DNA from: a candidate division WOR-3 bacterium | GTDB taxonomy: Bacteria; Hydrothermota; UBA3072 | Length of the DNA stretch: 64,000 bases | NCBI GenBank assembly: GCA_039804165.1 | Contig: JBDRZZ010000001.1 | Span: 158,643-222,642, forward strand | Direction of reading: 5' to 3' | Shown here: positions 1-64,000 of the stretch, piece after piece | Layout of the letters: every line of letters starts with the position of its first letter | Position numbering within the stretch: position 1 is the stretch's first letter | Made by a program: the position numbers and the translations under genes | The notes under the pieces: generated by a model | Databases searched by the model: none | What the model was told of the DNA's origin: nothing | The model's input: only the letters and a program-made list of their open reading frames with translations

Positions 1-4
1 GGCA

Positions 5-32
5 TTGACAAATTTTTTATTTTTTTTAAATT
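5..32 (+). promoter_or_regulatory. Promoter of the deacetylase gene
   Basis: TTGACA at 5-10, a 16-bp T-rich spacer and TAAATT at 27-32. Transcription would start near 39, giving a short leader that carries GGAGG at about 46-50 before the ATG at 55. Confidence 0.6.
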
Positions 33-54
33 CCATAGAAAAATAGGAGGTTTT

Positions 55-798
55 ATGAAAAAATTTTTTATAATCTTTTTGTTTTTTTGCTTTTTTCTGT
101 TGACCTGTGGTTCTTCTAATGAGGTGCCTACTCAACCAGAGCCAGATACTACACAGCCAGACACTACACAACCTGCACCTAAGAAGCTTTGTGCTCTTAC
201 CTTTGACGATGGACCTGATTTGGTTAAGACTGCTTTAGTCTTAGATAAGTTGGAAAAACATAATGTTGTGGCTACTTTTTTTGTTATAGGAAATAAGGTA
301 AATAAAAATACGAAGTCTGTCTTAGAACGCGCTGTTTTGAGGGGGTGTGAGATAGCAAACCATTCTTTTGAACATGCAACTATGACCTCCTGGAAGCCAA
401 AACAGATTAAAGAGTCAGTCCAAAAAACCAATGATTCTGTATATAAGTATGCTAAAGTTCTTCCTAAGTTCTTTCGTCCTCCAAACCTTGCTGTAAATAA
501 CACAATGTTTGAGGCAATAGATCTTCCTTTTGCTGAGGGTATTCTTGGATATGATTGGGCAGCATGTAATACCACAGCTTCAGAGCGAGCGGATAGCATT
601 CTCAAATATATAAGAGACGGTGCTATAATTCTGCTTCACGATTTTCAACCTGATCCTCATCCAACACCCGAAGCGTTGGATATTCTTATCCCTGCTCTTA
701 AGGACCTTGGCTATGAGTTTGTTACGTTGAGTGACTTATTTAGTAGAAAAGGGATAAATCCTTTTGTTGAATACAAAATGTGGAAATATGTAGAATAG
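55..798 (+). CDS. Polysaccharide deacetylase (NodB domain), predicted lipoprotein
   Basis: Predicted metal-dependent deacetylase of N-acetylated or O-acetylated glycans in the cell envelope. A hydrophobic signal (residues 1-17) precedes Cys18, a somewhat atypical lipobox (LLTC), then a Pro/Thr/Gln linker containing a repeated DTTQP. The NodB motifs are present: TFDDGP at 49-54 (catalytic base and metal Asp), HSFEH at 103-107 (metal His), RPP at 141-143 and LLHD at 193-196 (catalytic His195). The length, 247 aa, is normal for a single-domain member. The GGAGG upstream fixes the start. The substrate cannot be told from sequence; peptidoglycan or an exopolysaccharide is plausible. It converges on the GH43 gene with 12 bp between stop codons and no clear terminator. 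Confidence 0.9.
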   Translation: MKKFFIIFLFFCFFLLTCGSSNEVPTQPEPDTTQPDTTQPAPKKLCALTFDDGPDLVKTALVLDKLEKHNVVATFFVIGNKVNKNTKSVLERAVLRGCEIANHSFEHATMTSWKPKQIKESVQKTNDSVYKYAKVLPKFFRPPNLAVNNTMFEAIDLPFAEGILGYDWAACNTTASERADSILKYIRDGAIILLHDFQPDPHPTPEALDILIPALKDLGYEFVTLSDLFSRKGINPFVEYKMWKYVE

Positions 799-810
799 CA
801 GTTTTCTTTT

Positions 811-3078
811 TTATCTAATTAAAATCATTTTTTTCGTCTCAGAGAATTTTTTGTCTTTTGCTTTAATTATGTAGAAATATACACCGTTGGGTAATTGCGA
901 TGCATCAAATTTTGCAGAATAAATTCCTGGAGATAACTCCTCTTCTCTAAGGACTGCGACTTCTTCACCAAGAAGATTATATACTTTCAAGGAGATAAAA
1001 GATTTTTCAGGAACTCCAAAATTAATAGTCGTATAAAGAGAGAAAGGATTAGGATAGTTTTGCTCTAAGATGTAGGTTTTGGGAATTTTAGATGAGAAAT
1101 CCTCTTCCACATAGGAAAGAGAGGTATCTCCTTCGATTAAAAACTTGATAGTTTTAAGTTGGAAAAGTCTATCCGTGCCACTTCCTTTGAATTTTAAATA
1201 AACGTCGTGGTTACCAGAAACAGGATCTACTTTTGTCTTAAATACCTTAAAAGTTTGCCAGTCACCTGTAGTGGTAATCTCACATTCTGCAATTTTTCTC
1301 CCAGTGTCAAGAGAATCAAGCCAAACTTCAATAATTCCACCAGAAGTTGCGGATGAGGCTGAAAATCCAAGAGAATCCGGGGCTTTTGGATAATCAGAAT
1401 TTCCTCCAAATTCAACCCCTGCATATAAAGCCCAGTCATTATTATGAATGCTATCTAAGAATTGGGGTCTTCTATAAGTTCCAAATTGGTTTGCTGGGCA
1501 AGCAGCCATCATTGGTGTGTATGCATCTCGATAAATATATAGATCAAAAAATGCAGGAGTATCCCCTTTAACATATAATCCCTGCCTTGTTCCAGTGAAT
1601 GTCGTGTAGTCAGAATATGAATCAATTATAGAAATATTAATGTTTCCCCCCAGTTTTATCCAATTGATTCCATCTTCGCTGTAAAAACCACTAATGTTGT
1701 GGTTATTCCTAATAATTCTGAGCCATAAAGTATCTCCTATTAAATTAGGGACTTCGTATTTTGTATTTTCAAAACTAAATACAATTACTTTTTCTCCATT
1801 ATCATTTACAGAGCTATATAATTTTAAAAACTTTGTTTCATCTCCTCTCATAATCCAGAGTCCTGCCTCATCATTTTGTGATTGTGGAGTAAAGTCAAGG
1901 CGGGTTATAAGTGAATAATTATGTTCTCCATCATTCTTTATAATTGTGGTTGGTTTTGAACTGCTCTTAGGAGATAACCGCAACCATCCAGGACGTTCAG
2001 TAAGAGAATGTTTTTCTTCTGGGGTGTAACCTAAAAATGACCATTCTGGATTTAACTCTAGAGAATCAAAGAAATCAGAATGTGGGACCATCCATGGAAT
2101 GCCACTACTTGGCAGATTTGGTGCGGTGAAATAAGTATTTATGGGATAATCGGCGGTGGGTTTTAAATTTTCGTCATAATGAACTTGATTTAAAAGTCCT
2201 TGTCGCCCTTGTCCTTTCCAATCATCTTTTGCATAAAGAGGATGGAGAACCCAGTGGGTGCTATCATCAAGCATTACAACAGGGGAAGCGTGATTTGGTC
2301 TTGTAAAAAGAGAAGTGTTTTTCTTAGGGTCATTCTCATTGAAAAAATCACCCAACATTTCCCATGAGGAAGAATCATCAGTAAGAATAGGGCTTCTCAT
2401 TACATATTGCCCTCCACCTAAATCCCTCGCAAATGAATAATAGTAATAACCTTTATATTTCCACATTACAGGTCCTTCTGCCCAACTGTATGGGTAATTA
2501 GGTGCTGGATTTAACCAGGATAGATTATAAACCACACCTGTAGGTTGTCCCGTAGAGTCCAATTCTACAATTGCATTATTCGGTTGGAGATTTTTTACAA
2601 GAAGATACCATTTACCATCATCGTCAATGAATATTGAATTGTCATAGCCTAATGTGTAGGGAAGTTGTGGAGGATCGTTAATTGTTACTGGATCGCTCCA
2701 AGGTCCTCTGGGGTCCTCTGCTGTCACATAGCGCATATGCCCTCCAAGAGAGAAGAAATGCCAGTATTTACCTTTATAGTAAACCATATGACCTCCCCAA
2801 CATCCACCCCCAGGTTGATCCCCATACTCTGGCCAGGAGGCCCTTACAGGTTGAGCAATTGCTTCCCAATGAACTAAGTCTGTAGAGTGATAAATAACTG
2901 GTGTTACGTTAAAAGAGGAGCCTGTTGTATAAAAATCGTTTCCAACTCTTGTTAAAGTGCAATCCGGATGGTCTCCAGGGATTACAGGGTTTATATAAGT
3001 TTGAAAAGATGGCGACCCCCCATATCCATATATTCCGATAATTAAATAACAACTTACTAATACAAAAAATCTTTTCAT
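811..3078 (-). CDS. Secreted glycoside hydrolase family 43 protein with CBM6-like and T9SS-type sorting domains
   Basis: Predicted beta-xylosidase/alpha-L-arabinofuranosidase-type enzyme acting outside the cell. Order: signal peptide (1-20); five-bladed GH43 propeller (about 28-330) with candidate general base Asp39 (GDHPD), pKa-modulating Asp146 (GYDNS) and general acid Glu201 (SWAEGP); a concanavalin-like beta-sandwich as in beta-xylosidase C-terminal domains (about 345-510); a CBM6-like domain (about 540-650); and a C-terminal sorting domain (about 675-755) with QNYPNPF and YNLLGEEV. The last two features are typical of proteins exported by type IX secretion. The start has AGGAGG. The precise sugar specificity is uncertain. 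Confidence 0.9.
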   Translation of the reverse strand: MKRFFVLVSCYLIIGIYGYGGSPSFQTYINPVIPGDHPDCTLTRVGNDFYTTGSSFNVTPVIYHSTDLVHWEAIAQPVRASWPEYGDQPGGGCWGGHMVYYKGKYWHFFSLGGHMRYVTAEDPRGPWSDPVTINDPPQLPYTLGYDNSIFIDDDGKWYLLVKNLQPNNAIVELDSTGQPTGVVYNLSWLNPAPNYPYSWAEGPVMWKYKGYYYYSFARDLGGGQYVMRSPILTDDSSSWEMLGDFFNENDPKKNTSLFTRPNHASPVVMLDDSTHWVLHPLYAKDDWKGQGRQGLLNQVHYDENLKPTADYPINTYFTAPNLPSSGIPWMVPHSDFFDSLELNPEWSFLGYTPEEKHSLTERPGWLRLSPKSSSKPTTIIKNDGEHNYSLITRLDFTPQSQNDEAGLWIMRGDETKFLKLYSSVNDNGEKVIVFSFENTKYEVPNLIGDTLWLRIIRNNHNISGFYSEDGINWIKLGGNINISIIDSYSDYTTFTGTRQGLYVKGDTPAFFDLYIYRDAYTPMMAACPANQFGTYRRPQFLDSIHNNDWALYAGVEFGGNSDYPKAPDSLGFSASSATSGGIIEVWLDSLDTGRKIAECEITTTGDWQTFKVFKTKVDPVSGNHDVYLKFKGSGTDRLFQLKTIKFLIEGDTSLSYVEEDFSSKIPKTYILEQNYPNPFSLYTTINFGVPEKSFISLKVYNLLGEEVAVLREEELSPGIYSAKFDASQLPNGVYFYIIKAKDKKFSETKKMILIR

Positions 3079-3114
3079 TTTTCCTCCTTTTTTCTTCCTA
3101 ATACCCTTTTTATA

Positions 3115-3142
3115 ATTATAAATATTATTCCAGATTTGTCAA
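3115..3142 (-). promoter_or_regulatory. Promoter of the GH43 gene
   Basis: On the minus strand TTGACA (3142-3137), a 16-bp spacer and a perfect TATAAT (3120-3115). The leader of about 30 nt carries an AGGAGG before the ATG at 3078. Confidence 0.75.
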
Positions 3143-3191
3143 GATTTTTATTATTTGGATAAAAAATTAAGTCAATCAAAAAAGTTCCAAC

Positions 3192-3219
3192 TTGACATAT
3201 TGGAAATAAAATCTAATAT
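3192..3219 (+). promoter_or_regulatory. Promoter of the rpe-guaA-hypA operon, probably leaderless
   Basis: TTGACA at 3192-3197, a 16-bp spacer and TAATAT at 3214-3219. Only 6 nt separate the -10 box from the ATG at 3226, and there is no Shine-Dalgarno, so the first mRNA is predicted to start at or within a base or two of its AUG. Confidence 0.65.
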
Positions 3220-3225
3220 TCCTAT

Positions 3226-3471
3226 ATGGATTTAGTTATTAGGGTAGTTAAGAAGAGATACTTTCCTAAGTTTGTATGTAAATTATTGATAAAAGAGAGT
3301 CATAAGATTGAAAGTAAGATTTCTCTCTCCTTATTGTTTTTTGCTTCTATTTTGCCTTATTATAAGGTTTTTTTGAAAGGAATCTCTCTCAAAGAGTTTT
3401 GGCTTGGAAAGAAGGATTCTATTTTTGGTCAAACTTTAGATCTTTTGAGTTTATTGAAGGAGGAACTGTAA
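3226..3471 (+). CDS. Small basic protein of unknown function, first gene of operon
   Basis: An 81-aa protein I do not recognise. It is rich in Lys, Leu and Phe, with a hydrophobic stretch around residues 34-48 (LSLLFFASILPYY) that could be a membrane or buried helix. Support for its being real: an excellent promoter ends 6 bp before its ATG, and it is followed at 18 bp by rpe in the same direction. No Shine-Dalgarno precedes it, consistent with a leaderless transcript. No domain, signal peptide or catalytic motif is visible. Confidence 0.5.
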   Translation: MDLVIRVVKKRYFPKFVCKLLIKESHKIESKISLSLLFFASILPYYKVFLKGISLKEFWLGKKDSIFGQTLDLLSLLKEEL

Positions 3472-3489
3472 CAATGGAGATCTTTAAGA

Positions 3490-4137
3490 ATGGATAGAGA
3501 AATTCATGTTTCAGTTTCTATTCTTGCTGAGGATTTTTCTAAACTTGGAGAGATTTTAAGAATAATAGAAGACTCTGGAGGAGATTCTGTCCATCTTGAC
3601 GTGATAGATGGGGTTTTTGCTCCAAACATTACTTTTGGGCCAGTTGTAATAAAAGGGATTAGAAAATTATCAAAGCTCCCTCTTCATGCTCATTTAATGA
3701 TAAAATATCCTGAAAAATATCTTGAAGATTTTGTAAAAGCAGGGTGTTCTTGGATTTATTTTCATCTTGAGGCAGAAGGTGAACCTTTAAATATAATAAA
3801 CAAATTAAGAAAAATGAATGTTAAAAGTGGAATTGTATTAAATCCAGATACTTCAGTTGAAACTGTAAAGCCTTATTTAAGGGAGGTCGATTCTATCCTT
3901 GTTATGAGTGTTTATCCTGGTTTTTCAGGTCAGAAATTTATTCCTGAAGTTCTCAAGAAGATAAAGGAACTTAGGCAAAGTTCTCCTACTCTTGATATAG
4001 CTGTGGATGGGGGAATTAATGATGAGACAATCGATTCGGTGCTTAGTGCAGGAGCGAATGTAATAATTGCAAATTCTTATATATTTTCTTCTAAGGATAG
4101 AGCTTATGCCATAAGGCGACTTAAGGGGTTAAAGTGA
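3490..4137 (+). CDS. rpe: Ribulose-phosphate 3-epimerase
   Basis: Interconverts D-ribulose 5-phosphate and D-xylulose 5-phosphate in the pentose phosphate pathway; cytoplasmic TIM barrel. The N-terminal VSILAEDFSKLG corresponds to the family PSILSADF motif. Metal ligands expected for the family are present: the His and Asp of HLDVIDG, the His of AHLMI and the Asp of VDGGI; SVYPGFSGQ is the conserved loop. At 215 aa the length is typical. A GGAGA about 10 nt upstream supports the ATG at 3490. The stop overlaps the GTG start of guaA by 4 bp, implying translational coupling. Confidence 0.95.
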   Translation: MDREIHVSVSILAEDFSKLGEILRIIEDSGGDSVHLDVIDGVFAPNITFGPVVIKGIRKLSKLPLHAHLMIKYPEKYLEDFVKAGCSWIYFHLEAEGEPLNIINKLRKMNVKSGIVLNPDTSVETVKPYLREVDSILVMSVYPGFSGQKFIPEVLKKIKELRQSSPTLDIAVDGGINDETIDSVLSAGANVIIANSYIFSSKDRAYAIRRLKGLK

Positions 4138-5651
4138 AAGAAAGAATTGTAATTCTTGATTTTGGCTCTCAATATACTCATTTAATTGCAAGGAGAGTTA
4201 GGGAATTAAAGACTTATGCTGTGATTCTACCTCCGGACACTCCCCCAGAAGATCTCGCTGACGCTAAAGGAATAATCCTCTCTGGAGGACCTTGGAGTGT
4301 TTTTGAAGAAGGAGCTCCTTTCCCTCATAGAGAGATTTTTGAGTTAGGTTTGCCAATTCTTGGTATTTGTTATGGATTACAGATTTTGGGTAAAGTTTTT
4401 GGTGGGGAAGTTTTAAGTTCTAAATTAAGAGAATATGGAGGAGCAGAATTTTTCCCCGGAGAAGATCCGATTTTTAAAGGATTGTCAAAAAAAACAATTG
4501 TATGGATGAGTCATGGAGATAAATTAACTAAAATTCCTCCTGAATTTAAGGTTATTGGGAAAACACTTAACTCAGAATTTGCAGCAATAAAAAAGGGAAA
4601 TATTTATGGGCTTCAGTTTCATCCTGAGGTTACTCATACTAAGGAAGGGAAAAAAATTTTAAGAAATTTTCTTTATTCAATTTGTAAGGTTGAGGGTGAG
4701 TGGACTTCTTCTTCTTTTCTTAAAATTGCTAAAGATACAATAGTAAACGGATATAAAGGAGATGGTAAAGCTGTTTTGGCTTATAGTGGTGGGGTTGATT
4801 CTACAGTTTGTGCTGTCCTTGCAAGGAAAATTTTGGGAGAAAAATTTATTCCAATATTTGTGGATACTGGTCTACTAAGGAAAGGGGAAAAAGAGGAAAT
4901 AAAAATGATGGCCGAAAGATTGAGCCTTGGAATAAGAGTTATAGATGGAGAGAAGACCTTTTTGGATGCTTTAAGAGGAATTGTAAATCCTGAGGAAAAG
5001 AGAAGAATTATAGGAAAAAAATTCATAGAACTTTTTGAAGAAGAGGCAAGAAAAATAGGAGCTAAGTATCTTATTCAAGGGACCTTATATCCAGATAGAA
5101 TAGAGAGTATGCCGAGTGTAGGACCTTCTCATACGATAAAAACCCATCATAATGTAGGAGGTCTTCCAGAAAATCTCAATCTTATTTTGATAGAACCCTT
5201 AAAAGATTTCTTTAAAGACGAGGTGAGGAAGATTGCCAAACTTTTGAAGATCCCAAAAGAGTTTTACAAAAGGCATCCTTTTCCAGGACCAGGTCTTGCT
5301 GTTAGAATTATAGGTGAAGTAACTAAGGAGAGATTGGAAATTTTAAGAGAAGCTGATTATATATTTATAAATACTTTGAAAAGTCTAAATCTTTATAACT
5401 CAATATGGCAAGCTTTTGCAATTTTTGTTCCTGTTAAGACTGTTGGAGTAATGGGAGATACAAGGACCTATGAGAATCTAATAGCTCTTAGAGCTGTAAA
5501 GAGCTCTGATGGAATGACTGCCGATTGGTTTCCTTTTAAGAAGGAAGCTCTTAGTAATATTGCCAGGCGAATAATGAATGAGGTTCCGGGAGTTAATAGA
5601 GTTGTTTATGATGTAAGTTCAAAGCCTCCAGCTACTATTGAATGGGAATAA
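4134..5651 (+). CDS. guaA: GMP synthase (glutamine-hydrolysing)
   Basis: Converts XMP, ATP and glutamine to GMP, the last step of guanine nucleotide synthesis. The N-terminal class I glutamine amidotransferase domain carries the triad Cys79 (GICYG), His163 and Glu165 (FHPEV). The ATP-pyrophosphatase domain has SGGVDS at 218-223, and the C-terminal dimerisation domain ends KPPATIEWE as in the family. The length, 505 aa, is normal. The start is GTG, overlapping rpe by 4 bp, and the stop overlaps the next gene by 10 bp. Confidence 0.96.
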   Translation: MKERIVILDFGSQYTHLIARRVRELKTYAVILPPDTPPEDLADAKGIILSGGPWSVFEEGAPFPHREIFELGLPILGICYGLQILGKVFGGEVLSSKLREYGGAEFFPGEDPIFKGLSKKTIVWMSHGDKLTKIPPEFKVIGKTLNSEFAAIKKGNIYGLQFHPEVTHTKEGKKILRNFLYSICKVEGEWTSSSFLKIAKDTIVNGYKGDGKAVLAYSGGVDSTVCAVLARKILGEKFIPIFVDTGLLRKGEKEEIKMMAERLSLGIRVIDGEKTFLDALRGIVNPEEKRRIIGKKFIELFEEEARKIGAKYLIQGTLYPDRIESMPSVGPSHTIKTHHNVGGLPENLNLILIEPLKDFFKDEVRKIAKLLKIPKEFYKRHPFPGPGLAVRIIGEVTKERLEILREADYIFINTLKSLNLYNSIWQAFAIFVPVKTVGVMGDTRTYENLIALRAVKSSDGMTADWFPFKKEALSNIARRIMNEVPGVNRVVYDVSSKPPATIEWE

Positions 5652-6577
5652 TAAATTTTATTTTATCAATTTCTGAGTTAATTCTTCCTTCTGGTGTTCA
5701 AATTTTTAAAGACGAAGAGTGTTCTGTTCCAAAGATTTCTGTGGGTTTTGAGCTAAGCCCAATAGCTAAAATTATTCAAGATAAGATAGATCTTTTCGAG
5801 AGAGATGGATATAATTATTATTATCTCAAAAATCCTCAATCTATTTATAGCTTTTCTGAGTTTATTTCTTTACTTTGTAAAGGGGAAATTTTTTTTGTTG
5901 AGAAAATTGAAGAACCTATAAATCTTCTTAGACTTGTCCTTAAGGATTTTCCTCATTGTTCTTCTCCTATTGTGAATCTATCAATAGGGATTACTGGAGA
6001 TATAAATGAGGAGGAAGTTATAGAATTGGCAAGATTAATTCCGGATTCAATTATTTCTTTACATAATTCATATTATAATTTGGAGAGAGTTTTTGGAAAA
6101 CACATATATAGAGGCAAAGAAAATTTTATTGCCAATTTTTCTCCTCCCCCTTATTCAGAAGATTTCTGTTCTTTCCTGGTTTTTCTTAAAGTTATGAATA
6201 ATAGAGAATTTAGAGTTAGGTTTTCTCCAGAGACCGCTCCCTCTCCTTTTTTTATTTATCTATCTATAGAGAAAGTTCCTTTTCTGACTTTATATCCCTC
6301 AGAAAAAGAAATAAAAAGGGCTGCTTTAGACTTGTTAGGTTGGGTAGTTAGTTTAACAAAAGAAGAAAGTAGAAGTAAACTTTTAGTTTTTATGGCCTCA
6401 ATGGGTGTTGAAATGGACACTTTTAAAAATTGGATTCTTGAACTTGAAAGTTTGGAAGAAGAGAAAGTTATTAATATGTGGAAGAGATATTTGATGGATG
6501 GATTTGTGGCTTGTTGTGATTCAATTCTAATTAAAAAGCTTAAGGAAGTTTTTCCTGAAAGTGAAGTTTTAGAATGA
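5642..6577 (+). CDS. Uncharacterised protein, possibly a degenerate M16 (insulinase-like) half
   Basis: I do not confidently recognise this 311-aa protein. The opening (LILPSGVQIFKDEE..VPKISVGF) resembles the first strands of an M16 peptidase domain, and GDINEEEVIELARL followed by NFSPPPYSEDF resembles the later half of that fold. However, the catalytic HxxEH is absent, so if related it is non-catalytic. There is no signal peptide or membrane segment. It is translationally coupled at both ends: it overlaps guaA by 10 bp and the VWA gene by 4 bp. Confidence 0.4.
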   Translation: MGIINFILSISELILPSGVQIFKDEECSVPKISVGFELSPIAKIIQDKIDLFERDGYNYYYLKNPQSIYSFSEFISLLCKGEIFFVEKIEEPINLLRLVLKDFPHCSSPIVNLSIGITGDINEEEVIELARLIPDSIISLHNSYYNLERVFGKHIYRGKENFIANFSPPPYSEDFCSFLVFLKVMNNREFRVRFSPETAPSPFFIYLSIEKVPFLTLYPSEKEIKRAALDLLGWVVSLTKEESRSKLLVFMASMGVEMDTFKNWILELESLEEEKVINMWKRYLMDGFVACCDSILIKKLKEVFPESEVLE

Positions 6578-8145
6578 AAATAAGGCTAACTCAATGGTTT
6601 ATTTTGTTTCTTCTTTTAATAGGAATTTTTCATCCCGTTTTTCTTTTTAAGAAAAAAGTTCCTATTTATGGGGTATTGCTATTTGATAGAAGTGAGTCAA
6701 TGAAAGGTGCTAAAGATGTTGAGATTGTTTCTCAATACCCACTAAAAAAGGTTTATTTTGGGGAGGGGAGAGAGGGGACGGATATTGGAGAAGCTCTTCT
6801 TGATGTAAAAAGAAAATATGAAGAGGCGAGGTTCATCATTCTTTACTCTGATGGTTCTAATACAAAAGGAGAAAATCCTGTTGAAGTGGCAGCAAGACTT
6901 GGGATTCCTGTTTATTTTTTAATTCCAGAGTTTGATAAAGGTGTTTCTGGATTTATTTCGGTTTATGGCCCTTCTTCTAGTACCTTTGGAGATTCTGTTA
7001 AGCTTACATTATACTATTATAATGTTGAACCAAAAGCTTTATTAGAAATAAATTATAACGGAACGATTGAAAGAAAAGAGGTAAGAAAAGAAGGAATCTT
7101 TGATTTTTCTTTTTTCCCTTTTGTTGGGGAAAATAATATTGAGATTTTTCTTTTGAGTGGAAAAGACACTGTGGATAAGGTTAGTTGGACGGTTAAAGTT
7201 AAGGATAAGAAAAAGCTTCTAATTGTGGAAGAGGTTCCTTATTGGAACCATAAATTTATAAAGAGATATTTTGAAGATAAAACTTGGAAAGTAGAGGAAG
7301 GGAGAAATTTCAAGATAGATAACGATAAATATGATATTATTTGTATTTTGGAAGATCCTTCTAAATATATTGAGGAAATAGAAAGGTATCTTGGGAAAGG
7401 AGGGAATGTTATTATTGTAAGTGAGGTTCCTGTAGAACTTAATTTTTTACCTGTGATTGCCGGAAATTTAAGTAAGTCTTCTGGGAAGCTTCCTGAAAGT
7501 TTTTGCATAAAACCCGGAGGAATAAAAAGGGCTTCGAAAGAGATTGAGGTGGAAGGGGAGATTGTGGGCTATAAGATGCTTTTTAAAAGAGGAATGGTTA
7601 TTCAGTTTACTTATCTTGAACTTTGGAGGCTTGCTATTTTAGGAGGTCTACAAGAGGAAAATCTTTTTAGAAAGGTAATGGATAATTTAGTGCGGGAGTT
7701 GATAGAGGAGGAACCAAATTTTTCTTATTCTAAGAAAATACTTGAAGGGGATGATTTCATTCTCCGTTTTAATAAGCCTCTGGAAGGTGTCTATTCCTTT
7801 TTCTGGGATGGGAAGAAAAAATTGTTAGGGGGCGATTCGGTAATAGTTAAGAGTCTAAAAAGAGGAAAACACTATTTTAAAGTTGAATATGATGGTGGGG
7901 TAATGGAAGATGAGATAGAAGTTGTGGAAAGAAAGAAGGATAAAATTGGGATAGATACTTTTCTCCTCTCTGGGATAGGGAAAGTTAGTGGAGGTGGAGA
8001 ATGGAAAGGGGAGGTAAAAATGGAAGATTTTATGTTTAAAGAGAGGGAAATTTTAATAAATCTTCGTCACAACTGGTTTTTTATTTCTTTTTTAATCTTG
8101 CTTTTGTTTTTCGATTGGTTTTTGTGGCTAAAGGAAAAAAGTTAA
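6574..8145 (+). CDS. Membrane-anchored von Willebrand factor A domain protein
   Basis: A 523-aa protein with an N-terminal hydrophobic segment (about 8-26) and a C-terminal one (about 500-517), so the bulk probably faces the periplasm. The VWA domain (about 30-125) shows a MIDAS site: DRSES, the Thr of EGTDIGEAL and YSDGS. The centre (about 210-300) resembles the glutamine-amidotransferase-like fold often joined to such VWA proteins (LLIVEE.., GGNVIIVSEVP). The architecture recalls BatA/BatB-type or CARDB-VWA proteins. Its partner and role are unknown. ATG overlaps the upstream stop (ATGA). Confidence 0.7.
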   Translation: MKIRLTQWFILFLLLIGIFHPVFLFKKKVPIYGVLLFDRSESMKGAKDVEIVSQYPLKKVYFGEGREGTDIGEALLDVKRKYEEARFIILYSDGSNTKGENPVEVAARLGIPVYFLIPEFDKGVSGFISVYGPSSSTFGDSVKLTLYYYNVEPKALLEINYNGTIERKEVRKEGIFDFSFFPFVGENNIEIFLLSGKDTVDKVSWTVKVKDKKKLLIVEEVPYWNHKFIKRYFEDKTWKVEEGRNFKIDNDKYDIICILEDPSKYIEEIERYLGKGGNVIIVSEVPVELNFLPVIAGNLSKSSGKLPESFCIKPGGIKRASKEIEVEGEIVGYKMLFKRGMVIQFTYLELWRLAILGGLQEENLFRKVMDNLVRELIEEEPNFSYSKKILEGDDFILRFNKPLEGVYSFFWDGKKKLLGGDSVIVKSLKRGKHYFKVEYDGGVMEDEIEVVERKKDKIGIDTFLLSGIGKVSGGGEWKGEVKMEDFMFKEREILINLRHNWFFISFLILLLFFDWFLWLKEKS

Positions 8146-8158
8146 AAGGAGGATTATT

Positions 8159-8563
8159 TTGCATGAATGGGCTTTAGCAGAAGCTATTGTAAATACTGTT
8201 TTAAGATACAAAGAAGAAAATAGGCTTTTAAAAGTTAATAAGGTTCTTGTTAAGCTTGGAAGTTTACAAGAGATAGAGAAGGAAGTTTTAATTTCCGCAT
8301 TAGAAGAATTTTTAAAGATGAAAAAATTAAAAGTGCAATTTATAATAGAGGAAGAGGAAGCTTCTTTTAAATGTAGAATTTGTGGAGAAAAATGGAATTT
8401 CAGGGGAAGTCCCTTAAATGAGAGTGAGAGAGAGAGAGTTCATTTTATTCCAGAATTGATTAAAATTTATTGTAAGTGCCCTTCCTGTGGGAGCTCTGAT
8501 TTTGAGGTTTTAAAAGGAAGAGGAGTTTGGATTGAGTGGATAAAAGGAGAAAGTCTACCTTAA
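8159..8563 (+). CDS. hypA: Hydrogenase/urease nickel metallochaperone HypA, archaeal type
   Basis: Delivers nickel to [NiFe]-hydrogenase maturation together with HypB. A TTG start at 8159, 6-7 nt after AAAGGAGG, gives MHEWALAEAI, which preserves the Met1-His2-Glu3 nickel site; an internal ATG at 8163 is out of frame. The zinc domain has Cys72/Cys75 and Cys105/107/110 separated by a roughly 30-residue insertion, and the tail FEVLKGRGVWIEWIKGE closely resembles Thermococcales HypA rather than E. coli HypA. No hydrogenase structural gene lies in the window. It is followed at 12 bp by its probable ATPase partner. Confidence 0.9.
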   Translation: MHEWALAEAIVNTVLRYKEENRLLKVNKVLVKLGSLQEIEKEVLISALEEFLKMKKLKVQFIIEEEEASFKCRICGEKWNFRGSPLNESERERVHFIPELIKIYCKCPSCGSSDFEVLKGRGVWIEWIKGESLP

Positions 8564-8575
8564 AAATTTATTTTT

Positions 8576-9325
8576 ATGGATCCAAGATTTAATATTATTG
8601 ATGAGAGACTTAAAGAAGTAAAAAGAATAATTGGTATTACAGGAGGAAAGGGAGGTGTTGGGAAGAGTTCGGTTGCTTCTCTTATGGCTCTTCTTTTTAA
8701 AGATCTTGGAAAAGAAGTTGGGCTTTTAGATCTGGATTTTAGTAGTCCAGCTCTTCACATAATTCTTGGATTTGAAGACGTTTTCCCTAAGGAAGAGAAA
8801 GGAATTATTCCACCCATTGTAAAAGGAATTAAATTTATGTCTATTGTTTATTTTGTAGGAGATAACCCTTTACCTCTTAGAGGGGAAGATTTCTCCAATG
8901 TTTTAATTGAACTTATGGCAATAACAAGATGGGAGAAGCTTGATTATCTTTTTATTGATATGCCTCCTGGAATTGGAGACTTAATGTTAGATGTTATTAG
9001 GGTGATAAAAAATATAGAATTTGTTATGGTTGGGAATCAGTCTAAGTTGAGTTTTGAAACTTTGAGGAAAGTTCTATTAGTATGTGAGAAGCTAAGTAAA
9101 AAGGTAATTGGATTAATTGAAAATATAAATCTTCCGAAAGTAAGTTATGAAGAAAACAAATTGAATTTACTTAAAATACCCTTTTTGGGAAGAATAAATT
9201 TTGATAAAGAATATGAAGAATGTTTTGGCGATCCCGAAAAACTTCTAAGTACAAATTTTGCAAAGGATTTGAGAAAGATAATTAATATGAGTTTATTGAA
9301 AAATTCTTCAAAACTGGGGATATAG
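8576..9325 (+). CDS. Mrp/MinD-type ATPase, probable HypB(AT) partner of HypA
   Basis: A 249-aa deviant-Walker P-loop ATPase (GGKGGVGKSS at about 24-33; DLDFSSPALHIILG; DMPPGIGD switch). In Thermococcus kodakarensis the HypA partner is a Mrp/MinD-family ATPase instead of the usual GTPase HypB. The order and the shared signatures here (HIILGFEDVFP, IPPIVKGIKFM, PLRGEDFSNVLIEL) fit that HypB(AT) subgroup. It lacks the C-terminal CxxC scaffold motif of Mrp/Nbp35, arguing against Fe-S cluster loading. The ATG at 8576 has no obvious Shine-Dalgarno. Alternative: a generic ParA/MinD ATPase. Confidence 0.8.
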   Translation: MDPRFNIIDERLKEVKRIIGITGGKGGVGKSSVASLMALLFKDLGKEVGLLDLDFSSPALHIILGFEDVFPKEEKGIIPPIVKGIKFMSIVYFVGDNPLPLRGEDFSNVLIELMAITRWEKLDYLFIDMPPGIGDLMLDVIRVIKNIEFVMVGNQSKLSFETLRKVLLVCEKLSKKVIGLIENINLPKVSYEENKLNLLKIPFLGRINFDKEYEECFGDPEKLLSTNFAKDLRKIINMSLLKNSSKLGI

Positions 9326-9438
9326 AGAATCTCGTAAAAGAGCTTTTAGGAAATAACCTTTATTATTGAATGGGATAAAAATCCAGCCTTTTTGACTTTT
9401 GATGTAGAATTTTTGGGTGGACAACTATTCCTTTGCAC

Positions 9439-9466
9439 TTGACAAAAATATAAAATATGATACTTT
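9439..9466 (+). promoter_or_regulatory. Promoter of the leu-ilv operon
   Basis: TTGACA at 9439-9444, a 16-bp spacer and TACTTT at 9461-9466. The start would be near 9473, giving a leader of about 45 nt with AAGGAGG before the ATG at 9517. No T-box or leucine-rich leader peptide fits in so short a leader. Confidence 0.6.
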
Positions 9467-9516
9467 CAAACAAATATATTTTTAAAGGGCGCTTTTCGGA
9501 CCTAAAAGGAGGAAAA

Positions 9517-11049
9517 ATGCCTGATAAAGTTTATGTTTTTGATACAACCCTTAGAGATGGTGAGCAGGCCCCAGGGTTTAGTATGAATGTAGATGAGAAA
9601 ATAAAAATGGCTCTCCACCTTCAAAAATTAAATGTAGATTGTGTGGAAGCAGGTTTTGCAATTGCTTCAGAAGGAGATTTTGAAGCGATTACAGAAATTT
9701 CGAAAATTTTGAAGGGTCCGGAAGTAGCCAGTCTGGCTAGGGTAAAAGAAGTAGACATTGATCGCGCTTGGGAGGCTTTAAAATACGCTAAAAGACCCCG
9801 TATTCATGTGTTTATAGCAACATCTCCTATTCATATGAAGTATAAGTTAAAAATGGAGCCTGAGGAAGTTCTTGAAGCAGCTGTAAAAGGTGTTGAATAT
9901 GCAAAGAAATACACAGATAATGTTGAGTTTTCTGCAGAAGATGCAACAAGATCAGAGCCAAAATTTCTTGCAGAAATTTGTAGGGCTGTGATAAGGGCAG
10001 GGGCAAGATATATAAATATTCCTGATACTGTTGGATATACAACTCCAGATGAGTTTGCCAATTTGATTTCTTTTCTTAAAGATGAGATAAAGAATGAGGC
10101 AGTTATAAGTGTTCATTGCCATAATGATCTTGGGCTTGCTGTAGCGAATTCTATTGCAGCTGTGAGAAGAGGGGCAAGACAAGTTGAATGCACAATTAAT
10201 GGGATTGGAGAAAGAGCAGGAAATGCTTCTATGGAAGAGATTGTAATGATAATTAAAACAAGAAAAGATATTTTTGATGTTAAAACAGATATAAACACAA
10301 AGCAAATTTATCCTGCAAGTAGAGCACTTTCTTTAATTACAGGCATTCAGGTTCAGCCTAACAAAGCTATTGTTGGGCGAAATGCTTTTGCCCATGAGGC
10401 AGGTATTCACCAGGATGGAGTCCTTAAAGAAAGAAGCACATATGAGATAATAAAGCCTGAGGATATTGGACTTCCTTCGAATAATTTAGTTCTTGGAAAG
10501 CACTCAGGTAGACACGCTTTTAGGAAAAAATTAGAAGAGCTTGGGTATCAATATTCCGATGAGAAAATAGACGAACTCTTTAAAAGATTTAAGGATCTTG
10601 CTGATAGTAAGAAGGAAATATATGATGAAGATATTGAAATGCTTGCAGCTTCTGAGCTTTTTGTAAAGAAGGAAAAATATAAACTTATTTCGGTTAGTTT
10701 TTATGGGGGAACAAATATTATTCCTTCTGCTACTGTGGAACTTGAGGTGGAAGGAAAGTGTTTTAAGGAAACCGGTTCTGGAGATGGTCCTGTTGATGCG
10801 GTCTATAATGCTATTCGTAAGATCGTTCGTGATAAGGTTACTCTTAAGCAATTTAGTGTTAGTGCAATAACTGGAGGTTCAGATGCTCAAGGAGAAGTTA
10901 CTGTTCGTATTGAAGAAAAAGGGATTGATTCTGTAGGAAGAGCTGCGAAAACTGATATTGTTATTGCAAGTGCTGAGGCTTTTGTTAATGCTTTGAACCG
11001 TCTTGAGATAAAAAAGAAAATGAGAGAAAAAGAAGGAGAGGGAGTTTAA
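9517..11049 (+). CDS. leuA: 2-isopropylmalate synthase
   Basis: Condenses acetyl-CoA with 2-oxoisovalerate, the first committed step of leucine synthesis. The start is the ATG at 9517, 6 nt after AAAAGGAGG; an upstream in-frame start at 9457 lies inside the promoter spacer and is rejected. [15 protein letters not shown] begins the catalytic HMGL-like TIM barrel, HCHNDLG and NGIGERAGN are the metal/active-site signatures, and [13 protein letters not shown] follows. The C-terminal LeuA allosteric domain (about 390-500) suggests leucine feedback. Citramalate synthase is a less likely alternative given the leuC/leuD neighbours. Confidence 0.92.
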
Positions 11050-11052
11050 TTT

Positions 11053-12312
11053 ATGGGGCACACAATAACGGAGAAAATTCTTGCTGCACATGCTGGTTTG
11101 GAAGAAGTTAATCCTGGAGACCACATTTTTGCTTCCGTTGATTTTATGGTGGCAAATGATATTACTGCTCCATTAACAATTGATATTATAGAGAAGATAG
11201 AAACAAAAAAAATAAAAAATGATAAAATTGCTCTTACTCCAGATCATTTTACGCCTAATAAGGATATAAAATCTGCGGAAAATGTGAAAAAACTTAGGGA
11301 GTTTTCGAGAAAGTGGGGGGTTAAATATTTCTTCGAAACAGGTAGATGTGGAGTTGAACATTGTCTACTTCCTGAGTTAGGTCTTGTTGTCCCTGGAGAT
11401 CTTGTAATAGGAGCTGATAGCCATACTTGCACATATGGAGCTCTTGGATGTTTTGCAACTGGTGTTGGTAGCACTGATCTTGCAGGAGCGCTTTTGACAG
11501 GGAAAATCTGGCTTAGAGTTCCTGAGACAATTAAAATTGAATATACGGGAAAGTTGAAAAAATGGGTTTATGGTAAGGATTTAATTCTTATGACACTAAA
11601 AGAGCTTGGAAATATTTCTGGAATATATAAAGCTTTGGAGTTTGGGGGTGAGGTAGTTTCATCTCTGAGCATATATCAGAGACTCACAATGAGTAATATG
11701 GCAGTAGAAGCAGGAGCGAAAAATGGAATATTTATTCCGGATGAAGTGGTTGAGGAATATGTAAAAGGAAGAGCAAAAAGGGAATATAAGTTCTATAAAA
11801 GTGATCCTCAAGCTAAGTATTCGGAGATAAAAAATTTTGATGTTTCCGAACTTGAACCTCAAGTTGCTTTACCTCATCTTCCTTCTAATGCAGAAAGTGT
11901 TTTAAATATAGGGAAGATAGAAATTGATCAAGTATTTATTGGTTCTTGCACAAATGGTTGGTATGAGGATCTTGAAATAGCTGCTAAGATTCTGAGAGGT
12001 AAAAAAGTTGCTCCCTCTGTTAGGTTGATAATAGCACCTCCAACACCCGATATTTATCTTAAAGCTCTTAAGAATGGATTACTTGAAATTTTTGCCGAAG
12101 CTGAAGCGGTAATTGGTCCCCCAACTTGTGGACCTTGTCTTGGAGGTCACTTTGGAGTTCTTGCTGAAGGTGAAAGAGCTCTCGCAACCACAAATCGTAA
12201 TTTTGTGGGAAGGATGGGTCATTATAAAAGTGAAGTTTATCTTTCCAACCCCGCAGTTGCAGCAGCTTCTGCAATTGCAGGAAGAATTGTTCATCCTGAA
12301 GAGGTTGTATAA
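11053..12312 (+). CDS. leuC: 3-isopropylmalate dehydratase large subunit
   Basis: With LeuD isomerises 2- to 3-isopropylmalate through a [4Fe-4S] cluster. Cluster cysteines are in GSCTNG and PTCGPC (CxxC), and GADSHTCTYG is the family signature. The length of 419 aa places it in the shorter LeuC/HacA-type group found in archaea and many anaerobes rather than the roughly 465-aa enterobacterial type. It starts 3 bp after leuA and its stop overlaps the leuD ATG by one base (TAATG). Confidence 0.95.
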   Translation: MGHTITEKILAAHAGLEEVNPGDHIFASVDFMVANDITAPLTIDIIEKIETKKIKNDKIALTPDHFTPNKDIKSAENVKKLREFSRKWGVKYFFETGRCGVEHCLLPELGLVVPGDLVIGADSHTCTYGALGCFATGVGSTDLAGALLTGKIWLRVPETIKIEYTGKLKKWVYGKDLILMTLKELGNISGIYKALEFGGEVVSSLSIYQRLTMSNMAVEAGAKNGIFIPDEVVEEYVKGRAKREYKFYKSDPQAKYSEIKNFDVSELEPQVALPHLPSNAESVLNIGKIEIDQVFIGSCTNGWYEDLEIAAKILRGKKVAPSVRLIIAPPTPDIYLKALKNGLLEIFAEAEAVIGPPTCGPCLGGHFGVLAEGERALATTNRNFVGRMGHYKSEVYLSNPAVAAASAIAGRIVHPEEVV

Positions 12313-12836
12313 TGAATAGAATAAAAGGCAAAGTCTGGAAATTTGGAGATAATATAGATACTGATGTTATAATTCCAGCTCGTTATCTTAATATCACAAA
12401 TCCAGAAGAGCTTGCGACACACATTTTTGAGCCTCTTAAAGGGGAGAACTTTAATAAGGTGATCGCAAAGGGAGATATAATAGTGGGAGGAGATAATTTT
12501 GGTTGTGGTTCTTCAAGGGAACATGCTCCTATTGCTATAAAGGAAAGCGGGATTTCGTGTATTATAGCTAAAACATTTGCGAGAATTTTCTATAGGAATT
12601 CTTTTAATATAGGGTTGCCTCTTATAATTCATCCTGAAGCTTCCCAGGAAATCCAAGAAGGAGAAGAATTAGAGATTTCTTTTGAAGAAGGAAAAATTCT
12701 CAATAAGTCTCAAGGGAGAGAATACTCTTTTCCACCATTTGGGGATATGATTTTAGAACTTATAAAATGTAACGGATTAATTCCGTATATTTTAAAGAAT
12801 TATCCTGAAATTAAAAGAGATTGGAGGGAAAGTTGA
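12312..12836 (+). CDS. leuD: 3-isopropylmalate dehydratase small subunit
   Basis: The swivel subunit completing the LeuCD active site. The family motif [15 protein letters not shown] and the substrate-loop region [11 protein letters not shown] are intact; 174 aa is normal for the short archaeal-like LeuD. The start overlaps the leuC stop by one base and the stop overlaps the TTG start of ilvD by 3 bases, so the operon is tightly coupled. Confidence 0.95.
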
Positions 12837-14485
12837 GAAGTGATGCAATAAAAAAAGGTATTGAGAGAGCTCCTGCAAGAGCTCTTCTTTATGGATGTGG
12901 ATTTGATCCTAAGGATATAGATAAACCTTTTATTGGAGTCATTTCTTCTCTTACTAATATAATTCCGGGGCATATCCATTTGAGGGATATTCAAGAAGCT
13001 GTTATAAATGGTATTTATGCAGGGGGTGGAGTTCCTTTTTATTGTTCTGTTCCTGGAATTTGTGATGGAATTGCAATGGGGCATAGTGGAATGAGTTACA
13101 GCTTACCTTCAAGAGAGTTAATAGCTGATTTTGTTGAGACTTTCATAAATGCTCATCAGCTTGACGGTATTGTCCTTATTACTAATTGTGATAAAATTAC
13201 TCCAGGTATGATAATGGGTGCTGCAAGACTTAAATTACCAACAATAGTTGTAACAGGTGGTCCTATGTTAAGTGGAAGATATAAAATGAGGAAACTTTCT
13301 CTTGTTCGCAATACTTTTGAAGCAGTTGGTGCTTATAAAGCAGGTAAGATCACTCAAGAGGAACTGTTTGCTCTTGAGAAAGAAGCTTGTCCTGGAGCAG
13401 GATCCTGTCAAGGCTTATATACTGCAAATACAATGGCTTGTCTCACCGAGGCTATGGGTCTTTCTTTACCTGGTTGTGCCACAGCTTTAGCTGTTTCTGC
13501 TGAGAAAAGGAGAATAGCTTATCGCTCTGGAGAAAGGATTGTTGATTTAGTTAAGAATAATGTCACTATTGATAAAATTTTAACAAGAAAGTCTATAGAG
13601 AATGGGATCAAAGTAGATATGGCTTTAGGAGGTTCTACAAATACAGTTTTGCATATTCCTGCTATTGCATACGAAGTGGGTATAGATTTGCCATTAGAAG
13701 TTTTTGATGAGATAAGTAAAGATACACCAAATATAGTTAAGATTGAACCAGCAGGAGATTATTATATGGAGGACTTAAATTATGCTGGAGGGATTCCTGC
13801 CGTTCTCAAAGTCCTTAAATCGAAGATAAATGATTGTATCACTGTTAGTGGACTTACCACAAAGGAAATAGCAGAGAATGCTGAGGTTTATGATAGTAAT
13901 ATAATTAGGTCAATTGATAATGCTTATGGTCAAGAAGGTGGGATTGCAATTTTAAGGGGTAATCTTGCTCCTGGAGGAGCTGTTGTAAAACAATCCGCTG
14001 TAGATGAGTCTATGAGATGTTTTACTGGGAGAGCAAGAGTTTTTAATTCTGAGGAAGAGGCAATCGAAGCTATTTTAAATAGGAAAATTAGAGAGGGTGA
14101 TGTTGTTGTAATTAGATACGAAGGTCCAAGAGGTGGACCTGGAATGAGAGAAATGTTAAATCCTACTTCTGCAATTGCCGGTATGGGTCTTGAAAAGTCA
14201 GTTGCTCTTATAACTGATGGAAGATTTTCAGGAGGGACAAGAGGTCCTGCTGTTGGACATATTTCTCCTGAAGCTGCTCTCGGAGGCCCAATTGGACTTC
14301 TTAAGGAAGGGGATGAGATAAAGATTGATATTCCTAACAGAAGGATTGATGTTTTAGTGGAAGATGCTGAACTTGAGAAGAGGAGAAAAAAATTTAAGCC
14401 TTTGAAAAAACCTCTTTCCCGTGGATACCTTGAGAGATATTCCAAGATGGTTAAATCTGCTGGAGAGGGTGCAGTTTTTGAATAA
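12833..14485 (+). CDS. ilvD: Dihydroxy-acid dehydratase
   Basis: Dehydrates 2,3-dihydroxy-isovalerate and -methylvalerate to the oxo-acids feeding valine, leucine and isoleucine synthesis. I place the start at the TTG at 12833, which follows GGAGGG by 4 nt and gives [14 protein letters not shown], the family N-terminus; a TTG four codons upstream would precede the Shine-Dalgarno. Fe-S and metal motifs are intact: the Cys in [24 protein letters not shown], and [14 protein letters not shown] near the C-terminus. At about 550 aa the length is normal. Confidence 0.95.
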
Positions 14486-14508
14486 AAATAATTCATAAAA
14501 AATACCCC

Positions 14509-14536
14509 TTGCATTTCTTTAAAGTGTGTATATTTT
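14509..14536 (+). promoter_or_regulatory. Promoter of ppdK
   Basis: TTGCAT at 14509-14514, a 16-bp spacer and TATTTT at 14531-14536. The leader is about 75 nt with AAAGGAGG at roughly 14602-14609 before the ATG at 14617. Confidence 0.5.
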
Positions 14537-14616
14537 GTGGGCGTTAAAAATAAGATTGTCTTTTAATTTAATGTAAATTAATTTGTTTTTCCAAAGCAAA
14601 AAAGGAGGAAAATGAG

Positions 14617-17277
14617 ATGGAAAAAATGGTGTACTTCTTTGGTGATGGGAAAGCAGATGGTAATATTAAAATGAAAAATATCTTGGGAAGTAAAGGGGCG
14701 GGGCTTGCAGAAATGACAAATATTGGAGTTCCTGTTCCCCCAGGTTTTACAATCACAGCAGAATGTTGTATTTATTATGAAAAACATAAGAAATATCCTG
14801 AAGGTTTGGAAGAACAGATAGAAGAGAATTTAAGGAAATTGGAAAAAGTAATGGGACAGAAGTTTGGATCTGAGGAGAATCCTCTCCTTGTTTCTGTTCG
14901 CTCTGGTGCGGCTATTTCAATGCCAGGGATGATGGATACGGTTTTGAATCTTGGATTGAATGAGAAAATAGCAAAAGCTCTTGCCGAAAAGGTGGATCCA
15001 AGATTTGCTTATGATAGCTACCGCCGCTTGCTTCAAATGTATGGAGATGTTGTTATGGGAGTTGATCATGATGATTTTGAAGAAATCATTCAGAAAAAGA
15101 AAGATGAAAAAGGTGTGAAGTCTGATTCTGAGCTAAAAGGAGAAGACTGGAAGGAAATTGCCGAGAAATTTAAGGCTCTTATTAAGGAAAAAACAGGGAA
15201 AGATTTTCCGGAAGACCCAAAGGAACAACTTAGAGGAGCAATTAACGCTGTTTTTGCCTCTTGGGATAACAAAAGGGCAAGAGAATATAGAAGAATTCAT
15301 AATATTCCGGAAAATTTGGGAACGGCTGTAAATGTTCAGGCTATGGTTTTTGGTAATAAGGGAGAAGGGAGTGGAACTGGGGTTGCTTTCACAAGAAATC
15401 CCGCAACAGGAGAAAATACTTTTTATGGAGAATATTTGCTTAATGCTCAAGGAGAAGATGTGGTCGCAGGTATTAGAACTCCAGGGCCAATTACTCATAA
15501 ACAGAAGATAGAGTCTGGTTCTCCTATAGAGGCTCTTGAAGACCTAATGCCAGATATATATGCTCAGCTTGAGGATGTTAGAAAGAAGCTTGAAACTCAC
15601 CTAAAGGAGATGCAAGATCTTGAATTTACAATAGAAAATAATAAACTTTGGGTTCTTCAGACAAGAACAGGTAAAAGAACAGCGATGGCAGCTGTAAGGA
15701 TTGCTGCGGATATGGTAGAAGAAGGGCTCATTACTAAGGAAGAAGCTATTATGAGGATTAGCCCTGAGCAGATTGATCAATTACTCCATCCGATGATAGA
15801 TCCAAAAGCAAAGGTAGAGGTTATTGCGAGGGGACTTCCAGCTTCTCCTGGAGCGGCTTCAGGAGAGGTTGTTTTCACTGCGGAAGAAGCCGTGGAAAAG
15901 GCTAATAGTGGAAAAAAAGTGCTCCTTGTGAGGCATGTGACGTCTCCTGAAGACATTGCTGGGATGCACGCTGCTGAAGGGATATTAACTTCCAGGGGTG
16001 GAATGACGTCTCATGCAGCTGTGGTTGCGAGAGGAATGGGTAAACCTTGTATTGTTGGAGCAGAAAGTATAAGTATAGATTATAATAGTAAAAGTTTTAA
16101 AGTTAAAGATATTGTCGTAAAAGAAGGAGATTTTATAACAATTGATGGTAGCACAGGAGCTGTGATGTTAGGCGAAGTTCCTACAATAGAACCTGAAATT
16201 TCTGGAAGTTTTCAAAAAATAATGGAATGGGCTGATGAAATTAGAAGACTTGGGGTTAGGGCAAATGCTGATACTCCTACGGATGCTAAAAAAGCGAGAG
16301 ATTTTGGAGCGGAAGGAATTGGACTTGCAAGAACAGAACATATGTTCTTTGGAGAAGATAGAATTCCTGCTATGAGAGAGATGATTTTATCTGAAACTCC
16401 AGAAGAAAGAGAAAGAGCCTTAAAGAAAATTCTTCCAATGCAAAGAGAAGATTTTGAAGGCTTATTTAGGGTTATGGATGGTTATCCTGTTATAATAAGG
16501 CTTCTTGATCCTCCTTTACACGAATTTTTGCCAGAGGATCCTAAGGCAATAGAGGAACTTGCTCAAAATATGGGTATTTCAGTGAAGAAAGTTGAAGAAA
16601 AGATAAAAAGTCTTGAAGAAGCTAATCCGATGTTAGGACTTCGGGGTTGCCGCCTTGGAATTTTAATGCCTGAAATTACAGAAATGCAAGCAAGAGCAAT
16701 TTTGGAAGCAGCTGTAAATGTGGCTAAAGAGAATGTGAAAGTTCTTCCTAAAATTATGATTCCTCTTGCGGCAAGGAAGGAAGAAGTAGCTTCTCAAAGA
16801 GAAATCATTGATAAAGTAGCTAAACAAGTTTTTGAAGAAAAAGGTATGAGTGTGGAGTATCAAGTTGGGACGATGATAGAACTCCCAAGAGCAGCTTTGA
16901 CAGCAGATGAGATTGCAGAAGTTGCTGATTTCTTCTCTTATGGGACAAATGACCTTACTCAGACAACCTATGGATTTTCCAGAGATGATGTTGGTAAATA
17001 CACTCCTGAATATATAGAAAAGGGTATTCTTCCTAATGATCCTTTCCAAACATTGGACCAGGAGGGTGTTGGGCAGTTAATTGAAATTGGTCTAAAGAAA
17101 GGGAAAAAGACAAATCCAAAACTTGAGGTTGGTATCTGTGGAGAACATGGAGGAGATCCTGCATCAATTGAGTTTTGTCATCGTATAGGTCTTGACTATG
17201 TGAGTTGCTCACCATTTAGGGTTCCTGTTGCAAGACTTGCTGCAGCTCAGGCTGTTCTGAAAGAGAAAAATAAATAA
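14617..17277 (+). CDS. ppdK: Pyruvate, phosphate dikinase
   Basis: Reversibly interconverts pyruvate + ATP + Pi and PEP + AMP + PPi; in anaerobes it often serves PPi-linked glycolysis or gluconeogenesis. Order: ATP-grasp domain (about 1-350, GSKGAGLAEM near the start), phospho-His swivel domain with His466 in GGMTSHAAVVARG, and the PEP-utilising TIM barrel (about 530-880) with GLARTEHMFF, FFSYGTNDLTQ and the catalytic-Cys motif GICGEHGGD. Full length (886 aa), with no break. It is monocistronic: own promoter and a strong terminator 30 bp after the stop. Confidence 0.97.
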   Translation: MEKMVYFFGDGKADGNIKMKNILGSKGAGLAEMTNIGVPVPPGFTITAECCIYYEKHKKYPEGLEEQIEENLRKLEKVMGQKFGSEENPLLVSVRSGAAISMPGMMDTVLNLGLNEKIAKALAEKVDPRFAYDSYRRLLQMYGDVVMGVDHDDFEEIIQKKKDEKGVKSDSELKGEDWKEIAEKFKALIKEKTGKDFPEDPKEQLRGAINAVFASWDNKRAREYRRIHNIPENLGTAVNVQAMVFGNKGEGSGTGVAFTRNPATGENTFYGEYLLNAQGEDVVAGIRTPGPITHKQKIESGSPIEALEDLMPDIYAQLEDVRKKLETHLKEMQDLEFTIENNKLWVLQTRTGKRTAMAAVRIAADMVEEGLITKEEAIMRISPEQIDQLLHPMIDPKAKVEVIARGLPASPGAASGEVVFTAEEAVEKANSGKKVLLVRHVTSPEDIAGMHAAEGILTSRGGMTSHAAVVARGMGKPCIVGAESISIDYNSKSFKVKDIVVKEGDFITIDGSTGAVMLGEVPTIEPEISGSFQKIMEWADEIRRLGVRANADTPTDAKKARDFGAEGIGLARTEHMFFGEDRIPAMREMILSETPEERERALKKILPMQREDFEGLFRVMDGYPVIIRLLDPPLHEFLPEDPKAIEELAQNMGISVKKVEEKIKSLEEANPMLGLRGCRLGILMPEITEMQARAILEAAVNVAKENVKVLPKIMIPLAARKEEVASQREIIDKVAKQVFEEKGMSVEYQVGTMIELPRAALTADEIAEVADFFSYGTNDLTQTTYGFSRDDVGKYTPEYIEKGILPNDPFQTLDQEGVGQLIEIGLKKGKKTNPKLEVGICGEHGGDPASIEFCHRIGLDYVSCSPFRVPVARLAAAQAVLKEKNK

Positions 17278-17306
17278 AAACTATTTTGTTTCTCGTACAC
17301 CTCTAG

Positions 17307-17336
17307 CAAAACAAGGGCAAGGGAGCCCTTGTTTTG
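17307..17336. terminator. Rho-independent terminator after ppdK
   Basis: A perfect 12-bp stem (17307-17318 with 17325-17336) and 6-nt loop followed by a T run on the plus strand. It lies between convergent ppdK and thyX and may also serve the minus strand, where the T tract is weaker. Confidence 0.9.
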
Positions 17337-17339
17337 TTT

Positions 17340-17975
17340 TTATAGGCCTAAATCTTCATATAAAATTCGGTGATTTAGAGGGATTGATTCATACATAAGA
17401 AAAGCAAGCTTTCTGATTTCCCAGAGAGCATTTTTACTTGTTCTTAACTGGAGAAAATTTCTGAAACTCCGCACATTTATACTCATAACTAACTCGGTTT
17501 TGAAAGATTCGGGTAGAAGATACTTTGCAATGTCATTAGGGATTTTGTACTTATTTAGAAATAAAAAAATGGACTTTAAATTCTGAGCGGTTGTCTTATA
17601 AAAACTTTTTAGAATTTTTTCTGGTAATTCTGGAACAACACAATATCTCTCAACAATTTTTTTATAGTCATTAAAGCTCTTTGCTTTTCCTATTTCTTCA
17701 TCTTTTATAAGATCTTTTAAGGTGTATCTTGTTGAACGAACAGTATAACTTGCCATTCTATGTCGAACAAGCTCTTGGAGAAGAGCCCGTGAAACTCCTT
17801 CTATCTTAAAAGTATAATTACAGTGTTCAAAAATAGAGGTATGTCCCCATTTTATTAAATTCTTAATTAGATTTTTATCTTTTGGCCCCATATTGTCTGA
17901 GGTTGAACCGTGAGAAGTCCTTGCAGCTATTATGCATTTTTCTATTGGATCTGAGTCTATTAGAGAAACTTTCAT
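17340..17975 (-). CDS. thyX: Flavin-dependent thymidylate synthase
   Basis: Makes dTMP from dUMP using methylene-tetrahydrofolate and FAD/NAD(P)H. The signature RHRMASYTVRS is at 71-81 (family RHRxxSxxxRS), and LPESFKTELVMSINVRSF with LRTSKNALWEIR matches the C-terminal dUMP/folate-binding region. At 211 aa it is of usual size. It starts 2 bp after the hisG stop, so the two are co-transcribed. No thyA is in the window. Confidence 0.95.
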   Translation of the reverse strand: MKVSLIDSDPIEKCIIAARTSHGSTSDNMGPKDKNLIKNLIKWGHTSIFEHCNYTFKIEGVSRALLQELVRHRMASYTVRSTRYTLKDLIKDEEIGKAKSFNDYKKIVERYCVVPELPEKILKSFYKTTAQNLKSIFLFLNKYKIPNDIAKYLLPESFKTELVMSINVRSFRNFLQLRTSKNALWEIRKLAFLMYESIPLNHRILYEDLGL

Positions 17976-17977
17976 TT

Positions 17978-18967
17978 TTATTTAACAAATTGCTTTATTT
18001 CGTTTCTGACAATTGCAGATATTTTGTAAGTTTTTTTTAAATCACTCAAGACCAAAGGAAATCTTTCTTTGGTAATTAAGATATTGACTTGAGAAAATTT
18101 TTCTCCTTTTATTATTGTTGGTTCATCAGCGCATAATTTGTTAGAAATTAGATAATTTCTAACTTTCTCAATGTTATTATTTGGAACATTAAATTTCACA
18201 TCAAAATATTTTTTTGCCACAACTGCTCCATACAAATTTTGGAATATATCCTCAGCTTTTTTCCTTTTCCATTCTTTACAGGTTGGCCCTCCATAAAGTC
18301 CTGCAGAAGATTGCATAATTTCCTCTATTTCTTTCAGCCCATATTCTTTAAGTGTTTTTCCACTTTGGGAATTGTCTACTATAACATCTGCACCTTTTGC
18401 GATGTAACCTTCTGTTACTCCATCAGAGTTAATAATCTGAACCATTTCATTTTCTCCTTCTACAAGACCTCTAATTTGGACGATTGGGCTTTTTTCTCCA
18501 TAAATTGAGGCATATGCTTCATTTTTTAAAATATAATCTCTTGTGATGTTTATGTATTCGGTAAAGCACAAAATTGGTTCATTTTTTCTCATATAGAAAA
18601 GTTCTTTAAATGAGTTATATGGTTTCTCTTTTGGAACAGCTGCAACCATTCTTATTTTTCCATATTCGAGATCTCCTATTTTAAAAACATTGTTTTTAGA
18701 ATTTGCAAGACTTTCTTCTCTTACCCAGTCTTCTCCCACAATTGCTATGTCTAAGAGCCCTTTATTTAATTCAACTGGAGCACTTTGAGGTCTTACAAGA
18801 TAAACTTCAATTTCTGGATCATTTAAAATTTTTAGATTTTTGTCTGATTCTTTTCCAGGTTCATACCCCCTTATTTCATAACCTGCGTCTACGAATAACT
18901 GATATGTGTTACCTCTATCTACACTATTTAAACTTCCTTTTGGAAGCCCCAATCTAATCTTATTCAT
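17978..18967 (-). CDS. hisG: ATP phosphoribosyltransferase, long form with regulatory domain
   Basis: First step of histidine synthesis (ATP + PRPP to phosphoribosyl-ATP). The start is the ATG at 18967, 5-6 nt after AAGGAGA, giving MNKIRLGLPKGSL; the TTG seven codons upstream overlaps that ribosome site. The catalytic domain (about 1-220) includes GLPKGSL and LLDIAIVGEDWV. The C-terminal HisG-C regulatory domain (about 245-329) marks the HisZ-independent long form. No other his genes are nearby; the gene is paired with thyX, which is unusual. Confidence 0.88.
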   Translation of the reverse strand: MNKIRLGLPKGSLNSVDRGNTYQLFVDAGYEIRGYEPGKESDKNLKILNDPEIEVYLVRPQSAPVELNKGLLDIAIVGEDWVREESLANSKNNVFKIGDLEYGKIRMVAAVPKEKPYNSFKELFYMRKNEPILCFTEYINITRDYILKNEAYASIYGEKSPIVQIRGLVEGENEMVQIINSDGVTEGYIAKGADVIVDNSQSGKTLKEYGLKEIEEIMQSSAGLYGGPTCKEWKRKKAEDIFQNLYGAVVAKKYFDVKFNVPNNNIEKVRNYLISNKLCADEPTIIKGEKFSQVNILITKERFPLVLSDLKKTYKISAIVRNEIKQFVK

Positions 18968-18989
18968 TTTCTTCTCCTTATTTTTCAAA

Positions 18990-19018
18990 ATATTAATTGT
19001 TTAGATCAGTATTGTCAA
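18990..19018 (-). promoter_or_regulatory. Promoter of hisG-thyX
   Basis: On the minus strand TTGACA (19018-19013), a 17-bp spacer and TAATAT (18995-18990). It is divergent from the DUF362 gene promoter only about 10 bp away. Confidence 0.6.
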
Positions 19019-19028
19019 GTTCCAATTG

Positions 19029-19058
19029 TTGACTTTTTATAAAATTATTGTTATTATT
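19029..19058 (+). promoter_or_regulatory. Promoter of the DUF362 gene, probably leaderless
   Basis: TTGACT then a 16-17 bp spacer and TATTAT, ending about 8 nt before the ATG at 19066. No Shine-Dalgarno is present, so a leaderless transcript is predicted. Confidence 0.55.
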
Positions 19059-19065
19059 TATTCAA

Positions 19066-19980
19066 ATGAATAGGAGAGATTTCTTAAAAAAGTTATTTTC
19101 TATAGCAGTAATTGCAGGGGTTTCTTCTACTTTTAAAGGAAAATCTTTATTCGCAGAAGAAAGAAAAGAAGAGGTTTTCCCAGATCTTGTTGCGGTTAAA
19201 GGTGGGAGTCCTGAAAAAATGTTTGATGAAGGAATAAAAGCTCTTGGAGGGATGAGGAGATTTGTAAAAAAAGGAGAAATTGTTGTAGTAAAGCCAAATA
19301 TTGCCTGGATTGCAAAACCTGAGAGTGCGGCGAATACAAATCCAGGATTGGTTAAAAGAATTATTGAGCATTGTTTTTGGGCAGGCGCAAGAAAAGTTTA
19401 TGTTTTTGACCATACTTGTGATGACTCTTTTACAACCTATAAGATTAGTGGAATCGAGAGTGTAGCAAAAGAAGCTGGTGCCACTATTGCTTATGCAAAT
19501 AAAGAGTCTTATTATCAGGAGGTAGTGATTCCAGAAGCTTATATTCTGAAGAAAGTGAAAGTTCATGAGTTAATTTTAGAAAGCGATGTTTTTATAAATG
19601 TTCCTATATTAAAACATCATAGTAGCGCGAAGATGACTTCTGCCTTTAAGAATTTAATGGGAGTTGTGTGGGATAGATTTTATTACCATAGAACAGATCT
19701 TGATAGATGTATTGCTGAGTTTCCTTTATATAGAAAACCGAACCTCACAGTTGTGGATGCTTATAATGTGTTAAAAAATGGCCCAAGATTTCGTTCTATG
19801 GAGGATGTTTTGAAGAAGGAGATCCAGCTTTTAGGAGTAGATATTGTAGCTTTGGATGTTGCTTCTTCAAAAATATTAGGGGAGAATCCGGAAAACATAA
19901 AATATATAATTTATGGAGAAAAACTTGGTCTTGGTAAAACTAATCTTGAAGAATTAAATATAAAGAGAATCACCCTCTGA
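19066..19980 (+). CDS. DUF362 family protein with twin-arginine signal
   Basis: An exported protein of the DUF362 family. MNRRDFLKKLFSIAVIAG is a good Tat signal (RRDFLK), so the protein would fold, perhaps with a cofactor, before export. The mature part has VVVKPNIAW and INVPILKHHSSAKMTSAFKNLMG, the conserved core of DUF362. Its neighbour 4 bp downstream is a membrane polyferredoxin, and DUF362 genes often sit beside ferredoxin genes, so a redox role is likely. The reaction is unknown. Confidence 0.82.
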   Translation: MNRRDFLKKLFSIAVIAGVSSTFKGKSLFAEERKEEVFPDLVAVKGGSPEKMFDEGIKALGGMRRFVKKGEIVVVKPNIAWIAKPESAANTNPGLVKRIIEHCFWAGARKVYVFDHTCDDSFTTYKISGIESVAKEAGATIAYANKESYYQEVVIPEAYILKKVKVHELILESDVFINVPILKHHSSAKMTSAFKNLMGVVWDRFYYHRTDLDRCIAEFPLYRKPNLTVVDAYNVLKNGPRFRSMEDVLKKEIQLLGVDIVALDVASSKILGENPENIKYIIYGEKLGLGKTNLEELNIKRITL

Positions 19981-19984
19981 TGGA

Positions 19985-21493
19985 ATGGTGAAAAATAAGT
20001 TAAGGTTTTTTCGTATTTTTTTTGAAATTTCTTTTTTTGTTTTTATAACCTCTTCTTTTTTTTGTTTTCCTTTAAGAGGGATACCTTCTAAAACTCAAAT
20101 AGTTCCTATTTTATTTTCTGTTTTTAGTAAAGAGTTTTTCTTAAGTATTTTTTTTGTGATTTTTTTTATTTTTGTGACTTTCTTCTTCGGAAGAATATAT
20201 TGCTCATTTTTTTGTCCTTTAGGAGGCTTTCAGGATATTTTTATAAGGGTTGGGAGATATATTAAAAAAAATAAATTTAAATATCAGAAGCCTTTGCTTT
20301 TTTTCCGTTTTACCATCCTTTTTTTCTTACTTATAAGTTTGTTTTCTGGTAGTTCTTATTTAATTAGTTGGCTAGATCCCTATAGTATTTTTGGAAAAAT
20401 GATAAATTATTTAATAAAACCAATTTTTGTTGTGATTAATAATTTGGGAGAGTTTTTTCTTAGAAAGAGAGGGTTTTATTTTTTTCGAATATTGGATTTT
20501 CCTGACTTTAATCTTTTTATTATCTCAATCCTTGGGTTAATTTTAGGTGGAGTTATATATTTTTCTTTAAAAGAAGGAAGGTTTTATTGTAATTCTATCT
20601 GCCCTCTTGGGACTTTCTTAAGTTTGGTTTCTTTTCGGTCCTTATGTAGAATAGAGATAGATAAATTAAGATGCACTTCTTGTGGAATTTGTGAATTCAA
20701 TTGTAAGGGAAGCTGTATAAATTCAAAAGAAAAAATAATTGATGATTTTTCTTGTATAAGATGTTTTAATTGCCTTTCTATATGTCCTTTTTCTGCGATT
20801 AGATTTAGATTTGTCTCATTTATAAAGAAGAGAAAAGAAAAAAATATAGAAAGAAGGAAATTTATTCTTTATTTGACTTATATTTGTTTTTTAGGAATTA
20901 ATTTGTTTTTGAGAGAAAAAGGCAAAAAACTTTCTAATTCTTCACCACCTACTCCTCCTGGTAGTATAAGTCTAAAGAGATTTCTTAGTAAATGCACTTC
21001 CTGCTATCTATGTGTAAATAGATGTCCAACAGGTGTCCTTCGCCCTTCTTTATTTCAATACGGGATTTTCGGAGCTTTCGTTCCTTTTATGGATTTTAGA
21101 AGTGGTTATTGTTCTTATGAGTGTAATGAGTGTTTAAATATATGTCCAACCAATGCAATTTTACCTTTTAGATTGGAAGAGAAAAAGAAAATTCAAATAG
21201 GAAGGGTTAATTTCACTCAAGATTTTTGTGTTGTGTATAAAAACAAAACCAATTGCGGAGCCTGTGCTGAGATATGTCCTACAGAAGCCATCAGAATGGT
21301 TCCATATAAGGGTTTATTATCAATACCTTTTACAGAGCCCTCAATTTGTGTTGGATGTGGAGGATGTGCGTTTGTTTGCCCGGCAACTCCAAAAGCAATT
21401 GTTATAGAGACAAACCTCGTACATAGAGAAGTAAAGAGCTTTGAGAGATCAAAGAACAAAAAGGAAAACAGAAAAGAAGAATTCCCCTTTTAA
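19985..21493 (+). CDS. NapH::NapG-like membrane polyferredoxin fusion
   Basis: Predicted electron-transfer protein at the inner membrane. The N-terminal part (about 1-200) has roughly four to five hydrophobic helices and two NapH-type CxxxCP motifs (YCSFFCPLG and YCNSICPLG). Then follow two 4Fe-4S motifs (CTSCGICEFNC; CIRCFNCLSICP), a further hydrophobic segment introduced by RRKFILYL, and four more cluster motifs (CTSCYLCVNRCP, CSYECNECLNICP, an NCGACAEICP cluster and CVGCGGCAFVCP). The second half looks like NapG with a remnant Tat signal fused to NapH. No nap nitrate reductase genes accompany it; the partner is the Tat DUF362 protein. Confidence 0.82.
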   Translation: MVKNKLRFFRIFFEISFFVFITSSFFCFPLRGIPSKTQIVPILFSVFSKEFFLSIFFVIFFIFVTFFFGRIYCSFFCPLGGFQDIFIRVGRYIKKNKFKYQKPLLFFRFTILFFLLISLFSGSSYLISWLDPYSIFGKMINYLIKPIFVVINNLGEFFLRKRGFYFFRILDFPDFNLFIISILGLILGGVIYFSLKEGRFYCNSICPLGTFLSLVSFRSLCRIEIDKLRCTSCGICEFNCKGSCINSKEKIIDDFSCIRCFNCLSICPFSAIRFRFVSFIKKRKEKNIERRKFILYLTYICFLGINLFLREKGKKLSNSSPPTPPGSISLKRFLSKCTSCYLCVNRCPTGVLRPSLFQYGIFGAFVPFMDFRSGYCSYECNECLNICPTNAILPFRLEEKKKIQIGRVNFTQDFCVVYKNKTNCGACAEICPTEAIRMVPYKGLLSIPFTEPSICVGCGGCAFVCPATPKAIVIETNLVHREVKSFERSKNKKENRKEEFPF

Positions 21494-21565
21494 AAATGGG
21501 TTGATTTTTAGAGATTATTTATTAGATTGATTTAATTAAGATTAAAAGTTTTTAAGGAGGAGTTT

Positions 21566-22489
21566 ATGAGTTTTGGTGAAGGAAAAATTTGGTTTGATGG
21601 TAAATTTGTAGATTGGGAAGAAGCAAAGATCCATGTTTTGTCTCATGTGGTTCATTATGGTTCGAGTGTTTTTGAGGGAACCAGATGTTATAATACAAAA
21701 AAAGGTCCTGCTATTTTCCGGCACAAAGAGCATCTGAAAAGATTATATGATTCTGCGAAAATATATAGAATGGAAATTCCTTATACAATGGAGGAATTTG
21801 GAGATGCGATAATTGAAACCATTAGGGTTAATAAGCTCAAAGAGTGTTATATAAGGCCAATTATATTTAGGGGTTATGGACCAATGGGAGTTAATCCTTT
21901 AAAGAACCCAATTCATTGTGTTATAGCTGTTTGGGAGTGGGGGACCTATCTTGGAGAGGGAGTCCTTGAGAAGGGAATTTCGGTTCAGGTTTCTTCTTGG
22001 AATCGTTGTGCTCCAAATACAATGCCTTTTCTTGCAAAAGCTGGAGGAAATTATCTTAATTCTCAGTTGATTAAGATGGAAGCCACTATGAATGGTTTTG
22101 ATGAAGGGATTGCTTTGGATTCTTATGGGTATGTCTCTGAGGGTTCTGGAGAGAATATATTTGTTGTAAGAAATAATGTGATTTATACTCCTCCCTCCAG
22201 TTCTTCCATTTTGCCAGGGGTGACCCGTCATAGCATTTTTATTCTTGCAAGAGACCTTGGCATCCGGATTGAGAAACATTTTATTCCCCGGGAAGCTTTA
22301 TATATTGCAGATGAAATATTTCTTACAGGGACAGCAGCAGAGATAACTCCTGTTACTAAGGTGGATAATATAGTGGTGGGAGATGGAAAAAGGGGGCCAA
22401 TTACAAAAAAGCTTCAAGATGAATTTTTTGGGATCGTGAGGGGTGAGAAAGAAGATCGACACAATTGGCTCACGTTTGTTTATGAATAA
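21566..22489 (+). CDS. ilvE: Branched-chain amino acid aminotransferase
   Basis: Final transamination of valine, leucine and isoleucine synthesis (PLP fold type IV). The catalytic Lys is Lys158 in [29 protein letters not shown] and GTAAEITPV are the family's cofactor and substrate signatures, and [12 protein letters not shown] is the usual N-terminal motif. At 307 aa it is normal. AAGGAGG precedes the ATG. Its stop lies just before the Shine-Dalgarno of the next gene. It complements leuA/C/D and ilvD elsewhere in the window. Confidence 0.95.
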
Positions 22490-22499
22490 GGAGGGAAAT

Positions 22500-24419
22500 T
22501 TGAAAAGGTCTTGTGCTCTTTTCCTTATAATTTGTCTTTTGTCCTTTTTCTGTAGCAAAGAAAAAGCCTCTTCAGTTACTCAAAGGGAAAATTTAAGCGA
22601 GGAAGATTTGATGGGAAAATATGGACCAAAGGATCTTTCTAAGGAGAAAGTAGATAGTATTATTGAATCTATAAAATGGACAACCAATGAAAATCCAACA
22701 GTTCTTGGAGATAAAAATGCAAAAGAGGGAGGGACTTTAATTATAGGAGAGACAGGGTATCCTGCAACATTAAGGCCAGTAGGAGAAAATTCAAGTTATG
22801 TTTTTAATTCCTTACTTCAAATGTTAATTTATGAAACTCTTCTTGATTTAGATCCTATAACTTTGGAATATAAACCTGTTATTGCAGATAAGTGGTGTAT
22901 TACGGATGATAAAAAAACTTATTTTTATCACATAAACCCTGAGGCGAAATGGGAAGATGGAACTCCAATAACAGCATTTGATTTTGTTGCAACCTGGGAT
23001 CTTTTAACAAATGAAGGGATAAAAGAACCCTTCCAAAATGATTTGTGGAATAAGTTTGAAAGGCCGGTTGCTCTTTCTAAAGAGATTTTAATGGTTAAGC
23101 CTAAGTTTCTTGAATGGAGACTATTTTTGAATTTTAGTGTAAATTTTCCTGTTTTTCCTGAACGGATTTTAAGCTCAATATCTATCGAGGATTATATGAA
23201 GGAGTTTAATGATAAAATGATGATGGGTTCAGGACCTTATGCTTTTGAGAAGGCGGAGATGAATCAGTTTGTGAGTTTAAGGAAGAATAAGTCCTGGTGG
23301 GGTAGGAATCTTAAGTGGAATAAAGGATTATTTAACTTTGATAGAATTAAGTTCATTTTTTATACAGAAGAAACCGTTATGGATGAGAAATTTAAAAAAG
23401 GTGACATAGATGTGATTTATGTAAGAGTTGCCAGAAAATGGGTTTCTGATTTTACTCCACAGAAAATAAATGCTATAAAAAATAACTATATTGTAAAACA
23501 GAAAGTTTATGATAACTCTCCAATTGGAATTTCAGGATTTCATTTTAATATGAGAGAAGAGCCTTTTAATGATATAAGGGTTAGAAAAGCTTTTTGTTAT
23601 CTTTTAAATAGAGAAGAAATGATGGAAAAGTTGTTCTTTAATGAATATGAATATTTAAACTCCTTTTACCCAAATTCTATTTATGAAAACAAGAACAATC
23701 CTAAGGTTAAATATAATCCTGAAGAAGCAATTAGACTATTAGAGGAAGCTGGTTATTCTGGGAAGAGTTTAAATGAAGAAGGGTATATTGTGAAGGATGG
23801 AAAAGTTTTTGAGTTAGAATTAAATGATTATGATGGTGATACGAGAATAGAAACCATATTTCAGGAGGACCTTAAGAAAGTTGGTATAAAGCTTAATATA
23901 AAGAAAGTTACTTGGGCAAAACATATGAGAAGTCTGCATGAGTTTGATTTTAAAATAACAGGTATTGGCTTTTCTGGTTCTTTATTCCCAGATCCTGAGT
24001 TTGTATATCATTCTAAATACGCTGATAAAAAGAATTCTAATAACATATGGGGTTTAAAAAACAAAAGAGTGGATGAGATTTGTGAAGAATATTCAAGAGA
24101 ATTTGATATAAATAAAAGGGTGAAACTTCTTAAAGAACTTGATTCTATTCTGGTTTCTCAATATATGATGGCTATGTTTTGGTATTCAGATAATGTTAGA
24201 ATTTTATACTGGAACAAATTTGGAACTCCAGAATTTGTTTTGGATCGTTTTTCTGGTTCTTCCTATTGGGAACTTTCACCTATAAAATACTGGTGGTATG
24301 ATGAGGATGCTCATAGTAGACTAAAAGAAGCGATGAAGAGTAATATTCCTCTACCAGAGAAACCGAAAGAAGTAAAATATTGGTTAAAATATAAAGGAGA
24401 AAATTTTATTAAGAAGTAA
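22500..24419 (+). CDS. Oligopeptide-type ABC transporter substrate-binding lipoprotein (SBP family 5)
   Basis: Captures peptides or other small solutes for an ABC importer. The best start is the TTG at 22500: AAGGAGGG ends 5 nt upstream, and the reading gives a lipoprotein signal (MKRSCALFLIICLLSFFC, Cys18); a longer reading from 22443 would lie inside ilvE. The body shows the family 5 layout: LRPVGENSSYVFNSLLQMLIYETLL, YHINPEAKWEDGTPITAFDF and VRKAFCYLLNREEM. There are no permease or ATPase genes adjacent, so the transporter must be encoded elsewhere, or the protein is an orphan. Confidence 0.88.
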   Translation: MKRSCALFLIICLLSFFCSKEKASSVTQRENLSEEDLMGKYGPKDLSKEKVDSIIESIKWTTNENPTVLGDKNAKEGGTLIIGETGYPATLRPVGENSSYVFNSLLQMLIYETLLDLDPITLEYKPVIADKWCITDDKKTYFYHINPEAKWEDGTPITAFDFVATWDLLTNEGIKEPFQNDLWNKFERPVALSKEILMVKPKFLEWRLFLNFSVNFPVFPERILSSISIEDYMKEFNDKMMMGSGPYAFEKAEMNQFVSLRKNKSWWGRNLKWNKGLFNFDRIKFIFYTEETVMDEKFKKGDIDVIYVRVARKWVSDFTPQKINAIKNNYIVKQKVYDNSPIGISGFHFNMREEPFNDIRVRKAFCYLLNREEMMEKLFFNEYEYLNSFYPNSIYENKNNPKVKYNPEEAIRLLEEAGYSGKSLNEEGYIVKDGKVFELELNDYDGDTRIETIFQEDLKKVGIKLNIKKVTWAKHMRSLHEFDFKITGIGFSGSLFPDPEFVYHSKYADKKNSNNIWGLKNKRVDEICEEYSREFDINKRVKLLKELDSILVSQYMMAMFWYSDNVRILYWNKFGTPEFVLDRFSGSSYWELSPIKYWWYDEDAHSRLKEAMKSNIPLPEKPKEVKYWLKYKGENFIKK

Positions 24420-24453
24420 TTTTTTATTTTTTGAGAAATACACAATTTAACTA

Positions 24454-24481
24454 TTGACAAAATAGAGGTTTTTTTTATATT
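24454..24481 (+). promoter_or_regulatory. Promoter of the TPR-pepP-efp operon, probably leaderless
   Basis: TTGACA at 24454-24459, a 16-bp spacer and TATATT at 24476-24481, followed by only 7 nt before the ATG at 24489, with no Shine-Dalgarno. Confidence 0.7.
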
Positions 24482-24488
24482 TATATTA

Positions 24489-25820
24489 ATGGATAATGAT
24501 TTAAAAAGAATAAAAGAAAGATTAGAACGAGATCCAAATTCACTTCTTTTTGCTCAATATGCAGATTTATTAAGAAGAGAAGGGAATATTGAAGAAGCCA
24601 TAAAAGTTGCAGAGGAAGGTGTAAAAAAACATCCTGAATACGCTACTGGATTTTTAGTTTTAGGTAGGTGTTACAGTAAAAAGGGGGAAGTAGAAAAAGC
24701 AGTAGAAAATCTTGAAAAAGCTATAAGCCTTGACAAGCAAAGTATAATTGCTCTACAAGAATTAAGTAAACTTTATATAAAAACTGGGGAAAAGGAAAAG
24801 GCAAGAGAAACTCTTAAGAAGCAACTTGAGCTTGACCCTTTAGATAGAGATGCAAAAAGATTATTAAGGGAAATAGAAGAGGAAGAAAAAGAGGAAGATA
24901 GTGTGGGAACTCTTTCTTCTTTCTTTGAAGAAGAACTGGAAGAAGAAAAGATTTCTGGGGAAGAGAAAGAAGAAACTGAGGTTGAAGAAAGCTCTCCTGA
25001 TATTGAAAAAGAGCTCGAGGAGATTTCTGAAGATTTAGAGTTTGAAAGTGTATCAAAAGAAGAATTTGAACTTGAGGGGAAAAGTGAGTTAGAAGAAGAA
25101 ATTTCTGAAGAGGAAACGGAAGAAGAGGAAGAAGGAATTCCTAAAGAAGAAGTAGAAGAGGAATCTTTAGAAGAAGAGGAGGAATGGGAAGAGGAAGAAG
25201 AGGTTGATGAAAAAAGAACTTCCGAGGAGGAAGAGTTAGAGGAGATAGAGGAAGAGGAGGAGGAGGAAGAAGAAGAAGAAGAAGAAGAAGAAGAAGAAAA
25301 AGAAGAAGAGCCGAAAGAGGAGATGGATATTGGAGAAATTTTCGGTAAGAGTAGAGAGAAAGAGACTGAAGCGGTTGAAGAAGAATTTTTTGAATTGGAA
25401 GAGGAAGCCCCTGAGGAAGTAGAGTTAAAGGAGATAGAAGAAGGACCTCTTGGCAAAGTTGAAGAGGAGCTAAGCGAAGAGAAAGAAAAAAGACTTAGGG
25501 AACTCGCTAAGATATATGAAAAACATGGGTTTAGAGAAAAGGCAATAAATATATACGAGAAGCTTTATCAAGCCACTAAAAATGAAGAGTTTAAAGAAAG
25601 AATAGAAAGAATAAAGAGTTCTAAGGCAGAGGGGATTTTACATTTAGAAACTGAGGAAGAAGAGAGAGGAGAAGAAAGCCTTTTTGAGGAGTTGGAGAGT
25701 GAAGCTCCGTTAGATTTAGAAGAAGAAAAGTTAGAGAAAGAAGAGAAAAGAGGCGAGGAAGAAATAGACGAAAGTTTTCGTGAATGGATTGAAGGTTTAA
25801 ACGGAACATCAAGTGAATGA
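24489..25820 (+). CDS. TPR protein with long glutamate-rich low-complexity region
   Basis: 443 aa, cytoplasmic (no signal). About three tetratricopeptide repeats occupy residues 1-125 (EEAIKVAEEGVKKHP, EKAVENLEKAISLD, EKARETLKKQLELDP). Residues about 130-330 are extremely acidic with a near-continuous Glu tract encoded at 25245-25312, and a lone TPR-like pair follows (LRELAKIYEKHGFREKAINIYEKLY). Proteins of this layout act as scaffolds, but no partner is evident. Its stop overlaps the GTG of the peptidase gene (coupled). The poly-Glu tract is coded by mixed GAA/GAG. Confidence 0.75.
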   Translation: MDNDLKRIKERLERDPNSLLFAQYADLLRREGNIEEAIKVAEEGVKKHPEYATGFLVLGRCYSKKGEVEKAVENLEKAISLDKQSIIALQELSKLYIKTGEKEKARETLKKQLELDPLDRDAKRLLREIEEEEKEEDSVGTLSSFFEEELEEEKISGEEKEETEVEESSPDIEKELEEISEDLEFESVSKEEFELEGKSELEEEISEEETEEEEEGIPKEEVEEESLEEEEEWEEEEEVDEKRTSEEEELEEIEEEEEEEEEEEEEEEEEKEEEPKEEMDIGEIFGKSREKETEAVEEEFFELEEEAPEEVELKEIEEGPLGKVEEELSEEKEKRLRELAKIYEKHGFREKAINIYEKLYQATKNEEFKERIERIKSSKAEGILHLETEEEERGEESLFEELESEAPLDLEEEKLEKEEKRGEEEIDESFREWIEGLNGTSSE

Positions 25821-26880
25821 AAGGATAGAAAAGCTACAAGCCCAATTTGAAGAAGAACATATTGATAGTTTCCTTGTAACCTCAAAAGAAAATATTTTTT
25901 ATTTGACTGGATTCAGAGGAGATGCTGGAATACTATTTATTACTCCAAGAAAAGTATTGTTAATCACTGATTACCGTTTTCAAGGGGAGGTCGTTAATAA
26001 TTTAGGTGAAGTAGAAGTTTGTTTAACTAGGAAGGGTTATATAGAAGAATTAGCAAAACACCGAATTGTGAGGAGAAAAAAGAGAGTAGGTTTTGAATCC
26101 AAAAACATTAGTTATAGTCTTTATTGGGAAATGAGAGAAAAATTAAATTGGTTAAAATTTAAGGGGTTTGATTCTTTTGTTGAAAATTTAAGGATGATAA
26201 AAGATAAAGAAGAGATAAAAAAAATAAAAAAGGCTTCAGATATATTAGATAAAGCTTTTGTTGAAACACTTAATTATATAAAAGAAGGTTTAAGCGAAAA
26301 AGAAATAGCGATTGAACTTGAATATAGAGTAAGAAAGTATGGGGGTGAAAAAATCTCATTTGAAACAATAGTAGCATCTGGATACCGTTCTTCAATTCCA
26401 CATGGGGTGGCTACTGATAAAAAGATAAAAAAAGGAGATTTTATAACGATTGACTTTGGAACCGCATATGAGGGATATAACGCGGATATGACAAGAACGA
26501 CTTTTCTTGGAGAACCAAAAGAGAAAGATAAAGAGATTTATGAAACAGTATATAAAGCTCAGGAATTGGCAATTCAATCGATAAAAGAGAATATAAGAGC
26601 TAAAGATTTAGATAAGATTGTGAGAGATTTCCTTTCTAAGAATGGTTTTGGAGAATATTTCTTGCATTCTTTAGGACATGGGGTAGGTCTTGAGGTTCAT
26701 GAACCACCTTATATTTCTAAAAAAGGTAATTATTCCCTAAAAGAAGGAATGGTCTTTACAATAGAACCTGGAATTTATTTGCCTCAATATCAGGGAGTAA
26801 GAATAGAAGATACAATTGCTCTTAAGGATAGTAAACCTATATACTTGACAGAAACTAAAAGAGAATTAATTATTTTATAA
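25813..26880 (+). CDS. Xaa-Pro aminopeptidase / proline dipeptidase (M24)
   Basis: Removes N-terminal residues preceding proline; cytoplasmic dinuclear metalloenzyme. The creatinase-like N-domain (about 1-125) is followed by the pita-bread domain with metal ligands in IDFGTAYEGYNADMTRT (two Asp), HSLGHGVGLEVHEPP (His), TIEPGIYL (Glu) and VRIEDT (Glu). The GTG start at 25813 overlaps the upstream stop by 8 bp; the next ATG is out of frame. At 355 aa the length is typical. The stop shares a base with the efp ATG. Confidence 0.93.
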   Translation: MNERIEKLQAQFEEEHIDSFLVTSKENIFYLTGFRGDAGILFITPRKVLLITDYRFQGEVVNNLGEVEVCLTRKGYIEELAKHRIVRRKKRVGFESKNISYSLYWEMREKLNWLKFKGFDSFVENLRMIKDKEEIKKIKKASDILDKAFVETLNYIKEGLSEKEIAIELEYRVRKYGGEKISFETIVASGYRSSIPHGVATDKKIKKGDFITIDFGTAYEGYNADMTRTTFLGEPKEKDKEIYETVYKAQELAIQSIKENIRAKDLDKIVRDFLSKNGFGEYFLHSLGHGVGLEVHEPPYISKKGNYSLKEGMVFTIEPGIYLPQYQGVRIEDTIALKDSKPIYLTETKRELIIL

Positions 26881-27440
26881 TGCCTACTATAACTGATATA
26901 ACTAAAGGATTAATAATTAAATTTGAGAATTCTATATATGAGGTTTTGGATTTCCTCCATGTTAAACCTGGGAAAGGTCATGCTTTTGTGAGAACAAAAA
27001 TGAGAAATTTAAGAGATGGAACTATAATTACAAAAAGTTTAAAAAATGGGGATTATTTTGAAATTATACCGGCAGAGGAAAGAGAAGTGCAGTTCTTATA
27101 TAAGAGTGGAAAAGAGTATTTTTTTATGGATCTTGAGACCTATGAGCAATTTCCTATTAGTGAAGAAATAATAGGTGAGAATAAATTTTATTTGAAGGAA
27201 GAGTTGAATTGTAAAATTAGAATTGCAAAAAATGAAATTTTAGGTGTAATTATTCCAAACTTTGTTACCCTTAAGATTGTATCTACAGAACCAGGGGTGA
27301 GGGGTAATACAGTTCAGGGCGGTTCAAAGCCAGCTCTTCTTGAGACAGGACTTAAGATTAAAGTTCCCCTATTTCTTAAGGAAGGAGAGGAAATCGTTGT
27401 TGATACAAGAACGGGAGAATATATAGAGAGAAAACAATAA
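26880..27440 (+). CDS. efp: Elongation factor P
   Basis: Relieves ribosome stalling at polyproline. Three beta-barrel domains; the modification-site lysine is in the loop KPGKGHAFVRTK (Lys32), and the C-terminal signature VRGNTVQGGSKPALLETG is intact. At 186 aa it is normal. No epmA/epmB modification genes are seen. The pairing of an Xaa-Pro peptidase gene with efp is common in bacteria. Confidence 0.96.
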   Translation: MPTITDITKGLIIKFENSIYEVLDFLHVKPGKGHAFVRTKMRNLRDGTIITKSLKNGDYFEIIPAEEREVQFLYKSGKEYFFMDLETYEQFPISEEIIGENKFYLKEELNCKIRIAKNEILGVIIPNFVTLKIVSTEPGVRGNTVQGGSKPALLETGLKIKVPLFLKEGEEIVVDTRTGEYIERKQ

Positions 27441-27450
27441 GGAGGGTCTT

Positions 27451-28089
27451 ATGGAGAAGGTTAATGAGAGTATTGGATATGAAAGAGAATTGAAAAAGGG
27501 AGAGGTTTTATTTAAAGAAGGGGATACGGGAGAAGAGATGTATCTTATTAGGTCCGGGAAGATAAGGATTGTGAAGGAGATAGAGGGAAAAAGTAAAACA
27601 CTTGCTATTATAGGCGAAGGGGAGTTTTTTGGAGAAATGGCTCTCTTGGATAAGAGTCCACGTTCTGCTTCTGCAATTGCTGAAACAGATGTAAAGCTTA
27701 TTATAGTAGATAGAGAAGCTTTTTTAAATTCGGTTAATAAAAATCCTTTTATAAAATATATTATAGAAACTTTAACTAACCGATTGAGAAAAACAAACAA
27801 TATGTTAAAGTATTTCTCGGTTCCAAACGAGAAGATGAGGGTGCTTTTATTTATTAAGGATAGATTGAGTAGGAATGAACCCCCAGATATGGATACAGGG
27901 TTAGATGCTGAGGGGCGAGAAATAGCAGAAGTTACTGGAGTTTCTTTGGATAAAGTAAAGGAGTATTTGGAAGAACTAAAAGAATACAATATTGCTGAAT
28001 TAGGATCAACAATTACAATAAAATCTCCTGAAAAACTTAAAAAATACGAAGAGTATATTGCGCTTCAAGAGGAATTTAAAAGAGAGTAA
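27451..28089 (+). CDS. Crp/Fnr-family cyclic-nucleotide-binding regulator
   Basis: A 212-aa protein with a cNMP-binding jelly roll (about 15-125; GEVLFKEGDTGEEMYLIRSGKIRI, GEFFGEMALLDKSPRSASA), a dimerisation helix and a C-terminal winged-helix segment (EGREIAEVTGVSLDKVKEYLEEL). The phosphate-binding cassette resembles CRP (GEMALLD..RSA), so it could bind a cyclic nucleotide; it lacks the Cys cluster of FNR. AAGGAGGG lies 4-5 nt before the ATG. The target genes are unknown. Confidence 0.85.
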   Translation: MEKVNESIGYERELKKGEVLFKEGDTGEEMYLIRSGKIRIVKEIEGKSKTLAIIGEGEFFGEMALLDKSPRSASAIAETDVKLIIVDREAFLNSVNKNPFIKYIIETLTNRLRKTNNMLKYFSVPNEKMRVLLFIKDRLSRNEPPDMDTGLDAEGREIAEVTGVSLDKVKEYLEELKEYNIAELGSTITIKSPEKLKKYEEYIALQEEFKRE

Positions 28090-28117
28090 GGAATAAAAAT
28101 AACATTTTTGAATCAAA

Positions 28118-29425
28118 ATGGATAAATATAATTTTATTAGTTTTGTAGGGATTTTCATTTTATTAGGTTTTGCTTGGCTTTTTTCTAGAGATAAAAAGAA
28201 TATGAATTGGAAGGTTATTTTTTGGGGTATAGGTATTCAATTTATTTTTGCCTTTTTTATTTTTGTTTTTCCTCCTGGTAGTAAAATATTTCTCCTTCTG
28301 AATAATTTAGTGGTTAAAATCTTAAGTTCATCTACTAAAGGAGCAGAATTTATTTTTGGAAGATTAGCTCTTCCTCCAGGAGAAATGAATGAAACTGGTG
28401 AACAATCTTTAGGTTTTTTTCTTGCTTTTCAGGCATTTCCAACAATAATATTCTTCTCTGCTCTTATTTCTATTCTTTATTACTTTAACATTATGCAGTG
28501 GATTTTAAAAGGTTTTGCCTATGTTTTTACAAAATTGATGAGGCTTTCTGGAGCTGAATCTTTATGCACTGCAAGTAACATTTTTGTTGGGATTGAGTCT
28601 GTTTTAACTATTAAACCTCATCTAAAAGAAATGACACAATCAGAATTATGCACAATTCTTACGGCAGGGATGGCAACAGTGGCTTCGAATGTTCTTGCTA
28701 TTTATATCTTTAGCTTGAAAGAACAATTTCCATCTATTGCTGCGCATCTTATTTCAGCTTCTATTCTCTCTGCACCCAGCGCTCTTGTAGCTTCAAAGAT
28801 TATTTTCCCGGAAAAAGAATCTCCAAAGACACTTGGGGAATATGTTGATGTATATTATGAGAAAGAATCAAGCTTCTTTGAAGCAATAATAAATGGAGCA
28901 AATAGTGGAGTAAAATTAATTGTAGGCATTGTTGCTTTACTAATAGCTGTTTTAGGTCTTGTCTCTTTGGTGGATTTATTTATTGGAGGACTTGGTAATA
29001 AGATAAATGCTCTTTTTGGCATTAATATTGATTGGAGTATTAAGGGGTTTCTTGGATATATTTTTTATCCTTTTACATTGATACTTGGCGTTCCTCCTTC
29101 AGATGCTTTAATAATATCTAAGATTATTGGAGAAAGGGCAATCCTTACAGAAGTTCCTGCATACCAACATTTATCTATAGCTATCTCTTCCGGGTTGATT
29201 AAGAACCCCCGTTCTATAGTAATTGCAACTTATGCACTTTGTGGATTCGCCCATCTTGCTTCTATGGCGATTTTCGTTGGAGGAATTGCTACTTTGATCC
29301 CGGAGAAAAGAAAAATTCTTGCAAAACTTGGACCTAAGGCTCTTCTTGGAGCTACTATAGCTTGTTTACTTACTGCTTGTGTAGCCGGAACATTTTTTAC
29401 TAAAAATTCAATTCTAATTAGGTGA
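28118..29425 (+). CDS. Concentrative nucleoside transporter (NupC/CNT family)
   Basis: Ion-coupled uptake of nucleosides at the inner membrane. The 435-aa protein has about ten hydrophobic segments; characteristic motifs are GEQSLGFFLAFQAFPTIIFFSAL, GAESLCTASNIFVGIESVL and, near the end, the gate-like region with CGFAHLASMAI. The ATG has no convincing Shine-Dalgarno; a weak AAGGA lies 28 nt upstream. Probably read through from the crp-like gene. Confidence 0.93.
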   Translation: MDKYNFISFVGIFILLGFAWLFSRDKKNMNWKVIFWGIGIQFIFAFFIFVFPPGSKIFLLLNNLVVKILSSSTKGAEFIFGRLALPPGEMNETGEQSLGFFLAFQAFPTIIFFSALISILYYFNIMQWILKGFAYVFTKLMRLSGAESLCTASNIFVGIESVLTIKPHLKEMTQSELCTILTAGMATVASNVLAIYIFSLKEQFPSIAAHLISASILSAPSALVASKIIFPEKESPKTLGEYVDVYYEKESSFFEAIINGANSGVKLIVGIVALLIAVLGLVSLVDLFIGGLGNKINALFGINIDWSIKGFLGYIFYPFTLILGVPPSDALIISKIIGERAILTEVPAYQHLSIAISSGLIKNPRSIVIATYALCGFAHLASMAIFVGGIATLIPEKRKILAKLGPKALLGATIACLLTACVAGTFFTKNSILIR

Positions 29426-29495
29426 GTCTTAAAATCAAAAGTCGGAAACTCTTAATATCAGGACTTTAAAAGGTTTCTGGGCTCAAATCAAATAA

Positions 29496-29523
29496 TTGAC
29501 AAATAATCGAAAATTAATAAAAT
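29496..29523 (+). promoter_or_regulatory. Promoter of the DUF5060 glycosidase gene
   Basis: TTGACA at 29496-29501, a 16-bp spacer and TAAAAT at 29518-29523; the ATG follows 10 nt later without a Shine-Dalgarno, so the leader would be only 3-4 nt. Confidence 0.6.
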
Positions 29524-29533
29524 TAAGAAGTGA

Positions 29534-31675
29534 ATGAGCAAGTTAAAGTTAATGCTTTTATTTTCAGTAACTTTGTTATTTGTTTCTTGTAGTAGAAACA
29601 AATCTTTAATTGTTGTGAAGTCAAAAACCAATACATTGTCAAAATTTGAAACTTTTTATATTGAATTTTTTTTAAAATCTTCTTTTGTTAATCCCTACGA
29701 TCCTGAGGATATAAAAGTGGATGCGATTATAAGGACTCCTTCTGGCAATATATTAACCTTACCCTCCTTTTATAAATTTGGTTCAAGTGGGAACTCTATC
29801 TGGGAAGCCAGATTTACACCAATGGAAGTTGGAACACATTCTTATCATATAGAGGTTGTAAGGGAGGGACAAACTTTTAAATCCGAAGAATTTTATCTTT
29901 CTGTAAAAGACTCTGATAAAAATGGATTTTTAAGAGTAAATAAAAATTCTCTTTATTCTTTTGTTTTTGACTCTGGGAAACCTTTCCGAGGTGTTGGAAT
30001 AAATGTGGGATGGGAGGGTGGAAAGGGTTCAGATTATTCTTATGAGGCTTATCTTGATGCATTTAGAGAAAATGAGGCGAATTTATTTAGAACCTTAATG
30101 TGTCCTTGGAATCTTCCTTTGGAATGGACAAGATTTGTAAAAAGTTATGAGAATATTATTGTAGATGAGTTTGAAAATTGGAATAAAGTATTTTCTCATT
30201 CTGATGGATTAAAGATAGAGTTTAGTAAAACTCCATTTACAGAAGACGATACAAATAGAGTGCTGATTGACTCTACTCAAAACGAAGTGATAATTTATCA
30301 ATTTAGAGATATAAAAAGATTTAAGATTAAATTATTTTATAATAAAATTCTCTCCAAAGATATGATAAGATGTTATTATTCTTCGGATAATGTTATATAT
30401 AAACCTATTAATGTTGAATTTAGTGAAGTATGGGAAACTTCTTCAGGTTGGTATAGAATTTTTGTTGTTTATTTTTATGAACTTCCTTCTCAAGCAAATT
30501 ATCTCAAGATAGAATTTTTGAAAGGGATTAAAGGTTCCCCACAAATTGGAAGTGTTGAGATTGAATATGGGAAGGAAAAGGAGGTTATTAATGCGCTAGG
30601 CCTTGGTAAGTATTACCAAGAAACAGCAGAGAGAGTGGATGAGCTTATTAGATTAGCAGAAGAAAGAGGGATTTATCTTATTCTAAGCTTTGATTATCAT
30701 GGTATTTTTAATTCATTTGTTGACCGTTATGTTTCTAAGACAGAATGGAGAGAAAACCCTTATAATGTTGCTAATGGAGGACCTTGTGAGAATCAGGTGG
30801 ATTTTTTTACAGATCCTATTGCAAGGAAAATATATAAAAATAAACTAAGATATATTGTAGCAAGATGGGGTTATTCTACAAGTATTGCGTTATGGGAATT
30901 TTTTAATGAGATTGACAATATTATTGATAGGATGAATGTTTCACCTCAAGATGTAGTAAATTGGCATAGAGAAATGGCAAACTACTTAAAGGAAGTTGAT
31001 CCTTATAAACATATGATTACAACAAGTGTAAGAGATAAAGAAATAATAGAACTATGGGAGATTGAAAATATAGATGTTATTCAACTTCATATCTATGGTT
31101 CTACTGAGGAAATGAGAGAGATCCTCTTGAGAGACACCAAGAAATTTAAAAAGCCTGTTATTGTAGGAGAATTTGCTGTTGGAGATAGAGGTCCAGGAAG
31201 AGATTTCTCTTTTGAGTTTTATGAGAGTGCATTCCATGATGGCTTGTGGGAAGGAATTTTTTCTCCCACTCCTATTGTACCTCTTTCATGGTGGTGGGAA
31301 TGGTTTTATCAAAAGGATCTTTTTTTTCACCTTAAAGGAGCCTCTATGTTCGTTTCTCTAATGTTGGAAAGCGGAGGAGATTTTGAGGAGATTTTTGTGG
31401 ATGTTAAAGATAAAGAAGTGGGAGTGATAGCCCTTAAGTCTGGAAATGAGATATTTTTATGGTTCAAAAACTTGGGAAATAAAGATAAAAATAGTGTAGT
31501 TATTGATCTACCTGATTTGGATTATCCATTATACCTTCTTAGGTACTATAACCCTTGGCTTTGTGAATTTTCTGAAGATAGAGAGGTTAATATTTTGAAT
31601 AATGAATTAAGATTAGAGAATATTTCTCTGAAAATTGGAAAAGACATAGCTGTTTGGCTTAGGCCAAATATTTGA
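29534..31675 (+). CDS. DUF5060-type glycoside hydrolase-like lipoprotein
   Basis: A 713-aa envelope lipoprotein (LLFVSC, Cys20). An N-terminal immunoglobulin-like DUF5060 domain (about 25-125; [20 protein letters not shown]) precedes a large (beta/alpha)8-like part ([27 protein letters not shown]) in which EFFNEID (acid/base Glu in an NE pair) and [10 protein letters not shown] (nucleophile Glu) fit clan GH-A enzymes. An inserted beta domain around 210-350 separates the start of the barrel from its core. A C-terminal all-beta domain (about 620-713) closes the protein. Substrate unknown. Confidence 0.75.
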
Positions 31676-31688
31676 GTGGAGAGTACTG

Positions 31689-32651
31689 ATGCCTGCTAAT
31701 TTACCTCAAATTTATCATAAAATAGAAGCAAGGCTCAAATTTGCAACAACGCCTGAGGAGAAAATTTCTATTTTGAAAGAAATGCTTGCTGTGATGCCAA
31801 AGCATAAAGGGACAGATGGTTTACGAGCAGAATTAAATAGCAAAATAGCAAAATTGAAAAAAGAAGCAAAGAAAAAACCTCAGGTTCAACGTCTTGATAT
31901 ATATAATGTTCCAAAGTTAGGAGTTGCACAGGTAGTTCTTATGGGTCCTCCAAATTCTGGAAAATCAACCCTCCTTTCTTACCTTACGAACGCAAAACCA
32001 GAAATAGCAGCTTATCCTTTTACGACGCAAAAACCGAATGTTGGTATGATTGAGTTCGAAAATATCCAAATACAACTTGTAGATACTCCTCCTCTTTGTG
32101 AAAGTTTTCACCCTCCTTGGCTTTTTGCGCTTGGGAGAAGTGCAGATATTATTATAGGGATGATAGATGGAAGGAGTGGAAGCCCGGAGGGAGAGCTTAA
32201 TTCTCTTCTGAATAGATTAGAAGAGGGTAGCATCTTTCTTCAGTCTAAAGATATTTATAAAGGAGAAGAATTGATGAAGAAAAATGGCTTTATTGTGGTT
32301 TCTGGAGGTGAAAGAAAAATTATTGAGAATTTGGAAAAATTATATGGAGCGAGATTAGATATATGGCACTTTAGTTTAACTTCGGATCCTCAACCATTGA
32401 AGAAGAAGATTTATGATTCTCTTCATATCATAAGAATTTATACTAAACCTCCAAGGAAGGAAGCGGATTTTACAGAGCCAATCGTTCTTCCTGAAAATTC
32501 TACAGTTCTTGATGCTGCTTATGAAATTCATAGAGATTTTGCAGAAAAAATGAAATATGCAAAATTATGGAGGGGGAGTAATAATCCTAGGCAAGTAGGT
32601 CCGGAAGAGATTTTGAAGGAAGGGGATATAATAGAATTTCATAACAAATGA
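31689..32651 (+). CDS. DRG/Obg-like GTPase with TGS domain, G4 motif absent
   Basis: A 320-aa TRAFAC GTPase related to DRG/Obg. A Lys-rich N-terminal helix (40-68) precedes the P-loop GPPNSGKST (86-94), an [14 protein letters not shown]2 region and DTPP (132-135, G3). A C-terminal TGS domain (about 255-320; [18 protein letters not shown]) suggests ribosome or RNA association. The expected NKxD guanine-specificity motif is not found; the corresponding place reads [16 protein letters not shown] precedes the ATG. Such DRG-like proteins occur in a minority of bacteria. Confidence 0.8.
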
Positions 32652-32705
32652 AAGTGTTTTTCGCTCTTGACTTTTTGAAAAGCCCTGGTAATATTGAGAA
32701 TAGAA

Positions 32706-32791
32706 GGAGGGTTAGTCTAATTGGTAAGGCACCGGATTTGAAATCCGGCGGGTTTTATAAACCCTTGGGGGTTCGAGTCCCTCACCCTCCG
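32706..32791 (+). tRNA. tRNA-Ser (anticodon UGA)
   Basis: Seven-bp acceptor stem (GGAGGGT with ACCCTCC) and discriminator G. The anticodon stem CCGGA/TCCGG encloses loop TTTGAAA (anticodon TGA), and the long variable arm (GGGTTT/AAACCC) is of serine class II. The T loop is TTCGAGT. The 3' CCA is not encoded. Confidence 0.95.
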
Positions 32792-32793
32792 TT

Positions 32794-32883
32794 GGAGAGG
32801 TGGCCGAGTGGCCGAAGGCAACCGATTGCTAATCGGTTGAGGGGTCAAAAGCTCCTCCCAGGGTTCGAATCCCTGCCTCTCCG
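32794..32883 (+). tRNA. tRNA-Ser (anticodon GCU)
   Basis: Acceptor GGAGAGG pairs with CCTCTCC, discriminator G. The anticodon stem ACCGA/TCGGT holds loop TTGCTAA (anticodon GCT). A long variable arm and a TTCGAAT T loop are present. It lies 2 bp after the other serine tRNA, is read in the same direction, and also lacks an encoded CCA. Confidence 0.95.
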
Positions 32884-32898
32884 TTAGAAAGGAGAAAA

Positions 32899-34380
32899 AT
32901 GCGGAAATTTGCTTTTTTTACATTTTTTTTATTATTTTCTTTTAACTGTAAAGGGAGGTCAGAAATGGTGAGAAAACCAGTTTTCGCTGGAAGCTTCTAT
33001 CCCAGAGATTCTTCCCTACTTTCTGGAACAATTGATCAATATTTAAATCAAGCTGAGGTTAAAGTGGAAGAAGAAATTTTTGGATTAGTATCTCCTCACG
33101 CAGGTTATGATTATAGTGGCCTTGTAGCAGCTTTCGGTTATAAAGCATTGAAAGGGAAAAATAAAAAACTTGTGATACTTTTAGGACCATCCCATCGTTA
33201 CTATGTTAAAGGCTTTTCAGTTTATGGAGGAGGTAAATGGGAAACACCTCTGGGGGTGGTGGAGATAGATAATGATTTTGCTTCAAGGATTGTTAGTCAG
33301 AGTAAATTGATAATTAATGAACCAGAGGCACATTCTCAAGAACATTCTCTTGAAGTCCAAATACCTTTTTTGCAAAAAATTCTTAATCGAGACTTTAAAA
33401 TAGTTCCAATTGTTTTTAATACTGAAGAGAATTCAAAACTTAAAGAACTTGTGAATGCTTTAGCCAAAGAATTAGAAGGTAGGGAAGACTGGATTATTAT
33501 AGCTTCTTCAGATCTTTATCATGGTTATGACTACGAGGAAGCAAAAGCGGTTACTGAAAGGGTAAATAATTATATAGAGAGGTTAGATTATAGAGGACTG
33601 CTTGAGTATGATAGATTGAAAAGAGAGGAGAGCACTTGTGCTGCTTGTGGTTGTTCTTCTATTGCTGTTTTGCTCCAGGTAATGGAAAAATTGGGGATGA
33701 AAAAAGTAAAACTTTTGGCTAAGACAACTTCAGGAGATGTAACAGGGGAGAAAAAAGGTTATGTTGTGGGTTATGGCAGTTGGGCTTTTTTGAAAGAGAA
33801 AAAAGGAGAAGAAGAAAGCAAAGAGTTGGAAAGTCTTGGATTTAATTTGACCTTAGAGGATAAGAAAATTTTATTAGATATAGCTCGTAAAACGATTGAT
33901 GAATATGTAAAGAATAATAAAGTCTTAGAAGTTACGGTGAAAAGTGAGGTTTTAAAAAGACCTTGTGGGGCTTTTGTAACGTTAAAAAAGAAAGGGAATC
34001 TACGGGGATGCATTGGGAGAATAGTTGCAGATGAGCCTTTATACCTTGTAGTAAGAGATATGGCAATTGCCTCAGCTACGGAGGATCCAAGATTTCCTCC
34101 ATTGGAGGTTTCCGAATTAAAAGATATTAAGATTGAAATATCTGTTCTTACCCCTATGCAGAAAGTTAATAATGTGGATGAGATAGAAGTTGGAAGAGAT
34201 GGTCTTATGATAAGGAAAGGTTTTAGAAGTGGTCTTCTTCTTCCTCAGGTTCCTGTTGAGCAGGGTTGGGATAAGAAAACGTTTCTTGAACATACTTGTT
34301 ATAAAGCGGGTCTTCCATCCGATGCGTGGAAAACTTCAGAACTTTGGAAATTTCAAGCAATTGTGTTCTCAGAGGATTAA
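32899..34380 (+). CDS. MEMO-AMMECR1 fusion protein (AmmeMemoRadiSam system B+A), lipoprotein-like
   Basis: A 493-aa fusion of two widespread families of uncertain chemistry. A short signal-like segment ending at Cys17 precedes the MEMO domain (about 24-300), a fold related to extradiol dioxygenases, with VSPHAGYDYSG, GPSHRYY, EHSLEVQIPFL, SSDLYHG and CAACGCSSIAVLL conserved. The AMMECR1 domain (about 315-490) has CGAFVTLKKKGNLRGCIG and the catalytic-looking HTCYKAGLP. In many genomes these two proteins are neighbours of a radical SAM enzyme; no such gene is adjacent here. AAAGGAG precedes the ATG. Confidence 0.9.
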   Translation: MRKFAFFTFFLLFSFNCKGRSEMVRKPVFAGSFYPRDSSLLSGTIDQYLNQAEVKVEEEIFGLVSPHAGYDYSGLVAAFGYKALKGKNKKLVILLGPSHRYYVKGFSVYGGGKWETPLGVVEIDNDFASRIVSQSKLIINEPEAHSQEHSLEVQIPFLQKILNRDFKIVPIVFNTEENSKLKELVNALAKELEGREDWIIIASSDLYHGYDYEEAKAVTERVNNYIERLDYRGLLEYDRLKREESTCAACGCSSIAVLLQVMEKLGMKKVKLLAKTTSGDVTGEKKGYVVGYGSWAFLKEKKGEEESKELESLGFNLTLEDKKILLDIARKTIDEYVKNNKVLEVTVKSEVLKRPCGAFVTLKKKGNLRGCIGRIVADEPLYLVVRDMAIASATEDPRFPPLEVSELKDIKIEISVLTPMQKVNNVDEIEVGRDGLMIRKGFRSGLLLPQVPVEQGWDKKTFLEHTCYKAGLPSDAWKTSELWKFQAIVFSED

Positions 34381-34599
34381 TTAAGGATTGGTCTTATCTT
34401 CTTCTTTTTTCTCCCAACCCTTATAAATAAGAGAAACTGGTATTAAGATTGCATATCCAAGAACTAATAAGATGGGAGATAAAGTGAGAGAACCTCGAGC
34501 AAGAAATATATATCCCAAAATTATTGAGAGAATCCCGCTTAAAAAAATAATTGAGTTTATTTTGCTCCAGTAAATATCAGCTTCTTTTTTCTTTTTCAC
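34381..34599 (-). CDS. Small two-helix membrane protein (DUF3098-like)
   Basis: 72 aa. Two hydrophobic segments (about 15-33 and 40-58) flanked by a Lys-rich N-terminus and an acidic/Lys tail; the spacing (GYIFLARGSLTLSPILLVLGY) resembles the DUF3098 family of Bacteroidota-type genomes. It follows the periplasmic-binding lipoprotein gene by 10 bp and is probably co-transcribed with it. Function unknown. Confidence 0.65.
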   Translation of the reverse strand: MKKKKEADIYWSKINSIIFLSGILSIILGYIFLARGSLTLSPILLVLGYAILIPVSLIYKGWEKKEEDKTNP

Positions 34600-34609
34600 A
34601 AAGACCTCC

Positions 34610-36088
34610 CTATTTTATAAGTTTAAAAGTCCCATTAGTTATGAGATAAAAACGAATTCCTTTTGATGCTTTAGAGAGATTGATAGAACCTGCAGTTAAT
34701 GGAATATTATCTAATTTTTTGTTTGGATTTTCTAATAATTCACTCATTAAAATTGCGGCGTCATAACCAAGGCAGGCATATCTATCGGGTTCTTTTCTAA
34801 AGAGAAACTTAAACTCTTCTAAGAATGATTCAGACGGATTAAAAGGATTATCTGTTATTATAATTCCTTCCAAAGCACTTGGATCGACTTGTTGTTTAAA
34901 GATCTTTTCGGATTTCCAACTGTCTGTACCAAGAATTTGGGATTTTATTCCACAATATTTTATATGACTGGCAATTGCAGGAACATCTTGGGTGCTTGCA
35001 GGAATATATATGGCTTCAGGTTCTGTGGATTTTATTCTGTTTAATTCGCTTTGGAAATCTCTTTCTCCTTCTCCATATGAAATAGAACTTACTATTTTCC
35101 CCCCAAGTTCTAAGATTTTATCAGAAAATACACTTTCAAAAGTCTCTCCATAATCGGAGCGAGGATATAATATTGAAAAGGTTCTAAGACCTAACTCCTT
35201 AACAGCGTATTCTGCCATAGCAATAGCCTGTTGTTGGATCGTTTTATTAATTATAAAAACTTTTGGACCAACAGAGTCTATGAATTCCTTTGTTGCAGTT
35301 GGAGATATAAAAGGGATTCCTTTATAATCGGCAACGCAGGCAATAGCAAAACTATTTTTAGAAAGAAGAGGCCCAATAATTCCAGACACTTTTTCGTTTT
35401 CTATTAATCTTACTGCTTCTTTATAGCTTTTTAAAGGATCTTCTCTTGTATCTACATATATTGGAATAAACCTTTCTTTTGCCCCTATTTCTATTCCATT
35501 TTTTACAGAGGTTCCTTCTTCTATATAACTTCCTGAGAGAGGAAGTAATACTCCGACTTTCTTTTTCCCCTTAGGATAAGTAATATATTGGGCCTTTCTT
35601 GCATATTCGCTTTTTGGAAATTCTATTATAATTTCTTCAAAGTATTTCTTACTTTCTTCTGTTCTCCCTTCACTTTGTAACTTCCTGCCGATTGTATATA
35701 AAAGAAAAGGCTTGAGTTCTTGGGATGCATAAAGAAGAGATTTCTTTAAAGAATTTTCGTCTACCAAGATTGCCAATTCTTTTACACTCTCGGTTGTATT
35801 TATTCCATATTTACTTGCAGCCACATAGTTTACAAGAGCTTCTCCATTATTTCCAATCGCTTTATTAATTTCTCCAAGGTAAAAGAAGGAATTTCCCATT
35901 AGTTCTCTTGGAGGATTTGTCTTAGTTACCTCTGCAAATAACTCTTTTGCTTTTTTGTAATTCTGATCTGTATAAGCTTTCATTGCTTTTTCATATAACT
36001 TTTTGCTATCCTCAGGGGGGCTCACCTCTGGGATGCAATTTAAGATAAGGAATAAAATCCCTATAGGAATTGATAATTTTGCCCTCAT
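34610..36088 (-). CDS. TPR plus type 1 periplasmic-binding-fold lipoprotein (LpoA/LivK-like)
   Basis: 492 aa with a lipoprotein signal (ILNC, Cys18), then tetratricopeptide-like repeats (about 30-165; KLYEKAMKAYTDQNYKKAKELFAEV) and a Peripla_BP_6 domain (about 175-490) opening GKKKVGVLLPLSGSYIEEG and including IGPLLSKNSFAIA and GTDSWKSEKIF. The combination recalls the PBP activator LpoA and branched-chain amino acid-binding proteins; without transporter genes beside it, a cell-wall role is at least as likely as transport. The leaderless-type promoter fixes the ATG. Confidence 0.8.
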   Translation of the reverse strand: MRAKLSIPIGILFLILNCIPEVSPPEDSKKLYEKAMKAYTDQNYKKAKELFAEVTKTNPPRELMGNSFFYLGEINKAIGNNGEALVNYVAASKYGINTTESVKELAILVDENSLKKSLLYASQELKPFLLYTIGRKLQSEGRTEESKKYFEEIIIEFPKSEYARKAQYITYPKGKKKVGVLLPLSGSYIEEGTSVKNGIEIGAKERFIPIYVDTREDPLKSYKEAVRLIENEKVSGIIGPLLSKNSFAIACVADYKGIPFISPTATKEFIDSVGPKVFIINKTIQQQAIAMAEYAVKELGLRTFSILYPRSDYGETFESVFSDKILELGGKIVSSISYGEGERDFQSELNRIKSTEPEAIYIPASTQDVPAIASHIKYCGIKSQILGTDSWKSEKIFKQQVDPSALEGIIITDNPFNPSESFLEEFKFLFRKEPDRYACLGYDAAILMSELLENPNKKLDNIPLTAGSINLSKASKGIRFYLITNGTFKLIK

Positions 36089-36096
36089 TTTAAGAG

Positions 36097-36124
36097 AATT
36101 TACTCGGTGAAGCTAATTTGTCAA
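36097..36124 (-). promoter_or_regulatory. Promoter of the LpoA/LivK-like gene, probably leaderless
   Basis: On the minus strand TTGACA (36124-36119), a 16-bp spacer and TAAATT (36102-36097), followed by 8 nt and the ATG at 36088. No Shine-Dalgarno. Confidence 0.65.
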
Positions 36125-36432
36125 GATGAACTTTTTATTGGCTTATCTCTAAAATTTTTTTTCTCATTGCCTTAGGATCGAAGCTTCTTTCTCAGACTTT
36201 TTGATTAACGCCCATCCTTATAATTATCACAGGAAAATAAAAATTATCCACTTATTTTAAGTTATGAGTCTCTTGGTGCTATAATGCTTTGAGTTTATAA
36301 AGGAATAGAGTCAAAATCCATTTAAGCAAATTTCCTTTGTATTTAAATTAAATAACAATCCTTAATACAAATCTGTTTATTTTTAACATTTCTCTTTTTG
36401 AGGAAGAAAATAATTGAATTGTAATCAATGGC

Positions 36433-36460
36433 TTGACATAGTTAAATTTATTTTTATAAT
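36433..36460 (+). promoter_or_regulatory. Promoter of the lyase-like gene
   Basis: TTGACA at 36433-36438, a 16-bp spacer and a perfect TATAAT at 36455-36460. The ATG at 36475 follows after 14 nt, leaving a leader of about 7 nt with at most a weak GGAAG. Confidence 0.7.
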
Positions 36461-36474
36461 TAGCCGGAAGTTAG

Positions 36475-39303
36475 ATGAGAAAAAATTACATTGTTTTCCT
36501 GTTGGTAACAATTTTTATTGGAAAACTCAAAGGGGCTGATTCTCCCACAGGTCGCAACCCAATGTTGGCGTGGACACAAGACCAACAAGAGATATGGAAT
36601 AGGATGAAAACTGATAATCATATATGGTATCAGGCGGTAAAATATGTTGCGGATGCAAATGTTGGACAAATCTGGAATGATTATGGCCAAGCTAATGTAA
36701 TGATGTACCAGATCACCGGCGATACTAATTATGCCAGAACAGCAATCCAAAAGATGCGAGCAACCTTGTTTACAATAAATTGGAGTCTTGATAATACAAG
36801 AGAGTGGTTCATACACTCTGTAATTATGTATGATTGGTTGAAACCTTATTTATCACTCCCATATCATACTGCGGATAAGAATGATTTTCTCAATTGTCTT
36901 AAAAAATTGGCTAATGCAGCTCGGTGGTCTTGGAGAGAATACAGATGGCCTTACTGGTATTTGGATACGGACCAGCTTATTGGTACATATTTTGGCACTA
37001 TTCTTTATTACTATGCTACAAAGGATGAAAATCCGCATGCAGATACGATCTATTCTGATCCCGTAGTGGGAGGAATACAAGCAACAGGATGCAATTTTGA
37101 AACAATGCGGAATACCATTGCAAAGTACTGTGAAATGGGAAAAGGTGGTGAGTTTATTCCAGGTAGTCAATATTCTAATGGAGATACAAGATTACTTATG
37201 ATGGGATATTATGCAATAAAAACATGCTTAGGACAGGAGTATTTTCCAGAGGTTCGGGATTTTATCAGGGAGCTTGGTCTACAAAAAATATATTGTATGG
37301 CAGGCAATCTCGAGCATGTCTTTGTTTGGGGAGAGGCTGAAAGTGGCTATTGGGATTATGGCAAGTTTTCTCCAGATTCGTGGCTTGTAAGTGTTGCAAT
37401 GGTTCAAGGTTTAACCCAAAACGATTTTCAGGTTGGACCATACCTTACTCAACTTATGGAGGATCTTACATCGAAGTATAGCTCGAATATAAAGAATTGG
37501 CTCAATTCCCGCGCTTTGTTGACTTACAACCCATATGCAAGTAAGTCAGACTGGCGAACGCTTCCTAAGTTCTATCAATCGCCTTCGCAAGGGTTAAATT
37601 ATTTTCATAATGGTTGGAATGCAAACAGCACTTTTGTTGGCTTTCATATGCGTCCAAAACAAATGGAAGGCATGGATCACGCGAACTATTTCTTCTCTGA
37701 TCTGCAAATTTTCAGAAAAGGTGAATGGGCTTTTCATCACCCTTTATATTACTCTAGTGTAATTTCCCATAGTGAATTTGAAAATTCCATAATTATTGGT
37801 GGCTTACCAGCGATGGAGGAAAATAGGGTTGTGTATGCGAATGAATCGGGTGAAGATTATTTTTATGCATCTGGAGAAACTAGTGGACATTTTAGGCCTG
37901 AGACTTATGGCGAGTGGTATCCAACACCGAATTTTGTCCCCGAATGGACAAGGAGTATGATATATCTGCCGTCTGGTGATGGAAAGTCGGAAACAGTTGT
38001 TTTACACGACAGAGCTAATGTGCTTGATCCTCGTTCCATGCCAAATTTCAATAATTTCTGGTCAACCCATAAAACAAGAATACTTGAGGCGTTCGAAAAT
38101 TTTTCAAGAAGCCAGCTCGTTTTTCACTCTCCTGTGCCTCCAACAAAATCATTTGGGAATACATATACATGGTCAACAAGTAGTGGCCAAAATGTAAAGG
38201 TCGTTAGTCTAATTCCTTTAATACCTAGAGATACAATAATAAATGAAAAATTACGATATACAAGTGATGATTGGGGATATATTGATACAGCATTACTTAA
38301 ATGGCAATTTCGAATAATGCCAATAACGGAAAAAGTGTGGAATACTTTTTTAACAGTTGTTCAGGTGTTAGATAATGGGGTGTCTGTTACGAGCTCGTTG
38401 GTCAAAAGCTCTGATAACAAGTCAGAGGGAGTGCTAATTAAAAATTTTGGTAGAAATGATTGTCTTGTTATGTTTAATGCAGATTCATCCACAAGATTTT
38501 TAAATACTGGTTATTCTATTTCGTGGGCTTCTGAGACAAGCACAGATGTCTTCTTAGCCCAACTGAATCCGGCTCGTGAATGGAATGTGTCTATAGATGG
38601 TTCCTTACCCATTCATATGTCGGTAAGTGAAGGCGGTTTAGGCAGAGTGACGGTGTCTGGGCAGGGTAACCATCAACTGGTTTTGAATCCGGGCAATGAA
38701 ATTCCCTTACCTTCTGCACCAACAAATTTAGAGATAAATTCGGTATCCGTGGCGAGTGTAGAACTCAGTTGGCAGGATAATTCCAACAATGAAACAGCTT
38801 TCTATGTTGAACGTTCTTATGATGGGGCCAACTTTACAAAAATTGGAGAAACTTCTTCTAACGAAACGAGTTATGTTGATTCTTCTATTTCTCCTGGAAG
38901 TGATTACTTTTATCGGGTTAGAGCTCATAATTCAGCAGGTAACTCAGCTCCCTCTAACATCGTTCAAGTAACAACTCCTAGTGGTATTGATGATAAAGAA
39001 AAAGAGAAGGGCTCTTCTAAATTCTTACTTGGACAAAATTATCCCAATCCATTTAATTCAAGGACAACTATAAATTATAGTGTAGCAACAAAAAGTTATG
39101 TAAGTCTAAAAATATATGATCTCTTAGGTCGTGAAATCGCTACACTTGTAGCTGGTGTAAAAGAAAGAGGAAAATACTCGGTAGAATGGGATGGGAAAAA
39201 AACATCTGGACAAGAGGTAGAGAGTGGGATATATTTTTATCAATTAAAGACAAATACCGGTTTTAGAGAAACAAAGAAAATGATATTTTTTAATAAGATT
39301 TAA
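36475..39303 (+). CDS. Secreted heparinase/alginate-lyase-like protein with Fn3 and T9SS-type sorting domain
   Basis: A 942-aa exported protein (signal 1-20). Residues about 50-330 look like an alpha/alpha-toroid (WYQAVKYVADANVGQIWNDYGQANVMMYQITGD, WFIHSVIMYDWLKPYL), and 360-690 are beta-rich with MDHANYFFSDLQIFRKGEWAF and VVLHDRANVLDP. This two-part layout and the His-containing MDHANYF segment are those of heparinase II/III-like polysaccharide lyases, but the assignment is by pattern only. A fibronectin III domain (about 745-835) and a C-terminal sorting domain (QNYPNPFNSRTTI, YDLLGREI) follow. Codons are more GC-rich than in the flanking operons. Confidence 0.7.
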   Translation: MRKNYIVFLLVTIFIGKLKGADSPTGRNPMLAWTQDQQEIWNRMKTDNHIWYQAVKYVADANVGQIWNDYGQANVMMYQITGDTNYARTAIQKMRATLFTINWSLDNTREWFIHSVIMYDWLKPYLSLPYHTADKNDFLNCLKKLANAARWSWREYRWPYWYLDTDQLIGTYFGTILYYYATKDENPHADTIYSDPVVGGIQATGCNFETMRNTIAKYCEMGKGGEFIPGSQYSNGDTRLLMMGYYAIKTCLGQEYFPEVRDFIRELGLQKIYCMAGNLEHVFVWGEAESGYWDYGKFSPDSWLVSVAMVQGLTQNDFQVGPYLTQLMEDLTSKYSSNIKNWLNSRALLTYNPYASKSDWRTLPKFYQSPSQGLNYFHNGWNANSTFVGFHMRPKQMEGMDHANYFFSDLQIFRKGEWAFHHPLYYSSVISHSEFENSIIIGGLPAMEENRVVYANESGEDYFYASGETSGHFRPETYGEWYPTPNFVPEWTRSMIYLPSGDGKSETVVLHDRANVLDPRSMPNFNNFWSTHKTRILEAFENFSRSQLVFHSPVPPTKSFGNTYTWSTSSGQNVKVVSLIPLIPRDTIINEKLRYTSDDWGYIDTALLKWQFRIMPITEKVWNTFLTVVQVLDNGVSVTSSLVKSSDNKSEGVLIKNFGRNDCLVMFNADSSTRFLNTGYSISWASETSTDVFLAQLNPAREWNVSIDGSLPIHMSVSEGGLGRVTVSGQGNHQLVLNPGNEIPLPSAPTNLEINSVSVASVELSWQDNSNNETAFYVERSYDGANFTKIGETSSNETSYVDSSISPGSDYFYRVRAHNSAGNSAPSNIVQVTTPSGIDDKEKEKGSSKFLLGQNYPNPFNSRTTINYSVATKSYVSLKIYDLLGREIATLVAGVKERGKYSVEWDGKKTSGQEVESGIYFYQLKTNTGFRETKKMIFFNKI

Positions 39304-39410
39304 CCTAAGTTGAGAGATTTTTGTCTTAATTTCCATAACTCAGCTTTGAAATAAATCCTAATCCCAGACTCGGGAACCAGAAATTTAATGGTTAGGTCTT
39401 ATTTTCAACA

Positions 39411-40280
39411 ATGAAAGTAGGATTTATGTCTAAAAATAGTAAACCGAAGAAACTGTTGGTCTTTCTTCTCACATCTTTGATTTTAATCCTCGGATGTTCG
39501 GGCAACATGTTGGAAACCAAAAGTGTGTGGTTGAGAGGTAATATAAACATAGATGGCTCACTCGGGGACTGGGAAGAAATCCCTGTGGTTTCTGCCGACG
39601 ATAATGGTATTTTTAACTTCAAATTATGCAATGATAACGACTATCTCTATGCGGCTTTCTATTCAAGAAATTTGCGGTTAGGAGGTCAGATAAAAATGAT
39701 GGGCATGAAACTCTGGATAGATAGTGCCGGTGAAAAAAATAAAAGAATAGGACTTTTTTTCAGAGGAGGGCCAGAATTTTCCCAAAAGAGAGATTCGACT
39801 ATGCCGAAGAAAACATTTGGAGGTAAGGGAATGGAATTCCCGGGAAAGAATGACCCAATCGAAAGAGAAACATTTGCCATAATAAATAACAAAGGTGATG
39901 CGGATTTTATTTTAAAAGACGGTTCAAACGGTCCTGCAATAGAATACGGGATTTTTAATGGGGCTCTTGTTTATGAATTTAAAATACCCCTGAGGATAAA
40001 GAGTGTAGAAAGTTTTGCTATTGGAGCTAATCCCGGAGATATTGTAAGTCTTTGTCTTGAACTGGAAGGAGGGAGACCCGAAGGTATGAGGCAAAGACCG
40101 GAAGGTGGACCACCAGGTGGATGGGATATGATGAATGAACAGATGGGAGGGGGTATGCCACCCGGAGGTGGAATGCATGGTGGTGGAATGCCGCCTGGAG
40201 AAAGCAAATCTTCGGGAAAAGAGATTTGGATAAAAGTCCATCTTGCTTCGAATCCTGAAGATTATAAAACAATTGATTAG
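39411..40280 (+). CDS. Lipoprotein with CBM9/DOMON-like domain and Gly-Met-Pro-rich insert
   Basis: A 289-aa lipoprotein (LILGC, Cys29). NINIDGSLGDWEEIPVV followed by DNDYLYAAFYSRN is the opening of a carbohydrate-binding family 9-like/DOMON beta-sandwich, ending in LVYEFKIPLRI and an IWIKVHLASNP strand. Between these, residues about 220-270 are a Gly/Pro/Met-rich segment (repeated GGGMPPG). An ATG five codons downstream is an alternative start; neither has a good Shine-Dalgarno. Function unknown; it may bind a surface glycan, and the Met-rich loop could bind metal. Confidence 0.65.
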   Translation: MKVGFMSKNSKPKKLLVFLLTSLILILGCSGNMLETKSVWLRGNINIDGSLGDWEEIPVVSADDNGIFNFKLCNDNDYLYAAFYSRNLRLGGQIKMMGMKLWIDSAGEKNKRIGLFFRGGPEFSQKRDSTMPKKTFGGKGMEFPGKNDPIERETFAIINNKGDADFILKDGSNGPAIEYGIFNGALVYEFKIPLRIKSVESFAIGANPGDIVSLCLELEGGRPEGMRQRPEGGPPGGWDMMNEQMGGGMPPGGGMHGGGMPPGESKSSGKEIWIKVHLASNPEDYKTID

Positions 40281-40347
40281 ATAAGTTTAAAGAGTGCTCT
40301 ATTGAAATTTAATGATTCCTTAGAGCTTCTCGTTTCAAAAAATTTCC

Positions 40348-40375
40348 TTGACAACTAGGTTTTAATCATTATAAT
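40348..40375 (+). promoter_or_regulatory. Consensus promoter of the beta-propeller-repeat gene
   Basis: Perfect TTGACA (40348-40353), a 16-bp spacer and a perfect TATAAT (40370-40375). Transcription should start near 40382. A 9-1-9 palindrome (40371-40389) covers the -10 box and start site, as an operator would. Confidence 0.8.
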
Positions 40376-40380
40376 ATTTG

Positions 40381-40423
40381 AAATATTATTATAATCATAT
40401 TTTTTATGATTATAATAATATTT
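40381..40423. repeat. Perfect 19-bp inverted repeat at the predicted mRNA 5' end
   Basis: Arms 40381-40399 and 40405-40423 match perfectly around a 5-nt T loop. The predicted transcription start falls at the first base of the left arm, so the transcript would begin with this AU-rich hairpin, about 25 nt before the AGGAGG. As DNA it could equally be a regulator site; the same half-site also appears upstream at 40364-40379. Confidence 0.75.
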
Positions 40424-40459
40424 TGTATTTTAACCATTTAATAAATAGGAGGTATTATT

Positions 40460-42679
40460 ATGTTTAAATTTATTCTCGTAATCCTTGTTGTTGGGTTATC
40501 CCTAGTGGCGGAACAGTTGAAATTCGTTGAAACAATCGGTATCGGCCCATGGTACTACGAGAACGGAGCTCTGGAGATTATAAAAACTTCTGATGATGGT
40601 TATGCTATTGCTGGTAGAACAAATTCTTATGGAGCAGGTGGGTATGATTTAATCCTCTCGCGATTTAACAAAATCGGTAAACATCTCTGGACCCGGATAA
40701 TTGGAGGACCTGGAGAGGAAAGTCCTCTAAACTATGACGCTCTCTCATTGGTTGAAACAAAAGATAGTGGTCTCGTAATTGCGGGAGTAACCAATAGTTT
40801 TGGTGCAGGTGATTATGATATTTTGCTGGCGAAGTTTGACGCTTCTGGAAATTTTCTCTGGGCTAAGACAATCGGAGGAGCAAGTGGTGACGATACTCGG
40901 CACATAATTCAAACCGATGATGGTGGTCTTATAATGACTGGTTATACTTGGAGCTTTGCCTATCGTCGCTCAGACATATTTGTTGTCAAACTTGATTCCC
41001 TATCAAACCTTTCATGGGCAACAAGCATACACTGGGAGTATTGGGATGAATGTGGTAATGCCATTGTTCAGACTCAGGACAATGGTTATGTGGTAGCCGG
41101 TGGTTCCTGGAGTTTTGGTTCTAACCATATGTGCCCGGTTCTCACCAAACTCGATAGTGCAGGTAACTGGGTGTGGTCCACACAGATAGACATCGGGGGA
41201 GGTGTTAATGTTAATTCTGCCAATACCATCCTGGAGGACCCTGACGGTAATTTGTTTATCGCAGGAATAACGGAAGAATTTAGTTCTGGTGGTGCAGCAG
41301 ATTGCTTCCTTTCCAAGTTCGATGCCTCGGGAACATATCTCTGGACAAGAAGCTGGGGTGGTACCAATAAGGAAGAGGCATCCCATATGGTAATGACTCC
41401 TGATGGCAGAATTGTTATTACGGGATATACCGAGAGCTATGGTGCTGGTTCGAAAGACATCTTTTTAAGTAAATTCGATACCGCCGGAAATCACCTATGG
41501 TCGAGGACTATCGGCGGAATTTACTCAGATTATGGATACTCCGTTACCTTAGCCGGTGATAGTGGTCTTACAATTGCCGGATATGCCGTAGGTTTCGGTC
41601 CAGATTCTATTGATATGATTCTGGTAAAATGTGATTCTCTTGGTATGACATGCATAGGCGATACCGTAACCCCTGTCGTGGGTTCCCCATCCCCCAATAA
41701 CGGCTCGGATGCTCCTTATATAACAAACTCCACACCAACAGTGATGGATATAACACCAGAGGTAGCCGTTGTAACTCCCGATATCAACTTCATCTGCAAG
41801 GAGTCATCGCCACCAATTCCTTTTAACCTTATCTCTCCTCCAGATTCAACTGAGTTTGCAATTGCAAGACCAACATTTGTCTGGGAATCATCATTTGCTT
41901 TAAGTGGTCTGGCGAATTATGAAGTGTATATTAGAGATACCTTGAGAGCAACAACTCTAGATACCTTCTGGACTTCGGATTACAATCTCAGCGAAGAGTT
42001 TAACGATTGGTATGTGATTGCTTATGATAATTTTGATAATCCAAGAAAATCCAATCAAACCTGGACTGTTATTGTTGATACCTCTGGTCCATTTATTGAC
42101 TCTACAACAATATGGAAAGACTCGACAACTTATAAAGGACCTTACCCGATATATACGAAAGTTACGGGACTAAATCAAATTAACAAGGTGAAACTTTGCT
42201 ACAAAAGAAGAGGAGACCCAGGCTGGTTTTTCAAGGATATGACTCCGGGAGAGAAGAACTGGTACTACGAAGAGATTCCTGGTGTTTTGGAATATAACGA
42301 TACAGTTAAATATTATATATATGCGGTAGATAACTTACCGGACGAAGCAACCGACCCTAAAAAAGCTCCTTCAAATTACTACTCTTTTATTGTTGTGGAA
42401 CCCTCCGGTGTAGAAGAGAATGAAACCCCCGGAAAATTCTCACTCTCGGTCAATTCTCCTGCGAAAGACAAATTGCTTTTCAGATTTTCTCTACCGGAAA
42501 AAGCAAGGATTTCGTTGGTTGTCCGTGATGTAATAGGTCGAACTGTCTGGGGGGTAAAATCGTTTGAATACCCAGAAGGAGTTCACGAGATACCTTTTGT
42601 TCCTAAAAGAAAAGGTATTTATTTCTACGAGTTTAACTCTCCATTTAAGGTTATGAAAGGTAAGCTGGTTATCTTATAG
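40460..42679 (+). CDS. Secreted beta-propeller-repeat (SBBP-like) protein with T9SS-type sorting domain
   Basis: A 739-aa exported protein (signal about 1-17). Seven or so repeats of about 50-60 residues run from 25 to 400, each with a pattern like TDDGGLIMTGYT..SFG..DIFVVKLDSLSNLSW, as in SBBP/delta-60-type propellers. A beta-sandwich region (about 440-650; FNLISPPDSTEF, a motif common before Ig-like modules) leads to a C-terminal sorting domain (VVRDVIGRTVWGVKSFEYPEG, GIYFYEFNS). AGGAGG precedes the ATG. A very strong terminator follows. The ligand is unknown. Confidence 0.8.
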   Translation: MFKFILVILVVGLSLVAEQLKFVETIGIGPWYYENGALEIIKTSDDGYAIAGRTNSYGAGGYDLILSRFNKIGKHLWTRIIGGPGEESPLNYDALSLVETKDSGLVIAGVTNSFGAGDYDILLAKFDASGNFLWAKTIGGASGDDTRHIIQTDDGGLIMTGYTWSFAYRRSDIFVVKLDSLSNLSWATSIHWEYWDECGNAIVQTQDNGYVVAGGSWSFGSNHMCPVLTKLDSAGNWVWSTQIDIGGGVNVNSANTILEDPDGNLFIAGITEEFSSGGAADCFLSKFDASGTYLWTRSWGGTNKEEASHMVMTPDGRIVITGYTESYGAGSKDIFLSKFDTAGNHLWSRTIGGIYSDYGYSVTLAGDSGLTIAGYAVGFGPDSIDMILVKCDSLGMTCIGDTVTPVVGSPSPNNGSDAPYITNSTPTVMDITPEVAVVTPDINFICKESSPPIPFNLISPPDSTEFAIARPTFVWESSFALSGLANYEVYIRDTLRATTLDTFWTSDYNLSEEFNDWYVIAYDNFDNPRKSNQTWTVIVDTSGPFIDSTTIWKDSTTYKGPYPIYTKVTGLNQINKVKLCYKRRGDPGWFFKDMTPGEKNWYYEEIPGVLEYNDTVKYYIYAVDNLPDEATDPKKAPSNYYSFIVVEPSGVEENETPGKFSLSVNSPAKDKLLFRFSLPEKARISLVVRDVIGRTVWGVKSFEYPEGVHEIPFVPKRKGIYFYEFNSPFKVMKGKLVIL

Positions 42680-42716
42680 GCAAAGGCATTTAGAGTTATA
42701 CTCTTAATCGAGAGAA

Positions 42717-42754
42717 AAAGAGGATAATTTGGTTTAAACCAAATTATCCTCTTT
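42717..42754. terminator. 38-bp perfect palindrome, terminator of the propeller-repeat gene
   Basis: Two 19-nt arms (42717-42735 and 42736-42754) are exact reverse complements with no spacer. In RNA this folds to a hairpin of about 17 bp, and a T-rich tract (about 42758-42771) follows. Confidence 0.8.
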
Positions 42755-42950
42755 CCATATTTTTTACTTTTTCCAGAATGGAGGGTCGAGCCGATTCCAT
42801 CATTTCCCGAAAATCTTCATACCTCATTGTTCGGCTTTCGAAAGTTCACTTCTCAAGAGCCGTAAGGAAACGGGCTTTGTAAGCATTGTTGGAGAGAAAG
42901 AGGTAAAAGATTGTTCTATTTCGTATTTCCTCTTCTTTAAAATTACATAA
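42727..42950 (-). pseudogene. Possible decayed gene remnant
   Basis: On the minus strand, one frame reads through about 70 codons of protein-like sequence with a single internal TGA: segment FYLFLSNNAYKARFLTALEK, the stop, then MRYEDFREMMESARPSIL and a tail ending MERG and a stop inside the palindrome at 42727. The continuity of composition on both sides of the stop suggests a broken gene rather than chance, but I do not recognise the family. A 27-aa intact ORF from the internal ATG is the alternative. The rest of the 42760-43000 gap shows nothing else. Confidence 0.3.
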
Positions 42951-43007
42951 TTTTTATATTTTAGGAAAAGACTAACCTCTTTTTCTGATTATTTGCAAAA
43001 AATTGGG

Positions 43008-43035
43008 TTGACAAAAATCAAAATTGAATTTATTT
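43008..43035 (+). promoter_or_regulatory. Promoter of the GlsB/YeaQ-like gene
   Basis: TTGACA at 43008-43013, a 16-bp spacer and a weak TTATTT at 43030-43035; the leader contains AAAGGAGG before the ATG at 43074. Confidence 0.5.
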
Positions 43036-43073
43036 TTGATTGAAAAATATTAAACTTAGAAAGGAGGTTTAAA

Positions 43074-43325
43074 ATGGGGATTTTGTCTTGGATTATTATG
43101 GGATTGGTAGTCGGTGCTCTCGCAAAGTTAATTATGCCTGGTAAGGATCCTGGGGGAATTATTATTACCATCCTGTTGGGAATTGCTGGTGCTTTTGTAG
43201 GAGGCTTTATTGGCTCACTTCTTGGTATTGGAAAGGTGACTGGATTTAATTTGAGAAGTTTTTTGCTCGCTTTGGGTGGAGCACTTCTCTTGTTAATTAT
43301 CTATCGTGCTGTAAAAAGGAAATAA
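43074..43325 (+). CDS. GlsB/YeaQ/YmgE family small membrane protein
   Basis: 83 aa with three hydrophobic helices and the family signature: GLVVGALAKLIMPGKDPGG then LGIAGAFVGGFIGSLLG. Members are stress-responsive inner-membrane proteins (transglycosylase-associated proteins) of unclear molecular role. AAAGGAGG lies 7-8 nt before the ATG. It is monocistronic; a bulged inverted repeat (43368-43413) follows but lacks a proper T tract. Confidence 0.92.
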   Translation: MGILSWIIMGLVVGALAKLIMPGKDPGGIIITILLGIAGAFVGGFIGSLLGIGKVTGFNLRSFLLALGGALLLLIIYRAVKRK

Positions 43326-43512
43326 GGCTTCTTAATCTCTTTCTATTGTCCTGCGATAATTAAATCTGTTAGGCGATTAATATTTCTGTTTTTAAGAGTT
43401 TTTAATCGCTAACTAGAAAAAAGGAGATATTTTTTAATTTAGATAATTTGAGAATAATAGTTTTTCCTTTTTAAAATTCTAACTCTGTGAGCAAAATATT
43501 TTCTTTTTATCC

Positions 43513-43541
43513 TTGACATTTTAATGGATTTTGTTTATTAT
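43513..43541 (+). promoter_or_regulatory. Promoter of the zinc-ribbon gene, probably leaderless
   Basis: TTGACA at 43513-43518, a 17-bp spacer and TATTAT at 43536-43541, then 7 nt to the ATG at 43549 with no Shine-Dalgarno. Confidence 0.65.
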
Positions 43542-43548
43542 TTTTATA

Positions 43549-43809
43549 ATGAAAGAATTTGAATGTAAAGGGTGTGGTAATTTTATATGGATTCCTGGAG
43601 AAAAAGAAAGAAGCCCAGTTTGTTCAGAGTGTCGAAGTGTTATGGAATTTGTTGAAAATGTAAAAAATTCTTCTTATCAAGAAAAAATTATATGCCCTGA
43701 GTGTAATGAAATATTTTTTGTGAAAAAGGGGAAGCTTCCTTATAAATGTGTTTTTTGTAACTACACTTTCTCGGTTTCACCGGGGTTAAAACAAAAAGAA
43801 AGGTTATAA
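43549..43809 (+). CDS. Small double zinc-ribbon protein
   Basis: 86 aa. Two putative zinc ribbons, each of two Cys pairs: CKGC..CSEC in the first half and CPEC..CVFC in the second. There is no other domain. The start is the ATG at 43549; an in-frame TTG at 43531 overlaps the -10 box and is rejected. It may bind nucleic acid or protein. It is followed at 18 bp by a lipoprotein gene with its own AAAGGAGG. Confidence 0.7.
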   Translation: MKEFECKGCGNFIWIPGEKERSPVCSECRSVMEFVENVKNSSYQEKIICPECNEIFFVKKGKLPYKCVFCNYTFSVSPGLKQKERL

Positions 43810-43827
43810 AATAAAAGGAGGTGTTTT

Positions 43828-44802
43828 ATGAAGTTTTGGAGAGCTTTTTTGGTAGTAGTTGGGCTCCTATTAGTTGTTACTTCTTGTGGGAAGAAGGAAG
43901 TCTCAAAAGATGAGACAGAAGAGTTTCTTGCGGGTCTTTCTACAACGTTTGCCCAAGCTATGATGAGTGAAGCCAATCAAGTTCTATATGATTTTACTCA
44001 ATATGAACCACCTCTTCCTGGAGTAAGCAGTTATGTTCCTACATTAGAGGCGAGTCTAACCATGAAAAAGCTCAGAGGATTTAGACAGCCACCTGGATTT
44101 GAGTCACTTTATGGAACTTGGGAATATGATGTGGATTCAGCATGTTGGGTTCATAAAAATCCAAACAATCCTTCTAACGGTATTTTGTTCCTGTGGGTCT
44201 TTATAGATACAGTTGGTAATTCTCATCCTGCAAGTCTTTTTGTAGATTCATTTGCTTTCTACCAGGATACTTTGCCAAAGAAAGTATGGGCGAAATTGGG
44301 ATTGGATAATAAAGACCTTGCTTGGATAAAGTTCAAAGCTGAATATAATTCACCCGAAGAAATAAAAAATCTTTCCTTAATCTATGAAATTATTGGATGC
44401 TTCCAGATAGGTTTCTCAATTTTGACTCCTATTGCTATAAATACACTTGACTCTGAATTTGTAGGAACCCTTCGTTTTTGGGCTATTAACAGAAAAAGCA
44501 ATGATTATCGAGTTGATTTAACTCTTACCAGAAAAGAAGATGATTCTGGGGTTATTGTTCTTGAAGATTCGGATGATTGGAAAATGACGGTGAACATTTC
44601 AAAGCCTATTTATGAAGGGGATTATGAGAAAAGAACTGTGAAAGGAGAAATTACAAAAGACGGTGCTCATGCTGCGGATATAGAAGGAGTTATCTGGGAT
44701 CCTGAGGATATGGAACATCAGTCTGTGGTAATGGTAATATTCTCAGATGGTTCTGAGGAACCTCTTGCAACTTATTTACCCATTGAAGATATAGAACTTT
44801 AA
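43828..44802 (+). CDS. Lipoprotein of unknown function
   Basis: 324 aa with a clear lipoprotein signal (VVTSC, Cys21). The mature part is beta-rich with no motif I recognise; it alternates aromatic-rich strands (SLYGTWEYDVDSACWVHKNP, GILFLWVFIDTVGNSHP) and acidic turns, consistent with an envelope beta-sandwich or barrel-plug protein. AAAAGGAGG precedes the ATG and a strong terminator follows. Confidence 0.75.
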   Translation: MKFWRAFLVVVGLLLVVTSCGKKEVSKDETEEFLAGLSTTFAQAMMSEANQVLYDFTQYEPPLPGVSSYVPTLEASLTMKKLRGFRQPPGFESLYGTWEYDVDSACWVHKNPNNPSNGILFLWVFIDTVGNSHPASLFVDSFAFYQDTLPKKVWAKLGLDNKDLAWIKFKAEYNSPEEIKNLSLIYEIIGCFQIGFSILTPIAINTLDSEFVGTLRFWAINRKSNDYRVDLTLTRKEDDSGVIVLEDSDDWKMTVNISKPIYEGDYEKRTVKGEITKDGAHAADIEGVIWDPEDMEHQSVVMVIFSDGSEEPLATYLPIEDIEL

Positions 44803-44819
44803 ATTAAGGGATCTATGAG

Positions 44820-44854
44820 AAGGAGGTAGGGTGTTCTTTACACCCTACCTCCTT
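44820..44854 (+). terminator. Rho-independent terminator after the lipoprotein gene
   Basis: A perfect 15-bp stem (44820-44834 with 44840-44854), a 5-nt loop and a T run immediately after. It separates the lipoprotein gene from the A2M operon. Confidence 0.92.
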
Positions 44855-45008
44855 TTTTCAATTTTTTAGTTTTTAAAATCTAAGAAGTTCAAGAAGCTTA
44901 GCAAAATTTTTCTAAGAAGAAGTATTGGTTTCTTAATCCTAATTTCCTAATTATTATTAATTTCTTCTTTAGATTTAACTCTTTTGGTTCAGTATAAAGT
45001 AAAATATC

Positions 45009-45036
45009 TTGACTTAGATATTTTCTTTATTATACT
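45009..45036 (+). promoter_or_regulatory. Promoter of the A2M-pbpC operon
   Basis: TTGACT at 45009-45014, a 16-bp spacer and TATACT at 45031-45036; the leader of about 22 nt carries AAGGAGG before the ATG at 45065. Confidence 0.65.
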
Positions 45037-45064
45037 GAGCTTTGTAATAAATAAGGAGGAATTG

Positions 45065-48000
45065 ATGGAAAAGAATAATAGAAAAAAATCAAAAAAAACT
45101 ACTAAGAAATCAAAAAAATTAACAAAGATAAAGAGAGACAGGAAAAAAATTGTAGAAAAATTTAAACAGAAAAAAGTGTGGATTTTTGCAACTGTTATTA
45201 TAGGCTTAATATTAATTGCATTTTTGTTTTATCCGAAGATAAAAATCAACAAGAAACTGATACTTTCCAAAGAACCGGTAAGCGGAACAACTATTTCATC
45301 CAGAGAACTTACGGTAACATCATACAATCCCAAAGGTGAAACATATGGACAGGTTCAAATAAGTATAAATTTTAACAATCCTTTAATACCCCTTGCTACT
45401 TTAAGTGATGCAAAGAGAGATTCGATTTTGAGTCATTTCAGTCTTGAGCCTGCGGTTGAAGGCAAATTTAGAATTCTTGGAACTTCCGAAGTTGTTTTTG
45501 AACCTGAACACAGCCTACCAATGTCAACTCACTATATTGTGAAAGTTAAAAAGGGTCTTAGAGATATTTTCGGAAATGAACTTAAGGAAGATTTTACCTG
45601 GGAGTTTAAAACTCCATTGCCTCGAATAGAAGTCTATCCATCTGACAAATCTCATCATATTGACCTTGACCAAGAAGTTAGAATTACGAGTAACACCTCT
45701 TTAGATACAAGCTCTTTGAAAAGTAAAATAGAATTTTTCGAAACTGAAACAGAAGAAAAAGTTGTATATAAATTTCTCGAAGCAAAAGGGAATCCAAGAG
45801 ATGAAGAAGATATTGGTATGTATTACCTGAGATATAATTATATTCTAAAGCCAGTAAAAAATTTGAAAAAGGATACCAAATACACAGTCGTGCTTCATTC
45901 TGGAATTAAGACAAAAAGAGGGAATAGGCTGACAGAGCAGGAATACTCTTCGACTTTCAGAACTTATCCTCCATTTAGATTTATAGAGACCTCTTTCTGT
46001 GGACATTGTGGATATAAGCTTACAACAGTTCCTTATCTCTCTTTTACCAATACTCCTGATTGGGAAAGTGCAAAAATAAATATCTCTCTTTCCCCAAAAG
46101 GAGAAAAAAATCCATTGAGTGAATACTCTCCCTGTTGGGATGACTATTATTATTTTCTTGGACTTAACGAAGAATATCTGGAGCCAAAGACTAAATATAG
46201 AGTAATTATAGGTCCAGACCTTATAGACATTTATGGTCAGAAAATAGAAAATCCCCAAGTAACTTCTTTCGTAACTGGAGAACTGACTCCGAAGATGTGG
46301 GGGCCATCTGGTTATCAACTTATAACACCAAATATAGAGCCAAAACTTGGGGTAAAGACTGTTAATATAAATAAAGTTTTCTACGTAATGCAGAGGTTAG
46401 AACCTAAAGATATTCTTGTTAGAGAGAGACTTTCTTCTTACTACATTATAGATGAATTGATAAAAAATCTTAAGGTAAAAGAATCTTATAGGGATATAGA
46501 ATTAAATGAGGAAAAGGTTGGGAAAATATATTTTGACCTTGCTCCATATCTAAGAGGAGGAAAATTTGGTGCGGTTGCCTATAAATTCACCTCCCCAGAA
46601 GTATTGTGCTATTCTCAACCGATAAGATTTAATGGGTTAATTCTCCGAACGAACATTGGAATATACACTCAGTTTCATCCGACAGGGGGCATTGTTAAAT
46701 TAAATCAGCTTACAGATGGGAAGCCTATTGCTGGGGCAAAAGTTAAAATATACAGAGAGGATGACCTACCAAGACTTGAAAAAATCTGGGATCTTATCAC
46801 AGATAAAAATATAGATAGAATATCTCCCTGTTATGTGGGGGCAACAGATGAAAAAGGAATGCTTATCCTTTCTGCTTCTGAGATGCAACGATGTACAAAA
46901 AGAAGGATAACTAATAAAGTGTTAAATGAACTTTATCCACCTGAGGCAGACCCTGATGATATTCTATACGACATTGAAAAATATGGATTCGCTGAACCTC
47001 CAACACTTCTTATCGTAGTAGAAAAGGATGATGATTGGACTTTTATCCATACGGAGGAATATGGGAATCCATCCCTTTGGGATTTTGGAATAGAACCTGA
47101 CTGGGAAGCAGAAAGGCCTATTTGTCGTGGAGTGATATTTTCAGATCGTCATCTGTATCGTCCAGGAGATACTGTTCGATTAAAGGGAGTCGTAAGATAC
47201 CTCCTTTATGGAAAGTTGCATACAGGGGAAGGATTATCCTTTACAGTGAAAGTAAGAGACCCACATGGAGGAGAAAAGGAGGTTACAGAGGTTAAGGTTA
47301 ACGAATTTGGAACTTTTAACTTTGAAATTCCAACAAAAGAGGATCAGCCTCTTGGTTATTATTATATCACTGCCGAAAACATAAGATACAACTTGAAAAT
47401 TCATGGTAATTTTCGTCTTGCTGAATTTAGGGTTCCGGAATTTGAAGTCAAGATGAATGTGGGTAGAGAGATAGCAGTTCTGGGGGAACCCATTGAAATT
47501 TCATGGGAAGGAAAATATTATTTTGGATCTCCTATGGGAGGTGCACTCTCTTCTCTTAACATAACCCGTAGAAAAACGGTCTTTATCCCAAAAGGTTGGG
47601 AAGAATTTTCTTTTGGAGTTCCGGATTACTTACTTGAGAGGCGTTCTTCTTTAAGTGCTACATATCTTAGAGAAACGAAAAAGCTGGATAAGAAAGGTAA
47701 GGGAGTTAAAACAATTATTTTTAGACCAGAAGATGTTCCTTGTTATATGAATTATCTTTTCGATGTGGAAGTTACAGATGTTTCAAATCAGACATCTTCA
47801 GCAAATAAAAGCATTACTGTTTTACCTGATAGAAGATTAATTGGCATAAAACTTAATAATTGGATAGTAGCCGCAAAAGACACATTTAAGGTAGACGTTA
47901 TAGTTTCTTCTCCAGAAGGAAAGGCTCTTTCTGGAATACCTGTAACTGTAAAGTTAATTAAGAGAGAATACCATTCTGTTAAGACGCAAAACCCGGATGG

Positions 48001-51000
48001 TGAATTCAGAGTTGAAAACACAATGATAAAGAAAGTTGTTGCTATAAAAGAAATAATTAGTGATGACTCTCCAAAAGAAGTTAGTTTTTCGCCTGAAGAG
48101 GCAGGTTCTTACGCTGTATTTGCAGAGCTAAGGGATAATCCGAATAGCGGAACTTCTGCAGCGACTTCGGTTTGGGTAGCAGGAGAAAGTTATGTTCCCT
48201 GGGAAGAAACAGGAGAGGACAAACTTGAAATCATAATGGATAAGAAGGAATACAAAGTTGGAGATACGGCAAAGGCTTTCATAAAATCACCTTTCCCTCG
48301 TGCAGAACTTTTCATCACGGTTTCGAGAGAAAAGATTTTCCTTAAAGATTCAAAAGAAATTAAAGGTGGAGGTTTTACCTATACTTTTGTTGTAACAGAA
48401 GAGATGCTGCCAAATGCCTATGTTGGGGCTGTGCTTTATCGTCTTGGAGAACCCATTGTTCCTGTGGAAGAAGAAACAGGGAAGCATCTTGAGAAGATTG
48501 GATTTTCGATATTTAAAGTCTCAATTGCCGATAGATATCTCAATGTAAAGATAACACCATCGAGCAAAAAACTCAGGCCTCAAGAAGAACTAAATGTCAA
48601 TGTAAAAGTCACCCGTAAGGATAAAAAAGGACACAGGAGTGAATTGACTGTTATGGTCGCAGATGAAGCTATTCTTTCTTTAACCGGATACACTCCTCCT
48701 GACCTTGTGAAACTTGTCTACGCTCATAGAGGTTTATCCGCGAGAATAACAGACAATCGCCCATTTATAATAACAAAAGAGGAACTTCTGCAAAAAGGTT
48801 ATGGTTATGGAGGAGGAGCAGAAGCAATGGTTGGAGAACCCATAGTTCGAAAGAAATTCCTGAGATTGGCTTATTACAATCCGAGTCTGGTTACAGATAA
48901 AAACGGCGAGGCGTCTTTCCGATTTAAACTCCCGGATAATTTAACGACATGGAGAATAATGGTTGTTGCAGTTGGAGAGAATAATTTTTTTGGATATAAG
49001 GATGAGAAAATCGTTGTAACTCAACCTTTTGTTTTGCGTCCTGTTCTTCCGAGATTTGCTCGTCTTGGAGACAGTTTCAAGGGAGGAGTTGCAATCACGA
49101 ATTCTACAGAGGCAGAAGGCTCTGTTAAGGTTTCTGCTGAAATAGGAGGGAACTCGTTAATATTCAAACAGGATGAACCATTGATAAAAGAAATCTCTTT
49201 AAAGCCAGGACAATCAAAATCGGTTCTTTTCCCCTTTGAGGCAGTTAAGAAAGGGGAAGCAATTTTAAAGTTTACAGCCTATTTTACCGGAACTTTTGGT
49301 GGAAAGGAAATAAAAGAGTCTGATGCGGTTGAGACAAAACTCGAAGTTCAGGAATTGCTAACAACTGAGACTGTAGTAGCTGTTGGAGAAACAAAAGATA
49401 AAGTAGAGGAGGCAATAAAAGTGGATGGGAGTGTTCGAAAAGATATGGGTGGTCTTGAGATAACTCTTTCAAGCACAGCTCTTGCTAATATAGGAGAAGG
49501 AGCAAAATATCTTGTTGAGTATCCCTATGGATGTTTAGAACAGACTTCAAGTAAACTCCTTGCTTTAATTATGCTTAAATATCTCTCTGATAAATATGGA
49601 TTTGAGCTTAAGGCAGTGAAACCAGTAGATAGAGTAATAGAGGCAAACATAAGAAAAATTCTTTTGATGCAAAATTCGGACGGAGGGTTTAAATTCTGGC
49701 CAACAAGTCATGAATCGGATTGTTACCTTTCTCCTTATGTTGCTTATCTTTTCAAAAGGTCAGAGGAATTGGGATACAAGATTCCGAGTGAGGTAAAGGA
49801 AAGTCTCCTCAAATTTTTTGAATATACCTTGAGAAATCCCTGTTATACTTTCTATTCCTGGCAATCTCTTGCAGAATACAGAATTAACATCTTGCTTGGT
49901 ATGCATTACCTTGGGAAAACCGATGAGACTTACTTTGAGGAATACTTCAATCGAAGAAAGGAATTAAGTTTTGGAGCGCAAATTTCTCTTGCTTATCTCC
50001 TTTATAAATCGGGAAGATGGGGAAGGGAAGCAAAAATACTCTTGAAAGAGATCAAAAATGGAATATTCGTTACAGCACAAACCGCTCATTTCGAAACTCC
50101 GAAAGACTTACCTCCTTCATGGTTATTTATGTCTTCTCCTGTAATAACGACCTCCGAGGCTATAAAGTTATTTCTCGAAATGGAACCTGAAAGTGAATTC
50201 ATTTCCAAATTTGCCCGTTATATTCTAAATGCAAGGAAAAATGGAAAATGGAGATACACCTACGAAAATGCAAAAGCAATTGATGGGCTTGTTGAAATTT
50301 CTCTTAAGAGGGAAACAAAGCCTCCAAAATACTCGGCTGATGTTTTTCTTGCAGGAGAAAAGGTTCTATCGCATATGTTCAAAAGCTATCAGTATAAACC
50401 TTTTGAGGAATTTGTTCCCATATCGAAAATACCTTCTGGGCTTAATAAGATTATCCTTTCCAAGAAAGGGGTAGGATATCTCTATTATGTTCTTTCTTAC
50501 TCTTATAGATTAAAAGGGACTCAGAGCTCACGAAATGAAGGTCTTACGATAAAAAGAACTGTGAGAAATTTAAATACAGGCACACTTATTGGTGAATATA
50601 AGAAAGAACCTCTTCCGATGGTTAAAGTAAAAACTGGGGATATCCTTGAAGTGGAGCTTGAATTCAAAGTGCCACAGACTTCTTACCATCTCGTAATTGA
50701 TGATCCATTACCTTCAGGCCTTGAGGTGATTGATGCTTCACTAAAGACAACCTCCATAAGATACAATATTAAATCGCAAGGAACAGTTACAAGAGGAGGT
50801 TCCTGGAATCCGATAAATCATACGGAGTTGCGAGATGACAGAGTTGCACTTTTTGCGGACGAAGTAAGACCAGGGATATATAAATATAAATATCTACTCC
50901 GTGCCACCACTTCCGGTTATTTTCTCTGGCCATTTGCAAAAGTTAGTTTAATGTATGAACCTGAACAATTCGGGACTTGTAGCGAGGGATTTATAGAAGT

Positions 51001-51013
51001 AGTGGGTGAATGA
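45065..51013 (+). CDS. Bacterial alpha-2-macroglobulin (thioester type), membrane-anchored
   Basis: A 1982-aa protease-trapping protein of the periplasm. The start follows AAGGAGG; an upstream in-frame start (44984) precedes the promoter and is rejected. A Lys-rich cytoplasmic tail (1-36) and one transmembrane helix (about 38-56) replace the lipobox usual for E. coli YfhM. SbsA/Ig-like strands, repeated MG domains (about 700-1250) and the A2M core (YNPSLVTDKNGEASFRFKLPDNLTTWR) follow. The thioester motif CLEQ (Cys1490) is intact, as is the alpha-toroid behind it. Its pairing with pbpC is the classical arrangement, taken to protect the wall after breaches. Confidence 0.93.
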   Translation: MEKNNRKKSKKTTKKSKKLTKIKRDRKKIVEKFKQKKVWIFATVIIGLILIAFLFYPKIKINKKLILSKEPVSGTTISSRELTVTSYNPKGETYGQVQISINFNNPLIPLATLSDAKRDSILSHFSLEPAVEGKFRILGTSEVVFEPEHSLPMSTHYIVKVKKGLRDIFGNELKEDFTWEFKTPLPRIEVYPSDKSHHIDLDQEVRITSNTSLDTSSLKSKIEFFETETEEKVVYKFLEAKGNPRDEEDIGMYYLRYNYILKPVKNLKKDTKYTVVLHSGIKTKRGNRLTEQEYSSTFRTYPPFRFIETSFCGHCGYKLTTVPYLSFTNTPDWESAKINISLSPKGEKNPLSEYSPCWDDYYYFLGLNEEYLEPKTKYRVIIGPDLIDIYGQKIENPQVTSFVTGELTPKMWGPSGYQLITPNIEPKLGVKTVNINKVFYVMQRLEPKDILVRERLSSYYIIDELIKNLKVKESYRDIELNEEKVGKIYFDLAPYLRGGKFGAVAYKFTSPEVLCYSQPIRFNGLILRTNIGIYTQFHPTGGIVKLNQLTDGKPIAGAKVKIYREDDLPRLEKIWDLITDKNIDRISPCYVGATDEKGMLILSASEMQRCTKRRITNKVLNELYPPEADPDDILYDIEKYGFAEPPTLLIVVEKDDDWTFIHTEEYGNPSLWDFGIEPDWEAERPICRGVIFSDRHLYRPGDTVRLKGVVRYLLYGKLHTGEGLSFTVKVRDPHGGEKEVTEVKVNEFGTFNFEIPTKEDQPLGYYYITAENIRYNLKIHGNFRLAEFRVPEFEVKMNVGREIAVLGEPIEISWEGKYYFGSPMGGALSSLNITRRKTVFIPKGWEEFSFGVPDYLLERRSSLSATYLRETKKLDKKGKGVKTIIFRPEDVPCYMNYLFDVEVTDVSNQTSSANKSITVLPDRRLIGIKLNNWIVAAKDTFKVDVIVSSPEGKALSGIPVTVKLIKREYHSVKTQNPDGEFRVENTMIKKVVAIKEIISDDSPKEVSFSPEEAGSYAVFAELRDNPNSGTSAATSVWVAGESYVPWEETGEDKLEIIMDKKEYKVGDTAKAFIKSPFPRAELFITVSREKIFLKDSKEIKGGGFTYTFVVTEEMLPNAYVGAVLYRLGEPIVPVEEETGKHLEKIGFSIFKVSIADRYLNVKITPSSKKLRPQEELNVNVKVTRKDKKGHRSELTVMVADEAILSLTGYTPPDLVKLVYAHRGLSARITDNRPFIITKEELLQKGYGYGGGAEAMVGEPIVRKKFLRLAYYNPSLVTDKNGEASFRFKLPDNLTTWRIMVVAVGENNFFGYKDEKIVVTQPFVLRPVLPRFARLGDSFKGGVAITNSTEAEGSVKVSAEIGGNSLIFKQDEPLIKEISLKPGQSKSVLFPFEAVKKGEAILKFTAYFTGTFGGKEIKESDAVETKLEVQELLTTETVVAVGETKDKVEEAIKVDGSVRKDMGGLEITLSSTALANIGEGAKYLVEYPYGCLEQTSSKLLALIMLKYLSDKYGFELKAVKPVDRVIEANIRKILLMQNSDGGFKFWPTSHESDCYLSPYVAYLFKRSEELGYKIPSEVKESLLKFFEYTLRNPCYTFYSWQSLAEYRINILLGMHYLGKTDETYFEEYFNRRKELSFGAQISLAYLLYKSGRWGREAKILLKEIKNGIFVTAQTAHFETPKDLPPSWLFMSSPVITTSEAIKLFLEMEPESEFISKFARYILNARKNGKWRYTYENAKAIDGLVEISLKRETKPPKYSADVFLAGEKVLSHMFKSYQYKPFEEFVPISKIPSGLNKIILSKKGVGYLYYVLSYSYRLKGTQSSRNEGLTIKRTVRNLNTGTLIGEYKKEPLPMVKVKTGDILEVELEFKVPQTSYHLVIDDPLPSGLEVIDASLKTTSIRYNIKSQGTVTRGGSWNPINHTELRDDRVALFADEVRPGIYKYKYLLRATTSGYFLWPFAKVSLMYEPEQFGTCSEGFIEVVGE

Positions 51014-51070
51014 AGTTAGGATATAGGGAAAATTACCTAGATATAGATTTTAGATCTATTTTTGAAAGGG

Positions 51071-53368
51071 ATGGCTTTTAGAACTATAAATAAGAGAAAA
51101 TTACAGTTGATTATTCTTGGATGTATACTTGCTATAATTTTTGGCTTTCGTTTTACCCCTTTACTTATTCCCATTAGAGAAGAAGACCTCAAGAGAAAAA
51201 GTTTCCATTCCGTGAGATTCTATGATAGAAACGGGAAATTGTTGCAAGAAGTTCTATCAGAGAATTCGACTCACTCGGTTTCTGTTGATTTAGATAAGGT
51301 TTCGCCTTATTTTATTCAGGCAATTATAGCTTCTGAAGATAAAAATTTCTACTATCATAACGGTGTTGATTATAAGGCGATATTTAGAGCGTTCTTACAA
51401 AATCTAAAGGCGAAAAAAGTGGTTTCTGGTGCTTCAACTATAACACTTCAACTCGCAAGGATGGTTAGACCTGGGAAGAGAACTTTCCTTAAAAAGATAA
51501 AAGAAGCATACTTTGCTTATCGCCTTGAGGCGGGATTAAGTAAAGAAAAAATCCTTGAGGCTTACGTAAATAGAATTCCTATGGGTGGAAATTTGTACGG
51601 TGTTGAAGCAGGTTCCAAAGCATATTTTGGTATTTCGTCTTCAGATTTAACTCTTGCCCAGGCTAGTTTTTTAGCTTCTATTCCCAATTCACCAACCCGC
51701 CTTAATCCTTATAAAAATTTGGAAGAAATAAGAAGAAGACAGAGATACATTCTTGAAAAAATGGCAAAAGGAGGGCTGATAGAGGAAGAAAGAATAGAAA
51801 GAGTCCTTAAAGAAGATATTTCTTTATTGCCTCAAACAGCATCTTTTGCCGCGCCACATTTTGTTTTTACACTCCTAAAAGATCTACCAGAAGAAGTTCA
51901 AAATGTCAGAGTCCCGATTGATCTTGAATTGCAAAAAATGGTTCAGGAACAGGTAAATAGAGTGATAAAGGCCCTTTCTCCTTTTAATGTAACTAATGCG
52001 GCTGTTATTCTACTTGACAACTTTACCGGTGAAGTTCTTGCCTATGTCGGTTCTGCAGATTTTTTTGATACAGAACACAATGGAGAATACGATGCTGTCC
52101 GGGCCCTTCGTCAACCTGGCTCTACATTAAAACCTTTTTTATATCTTCTTGCCTTTGAAGATGGTTTTACACCTGCCACAGTAGTTTCGGACATTCCAAC
52201 TCACTACAGGATGCCAACAGGGATATACAGCCCCAAGAATTATTCTAAGGAATTTTATGGACCAATTAGAGTTCGTGAAGCCTTAGCAAATTCTCTAAAT
52301 GTTCCTGCTACGAGAATTCTTGTAAAAGTGGGAATAGATAGATTTTTAAATCGCTTAAAGGAATACGAATTCAATTCTCTGGATAAAGATGCAGATTACT
52401 ATGGTGTTGGTCTTGTTCTTGGAGGGGGGGAGGTTTCTCTATTTGAACTTGGAAGGGCTTATATGTGTCTTGCTAGACTTGGAAGTTTTATACCTATTAA
52501 AGAAATTCTTGAAATAGATGGAGAAGAAAAAAAATACCCTGAAAGTAATAAAATTATCTCTCGACCAGAATTGAATTATTTGATAGCTGATATCTTAAGC
52601 GATAAATTTGCAAGGACCTCTGAATTTGGTTTTAATTCTGTGCTGAATTTCCCATTTCCCTGTGCTGTAAAGACAGGAACTTCTTTTCGTTTCTGCGACA
52701 ACTGGACTGTTGGCTTTACCGAAGATTATACTTTGGCTGTTTGGGTTGGTAATTTTGACCATACTCCGATGCAAAAAGTCTCAGGAGTTTCAGGAGCAGG
52801 CCCTCTTTTTGCAAATATTATGTATCTCCTTTACAGTAGAAAAGATTTTCCTGAAAAAAAACCTTTACCTGAGGAACTTACTAGAGTTAAAATCTGTCCT
52901 CTTTCTGGTAAGAAACCAACTCATTATTGTCCGTCTGTGGTTGAAGAAATAATCCCTATAGAGAATCTTATTGCGTATTACAAAGACAGTTGTGATATGC
53001 ACAGTTTTGATAAAGGGAAAGTTTACACTGTTTTACCTGGTAAATACAAAGAATGGGTAGAGGGTTTTGAGGCAAAGAATACCTCAAATAAAATCATAGA
53101 GGAGGAAAGATTTAAAATAGTCCATCCCAAGGATGGAGCAATCTTTTACCGATTATCCAATGTAAAGCCTGAATATCAGTCCATAAAAATAGAACTTACA
53201 ACCACAGAAGAAGGAAAAGTTCACTGGTTTTTAAACGGAAAACCATTAAAAGAAACCACTGGAGAACACAGCTTTCTCTGGCAGATAAAGCCTGGAAATT
53301 ATTGCCTTCAGGCAGTATCAGATAAGGATAAAGATTTGTCAAGTCAGGTTAATTTTATTGTTAAATGA
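51071..53368 (+). CDS. pbpC: Penicillin-binding protein 1C (GT51 + transpeptidase)
   Basis: A bifunctional peptidoglycan synthase anchored by one N-terminal helix (about 13-31). The GT51 domain contains the catalytic ASEDKNFYYHNGVD and ASTITLQLARM. The transpeptidase has the SxxK serine (Ser351 in PGSTLKPF), SLN (NSLNVPATR) and KTGTS. The C-terminal BiPBP_C domain (about 660-765) marks PBP1C. It starts 57 bp after the A2M gene. The ATG at 51071 and a TTG three codons upstream are both possible; neither has a well-spaced Shine-Dalgarno. Confidence 0.94.
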   Translation: MAFRTINKRKLQLIILGCILAIIFGFRFTPLLIPIREEDLKRKSFHSVRFYDRNGKLLQEVLSENSTHSVSVDLDKVSPYFIQAIIASEDKNFYYHNGVDYKAIFRAFLQNLKAKKVVSGASTITLQLARMVRPGKRTFLKKIKEAYFAYRLEAGLSKEKILEAYVNRIPMGGNLYGVEAGSKAYFGISSSDLTLAQASFLASIPNSPTRLNPYKNLEEIRRRQRYILEKMAKGGLIEEERIERVLKEDISLLPQTASFAAPHFVFTLLKDLPEEVQNVRVPIDLELQKMVQEQVNRVIKALSPFNVTNAAVILLDNFTGEVLAYVGSADFFDTEHNGEYDAVRALRQPGSTLKPFLYLLAFEDGFTPATVVSDIPTHYRMPTGIYSPKNYSKEFYGPIRVREALANSLNVPATRILVKVGIDRFLNRLKEYEFNSLDKDADYYGVGLVLGGGEVSLFELGRAYMCLARLGSFIPIKEILEIDGEEKKYPESNKIISRPELNYLIADILSDKFARTSEFGFNSVLNFPFPCAVKTGTSFRFCDNWTVGFTEDYTLAVWVGNFDHTPMQKVSGVSGAGPLFANIMYLLYSRKDFPEKKPLPEELTRVKICPLSGKKPTHYCPSVVEEIIPIENLIAYYKDSCDMHSFDKGKVYTVLPGKYKEWVEGFEAKNTSNKIIEEERFKIVHPKDGAIFYRLSNVKPEYQSIKIELTTTEEGKVHWFLNGKPLKETTGEHSFLWQIKPGNYCLQAVSDKDKDLSSQVNFIVK

Positions 53369-53392
53369 AAATACTTTCTTTAAGAAAAAGTT

Positions 53393-54052
53393 TTATTCTG
53401 AAAATAAATTTCTTAAAGAGCTCATCTTTAATGAACTGTATTTCTCAATAATAAAGTCGGCTTTTTTTAGATTCTGATTTCCTGAGTTTGGATTTTTAAA
53501 TCCAATACATTTCATTCCCGCAGCTTTTGCAGCTTTAACTCCATTTTCCGAGTCTTCGATTACAACGCAATTTGCGGGTTCAACTTTCAAACGCTCTGCC
53601 GCTTTTAAAAAGATGTCTGGTGCAGGTTTACTTCTTTTCAATTCTTCACCCCCCACAATAGCAGAAAAATATTGACTTATTTTAAGTTTGTTTATTACAA
53701 GTTCAATCACTTCTTTTGGAGAAGAAGAGGCAATCGCCATTTTTATATTTGCTTTTTTGAGCCTTGAAAGCAAACTCACAACTCCTTCAATTCCTTCTAT
53801 CTTTTCGTTCTTGATATAATTGATGTTCCCACTAACCTGCATATTGACGAGTTCTGAAACTGCTTGCGGTAGGTTGTATTTTCTCTTTATTTTACTCCAC
53901 ATATATTCGTGACTGGTTCCTATATAACTTTCGTATTCCTTTTCACTCATATTTATTCCAAGATGGGCAAAAATTTTTTTATTTACCTCATAGTGAAAAG
54001 GTTCGCTGTCTATTATAACACCATCTAAATCGAAAATCACGGCTTTTAACAT
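53393..54052 (-). CDS. HAD-superfamily sugar-phosphatase/phosphoglucomutase-like protein
   Basis: A 219-aa cytoplasmic HAD hydrolase, subfamily I with the beta-phosphoglucomutase-type cap. Motif I FDLDGVIIDSE (nucleophile Asp8, Asp10), motif II ASSS (about 108-111), motif III Lys in KPAPDIF and motif IV VIEDSENGVKAAKAAGM are all present. It could be a phosphatase of sugar phosphates or a mutase; sequence alone does not decide. Convergent with pbpC, 24 bp apart. Confidence 0.88.
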   Translation of the reverse strand: MLKAVIFDLDGVIIDSEPFHYEVNKKIFAHLGINMSEKEYESYIGTSHEYMWSKIKRKYNLPQAVSELVNMQVSGNINYIKNEKIEGIEGVVSLLSRLKKANIKMAIASSSPKEVIELVINKLKISQYFSAIVGGEELKRSKPAPDIFLKAAERLKVEPANCVVIEDSENGVKAAKAAGMKCIGFKNPNSGNQNLKKADFIIEKYSSLKMSSLRNLFSE

Positions 54053-54058
54053 AAATAC

Positions 54059-54086
54059 ATCTTATTTAAAATTTTGAAAACTTCAA
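54059..54086 (-). promoter_or_regulatory. Promoter of the HAD gene, probably leaderless
   Basis: On the minus strand TTGAAG, a 16-bp spacer and TAAGAT, then 6 nt to the ATG at 54052; no Shine-Dalgarno. Confidence 0.45.
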
Positions 54087-54251
54087 GAGTCGTCAAAATT
54101 GACGGATTTTCCAAAATTGTCGAAAAGATGGTTTGTAGGATATAATATTGAGGTATTTTATCTTCTTGGGATTCAAGGTCATATTGCTTTAAAAAATTTA
54201 TTTTATAAAAATGGAACAGAACTTGTATATTAAGATAAAAAAGGAGTAAGT

Positions 54252-54329
54252 ATGGAAAGAGTTGAATTTATAAAAAAAAGAAAGGAGGTAAATTATGAAG
54301 AGGTTATTGTTGTTACTTACAGTGTTTAG
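54252..54329 (+). CDS. Possible 25-aa small ORF overlapping the next gene
   Basis: An ATG at 54252, 5 nt after AAAAGGAGT, opens a 25-codon frame (begins MERVEFIKKRKEVNY) that overlaps the first 35 bp of the following exported-protein gene in another frame. The good ribosome site and overlap suggest translational coupling, but length and composition prove nothing. It may be spurious. Confidence 0.2.
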   Translation: MERVEFIKKRKEVNYEEVIVVTYSV

Positions 54330-55083
54330 TCCAATTTGGTTCCTTAGAGCTGCGGAGGTTGAACTTTTGGAAGATGAAGTTGCCATTGAAGGTGAAGTTA
54401 TAGAGATAGAGGAAGTTTTGTCGCCTGAAAGTGAAGTTAGAACATTACAAGCGAAGATAAGAACGCAGGATGAGGAAATGGTTGAGGCTCATCTTGGTCC
54501 AGGATGGTTTTTAAATGAAGAGTTGGTAGTAGGGGAAAGGGTAAGGCTTTATGGGAAATTTGAAGGTTACAGGTTGAAAGTGCGAATAATGATAAAGAAT
54601 GAACATAGATATGCTTTTAGAAATGAGAGATACGAGCCTCTCTGGGTAAGAACGAGACTTCATGAGAGGAGATACGTATACGATCCGAGAAAAGAGAAAA
54701 AGATTAAGGGAAAAATAGAATTTTTGTATATTGATGGAAAAGCTCTTAAATTCGAAGCTTTAATAAGAGTTAAGGAAAGAGAAAGAGTGAGAGTTCAACT
54801 TGGGCCAGAGTGGTTCTTGCGAAATAAAATTAGATGTGGAGATGAGATAGAAGTAAGAGGTTCTGAAGTTGATTTTGACGGGGGGAAATTATTGCTTGTT
54901 AGAGAAATGAGAAACCTTAGAAATAGGGAAGAAGTGACTCTTAGAAATAGGGAAGGTTTTCCAGAATGGGTGGGGGAGGAACTCCGTAATAGAGTTAGAA
55001 CTCAGGAAAGAGAAGGAAGCAGGGTAGGGGAAATGCAGAAGAAGAGAACGGAAGAGAAAATACATAAAGGAAAGGGAAAATAA
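54295..55083 (+). CDS. Exported protein with two repeated OB-like domains
   Basis: 262 aa with a Sec signal (1-19). Two units of about 75-80 residues each contain V-x-x-x-LGP-x-WFL (AHLGPGWFL at about 66-74, VQLGPEWFL at about 168-176), followed by a turn and a basic strand (RVRLYGKFEG; EIEVRGSEVD). Such units resemble small OB-fold exported domains (DUF5666-like). The C-terminal 50 residues are highly charged and Arg/Glu-rich. AAAGGAGG precedes the ATG. Function unknown. Confidence 0.7.
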   Translation: MKRLLLLLTVFSPIWFLRAAEVELLEDEVAIEGEVIEIEEVLSPESEVRTLQAKIRTQDEEMVEAHLGPGWFLNEELVVGERVRLYGKFEGYRLKVRIMIKNEHRYAFRNERYEPLWVRTRLHERRYVYDPRKEKKIKGKIEFLYIDGKALKFEALIRVKERERVRVQLGPEWFLRNKIRCGDEIEVRGSEVDFDGGKLLLVREMRNLRNREEVTLRNREGFPEWVGEELRNRVRTQEREGSRVGEMQKKRTEEKIHKGKGK

Positions 55084-55084
55084 A

Positions 55085-56089
55085 ATGGGTAGGAGAATAA
55101 GTGATAAAGTGGTAGGAGCAATTATGTTGCTCCTACCACTTACTTTGTTTGGGAAGGTTGGCTTATTAATCTCTAATTTGTATACTAATAATTTGTATTT
55201 TATTAGTGAGATAGAAAAAGGTGGTAACAAGACCGAAATTTCTCCTTTTTTTAGTTATTCTGGATTCTTTGATCTTGATTATTTGGGAACCTTCTCAATG
55301 ATTGAATTTAATTTGGATGATATCTTTTTTGGAAATAAGATAAGTATTCAGAAGAAAATCAGTCTTCCGGAGCTTGGTAATAAAAATTTTGTATATATTG
55401 AGGGGTACAATTTTACTCCATTGACTTATGAACAGTATAGATTAAATAAACTCTCTATCGGAGATTCCATTTTAGTGAATTTTGGGAGATATTTATTATT
55501 CGTTGGGACGGAAGTCAAGTTAATGAATTTTAATTCTGATTCTATTAAAGATTACGTTAAGGGCGGATTAAACTCATATGTATCAATTCCGATGCCTTTT
55601 TTCTATCTTGTATCTAGGGGAGGAATGGGTTTAATGTTATATGAAAACGAAAAATTACCTTACCGGATGTTTTCACTTGAAATGGACTTTCCTTTAACAG
55701 AAGATTTTAATTTCTCTTTATCGGCTTTTTATTCTGTATTATCTGATCCAAAGGAATATCTTATTATAGATTCTCTTCTTTTAGACCCCTTCTTTGAGAG
55801 TGAAGGTGTTAAGAAAAATACGAATCTCACTTTTTTAATTAAAAAATCTTTTATTAAAGGAAAGTTTTATTTAGACCTGAGTTTAGATCTCTTTAGAAGA
55901 GATTTCTTTGAGATTGGTGAGATCCGACGTAAAGATTCAGGATGGCTTTTTGATTTCCAATGTAGGAGAATGCTAAGGGATAAATTTTGGTTATTTTTTG
56001 TTTTAAGTTCTATAGATAACAACTCCACCATAGAAACTTTAAATTATACAGAAAATAGCTTTGGGGTAGGAATTCAATTGATTTTTTGA
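55085..56089 (+). CDS. Predicted outer-membrane beta-barrel protein, unknown
   Basis: 334 aa, ATG one base after the previous stop. The N-terminus (MGRRISDKVVGAIMLLLPLT) works as a signal peptide. The rest alternates short hydrophobic/aromatic strands with polar turns and ends in a C-terminal aromatic residue (VGIQLIF), as outer-membrane barrels do. An internal ATG at 55124 lies in the loop of a perfect 15-bp hairpin that also encloses an AGGAG, so the true start is open. I recognise no family. Confidence 0.6.
   Translation: MGRRISDKVVGAIMLLLPLTLFGKVGLLISNLYTNNLYFISEIEKGGNKTEISPFFSYSGFFDLDYLGTFSMIEFNLDDIFFGNKISIQKKISLPELGNKNFVYIEGYNFTPLTYEQYRLNKLSIGDSILVNFGRYLLFVGTEVKLMNFNSDSIKDYVKGGLNSYVSIPMPFFYLVSRGGMGLMLYENEKLPYRMFSLEMDFPLTEDFNFSLSAFYSVLSDPKEYLIIDSLLLDPFFESEGVKKNTNLTFLIKKSFIKGKFYLDLSLDLFRRDFFEIGEIRRKDSGWLFDFQCRRMLRDKFWLFFVLSSIDNNSTIETLNYTENSFGVGIQLIF
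55107..55141 (+). repeat. Perfect 15-bp hairpin within the barrel gene's signal-peptide region
   Basis: Arms 55107-55121 and 55127-55141 pair perfectly around the loop TTATG. The only downstream T tract is short and broken, so it is a poor terminator. It includes AGGAG in the left arm and an in-frame ATG in the loop. Confidence 0.7.
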
Positions 56090-56111
56090 AGATTTTTATT
56101 AAATTTTTATA

Positions 56112-57557
56112 ATGAAATCAAAAATTTTAATTTTTGTTATATTGGTGGTAATAAGTGGGTTTGTTTTTACTATAGTAAGGATAACAAATAGAAATATAGA
56201 AGAGGCCTATAAAAATAGCTATAAAACAGCTTTTCAGTTATTAGCAGTGATGGCCGATAATTATTTAAAAGGCGAAAAAGAGTTAAATAAAGTAGAAATA
56301 AACAACTTGAAGGAAAAGGGATTTAAGATTCTTGAAGAATGGATAAAAGAAAAAAAAATATCTTTTCCGGAAGATATAGAGGGACTGTGGATTTTTAGAG
56401 ATTCTGTGATTCTGGAAAACTTCATTAAATTTCCTGATTTAGAAGAGCCTATCCTGGATTTCTACAAAAGAGAATTAATGAATAAGCTTTATGGAACTTT
56501 ATTAAATATAGGAGAGAGCTCTTTCTATTTAGTAAATATAACTCAGAAAGATTATAACATTCTTTTATTATCAAAGAAAGATTATGGAAGAGGAGAAATT
56601 TCTGAAATTTTCGATTCGCTTGTCACTTCTTCTAATCTTCTTTATTTTTCAATCCTTGATGAAAATAATTCTCCTATTCTTTACAGTTCTATTTATGAGG
56701 AATTCCTTCCTCTTAAAGGTGAAGGTCTTCATATTTTAGAAACTCCAGTTGGCAAAATTTTTCAGATTGAAGGGAGGAAGAATGGGGAGAGAATAATTGC
56801 TGGTTTTTCTATGAAACCCCTTTTAGTAGTAACTTCAATTAATATGTTTTTGCTTATATTGATAATATTAACTTTTTCTGTTTTAATTATTTTCTTTTTA
56901 TACAAATTTACAAAATTTGAAAATTTTAGAATTGATAAAGAAAGAGAGATTCGTCATCTTGAGGAACTAAGTGCCCTCTCTTCAGGTTTTTCCCATGAGT
57001 TGAGGAATTCTCTTAATACTCTTTCTCTACTTGCTAAGCAAATAGAGAAAGAAGAGGGAAGGCTCCTTAAGGAAGAAGTTAAAAAAATGAATTTAGTTAT
57101 GGATTCTCTAAGATTATTGACGCTTTCTAAAATTGATAAGAAAATTGTAGATCTTGAAAGTATTATTAGAGAATCAATTTCTCTTGTGAATAATAAAAAA
57201 GAAGTAGTAAAGTTTGAAATAGAGAGTTCAGGGAAATTAGTTGTGGAAGGTAATAGAGTCCTATTGGTTTCTGCTTTTTCTAATATAATAAAGAATGCAC
57301 TTGAAGCAAAAGCAAGCAAGATAAAAATAATTTTAAAAAAAGCTGGAAATACTGGAAGAATCTTATTTGTGGATAATGGTAAAGGAATTGAGAAAGAGAA
57401 GATCCCTCGAGTATTTGAGCCTTTTTATTCGGATAAAAAACAAAGTGGGCTTGGTTTATATTTGACGAAGAAGATTATTGAGGCTCATGGGGGAAATATT
57501 AGGATTTCAAGTGGAAAAGAAACAATGGTTGATATTCTTTTACCTATAAATGGATAA
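56112..57557 (+). CDS. Sensor histidine kinase (NtrB-like)
   Basis: 481 aa. A first transmembrane helix (about 5-23), a periplasmic sensing region (about 24-235) and a second helix (about 240-265) are followed by HisKA with the phospho-acceptor His295 in GFSHELRNSLN and an HATPase_c domain with N, G1 and G2 boxes (NIIKNALEAKA, FVDNGKGIEKEKI, GLGLYLTKKIIEAHGG). The sensing domain matches no family I know. The stop overlaps the response-regulator ATG by 8 bp, so the two form a cognate pair. Confidence 0.92.
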   Translation: MKSKILIFVILVVISGFVFTIVRITNRNIEEAYKNSYKTAFQLLAVMADNYLKGEKELNKVEINNLKEKGFKILEEWIKEKKISFPEDIEGLWIFRDSVILENFIKFPDLEEPILDFYKRELMNKLYGTLLNIGESSFYLVNITQKDYNILLLSKKDYGRGEISEIFDSLVTSSNLLYFSILDENNSPILYSSIYEEFLPLKGEGLHILETPVGKIFQIEGRKNGERIIAGFSMKPLLVVTSINMFLLILIILTFSVLIIFFLYKFTKFENFRIDKEREIRHLEELSALSSGFSHELRNSLNTLSLLAKQIEKEEGRLLKEEVKKMNLVMDSLRLLTLSKIDKKIVDLESIIRESISLVNNKKEVVKFEIESSGKLVVEGNRVLLVSAFSNIIKNALEAKASKIKIILKKAGNTGRILFVDNGKGIEKEKIPRVFEPFYSDKKQSGLGLYLTKKIIEAHGGNIRISSGKETMVDILLPING

Positions 57558-58890
57558 AATAAATATTTTACTCATTGAAGATGAAGCCAATCAAAGAGAG
57601 TTATTGAGAAAGATTCTTCTTAAAGAAGGGTATTTTGTAGAAGAAGCCTCAAAAGGAGAAGAAGCAATTTCTATTTTTGGTAAAGGCTATTTTGATTTAG
57701 TTCTCCTTGATAGGAAGTTACCAGATTTATCTGGAATAGAGGTCCTAAAAAAAGTTAAAGAAATGAATCCTTTAATTCCAGTTATAATTATTACTGCTTT
57801 TGCAGAGGTCGATAATGCTGTAGAGGCAATGAAAGAAGGAGCCTTTGATTATTTAACTAAGCCTATTGATGTGGATGAACTTATTGTTGTAATAAAAAAG
57901 GCTTTGGATAATCTAAATCTTAAAAGAGAGAACTTGGAACTCAGAGAATCTTTGAAAGAAAAATTTCAATATGATAGGATAATTTATAGTTCTGGAATAA
58001 TGGAAGATTTAATGTCTTTTGTTTTTAGGGCTGCCAAAAGTGATGCAAATGTTCTTATAACAGGGGAAAGTGGAACTGGTAAAGAGCTCATTGCAGGTGC
58101 AATTCACAATCTTTCAAAAAGAAATGATAAATTGTTTGTTGTTGTCCATCTTGCGGCACTTCCAGAAACTCTTATAGAATCTGAATTGTTTGGCTACGAG
58201 AAAGGGGCTTTTACAGGAGCTGATAAAAGAAGAATTGGAAAGTTTGAATTTGCTTCTTTTGGAACAATATTTCTTGATGAAATTGGAGAATTGTCAAAAG
58301 ACGTTCAGGTTAAGTTATTAAGGGTAATAGAGGAGAAAAAAATAACAAGAATTGGCTCTAATAAAGAGATACCTATTGATGTTAGATTAATTTCCGCTAC
58401 AAATAGGGATATAGAGAAGGAAGTTGAAGAAGGAAAATTCAGGGAAGATTTATATTATCGTTTAAATGTAATTCGTATCCAGGTTCCACCTTTAAGGAAG
58501 AGAAAAGAAGACATTCCTTTGCTTGTGGACCATTTTATAAAAATAGAGGCGGAAAAAGAAGGGAAAGAAATTAAGGGAATAACAGAGGAGGCTTTAAAAA
58601 AACTTCTTTCTTATGATTTTCCAGGAAATGTGAGGGAACTTGAGAATATTATTAAAAGAGCAGTTGTTTTTTGTCGGGGGAAATATATTTCTATAGAGGA
58701 TATTCCGCTTTCAGTGGATAAAAAAATAAGGCATAGTGGAAAGTTAAGAGATGTAATTGAAAAAGTCGAAATGGAGATGATTTTAGAAGCTTTAGAGAGA
58801 TACAGCTGGAATCAAAGTAGAGCTGCAAAAGAATTGGGTATTTCTGAAAGAGCGATTAGATACAAGATGAAAAAATATAGAATAAAATAA
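57550..58890 (+). CDS. Sigma-54-dependent response regulator (NtrC family)
   Basis: 446 aa. A receiver domain with phospho-acceptor Asp54 (LLDRKLPD), an AAA+ domain with Walker A GESGTGKE, an intact sigma-54 contact loop GAFTGA (219-224), Walker [11 protein letters not shown] and the arginine-finger region [11 protein letters not shown], then a Fis-type helix-turn-helix ([20 protein letters not shown]). It should activate sigma-54 promoters when phosphorylated by the upstream kinase. I found no convincing -24/-12 element in the window, so the targets are not known. Confidence 0.95.
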
Positions 58891-58919
58891 AAACCCGTGG
58901 CAGAAGCCACGGGTTTTTA
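58888..58919. terminator. Bidirectional rho-independent terminator
   Basis: A perfect 14-bp stem (58888-58901 with 58906-58919), a 4-nt AGAA loop, a T run on the plus strand and an A run on the left that gives a T run on the minus strand. It overlaps the response-regulator stop codon and serves the converging CBM9 gene too. Confidence 0.92.
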
Positions 58920-58933
58920 TTTTTGGTCCTGAG

Positions 58934-60508
58934 CTATTTCAGGACCGTTATTTTCTTTGCTACTTCGCTAGAACCTGCTGTTAGTTTGAGTAGATATACA
59001 CCATTTGCAAGATCACTTACATCAAGCTCTGCTTCTTGTGTTCCAGCGTCCTTTACACCCTTAACAAGGGTCTTTACTTCCTGACCAACTAAGTTGTAAA
59101 GCTTCAAGTTCACAGAGCTTCTTGCAAGAATGGTGTATGAAATTTTCGCATTTGAATTAACAAGAGCTGGAGCAGAGAGTTTTACAGCAAGAGGAGCTTC
59201 GGCAACACCCAGAACTGATAATACTGCAGTTCCAAATAGACTTGGATTCTGCCAGGAGTCGTTGCTGTAAGACCACCATTTTAGCATATTTTGACGGTTT
59301 CCACCATCGTTCTCATTTATCTGGGCTTCCCAACCAATGATTTGTCCTTCTTGTAGAGGGAATAAGGGATTTCCATCTTTCTTGAGTGAATCAACTGGAA
59401 TTACTAATTCAAGAGCCCAACCGTCTGAGGTTGATGTCCAGGCTATTGTCCCACCTGATACACTACCAGGTCCAGGGTTTCCAGTCTCTTCGTTATAGAC
59501 ATATCTCCATTGGACATCGTTACCATCATAGGAAGCAGCTTTTTCATTTCCACCATCAAAGTAAATTTCCCAGGAGTCACGTTCCCAAGGATTTTGGTGT
59601 TGAGTGTCTATTGAGTCATCAACAACTTTTCCATAGAAATAGATACCGTCTGCATTCCAAGCAATACGATAATATGAAGAAAGGTCAAATCTTCCTCCAT
59701 CTGGATAGCTTCTTTCTCCACCCACACTCATTGTTATTGCTGGAACACCTTCCCAATCATCATCAAAACCATCAATACTTGCAGGAGGAAGTTCAATATA
59801 TGGTATCTGAAGTTTTACATCATCATTAGCAAGTTTTGCAGTTCCAAATAGACTTGGATTCTGCCAGGAGTCATTGCTATTAGACCACCATTTTAGAATA
59901 TTTTCGCGGTCTGCTCCATCGTTATCATTTACCTGAGCTTCCCAACCAATGATTGTTCCTTCTTGTAGAGAGAATAGCGGAGTACCATTTTTCTGTAGGG
60001 AATCAGCAGGAATCCAAAGTTCAATAGCCCAACCATTTGAAGTTAGTGTTGTTACAAACTCACCAGGTCCAGGGTTTCCAGTCTCTTCTCCATAGACATA
60101 TCTCCACTGGACATCGTTACCATCATAGGAAGCAGCTTTTTCATTTCCACCATCAAAGTAAATTTCCCAGGAGTCACGTTCCCAAGGATTTTGGTGTTGA
60201 GTGTCTACTGAGTCATCAATAACTCTTCCATAGAAATAAAATCCAGGGGTATCTCCATCGACCCAACCTGCAATATAAAAACCGGATAAATCAGCCGCTC
60301 CATCAGAGGGGACTTGATCATCTACATAAACAAACATCCCAACATCTGGAAGATTTGGTGTATCTAACTCTTCATCTAACTCTCCATCAATTATTGGCTG
60401 AATAGCTAATTTTGGGATGTGGAGAACATTGTTAATTGTGCTTCCAGCATTTTGAGCAAAAAGCATTATGCTAATTAAACTTATTATTAATCCTATTAAA
60501 CGTCTCAT
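58934..60508 (-). CDS. Secreted double-CBM9 protein with T9SS-type sorting domain
   Basis: 524 aa with a signal peptide (1-19). Two family 9-like carbohydrate-binding domains (about 30-225 and 235-430) share a 38-residue identical stretch starting DTQHQNPWERDSWEIYFDGG; a conserved WEAQ and KWWS follow in both. The C-terminal sorting domain (about 445-524) has YNLVGQEVKTLVKGV and ends AKKITVLK. No catalytic domain is present, so it is a glycan-binding surface protein. AAGGAGG lies before the ATG. The leader of about 190 nt contains a micro-ORF and a hairpin. Confidence 0.9.
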   Translation of the reverse strand: MRRLIGLIISLISIMLFAQNAGSTINNVLHIPKLAIQPIIDGELDEELDTPNLPDVGMFVYVDDQVPSDGAADLSGFYIAGWVDGDTPGFYFYGRVIDDSVDTQHQNPWERDSWEIYFDGGNEKAASYDGNDVQWRYVYGEETGNPGPGEFVTTLTSNGWAIELWIPADSLQKNGTPLFSLQEGTIIGWEAQVNDNDGADRENILKWWSNSNDSWQNPSLFGTAKLANDDVKLQIPYIELPPASIDGFDDDWEGVPAITMSVGGERSYPDGGRFDLSSYYRIAWNADGIYFYGKVVDDSIDTQHQNPWERDSWEIYFDGGNEKAASYDGNDVQWRYVYNEETGNPGPGSVSGGTIAWTSTSDGWALELVIPVDSLKKDGNPLFPLQEGQIIGWEAQINENDGGNRQNMLKWWSYSNDSWQNPSLFGTAVLSVLGVAEAPLAVKLSAPALVNSNAKISYTILARSSVNLKLYNLVGQEVKTLVKGVKDAGTQEAELDVSDLANGVYLLKLTAGSSEVAKKITVLK

Positions 60509-60599
60509 CGATCTTAACCTCCTTAATTTTTGTTTCTTTAATTACAATTACCTTTTTCTCATAATCATAAAACCATAGAAGAATCCTTAAAGAAATTTA

Positions 60600-60633
60600 G
60601 CCTTTTCTCCTAATAGAAGTAAGGAGAAAAGGC
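60600..60633 (-). promoter_or_regulatory. 12-bp leader hairpin upstream of the CBM9 gene
   Basis: Arms 60600-60611 and 60622-60633 pair perfectly around a 10-nt loop. On the minus transcript it follows the 11-aa micro-ORF by 1 nt and is itself followed by a short U-containing stretch (TAAATTTCTTT), so it may act as a leaky terminator, attenuator or processing/stabilising element. Confidence 0.6.
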
Positions 60634-60634
60634 C

Positions 60635-60670
60635 TTATCTACCAAACTTTAATTTCATACTAAATCTCAT
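60635..60670 (-). CDS. 11-codon leader micro-ORF
   Basis: ATG (60670-60668) lies 6 nt after a strong AAAGGAGG and reads MRFSMKLKFGR and a stop, directly before the leader hairpin. It has no run of one amino acid, so classical amino-acid attenuation is not indicated. Its ribosome site is better than most in the window, which is the main reason to take it seriously. Confidence 0.4.
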   Translation of the reverse strand: MRFSMKLKFGR

Positions 60671-60703
60671 TATACACCTCCTTTCTAATAAATTTCAGTT
60701 TAT

Positions 60704-60731
60704 ATTATAACAAAAAAAAATTAATTGTCAA
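60704..60731 (-). promoter_or_regulatory. Consensus promoter of the CBM9 gene
   Basis: On the minus strand a perfect TTGACA (60731-60726), a 16-bp spacer and a perfect TATAAT (60709-60704). The start would be near 60697. The -35 box lies about 35 bp from the first terminal motif of the decayed IS element. Confidence 0.8.
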
Positions 60732-60766
60732 GGGGGAAATATTGCATTGTTATTATTATAAATAAA

Positions 60767-61950
60767 ATGTCCTATTTTAATTCCATAAATAAATGCCACA
60801 TTTTGGGAGTAGAATATGACATTCATATTGAGAAAGAAAGAAAAAGGTTACCTCTTTGTCCAAAAGGAAGTAACTTTGTAAGCATATTCTCTTACCATGA
60901 AATATTAAAAACAAGAAATAATCGATAGTTGGCTTAAAAGAGAAATAAAAGATAATCAAGTAACCATTCTTTTAGTAGTTAGTTATCATCATGCTTTAAG
61001 GCTAAAAAGAGCTTATAAGGAGGAAGGTCTTAGAGGGATTATTTCTAAGAAAAAAGTCGGAAGAAAAGGTATTCCGGACCTTTTGAGAGGTTAACGGATT
61101 TATTCAAGGGAAAATATGGCAATAGATTTAATATTGCCTATTTCAAGAGAAGTTAGATGATTTAGAAGAGATACATTCCAGAGGAGTGGTATCTCATAAC
61201 AATAAATAGATGATGCCACAAATGAATTATTGTTTGCAAAGTTTTCCCTAAAGATACAGCTTTTAACAATATGGAAGGGATAAGGAAAGTTATTGAAAAT
61301 AAAGGTTTTTTATTCTTGTCTATTGATAAAGCATCCCATTTCAAACCCACAAGATATGGAGGACATTATAAAGTGAGTCCTGGGTAAGAAGAGACTCATA
61401 TAGAGAAGATATTAAAGGACCTTGGTATTGTTGTAATACCGGCGAATTCACCCCGGGCGAAAGGGAGGATAGAGAGGGATTTTGGGACTCTTCAGGATAG
61501 ACTTATAAATGAGATGTGGCTGGTAAAGATAAAAGACTATGAGGAAGCGAACACTTTTCTAAAGGATGTATTTTTTTTACTGGAATAAGAGGCTCAAGAT
61601 AAGACCGAGGATAGAAGGAAGTGCTTATAAGAGTGTTTTTGGTATAAATCTTGATTTTAGTATTTACCGTATATAAGGTGTGTCTCGAGCGATGGCACAA
61701 TAAGTTTTTATAAAGAGGAGATATTTCTTCCTCTAACGAGAAGGAAGCTAAATCCGACGAGAAAGGAAGTAGAAGTGGGGTTTTCTGCCGAAGGGACGAT
61801 ATGGGTTTTAAATGAGGGTAAGGTTATCTATCGAACGGAGATATCGGAGGAGAACTCTCTTGTGAAGAGAAACAAAGTAATAGAGGATATTTTGAAGAAT
61901 AGAACATCCAGATGAAAATAGGACATTTATTTATGAAAAAATGTGACATT
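60767..61950 (+). mobile_element. Decayed insertion sequence, ISNCY/IS1202-like
   Basis: Flanked by inverted terminal motifs: ATGTCCTATTTT at 60767-60778 is exactly inverted at 61915-61926, and AATGCCACATTTT at 60792-60804 has a one-mismatch inverted partner at 61938-61950. The region between holds a broken DDE transposase. Family assignment rests on the recognisable integrase-core and C-terminal segments. A further TGTCACC-type motif at about 61970 may be the outermost right end, so the exact ends are uncertain. Confidence 0.7.
60905..61915 (+). pseudogene. Transposase pseudogene (integrase-core, multiple stops and frameshifts)
   Basis: Pieces of one transposase read in order but in changing frames: an N-terminal helix-turn-helix-like stretch (HHALRLKRAYKEEGLRGI), a segment near 61346-61550 with GRYGGHYKVSPG, an in-frame TAA, then IVVIPANSPRAKGRIERDF and GTLQDRLINEMW, the DDE-family core. 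A C-terminal part near 61735-61915 reads RRKLNPTRKEVEVGF. At least five stops or frameshifts interrupt it, so it cannot make an active enzyme. Confidence 0.8.
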
Positions 61951-61965
61951 TATTCCGAAAAATAA

Positions 61966-62228
61966 TAGGTGACATATTGCATGAAAACAACAGATAACCG
62001 TTCGCAGGCAAAGCCGCCCAAATGCAAAATTACAAATAAAAATTCAAAAATGAAACAGAACTTAGGATTCCAAATCCCAACTGTTAACCCGAAACACTAA
62101 ACTCAAAACCCTGATTCACTATTCTTCTCTTTTCCGAAGAATAGAGAAATTTAAGTTTACGGATCTCGCCACCGGTAGATTGAGTTATATTTTCCAATCT
62201 GCCTTCCCTGCCCGTATTTCCTTCACTT
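61966..62228. other. Intergenic region with an orphan RHS fragment
   Basis: Between the IS and the membrane-protein gene. On the minus strand positions about 62120-62212 encode, with one single-base frameshift, REGRLENITQSTGGEIRKLK and FLYSSEKRRI, a near copy of the RHS repeat encoded at about 63750-63845. It is a leftover RHS repeat, not a gene. The 61980-62110 part shows nothing recognisable. Confidence 0.6.
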
Positions 62229-62870
62229 CTACCTACAAATTACTCTTGCAAGGAAAAGATATACGAATATACCTATTTCACATAACAGAAGTATTCGTAG
62301 AACTTTTGTTTTATTTGGCACTTTTTGGGCAATCATAGAAATAATTCTATAGAGTAAAACTACCCAAACCCCCAAAAGTGGACCAAATAGGGTTATATCG
62401 TATCCTAGCAATGTTTCAACTTTAAATATAGAGGATATTAACCAGAAAATACCAAAGACCACCATAAAAAGCATTATGTCCAACGCATCAGCAAACTTTG
62501 TATAAATTGAATTTTTTTCGTCTATCTCATTTTTATGTTTTGAAAATGAAAATCGCATAGTCGTTATATACCCCCAGGTAAAAACAGAAATAAAAAAAAC
62601 TAAACGATACATTTTAGTAGCCAAAAACAAGAGTAATATACCCAGAATGCAAACTAAAATTAACTGTGGAAGGTAAATCTGATTTTTCCAGTATCTTCGC
62701 AGCAAAAGAGGAATTATTAATCCCCCAATTGCTATCGTTCCAAGAACTAATAATAAAGCCTTCCCTATTTGTAATCCTCGGTTATAAAAACCCATATAAA
62801 ACAAAAACAATGTAAAAACCAACCAGCTGAATCCATAAGTGAATATATCGTTAAACTTTGATTTTTTCAT
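62229..62870 (-). CDS. Multi-pass membrane protein downstream of RHS gene, candidate immunity protein
   Basis: 213 aa with about six hydrophobic helices (near 12-30, 36-54, 67-83, 87-103, 126-147, 160-180 and a last one at 192-209). No family is recognised. It starts 60 bp after the RHS stop, on the same strand and with its own AAAGGAGG. In polymorphic toxin loci the gene right after the toxin tip encodes immunity, and membrane immunity proteins exist, hence the suggestion. An unrelated membrane protein is the alternative. Confidence 0.55.
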   Translation of the reverse strand: MKKSKFNDIFTYGFSWLVFTLFLFYMGFYNRGLQIGKALLLVLGTIAIGGLIIPLLLRRYWKNQIYLPQLILVCILGILLLFLATKMYRLVFFISVFTWGYITTMRFSFSKHKNEIDEKNSIYTKFADALDIMLFMVVFGIFWLISSIFKVETLLGYDITLFGPLLGVWVVLLYRIISMIAQKVPNKTKVLRILLLCEIGIFVYLFLARVICR

Positions 62871-62930
62871 TTTCTCTGCTAATCCTCCTTTAATCTATTA
62901 TCTTTTTCTTATTGTTAAAGTTTCTATATC

Positions 62931-64000
62931 TTATTTGTTCCCCATATTCGGAAGAGGGAGTGCATCTTTCCCTATTATTTTGAGTCCGCAAATCGTACAC
63001 ATACCGAAGCATATACCTGAAATTGGATCATCTTTGTGTGGCCAGAGTCGTTCACAAGGTATCGATTTTATACATTCTTTCACACATTGCTTATAGTCAG
63101 GAGCATATTTACATCCAACAAAACACCCAAACAACGCGCCACCTGCACAGGCACTGCAATATAAACAAGGATTAAAAGCTATTTGTACAATTTCACCAGT
63201 TGGATCCAAAATATTAGTAGGGTTATTAATAGCATATATATAAGCGTTTAATGCCTGTGGGCTTTCGACAGATGTAATCAACAAATTTATTTTTAGCCCA
63301 CGACAGAGATTACAATTATTTAAACCCAATTCACCATTTTCTACATCCAACACCGGGTCCTCCTGGGTAAATCTGCCAATAGTAGATGCATAATATCTTG
63401 CTCTCAAATTGTAAAGCCCGGACGGTTCTTCATCCCTTTCCTGCCCGGTATAATAGTAGTGGTTGGGAACATTTTCGGTTTTCTTCCTGAAATTTCCGAA
63501 ATCATCATAGAGATAAAGATTTCTGTAATTACCGGTAGAGTCACAAATCATTGTAATAGACCCCAATCCATCGTGGAAGTATTGATATAGTTTTCCATCC
63601 GAATCTATCCTTCCTACTAACATACCATTAGTATAGACATATTTGGATTTTAAGTCAAGATGGCCGTTGAGTTCGGCTACTGCAAACATTCCGTCGTAGA
63701 CATAATAAGTTGTATCAACTTTGGTTGCAGAACTATCTATCTTCCTTATCCTTCTCCCTTCCGAGGAATACAGGAATTTAAGTTTATGGATTTGTCCACC
63801 TGTAGATTGAGTTATCTTTTCGAGTCTTCCTTCTCTGTCGTAGGAGAAAGTATATCCATCTGTTGCAGTAAGGAGGTCGCCTCTATTGTTGTAGGTATAT
63901 TGTTCCCCGAGTTCGGTTATACTCAACAATCGGTTGTTGTCCGTGTTGTAGATATACTCCAGATGAGAAGGATAACCGATAGCAGTTCTTTCTGTCCTAT
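62931..64000 (-). CDS. RHS-repeat protein with Cys-rich C-terminal tip (5' end outside window)
   Basis: The frame is open to the window edge, so the gene begins beyond 64000; a TTG at 63929 is not a real start. YD/RHS repeats (YTYNNRGDLLTATDG, YDREGRLEKITQS) lead to the RHS-associated core (GLYNLRARYYASTIGRFTQEDP ... AINNPTNILDPTG). After the core, an 86-residue tip carries 11 cysteines (NPCLYCSAC, FGCFVGC, CVKEC, CFGMCTIC). RHS proteins usually encapsulate a toxic tip released at DPxG-type sites; the tip here matches no toxin I know. An unusual insert with NNCNLC interrupts the core. Confidence 0.8.
   Translation of the reverse strand, partial: RTERTAIGYPSHLEYIYNTDNNRLLSITELGEQYTYNNRGDLLTATDGYTFSYDREGRLEKITQSTGGQIHKLKFLYSSEGRRIRKIDSSATKVDTTYYVYDGMFAVAELNGHLDLKSKYVYTNGMLVGRIDSDGKLYQYFHDGLGSITMICDSTGNYRNLYLYDDFGNFRKKTENVPNHYYYTGQERDEEPSGLYNLRARYYASTIGRFTQEDPVLDVENGELGLNNCNLCRGLKINLLITSVESPQALNAYIYAINNPTNILDPTGEIVQIAFNPCLYCSACAGGALFGCFVGCKYAPDYKQCVKECIKSIPCERLWPHKDDPISGICFGMCTICGLKIIGKDALPLPNMGNK

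Follow-up and report, generated by a model that had tools for sequence, protein, structure and literature searches.

A probable toxin-immunity pair with a cysteine-rich RHS tip at a contig end of a candidate division WOR-3 bacterium

The last two genes of a 64,000-nucleotide stretch of DNA from a candidate division WOR-3 bacterium (hereafter the window) are probably a toxin and its immunity protein, and are best read as an orphan member of a subclass of cysteine-rich RHS modules that recurs in the phylum. The locus would be the terminal (3') part of a polymorphic toxin locus of the RHS type, consisting of a shell, a small cysteine-rich tip and a dedicated membrane immunity gene. The first-pass annotation had proposed such a pair, and two lines of evidence now support it: RHS tips and the genes behind them are inherited together at the level of the class in this phylum, and the membrane gene is followed by what remains of an RHS core.

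The module at the end of the contig

The edge of the window is also the end of its contig (C1, 222642 bases), which cuts the RHS gene. Its minus-strand frame (62931-63998) is open at the window edge with 355 codons visible, and the N-terminus lies beyond the end of C1. The parts of the locus are as follows.

63192..63998, minus strand: C-terminal end of the RHS/YD shell, 268 core residues visible (TIGR03696, PF05593, translation)
62931..63191, minus strand: RHS tip with 11 cysteines, putative toxin domain (translation, structure model)
62871..62930, minus strand: spacer with Shine-Dalgarno sequence AAAGGAGG (read from sequence)
62229..62870, minus strand: polytopic membrane protein, putative cognate immunity protein (hydropathy, low-confidence model)
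62117..62212, minus strand: RHS-core remnant, 32 aa with 81% identity to visible RHS residues 54-85
60850..61935, plus strand: decayed insertion-sequence transposase (three-frame translation; family by eye only)

TIGR03696 covers residues 164-233 of the visible RHS product above cut-off (E=1.2e-18), and PF05593 matches it as well (E=3.9e-6). The core boundary reads LNAYIYAINNPTNILDPTG, and the core ends in NILDPTG after an insert that holds an additional CxxC (NNCNLC); profile match and translation thus agree with the boundary and the insert first noted in this gene. Because the insert separates the plug's two DP motifs (DPVL and DPTG), these lie 47 residues apart, and the first of them has no Gly. 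The usual spacing in an RHS self-cleavage plug is about 18 residues (PMC10684867), so that self-cleavage is less certain here on both counts.

Taking the Glu that follows DPTG as its first residue, the tip is 87 residues long and contains 11 cysteines, spaced CxxC, CxxC, CxxxC...CxxxC; the first-pass count had given the same cysteines and a length of 86. With a cysteine background of 0.93% in the other proteins of the window, the probability of at least 11 in 86 residues is 5.5e-10, and the tip is enriched about 13-fold over the window average. A comparable stretch occurs in one other protein of the window, of the 4Fe-4S ferredoxin type (19985-21493). The structural model, predicted without relatives and poor in quality (pLDDT 62), is all-helical with five helices. 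The tip has no CCxxHD or HD motif and no match to a phospholipase A2 (PLA2) profile in Pfam, and no evidence of metal binding was found. A likeness to Vanabin2, a cysteine-rich metal protein, reached a VIA-align Z of 2.2 and was treated as meaningless.

The gene immediately downstream begins 63 nt past the RHS stop on the same strand, its ATG preceded by the strong Shine-Dalgarno sequence of the spacer. It encodes 213 aa with six to seven helices, according to hydropathy and a low-confidence model (pLDDT 59), and leaves little extramembrane sequence. This agrees with its earlier description as a multi-helix membrane protein, and no known family matched it above cut-off, again as first described. 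The RHS and membrane-gene frames are both intact, and the short spacer with its ribosome-binding site suggests that they share one transcript.

Behind the membrane gene lies the 96-nt RHS-core remnant, in the orientation of the visible RHS gene. Such a sequence would be left behind by recombination between RHS cores, and a recombined tip-immunity module is expected to carry one. The module also adjoins the decayed transposase, which retains rve-like residues among many frameshifts and stops. An RHS gene is also present on a second contig, C5, where it encodes a Sec-type signal sequence, DUF6531 and RHS repeats. Its 3' part is identical to the end of C1 over 121 bases, then about 95% identical, until a stop is reached and homology is lost; the C5 copy thus has the shell in common with the window gene and a different, truncated end. 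C1 and C5 represent either two branches of a single assembly graph with a common upstream shell or two copies. Since 121 identical bases are what an assembly branch would leave, a full-length RHS gene is possible.

The genome (95% complete) contains no VgrG (PF05954), and delivery by a VgrG-based type VI secretion system (T6SS) was rejected for this reason. A SprA-type translocon protein is present, and the product of a window gene at 58934-60508 (minus strand) combines a pair of CBM9-like domains with a sorting tail for type IX secretion (PF18962). Elsewhere in the window, a large bacterial alpha-2-macroglobulin (44984-51013, plus strand) adjoins a penicillin-binding-protein-like gene (51062-53368), and a 262-aa protein without a Pfam match (54295-55083, plus strand) consists of two similar halves (repeat HLGPGWFL / QLGPEWFL) and an R/E-rich tail. 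C1 also bears a second RHS gene outside the window, at about 81.5-86.9 kb (L008:3544-8946), with an 1800-aa frame, a different tip containing HAGSRKKDIGGTGSEGCI and a lipoprotein-like gene directly behind. An L,D-transpeptidase assignment for that tip rested on likeness by eye, was not confirmed by Pfam and was set aside.

Searches for relatives of the pair

The tip and the membrane protein are an orphan pair in the databases searched. Neither had a match above cut-off in Pfam, NCBIfam, PHROGs or PADLOC, where PRK02935 (E=0.009) and DUF5693 (E=0.57) fell far below it, and phmmer against the PDB returned nothing for either protein. Foldseek with the predicted structures gave no match under E=2, and the best VIA-align Z was 3.6. 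Nothing emerged either when the window tip was compared by profile with the cysteine-rich tips of two phylum genomes, G074 and G010, and its membrane protein with the partners of those tips.

No relative of either protein was detected in 147 genomes of the phylum, where the weak matches that were inspected proved to be frames with stops or proteins of other families. The same was found for 84,980 species genomes, viral contigs, phages and plasmids, in scans of genome collections and viral sequences that detect close relatives and could let distant ones escape; the sole viral match spans 19 residues. Two other cysteine-rich tips of the phylum likewise had no plasmid relatives. The description of the pair as undescribed therefore stands for the databases searched.

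RHS modules across the phylum

Of the 147 phylum genomes, 25 contain RHS cores above cut-off, often several to a contig or as arrays, and the tip and downstream gene could be read in 38 modules from these stretches. Tips vary between modules behind similar shells. Short cysteine-rich tips (78-145 aa, 6-11 Cys) are found in 12 modules, and the other 26 tips are mostly longer and cysteine-poor (length P=1.4e-5). Cysteines in the core insert accompany 8 of the 12 cysteine-rich tips versus 2 of the 26 others, at least one of which (L074) is a boundary misparse (P=3.5e-4; as the modules come from related genomes, these P values overstate independence and serve as guides, not proofs).

Related tips tend to be followed by related partners. 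The tips of L071 and L076 (genomes G084 and G081) are 71% identical and their partners 70%; for L064 and L076 (G083 and G081) the values are 47% and 42%, and for L093 and L094 (G074 and G010) 35% and 28%, with polytopic partners. Three pairs of cysteine-poor modules likewise combine related tips with related partners, and paralogous tips within L064 (30%) have related partners (40%). Overall, partners are related in 6 of 12 tip-related module pairs, where 0.2 would be expected and none of 10,000 permutations reaches 6; several of the remaining six pairs share a short tip stretch only. Tips and downstream genes are thus co-inherited, and the gene found downstream of an RHS tip in this phylum can generally be taken for the partner of that tip. 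A tip with its partner downstream is the pattern of polymorphic toxin-immunity systems (PMC3482391, PMC10539506).

The nature of the partners says less about the target of the tip. By a hydropathy rule, downstream genes are membrane, lipid-anchored or exported in 36 of the 38 modules versus 23 of 39 other window genes, and they follow tips of every kind, including those with HExxH peptidase-like or CHAP-like sequence. Polytopic partners are about equally frequent behind cysteine-rich tips (7/12) and cysteine-poor ones (12/26, P=0.73). The step from a membrane-protein neighbour to a membrane-targeting tip, taken in the first-pass annotation, is consequently weak and finds no support here. A membrane partner indicates a toxin encountered in the envelope, in keeping with Sec export, but is by itself no pointer to a tip that damages membranes.

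One cysteine-rich module, L073 (G014:C280), offers a slight hint of the target. Its tip, on the minus strand and ending at 3182, contains YYGYWCGDKW...DDLDRCCMEHD with a CCxxHD motif and is phospholipase A2-like at a sub-threshold score (PF05826, E=0.018); the gene behind it encodes a membrane protein of 121 aa with two helices. Independent hints of a lipid or membrane target within the cysteine-rich class are thin, and a membrane-targeting tip in the window is plausible.

Genomes G079, G086 and G090 (L108, L109 and L110) also encode members of the membrane family to which the partners of L087, L093 and L094 belong, but with no RHS gene next to them, and the members in G086 and G090 share a gene neighbourhood. 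They could represent orphan immunity genes, or else unrelated proteins of a common membrane fold. Their occurrence means that such a membrane protein can have another role.

Known systems, proposed mechanism and alternatives

The locus resembles several described systems, yet differs from each. Tse5/Tsi5 of Pseudomonas aeruginosa, a pore-forming Rhs effector and its cognate immunity protein, shares the RHS shell and a plug ending in DPxG, and its tip, to which the window tip may be likened, acts at the inner membrane (PMC10684867). Unlike the window locus, however, Tse5/Tsi5 is tied to a T6SS, and the main text of that source does not mention cysteine. Bacterial Teneurin-like proteins share a large RHS/YD shell, a variable C-terminal toxin and a small immunity gene that belongs to the operon, and in one of them the tip, once cleaved, is linked by a disulfide to the plug of the shell (PMC13018210). 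They have another N-terminal architecture, and the portion of that source drawn on here describes no short cysteine-rich tips. Tox-PLA2 and other lipid-acting tips are short and all-helical with conserved cysteines, and stand behind RHS or other shells (PMC3482391); L073 resembles phospholipase A2, but the window tip lacks both the CCxxHD motif and a profile match. Imm-CdiI and Imm17, the membrane immunity families of polymorphic toxins described in PMC3482391, have two helices, versus six to seven in the window protein, which falls into no Pfam family above cut-off.

Caging and self-cleavage are known for characterised RHS proteins (PMC8636562, PMC10684867), and by analogy the window shell would cage the tip until cleavage at the DPTG plug frees it. 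Export through Sec is suggested by the signal sequence of the C5 copy. Outside the cytoplasm the tip may adopt a small helical fold stabilised by disulfides and, more speculatively, may also be tethered to the cysteine pair of the plug. It would then damage the envelope of a neighbouring cell; an inner-membrane or periplasm-side target appears most likely, though this step is weaker than the others. The polytopic protein would protect the producer and its kin from the tip. Tip and immunity gene would be swapped as a unit between RHS shells, as shown for the class and as the remnant suggests for this locus. The bolder proposal of a distinct phylum subclass, in which the self-cleaving plug has acquired an insert bearing cysteines, a small, helical and disulfide-rich tip remains covalently bound to the shell until it is reduced, redox-controlled release serves as the safety catch and the antidotes are polytopic or anchored envelope proteins, seems improbable at present.

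The state of the locus bears on how much of this mechanism applies. The module could be a displaced, silent or decaying RHS-CT/immunity cassette, its tip lacking a functional full-length RHS protein and perhaps only the immunity gene mattering. The RHS-core remnant and decayed transposase that adjoin it, the arrays of partial cores with tips that are common in the phylum, and the C5 copy, interrupted by a stop and losing homology, speak for this reading. The two intact frames, the strong ribosome site of the membrane gene, at least 268 uninterrupted core residues before the tip and the 121-base identity with C5, which allows a full-length gene, speak against it, leaving this less likely than not. 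A different departure from the toxin-immunity reading sees in the tip a cap with a structural, adhesive or metal-binding role on a surface RHS protein, beside which the membrane gene would be an unrelated neighbour or an anchor. Cysteine-rich patches can bind metal and certain RHS/YD proteins act in adhesion; known toxin domains give no match to the tip, and a related membrane family exists without RHS. A cap is not required to vary behind similar shells or to travel with the downstream gene, however, as tips in this phylum do, and the phospholipase A2-like tip of L073 belongs to the same class, which makes a cap quite unlikely.

A third alternative keeps the membrane protein as the immunity protein and moves the target of the tip away from the membrane, for instance to periplasmic proteins or the cell wall; the antidote would be membrane-bound for no other reason than that it meets the toxin outside the cytoplasm. 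The predominance of membrane, lipid-anchored or exported partners in the phylum (36/38), also behind peptidase-like and CHAP-like tips, is consistent with this arrangement. Against it, the window protein offers little extramembrane sequence with which to bind a soluble toxin, and the polytopic immunity proteins known from pore-forming colicins counter membrane toxins; a non-membrane target is therefore rather unlikely.

Read as a toxin-immunity pair, the window alone contributes a single orphan pair to a large category already known. The recurrence of cysteine-rich tips together with plug cysteines makes a redox-tether mechanism testable. If the reading is true for the subclass, a little-studied phylum would be a reservoir of toxin tips that are small and rich in disulfides, every one accompanied by a membrane or lipoprotein antidote, in genomes that, like this one, have no type VI spike.
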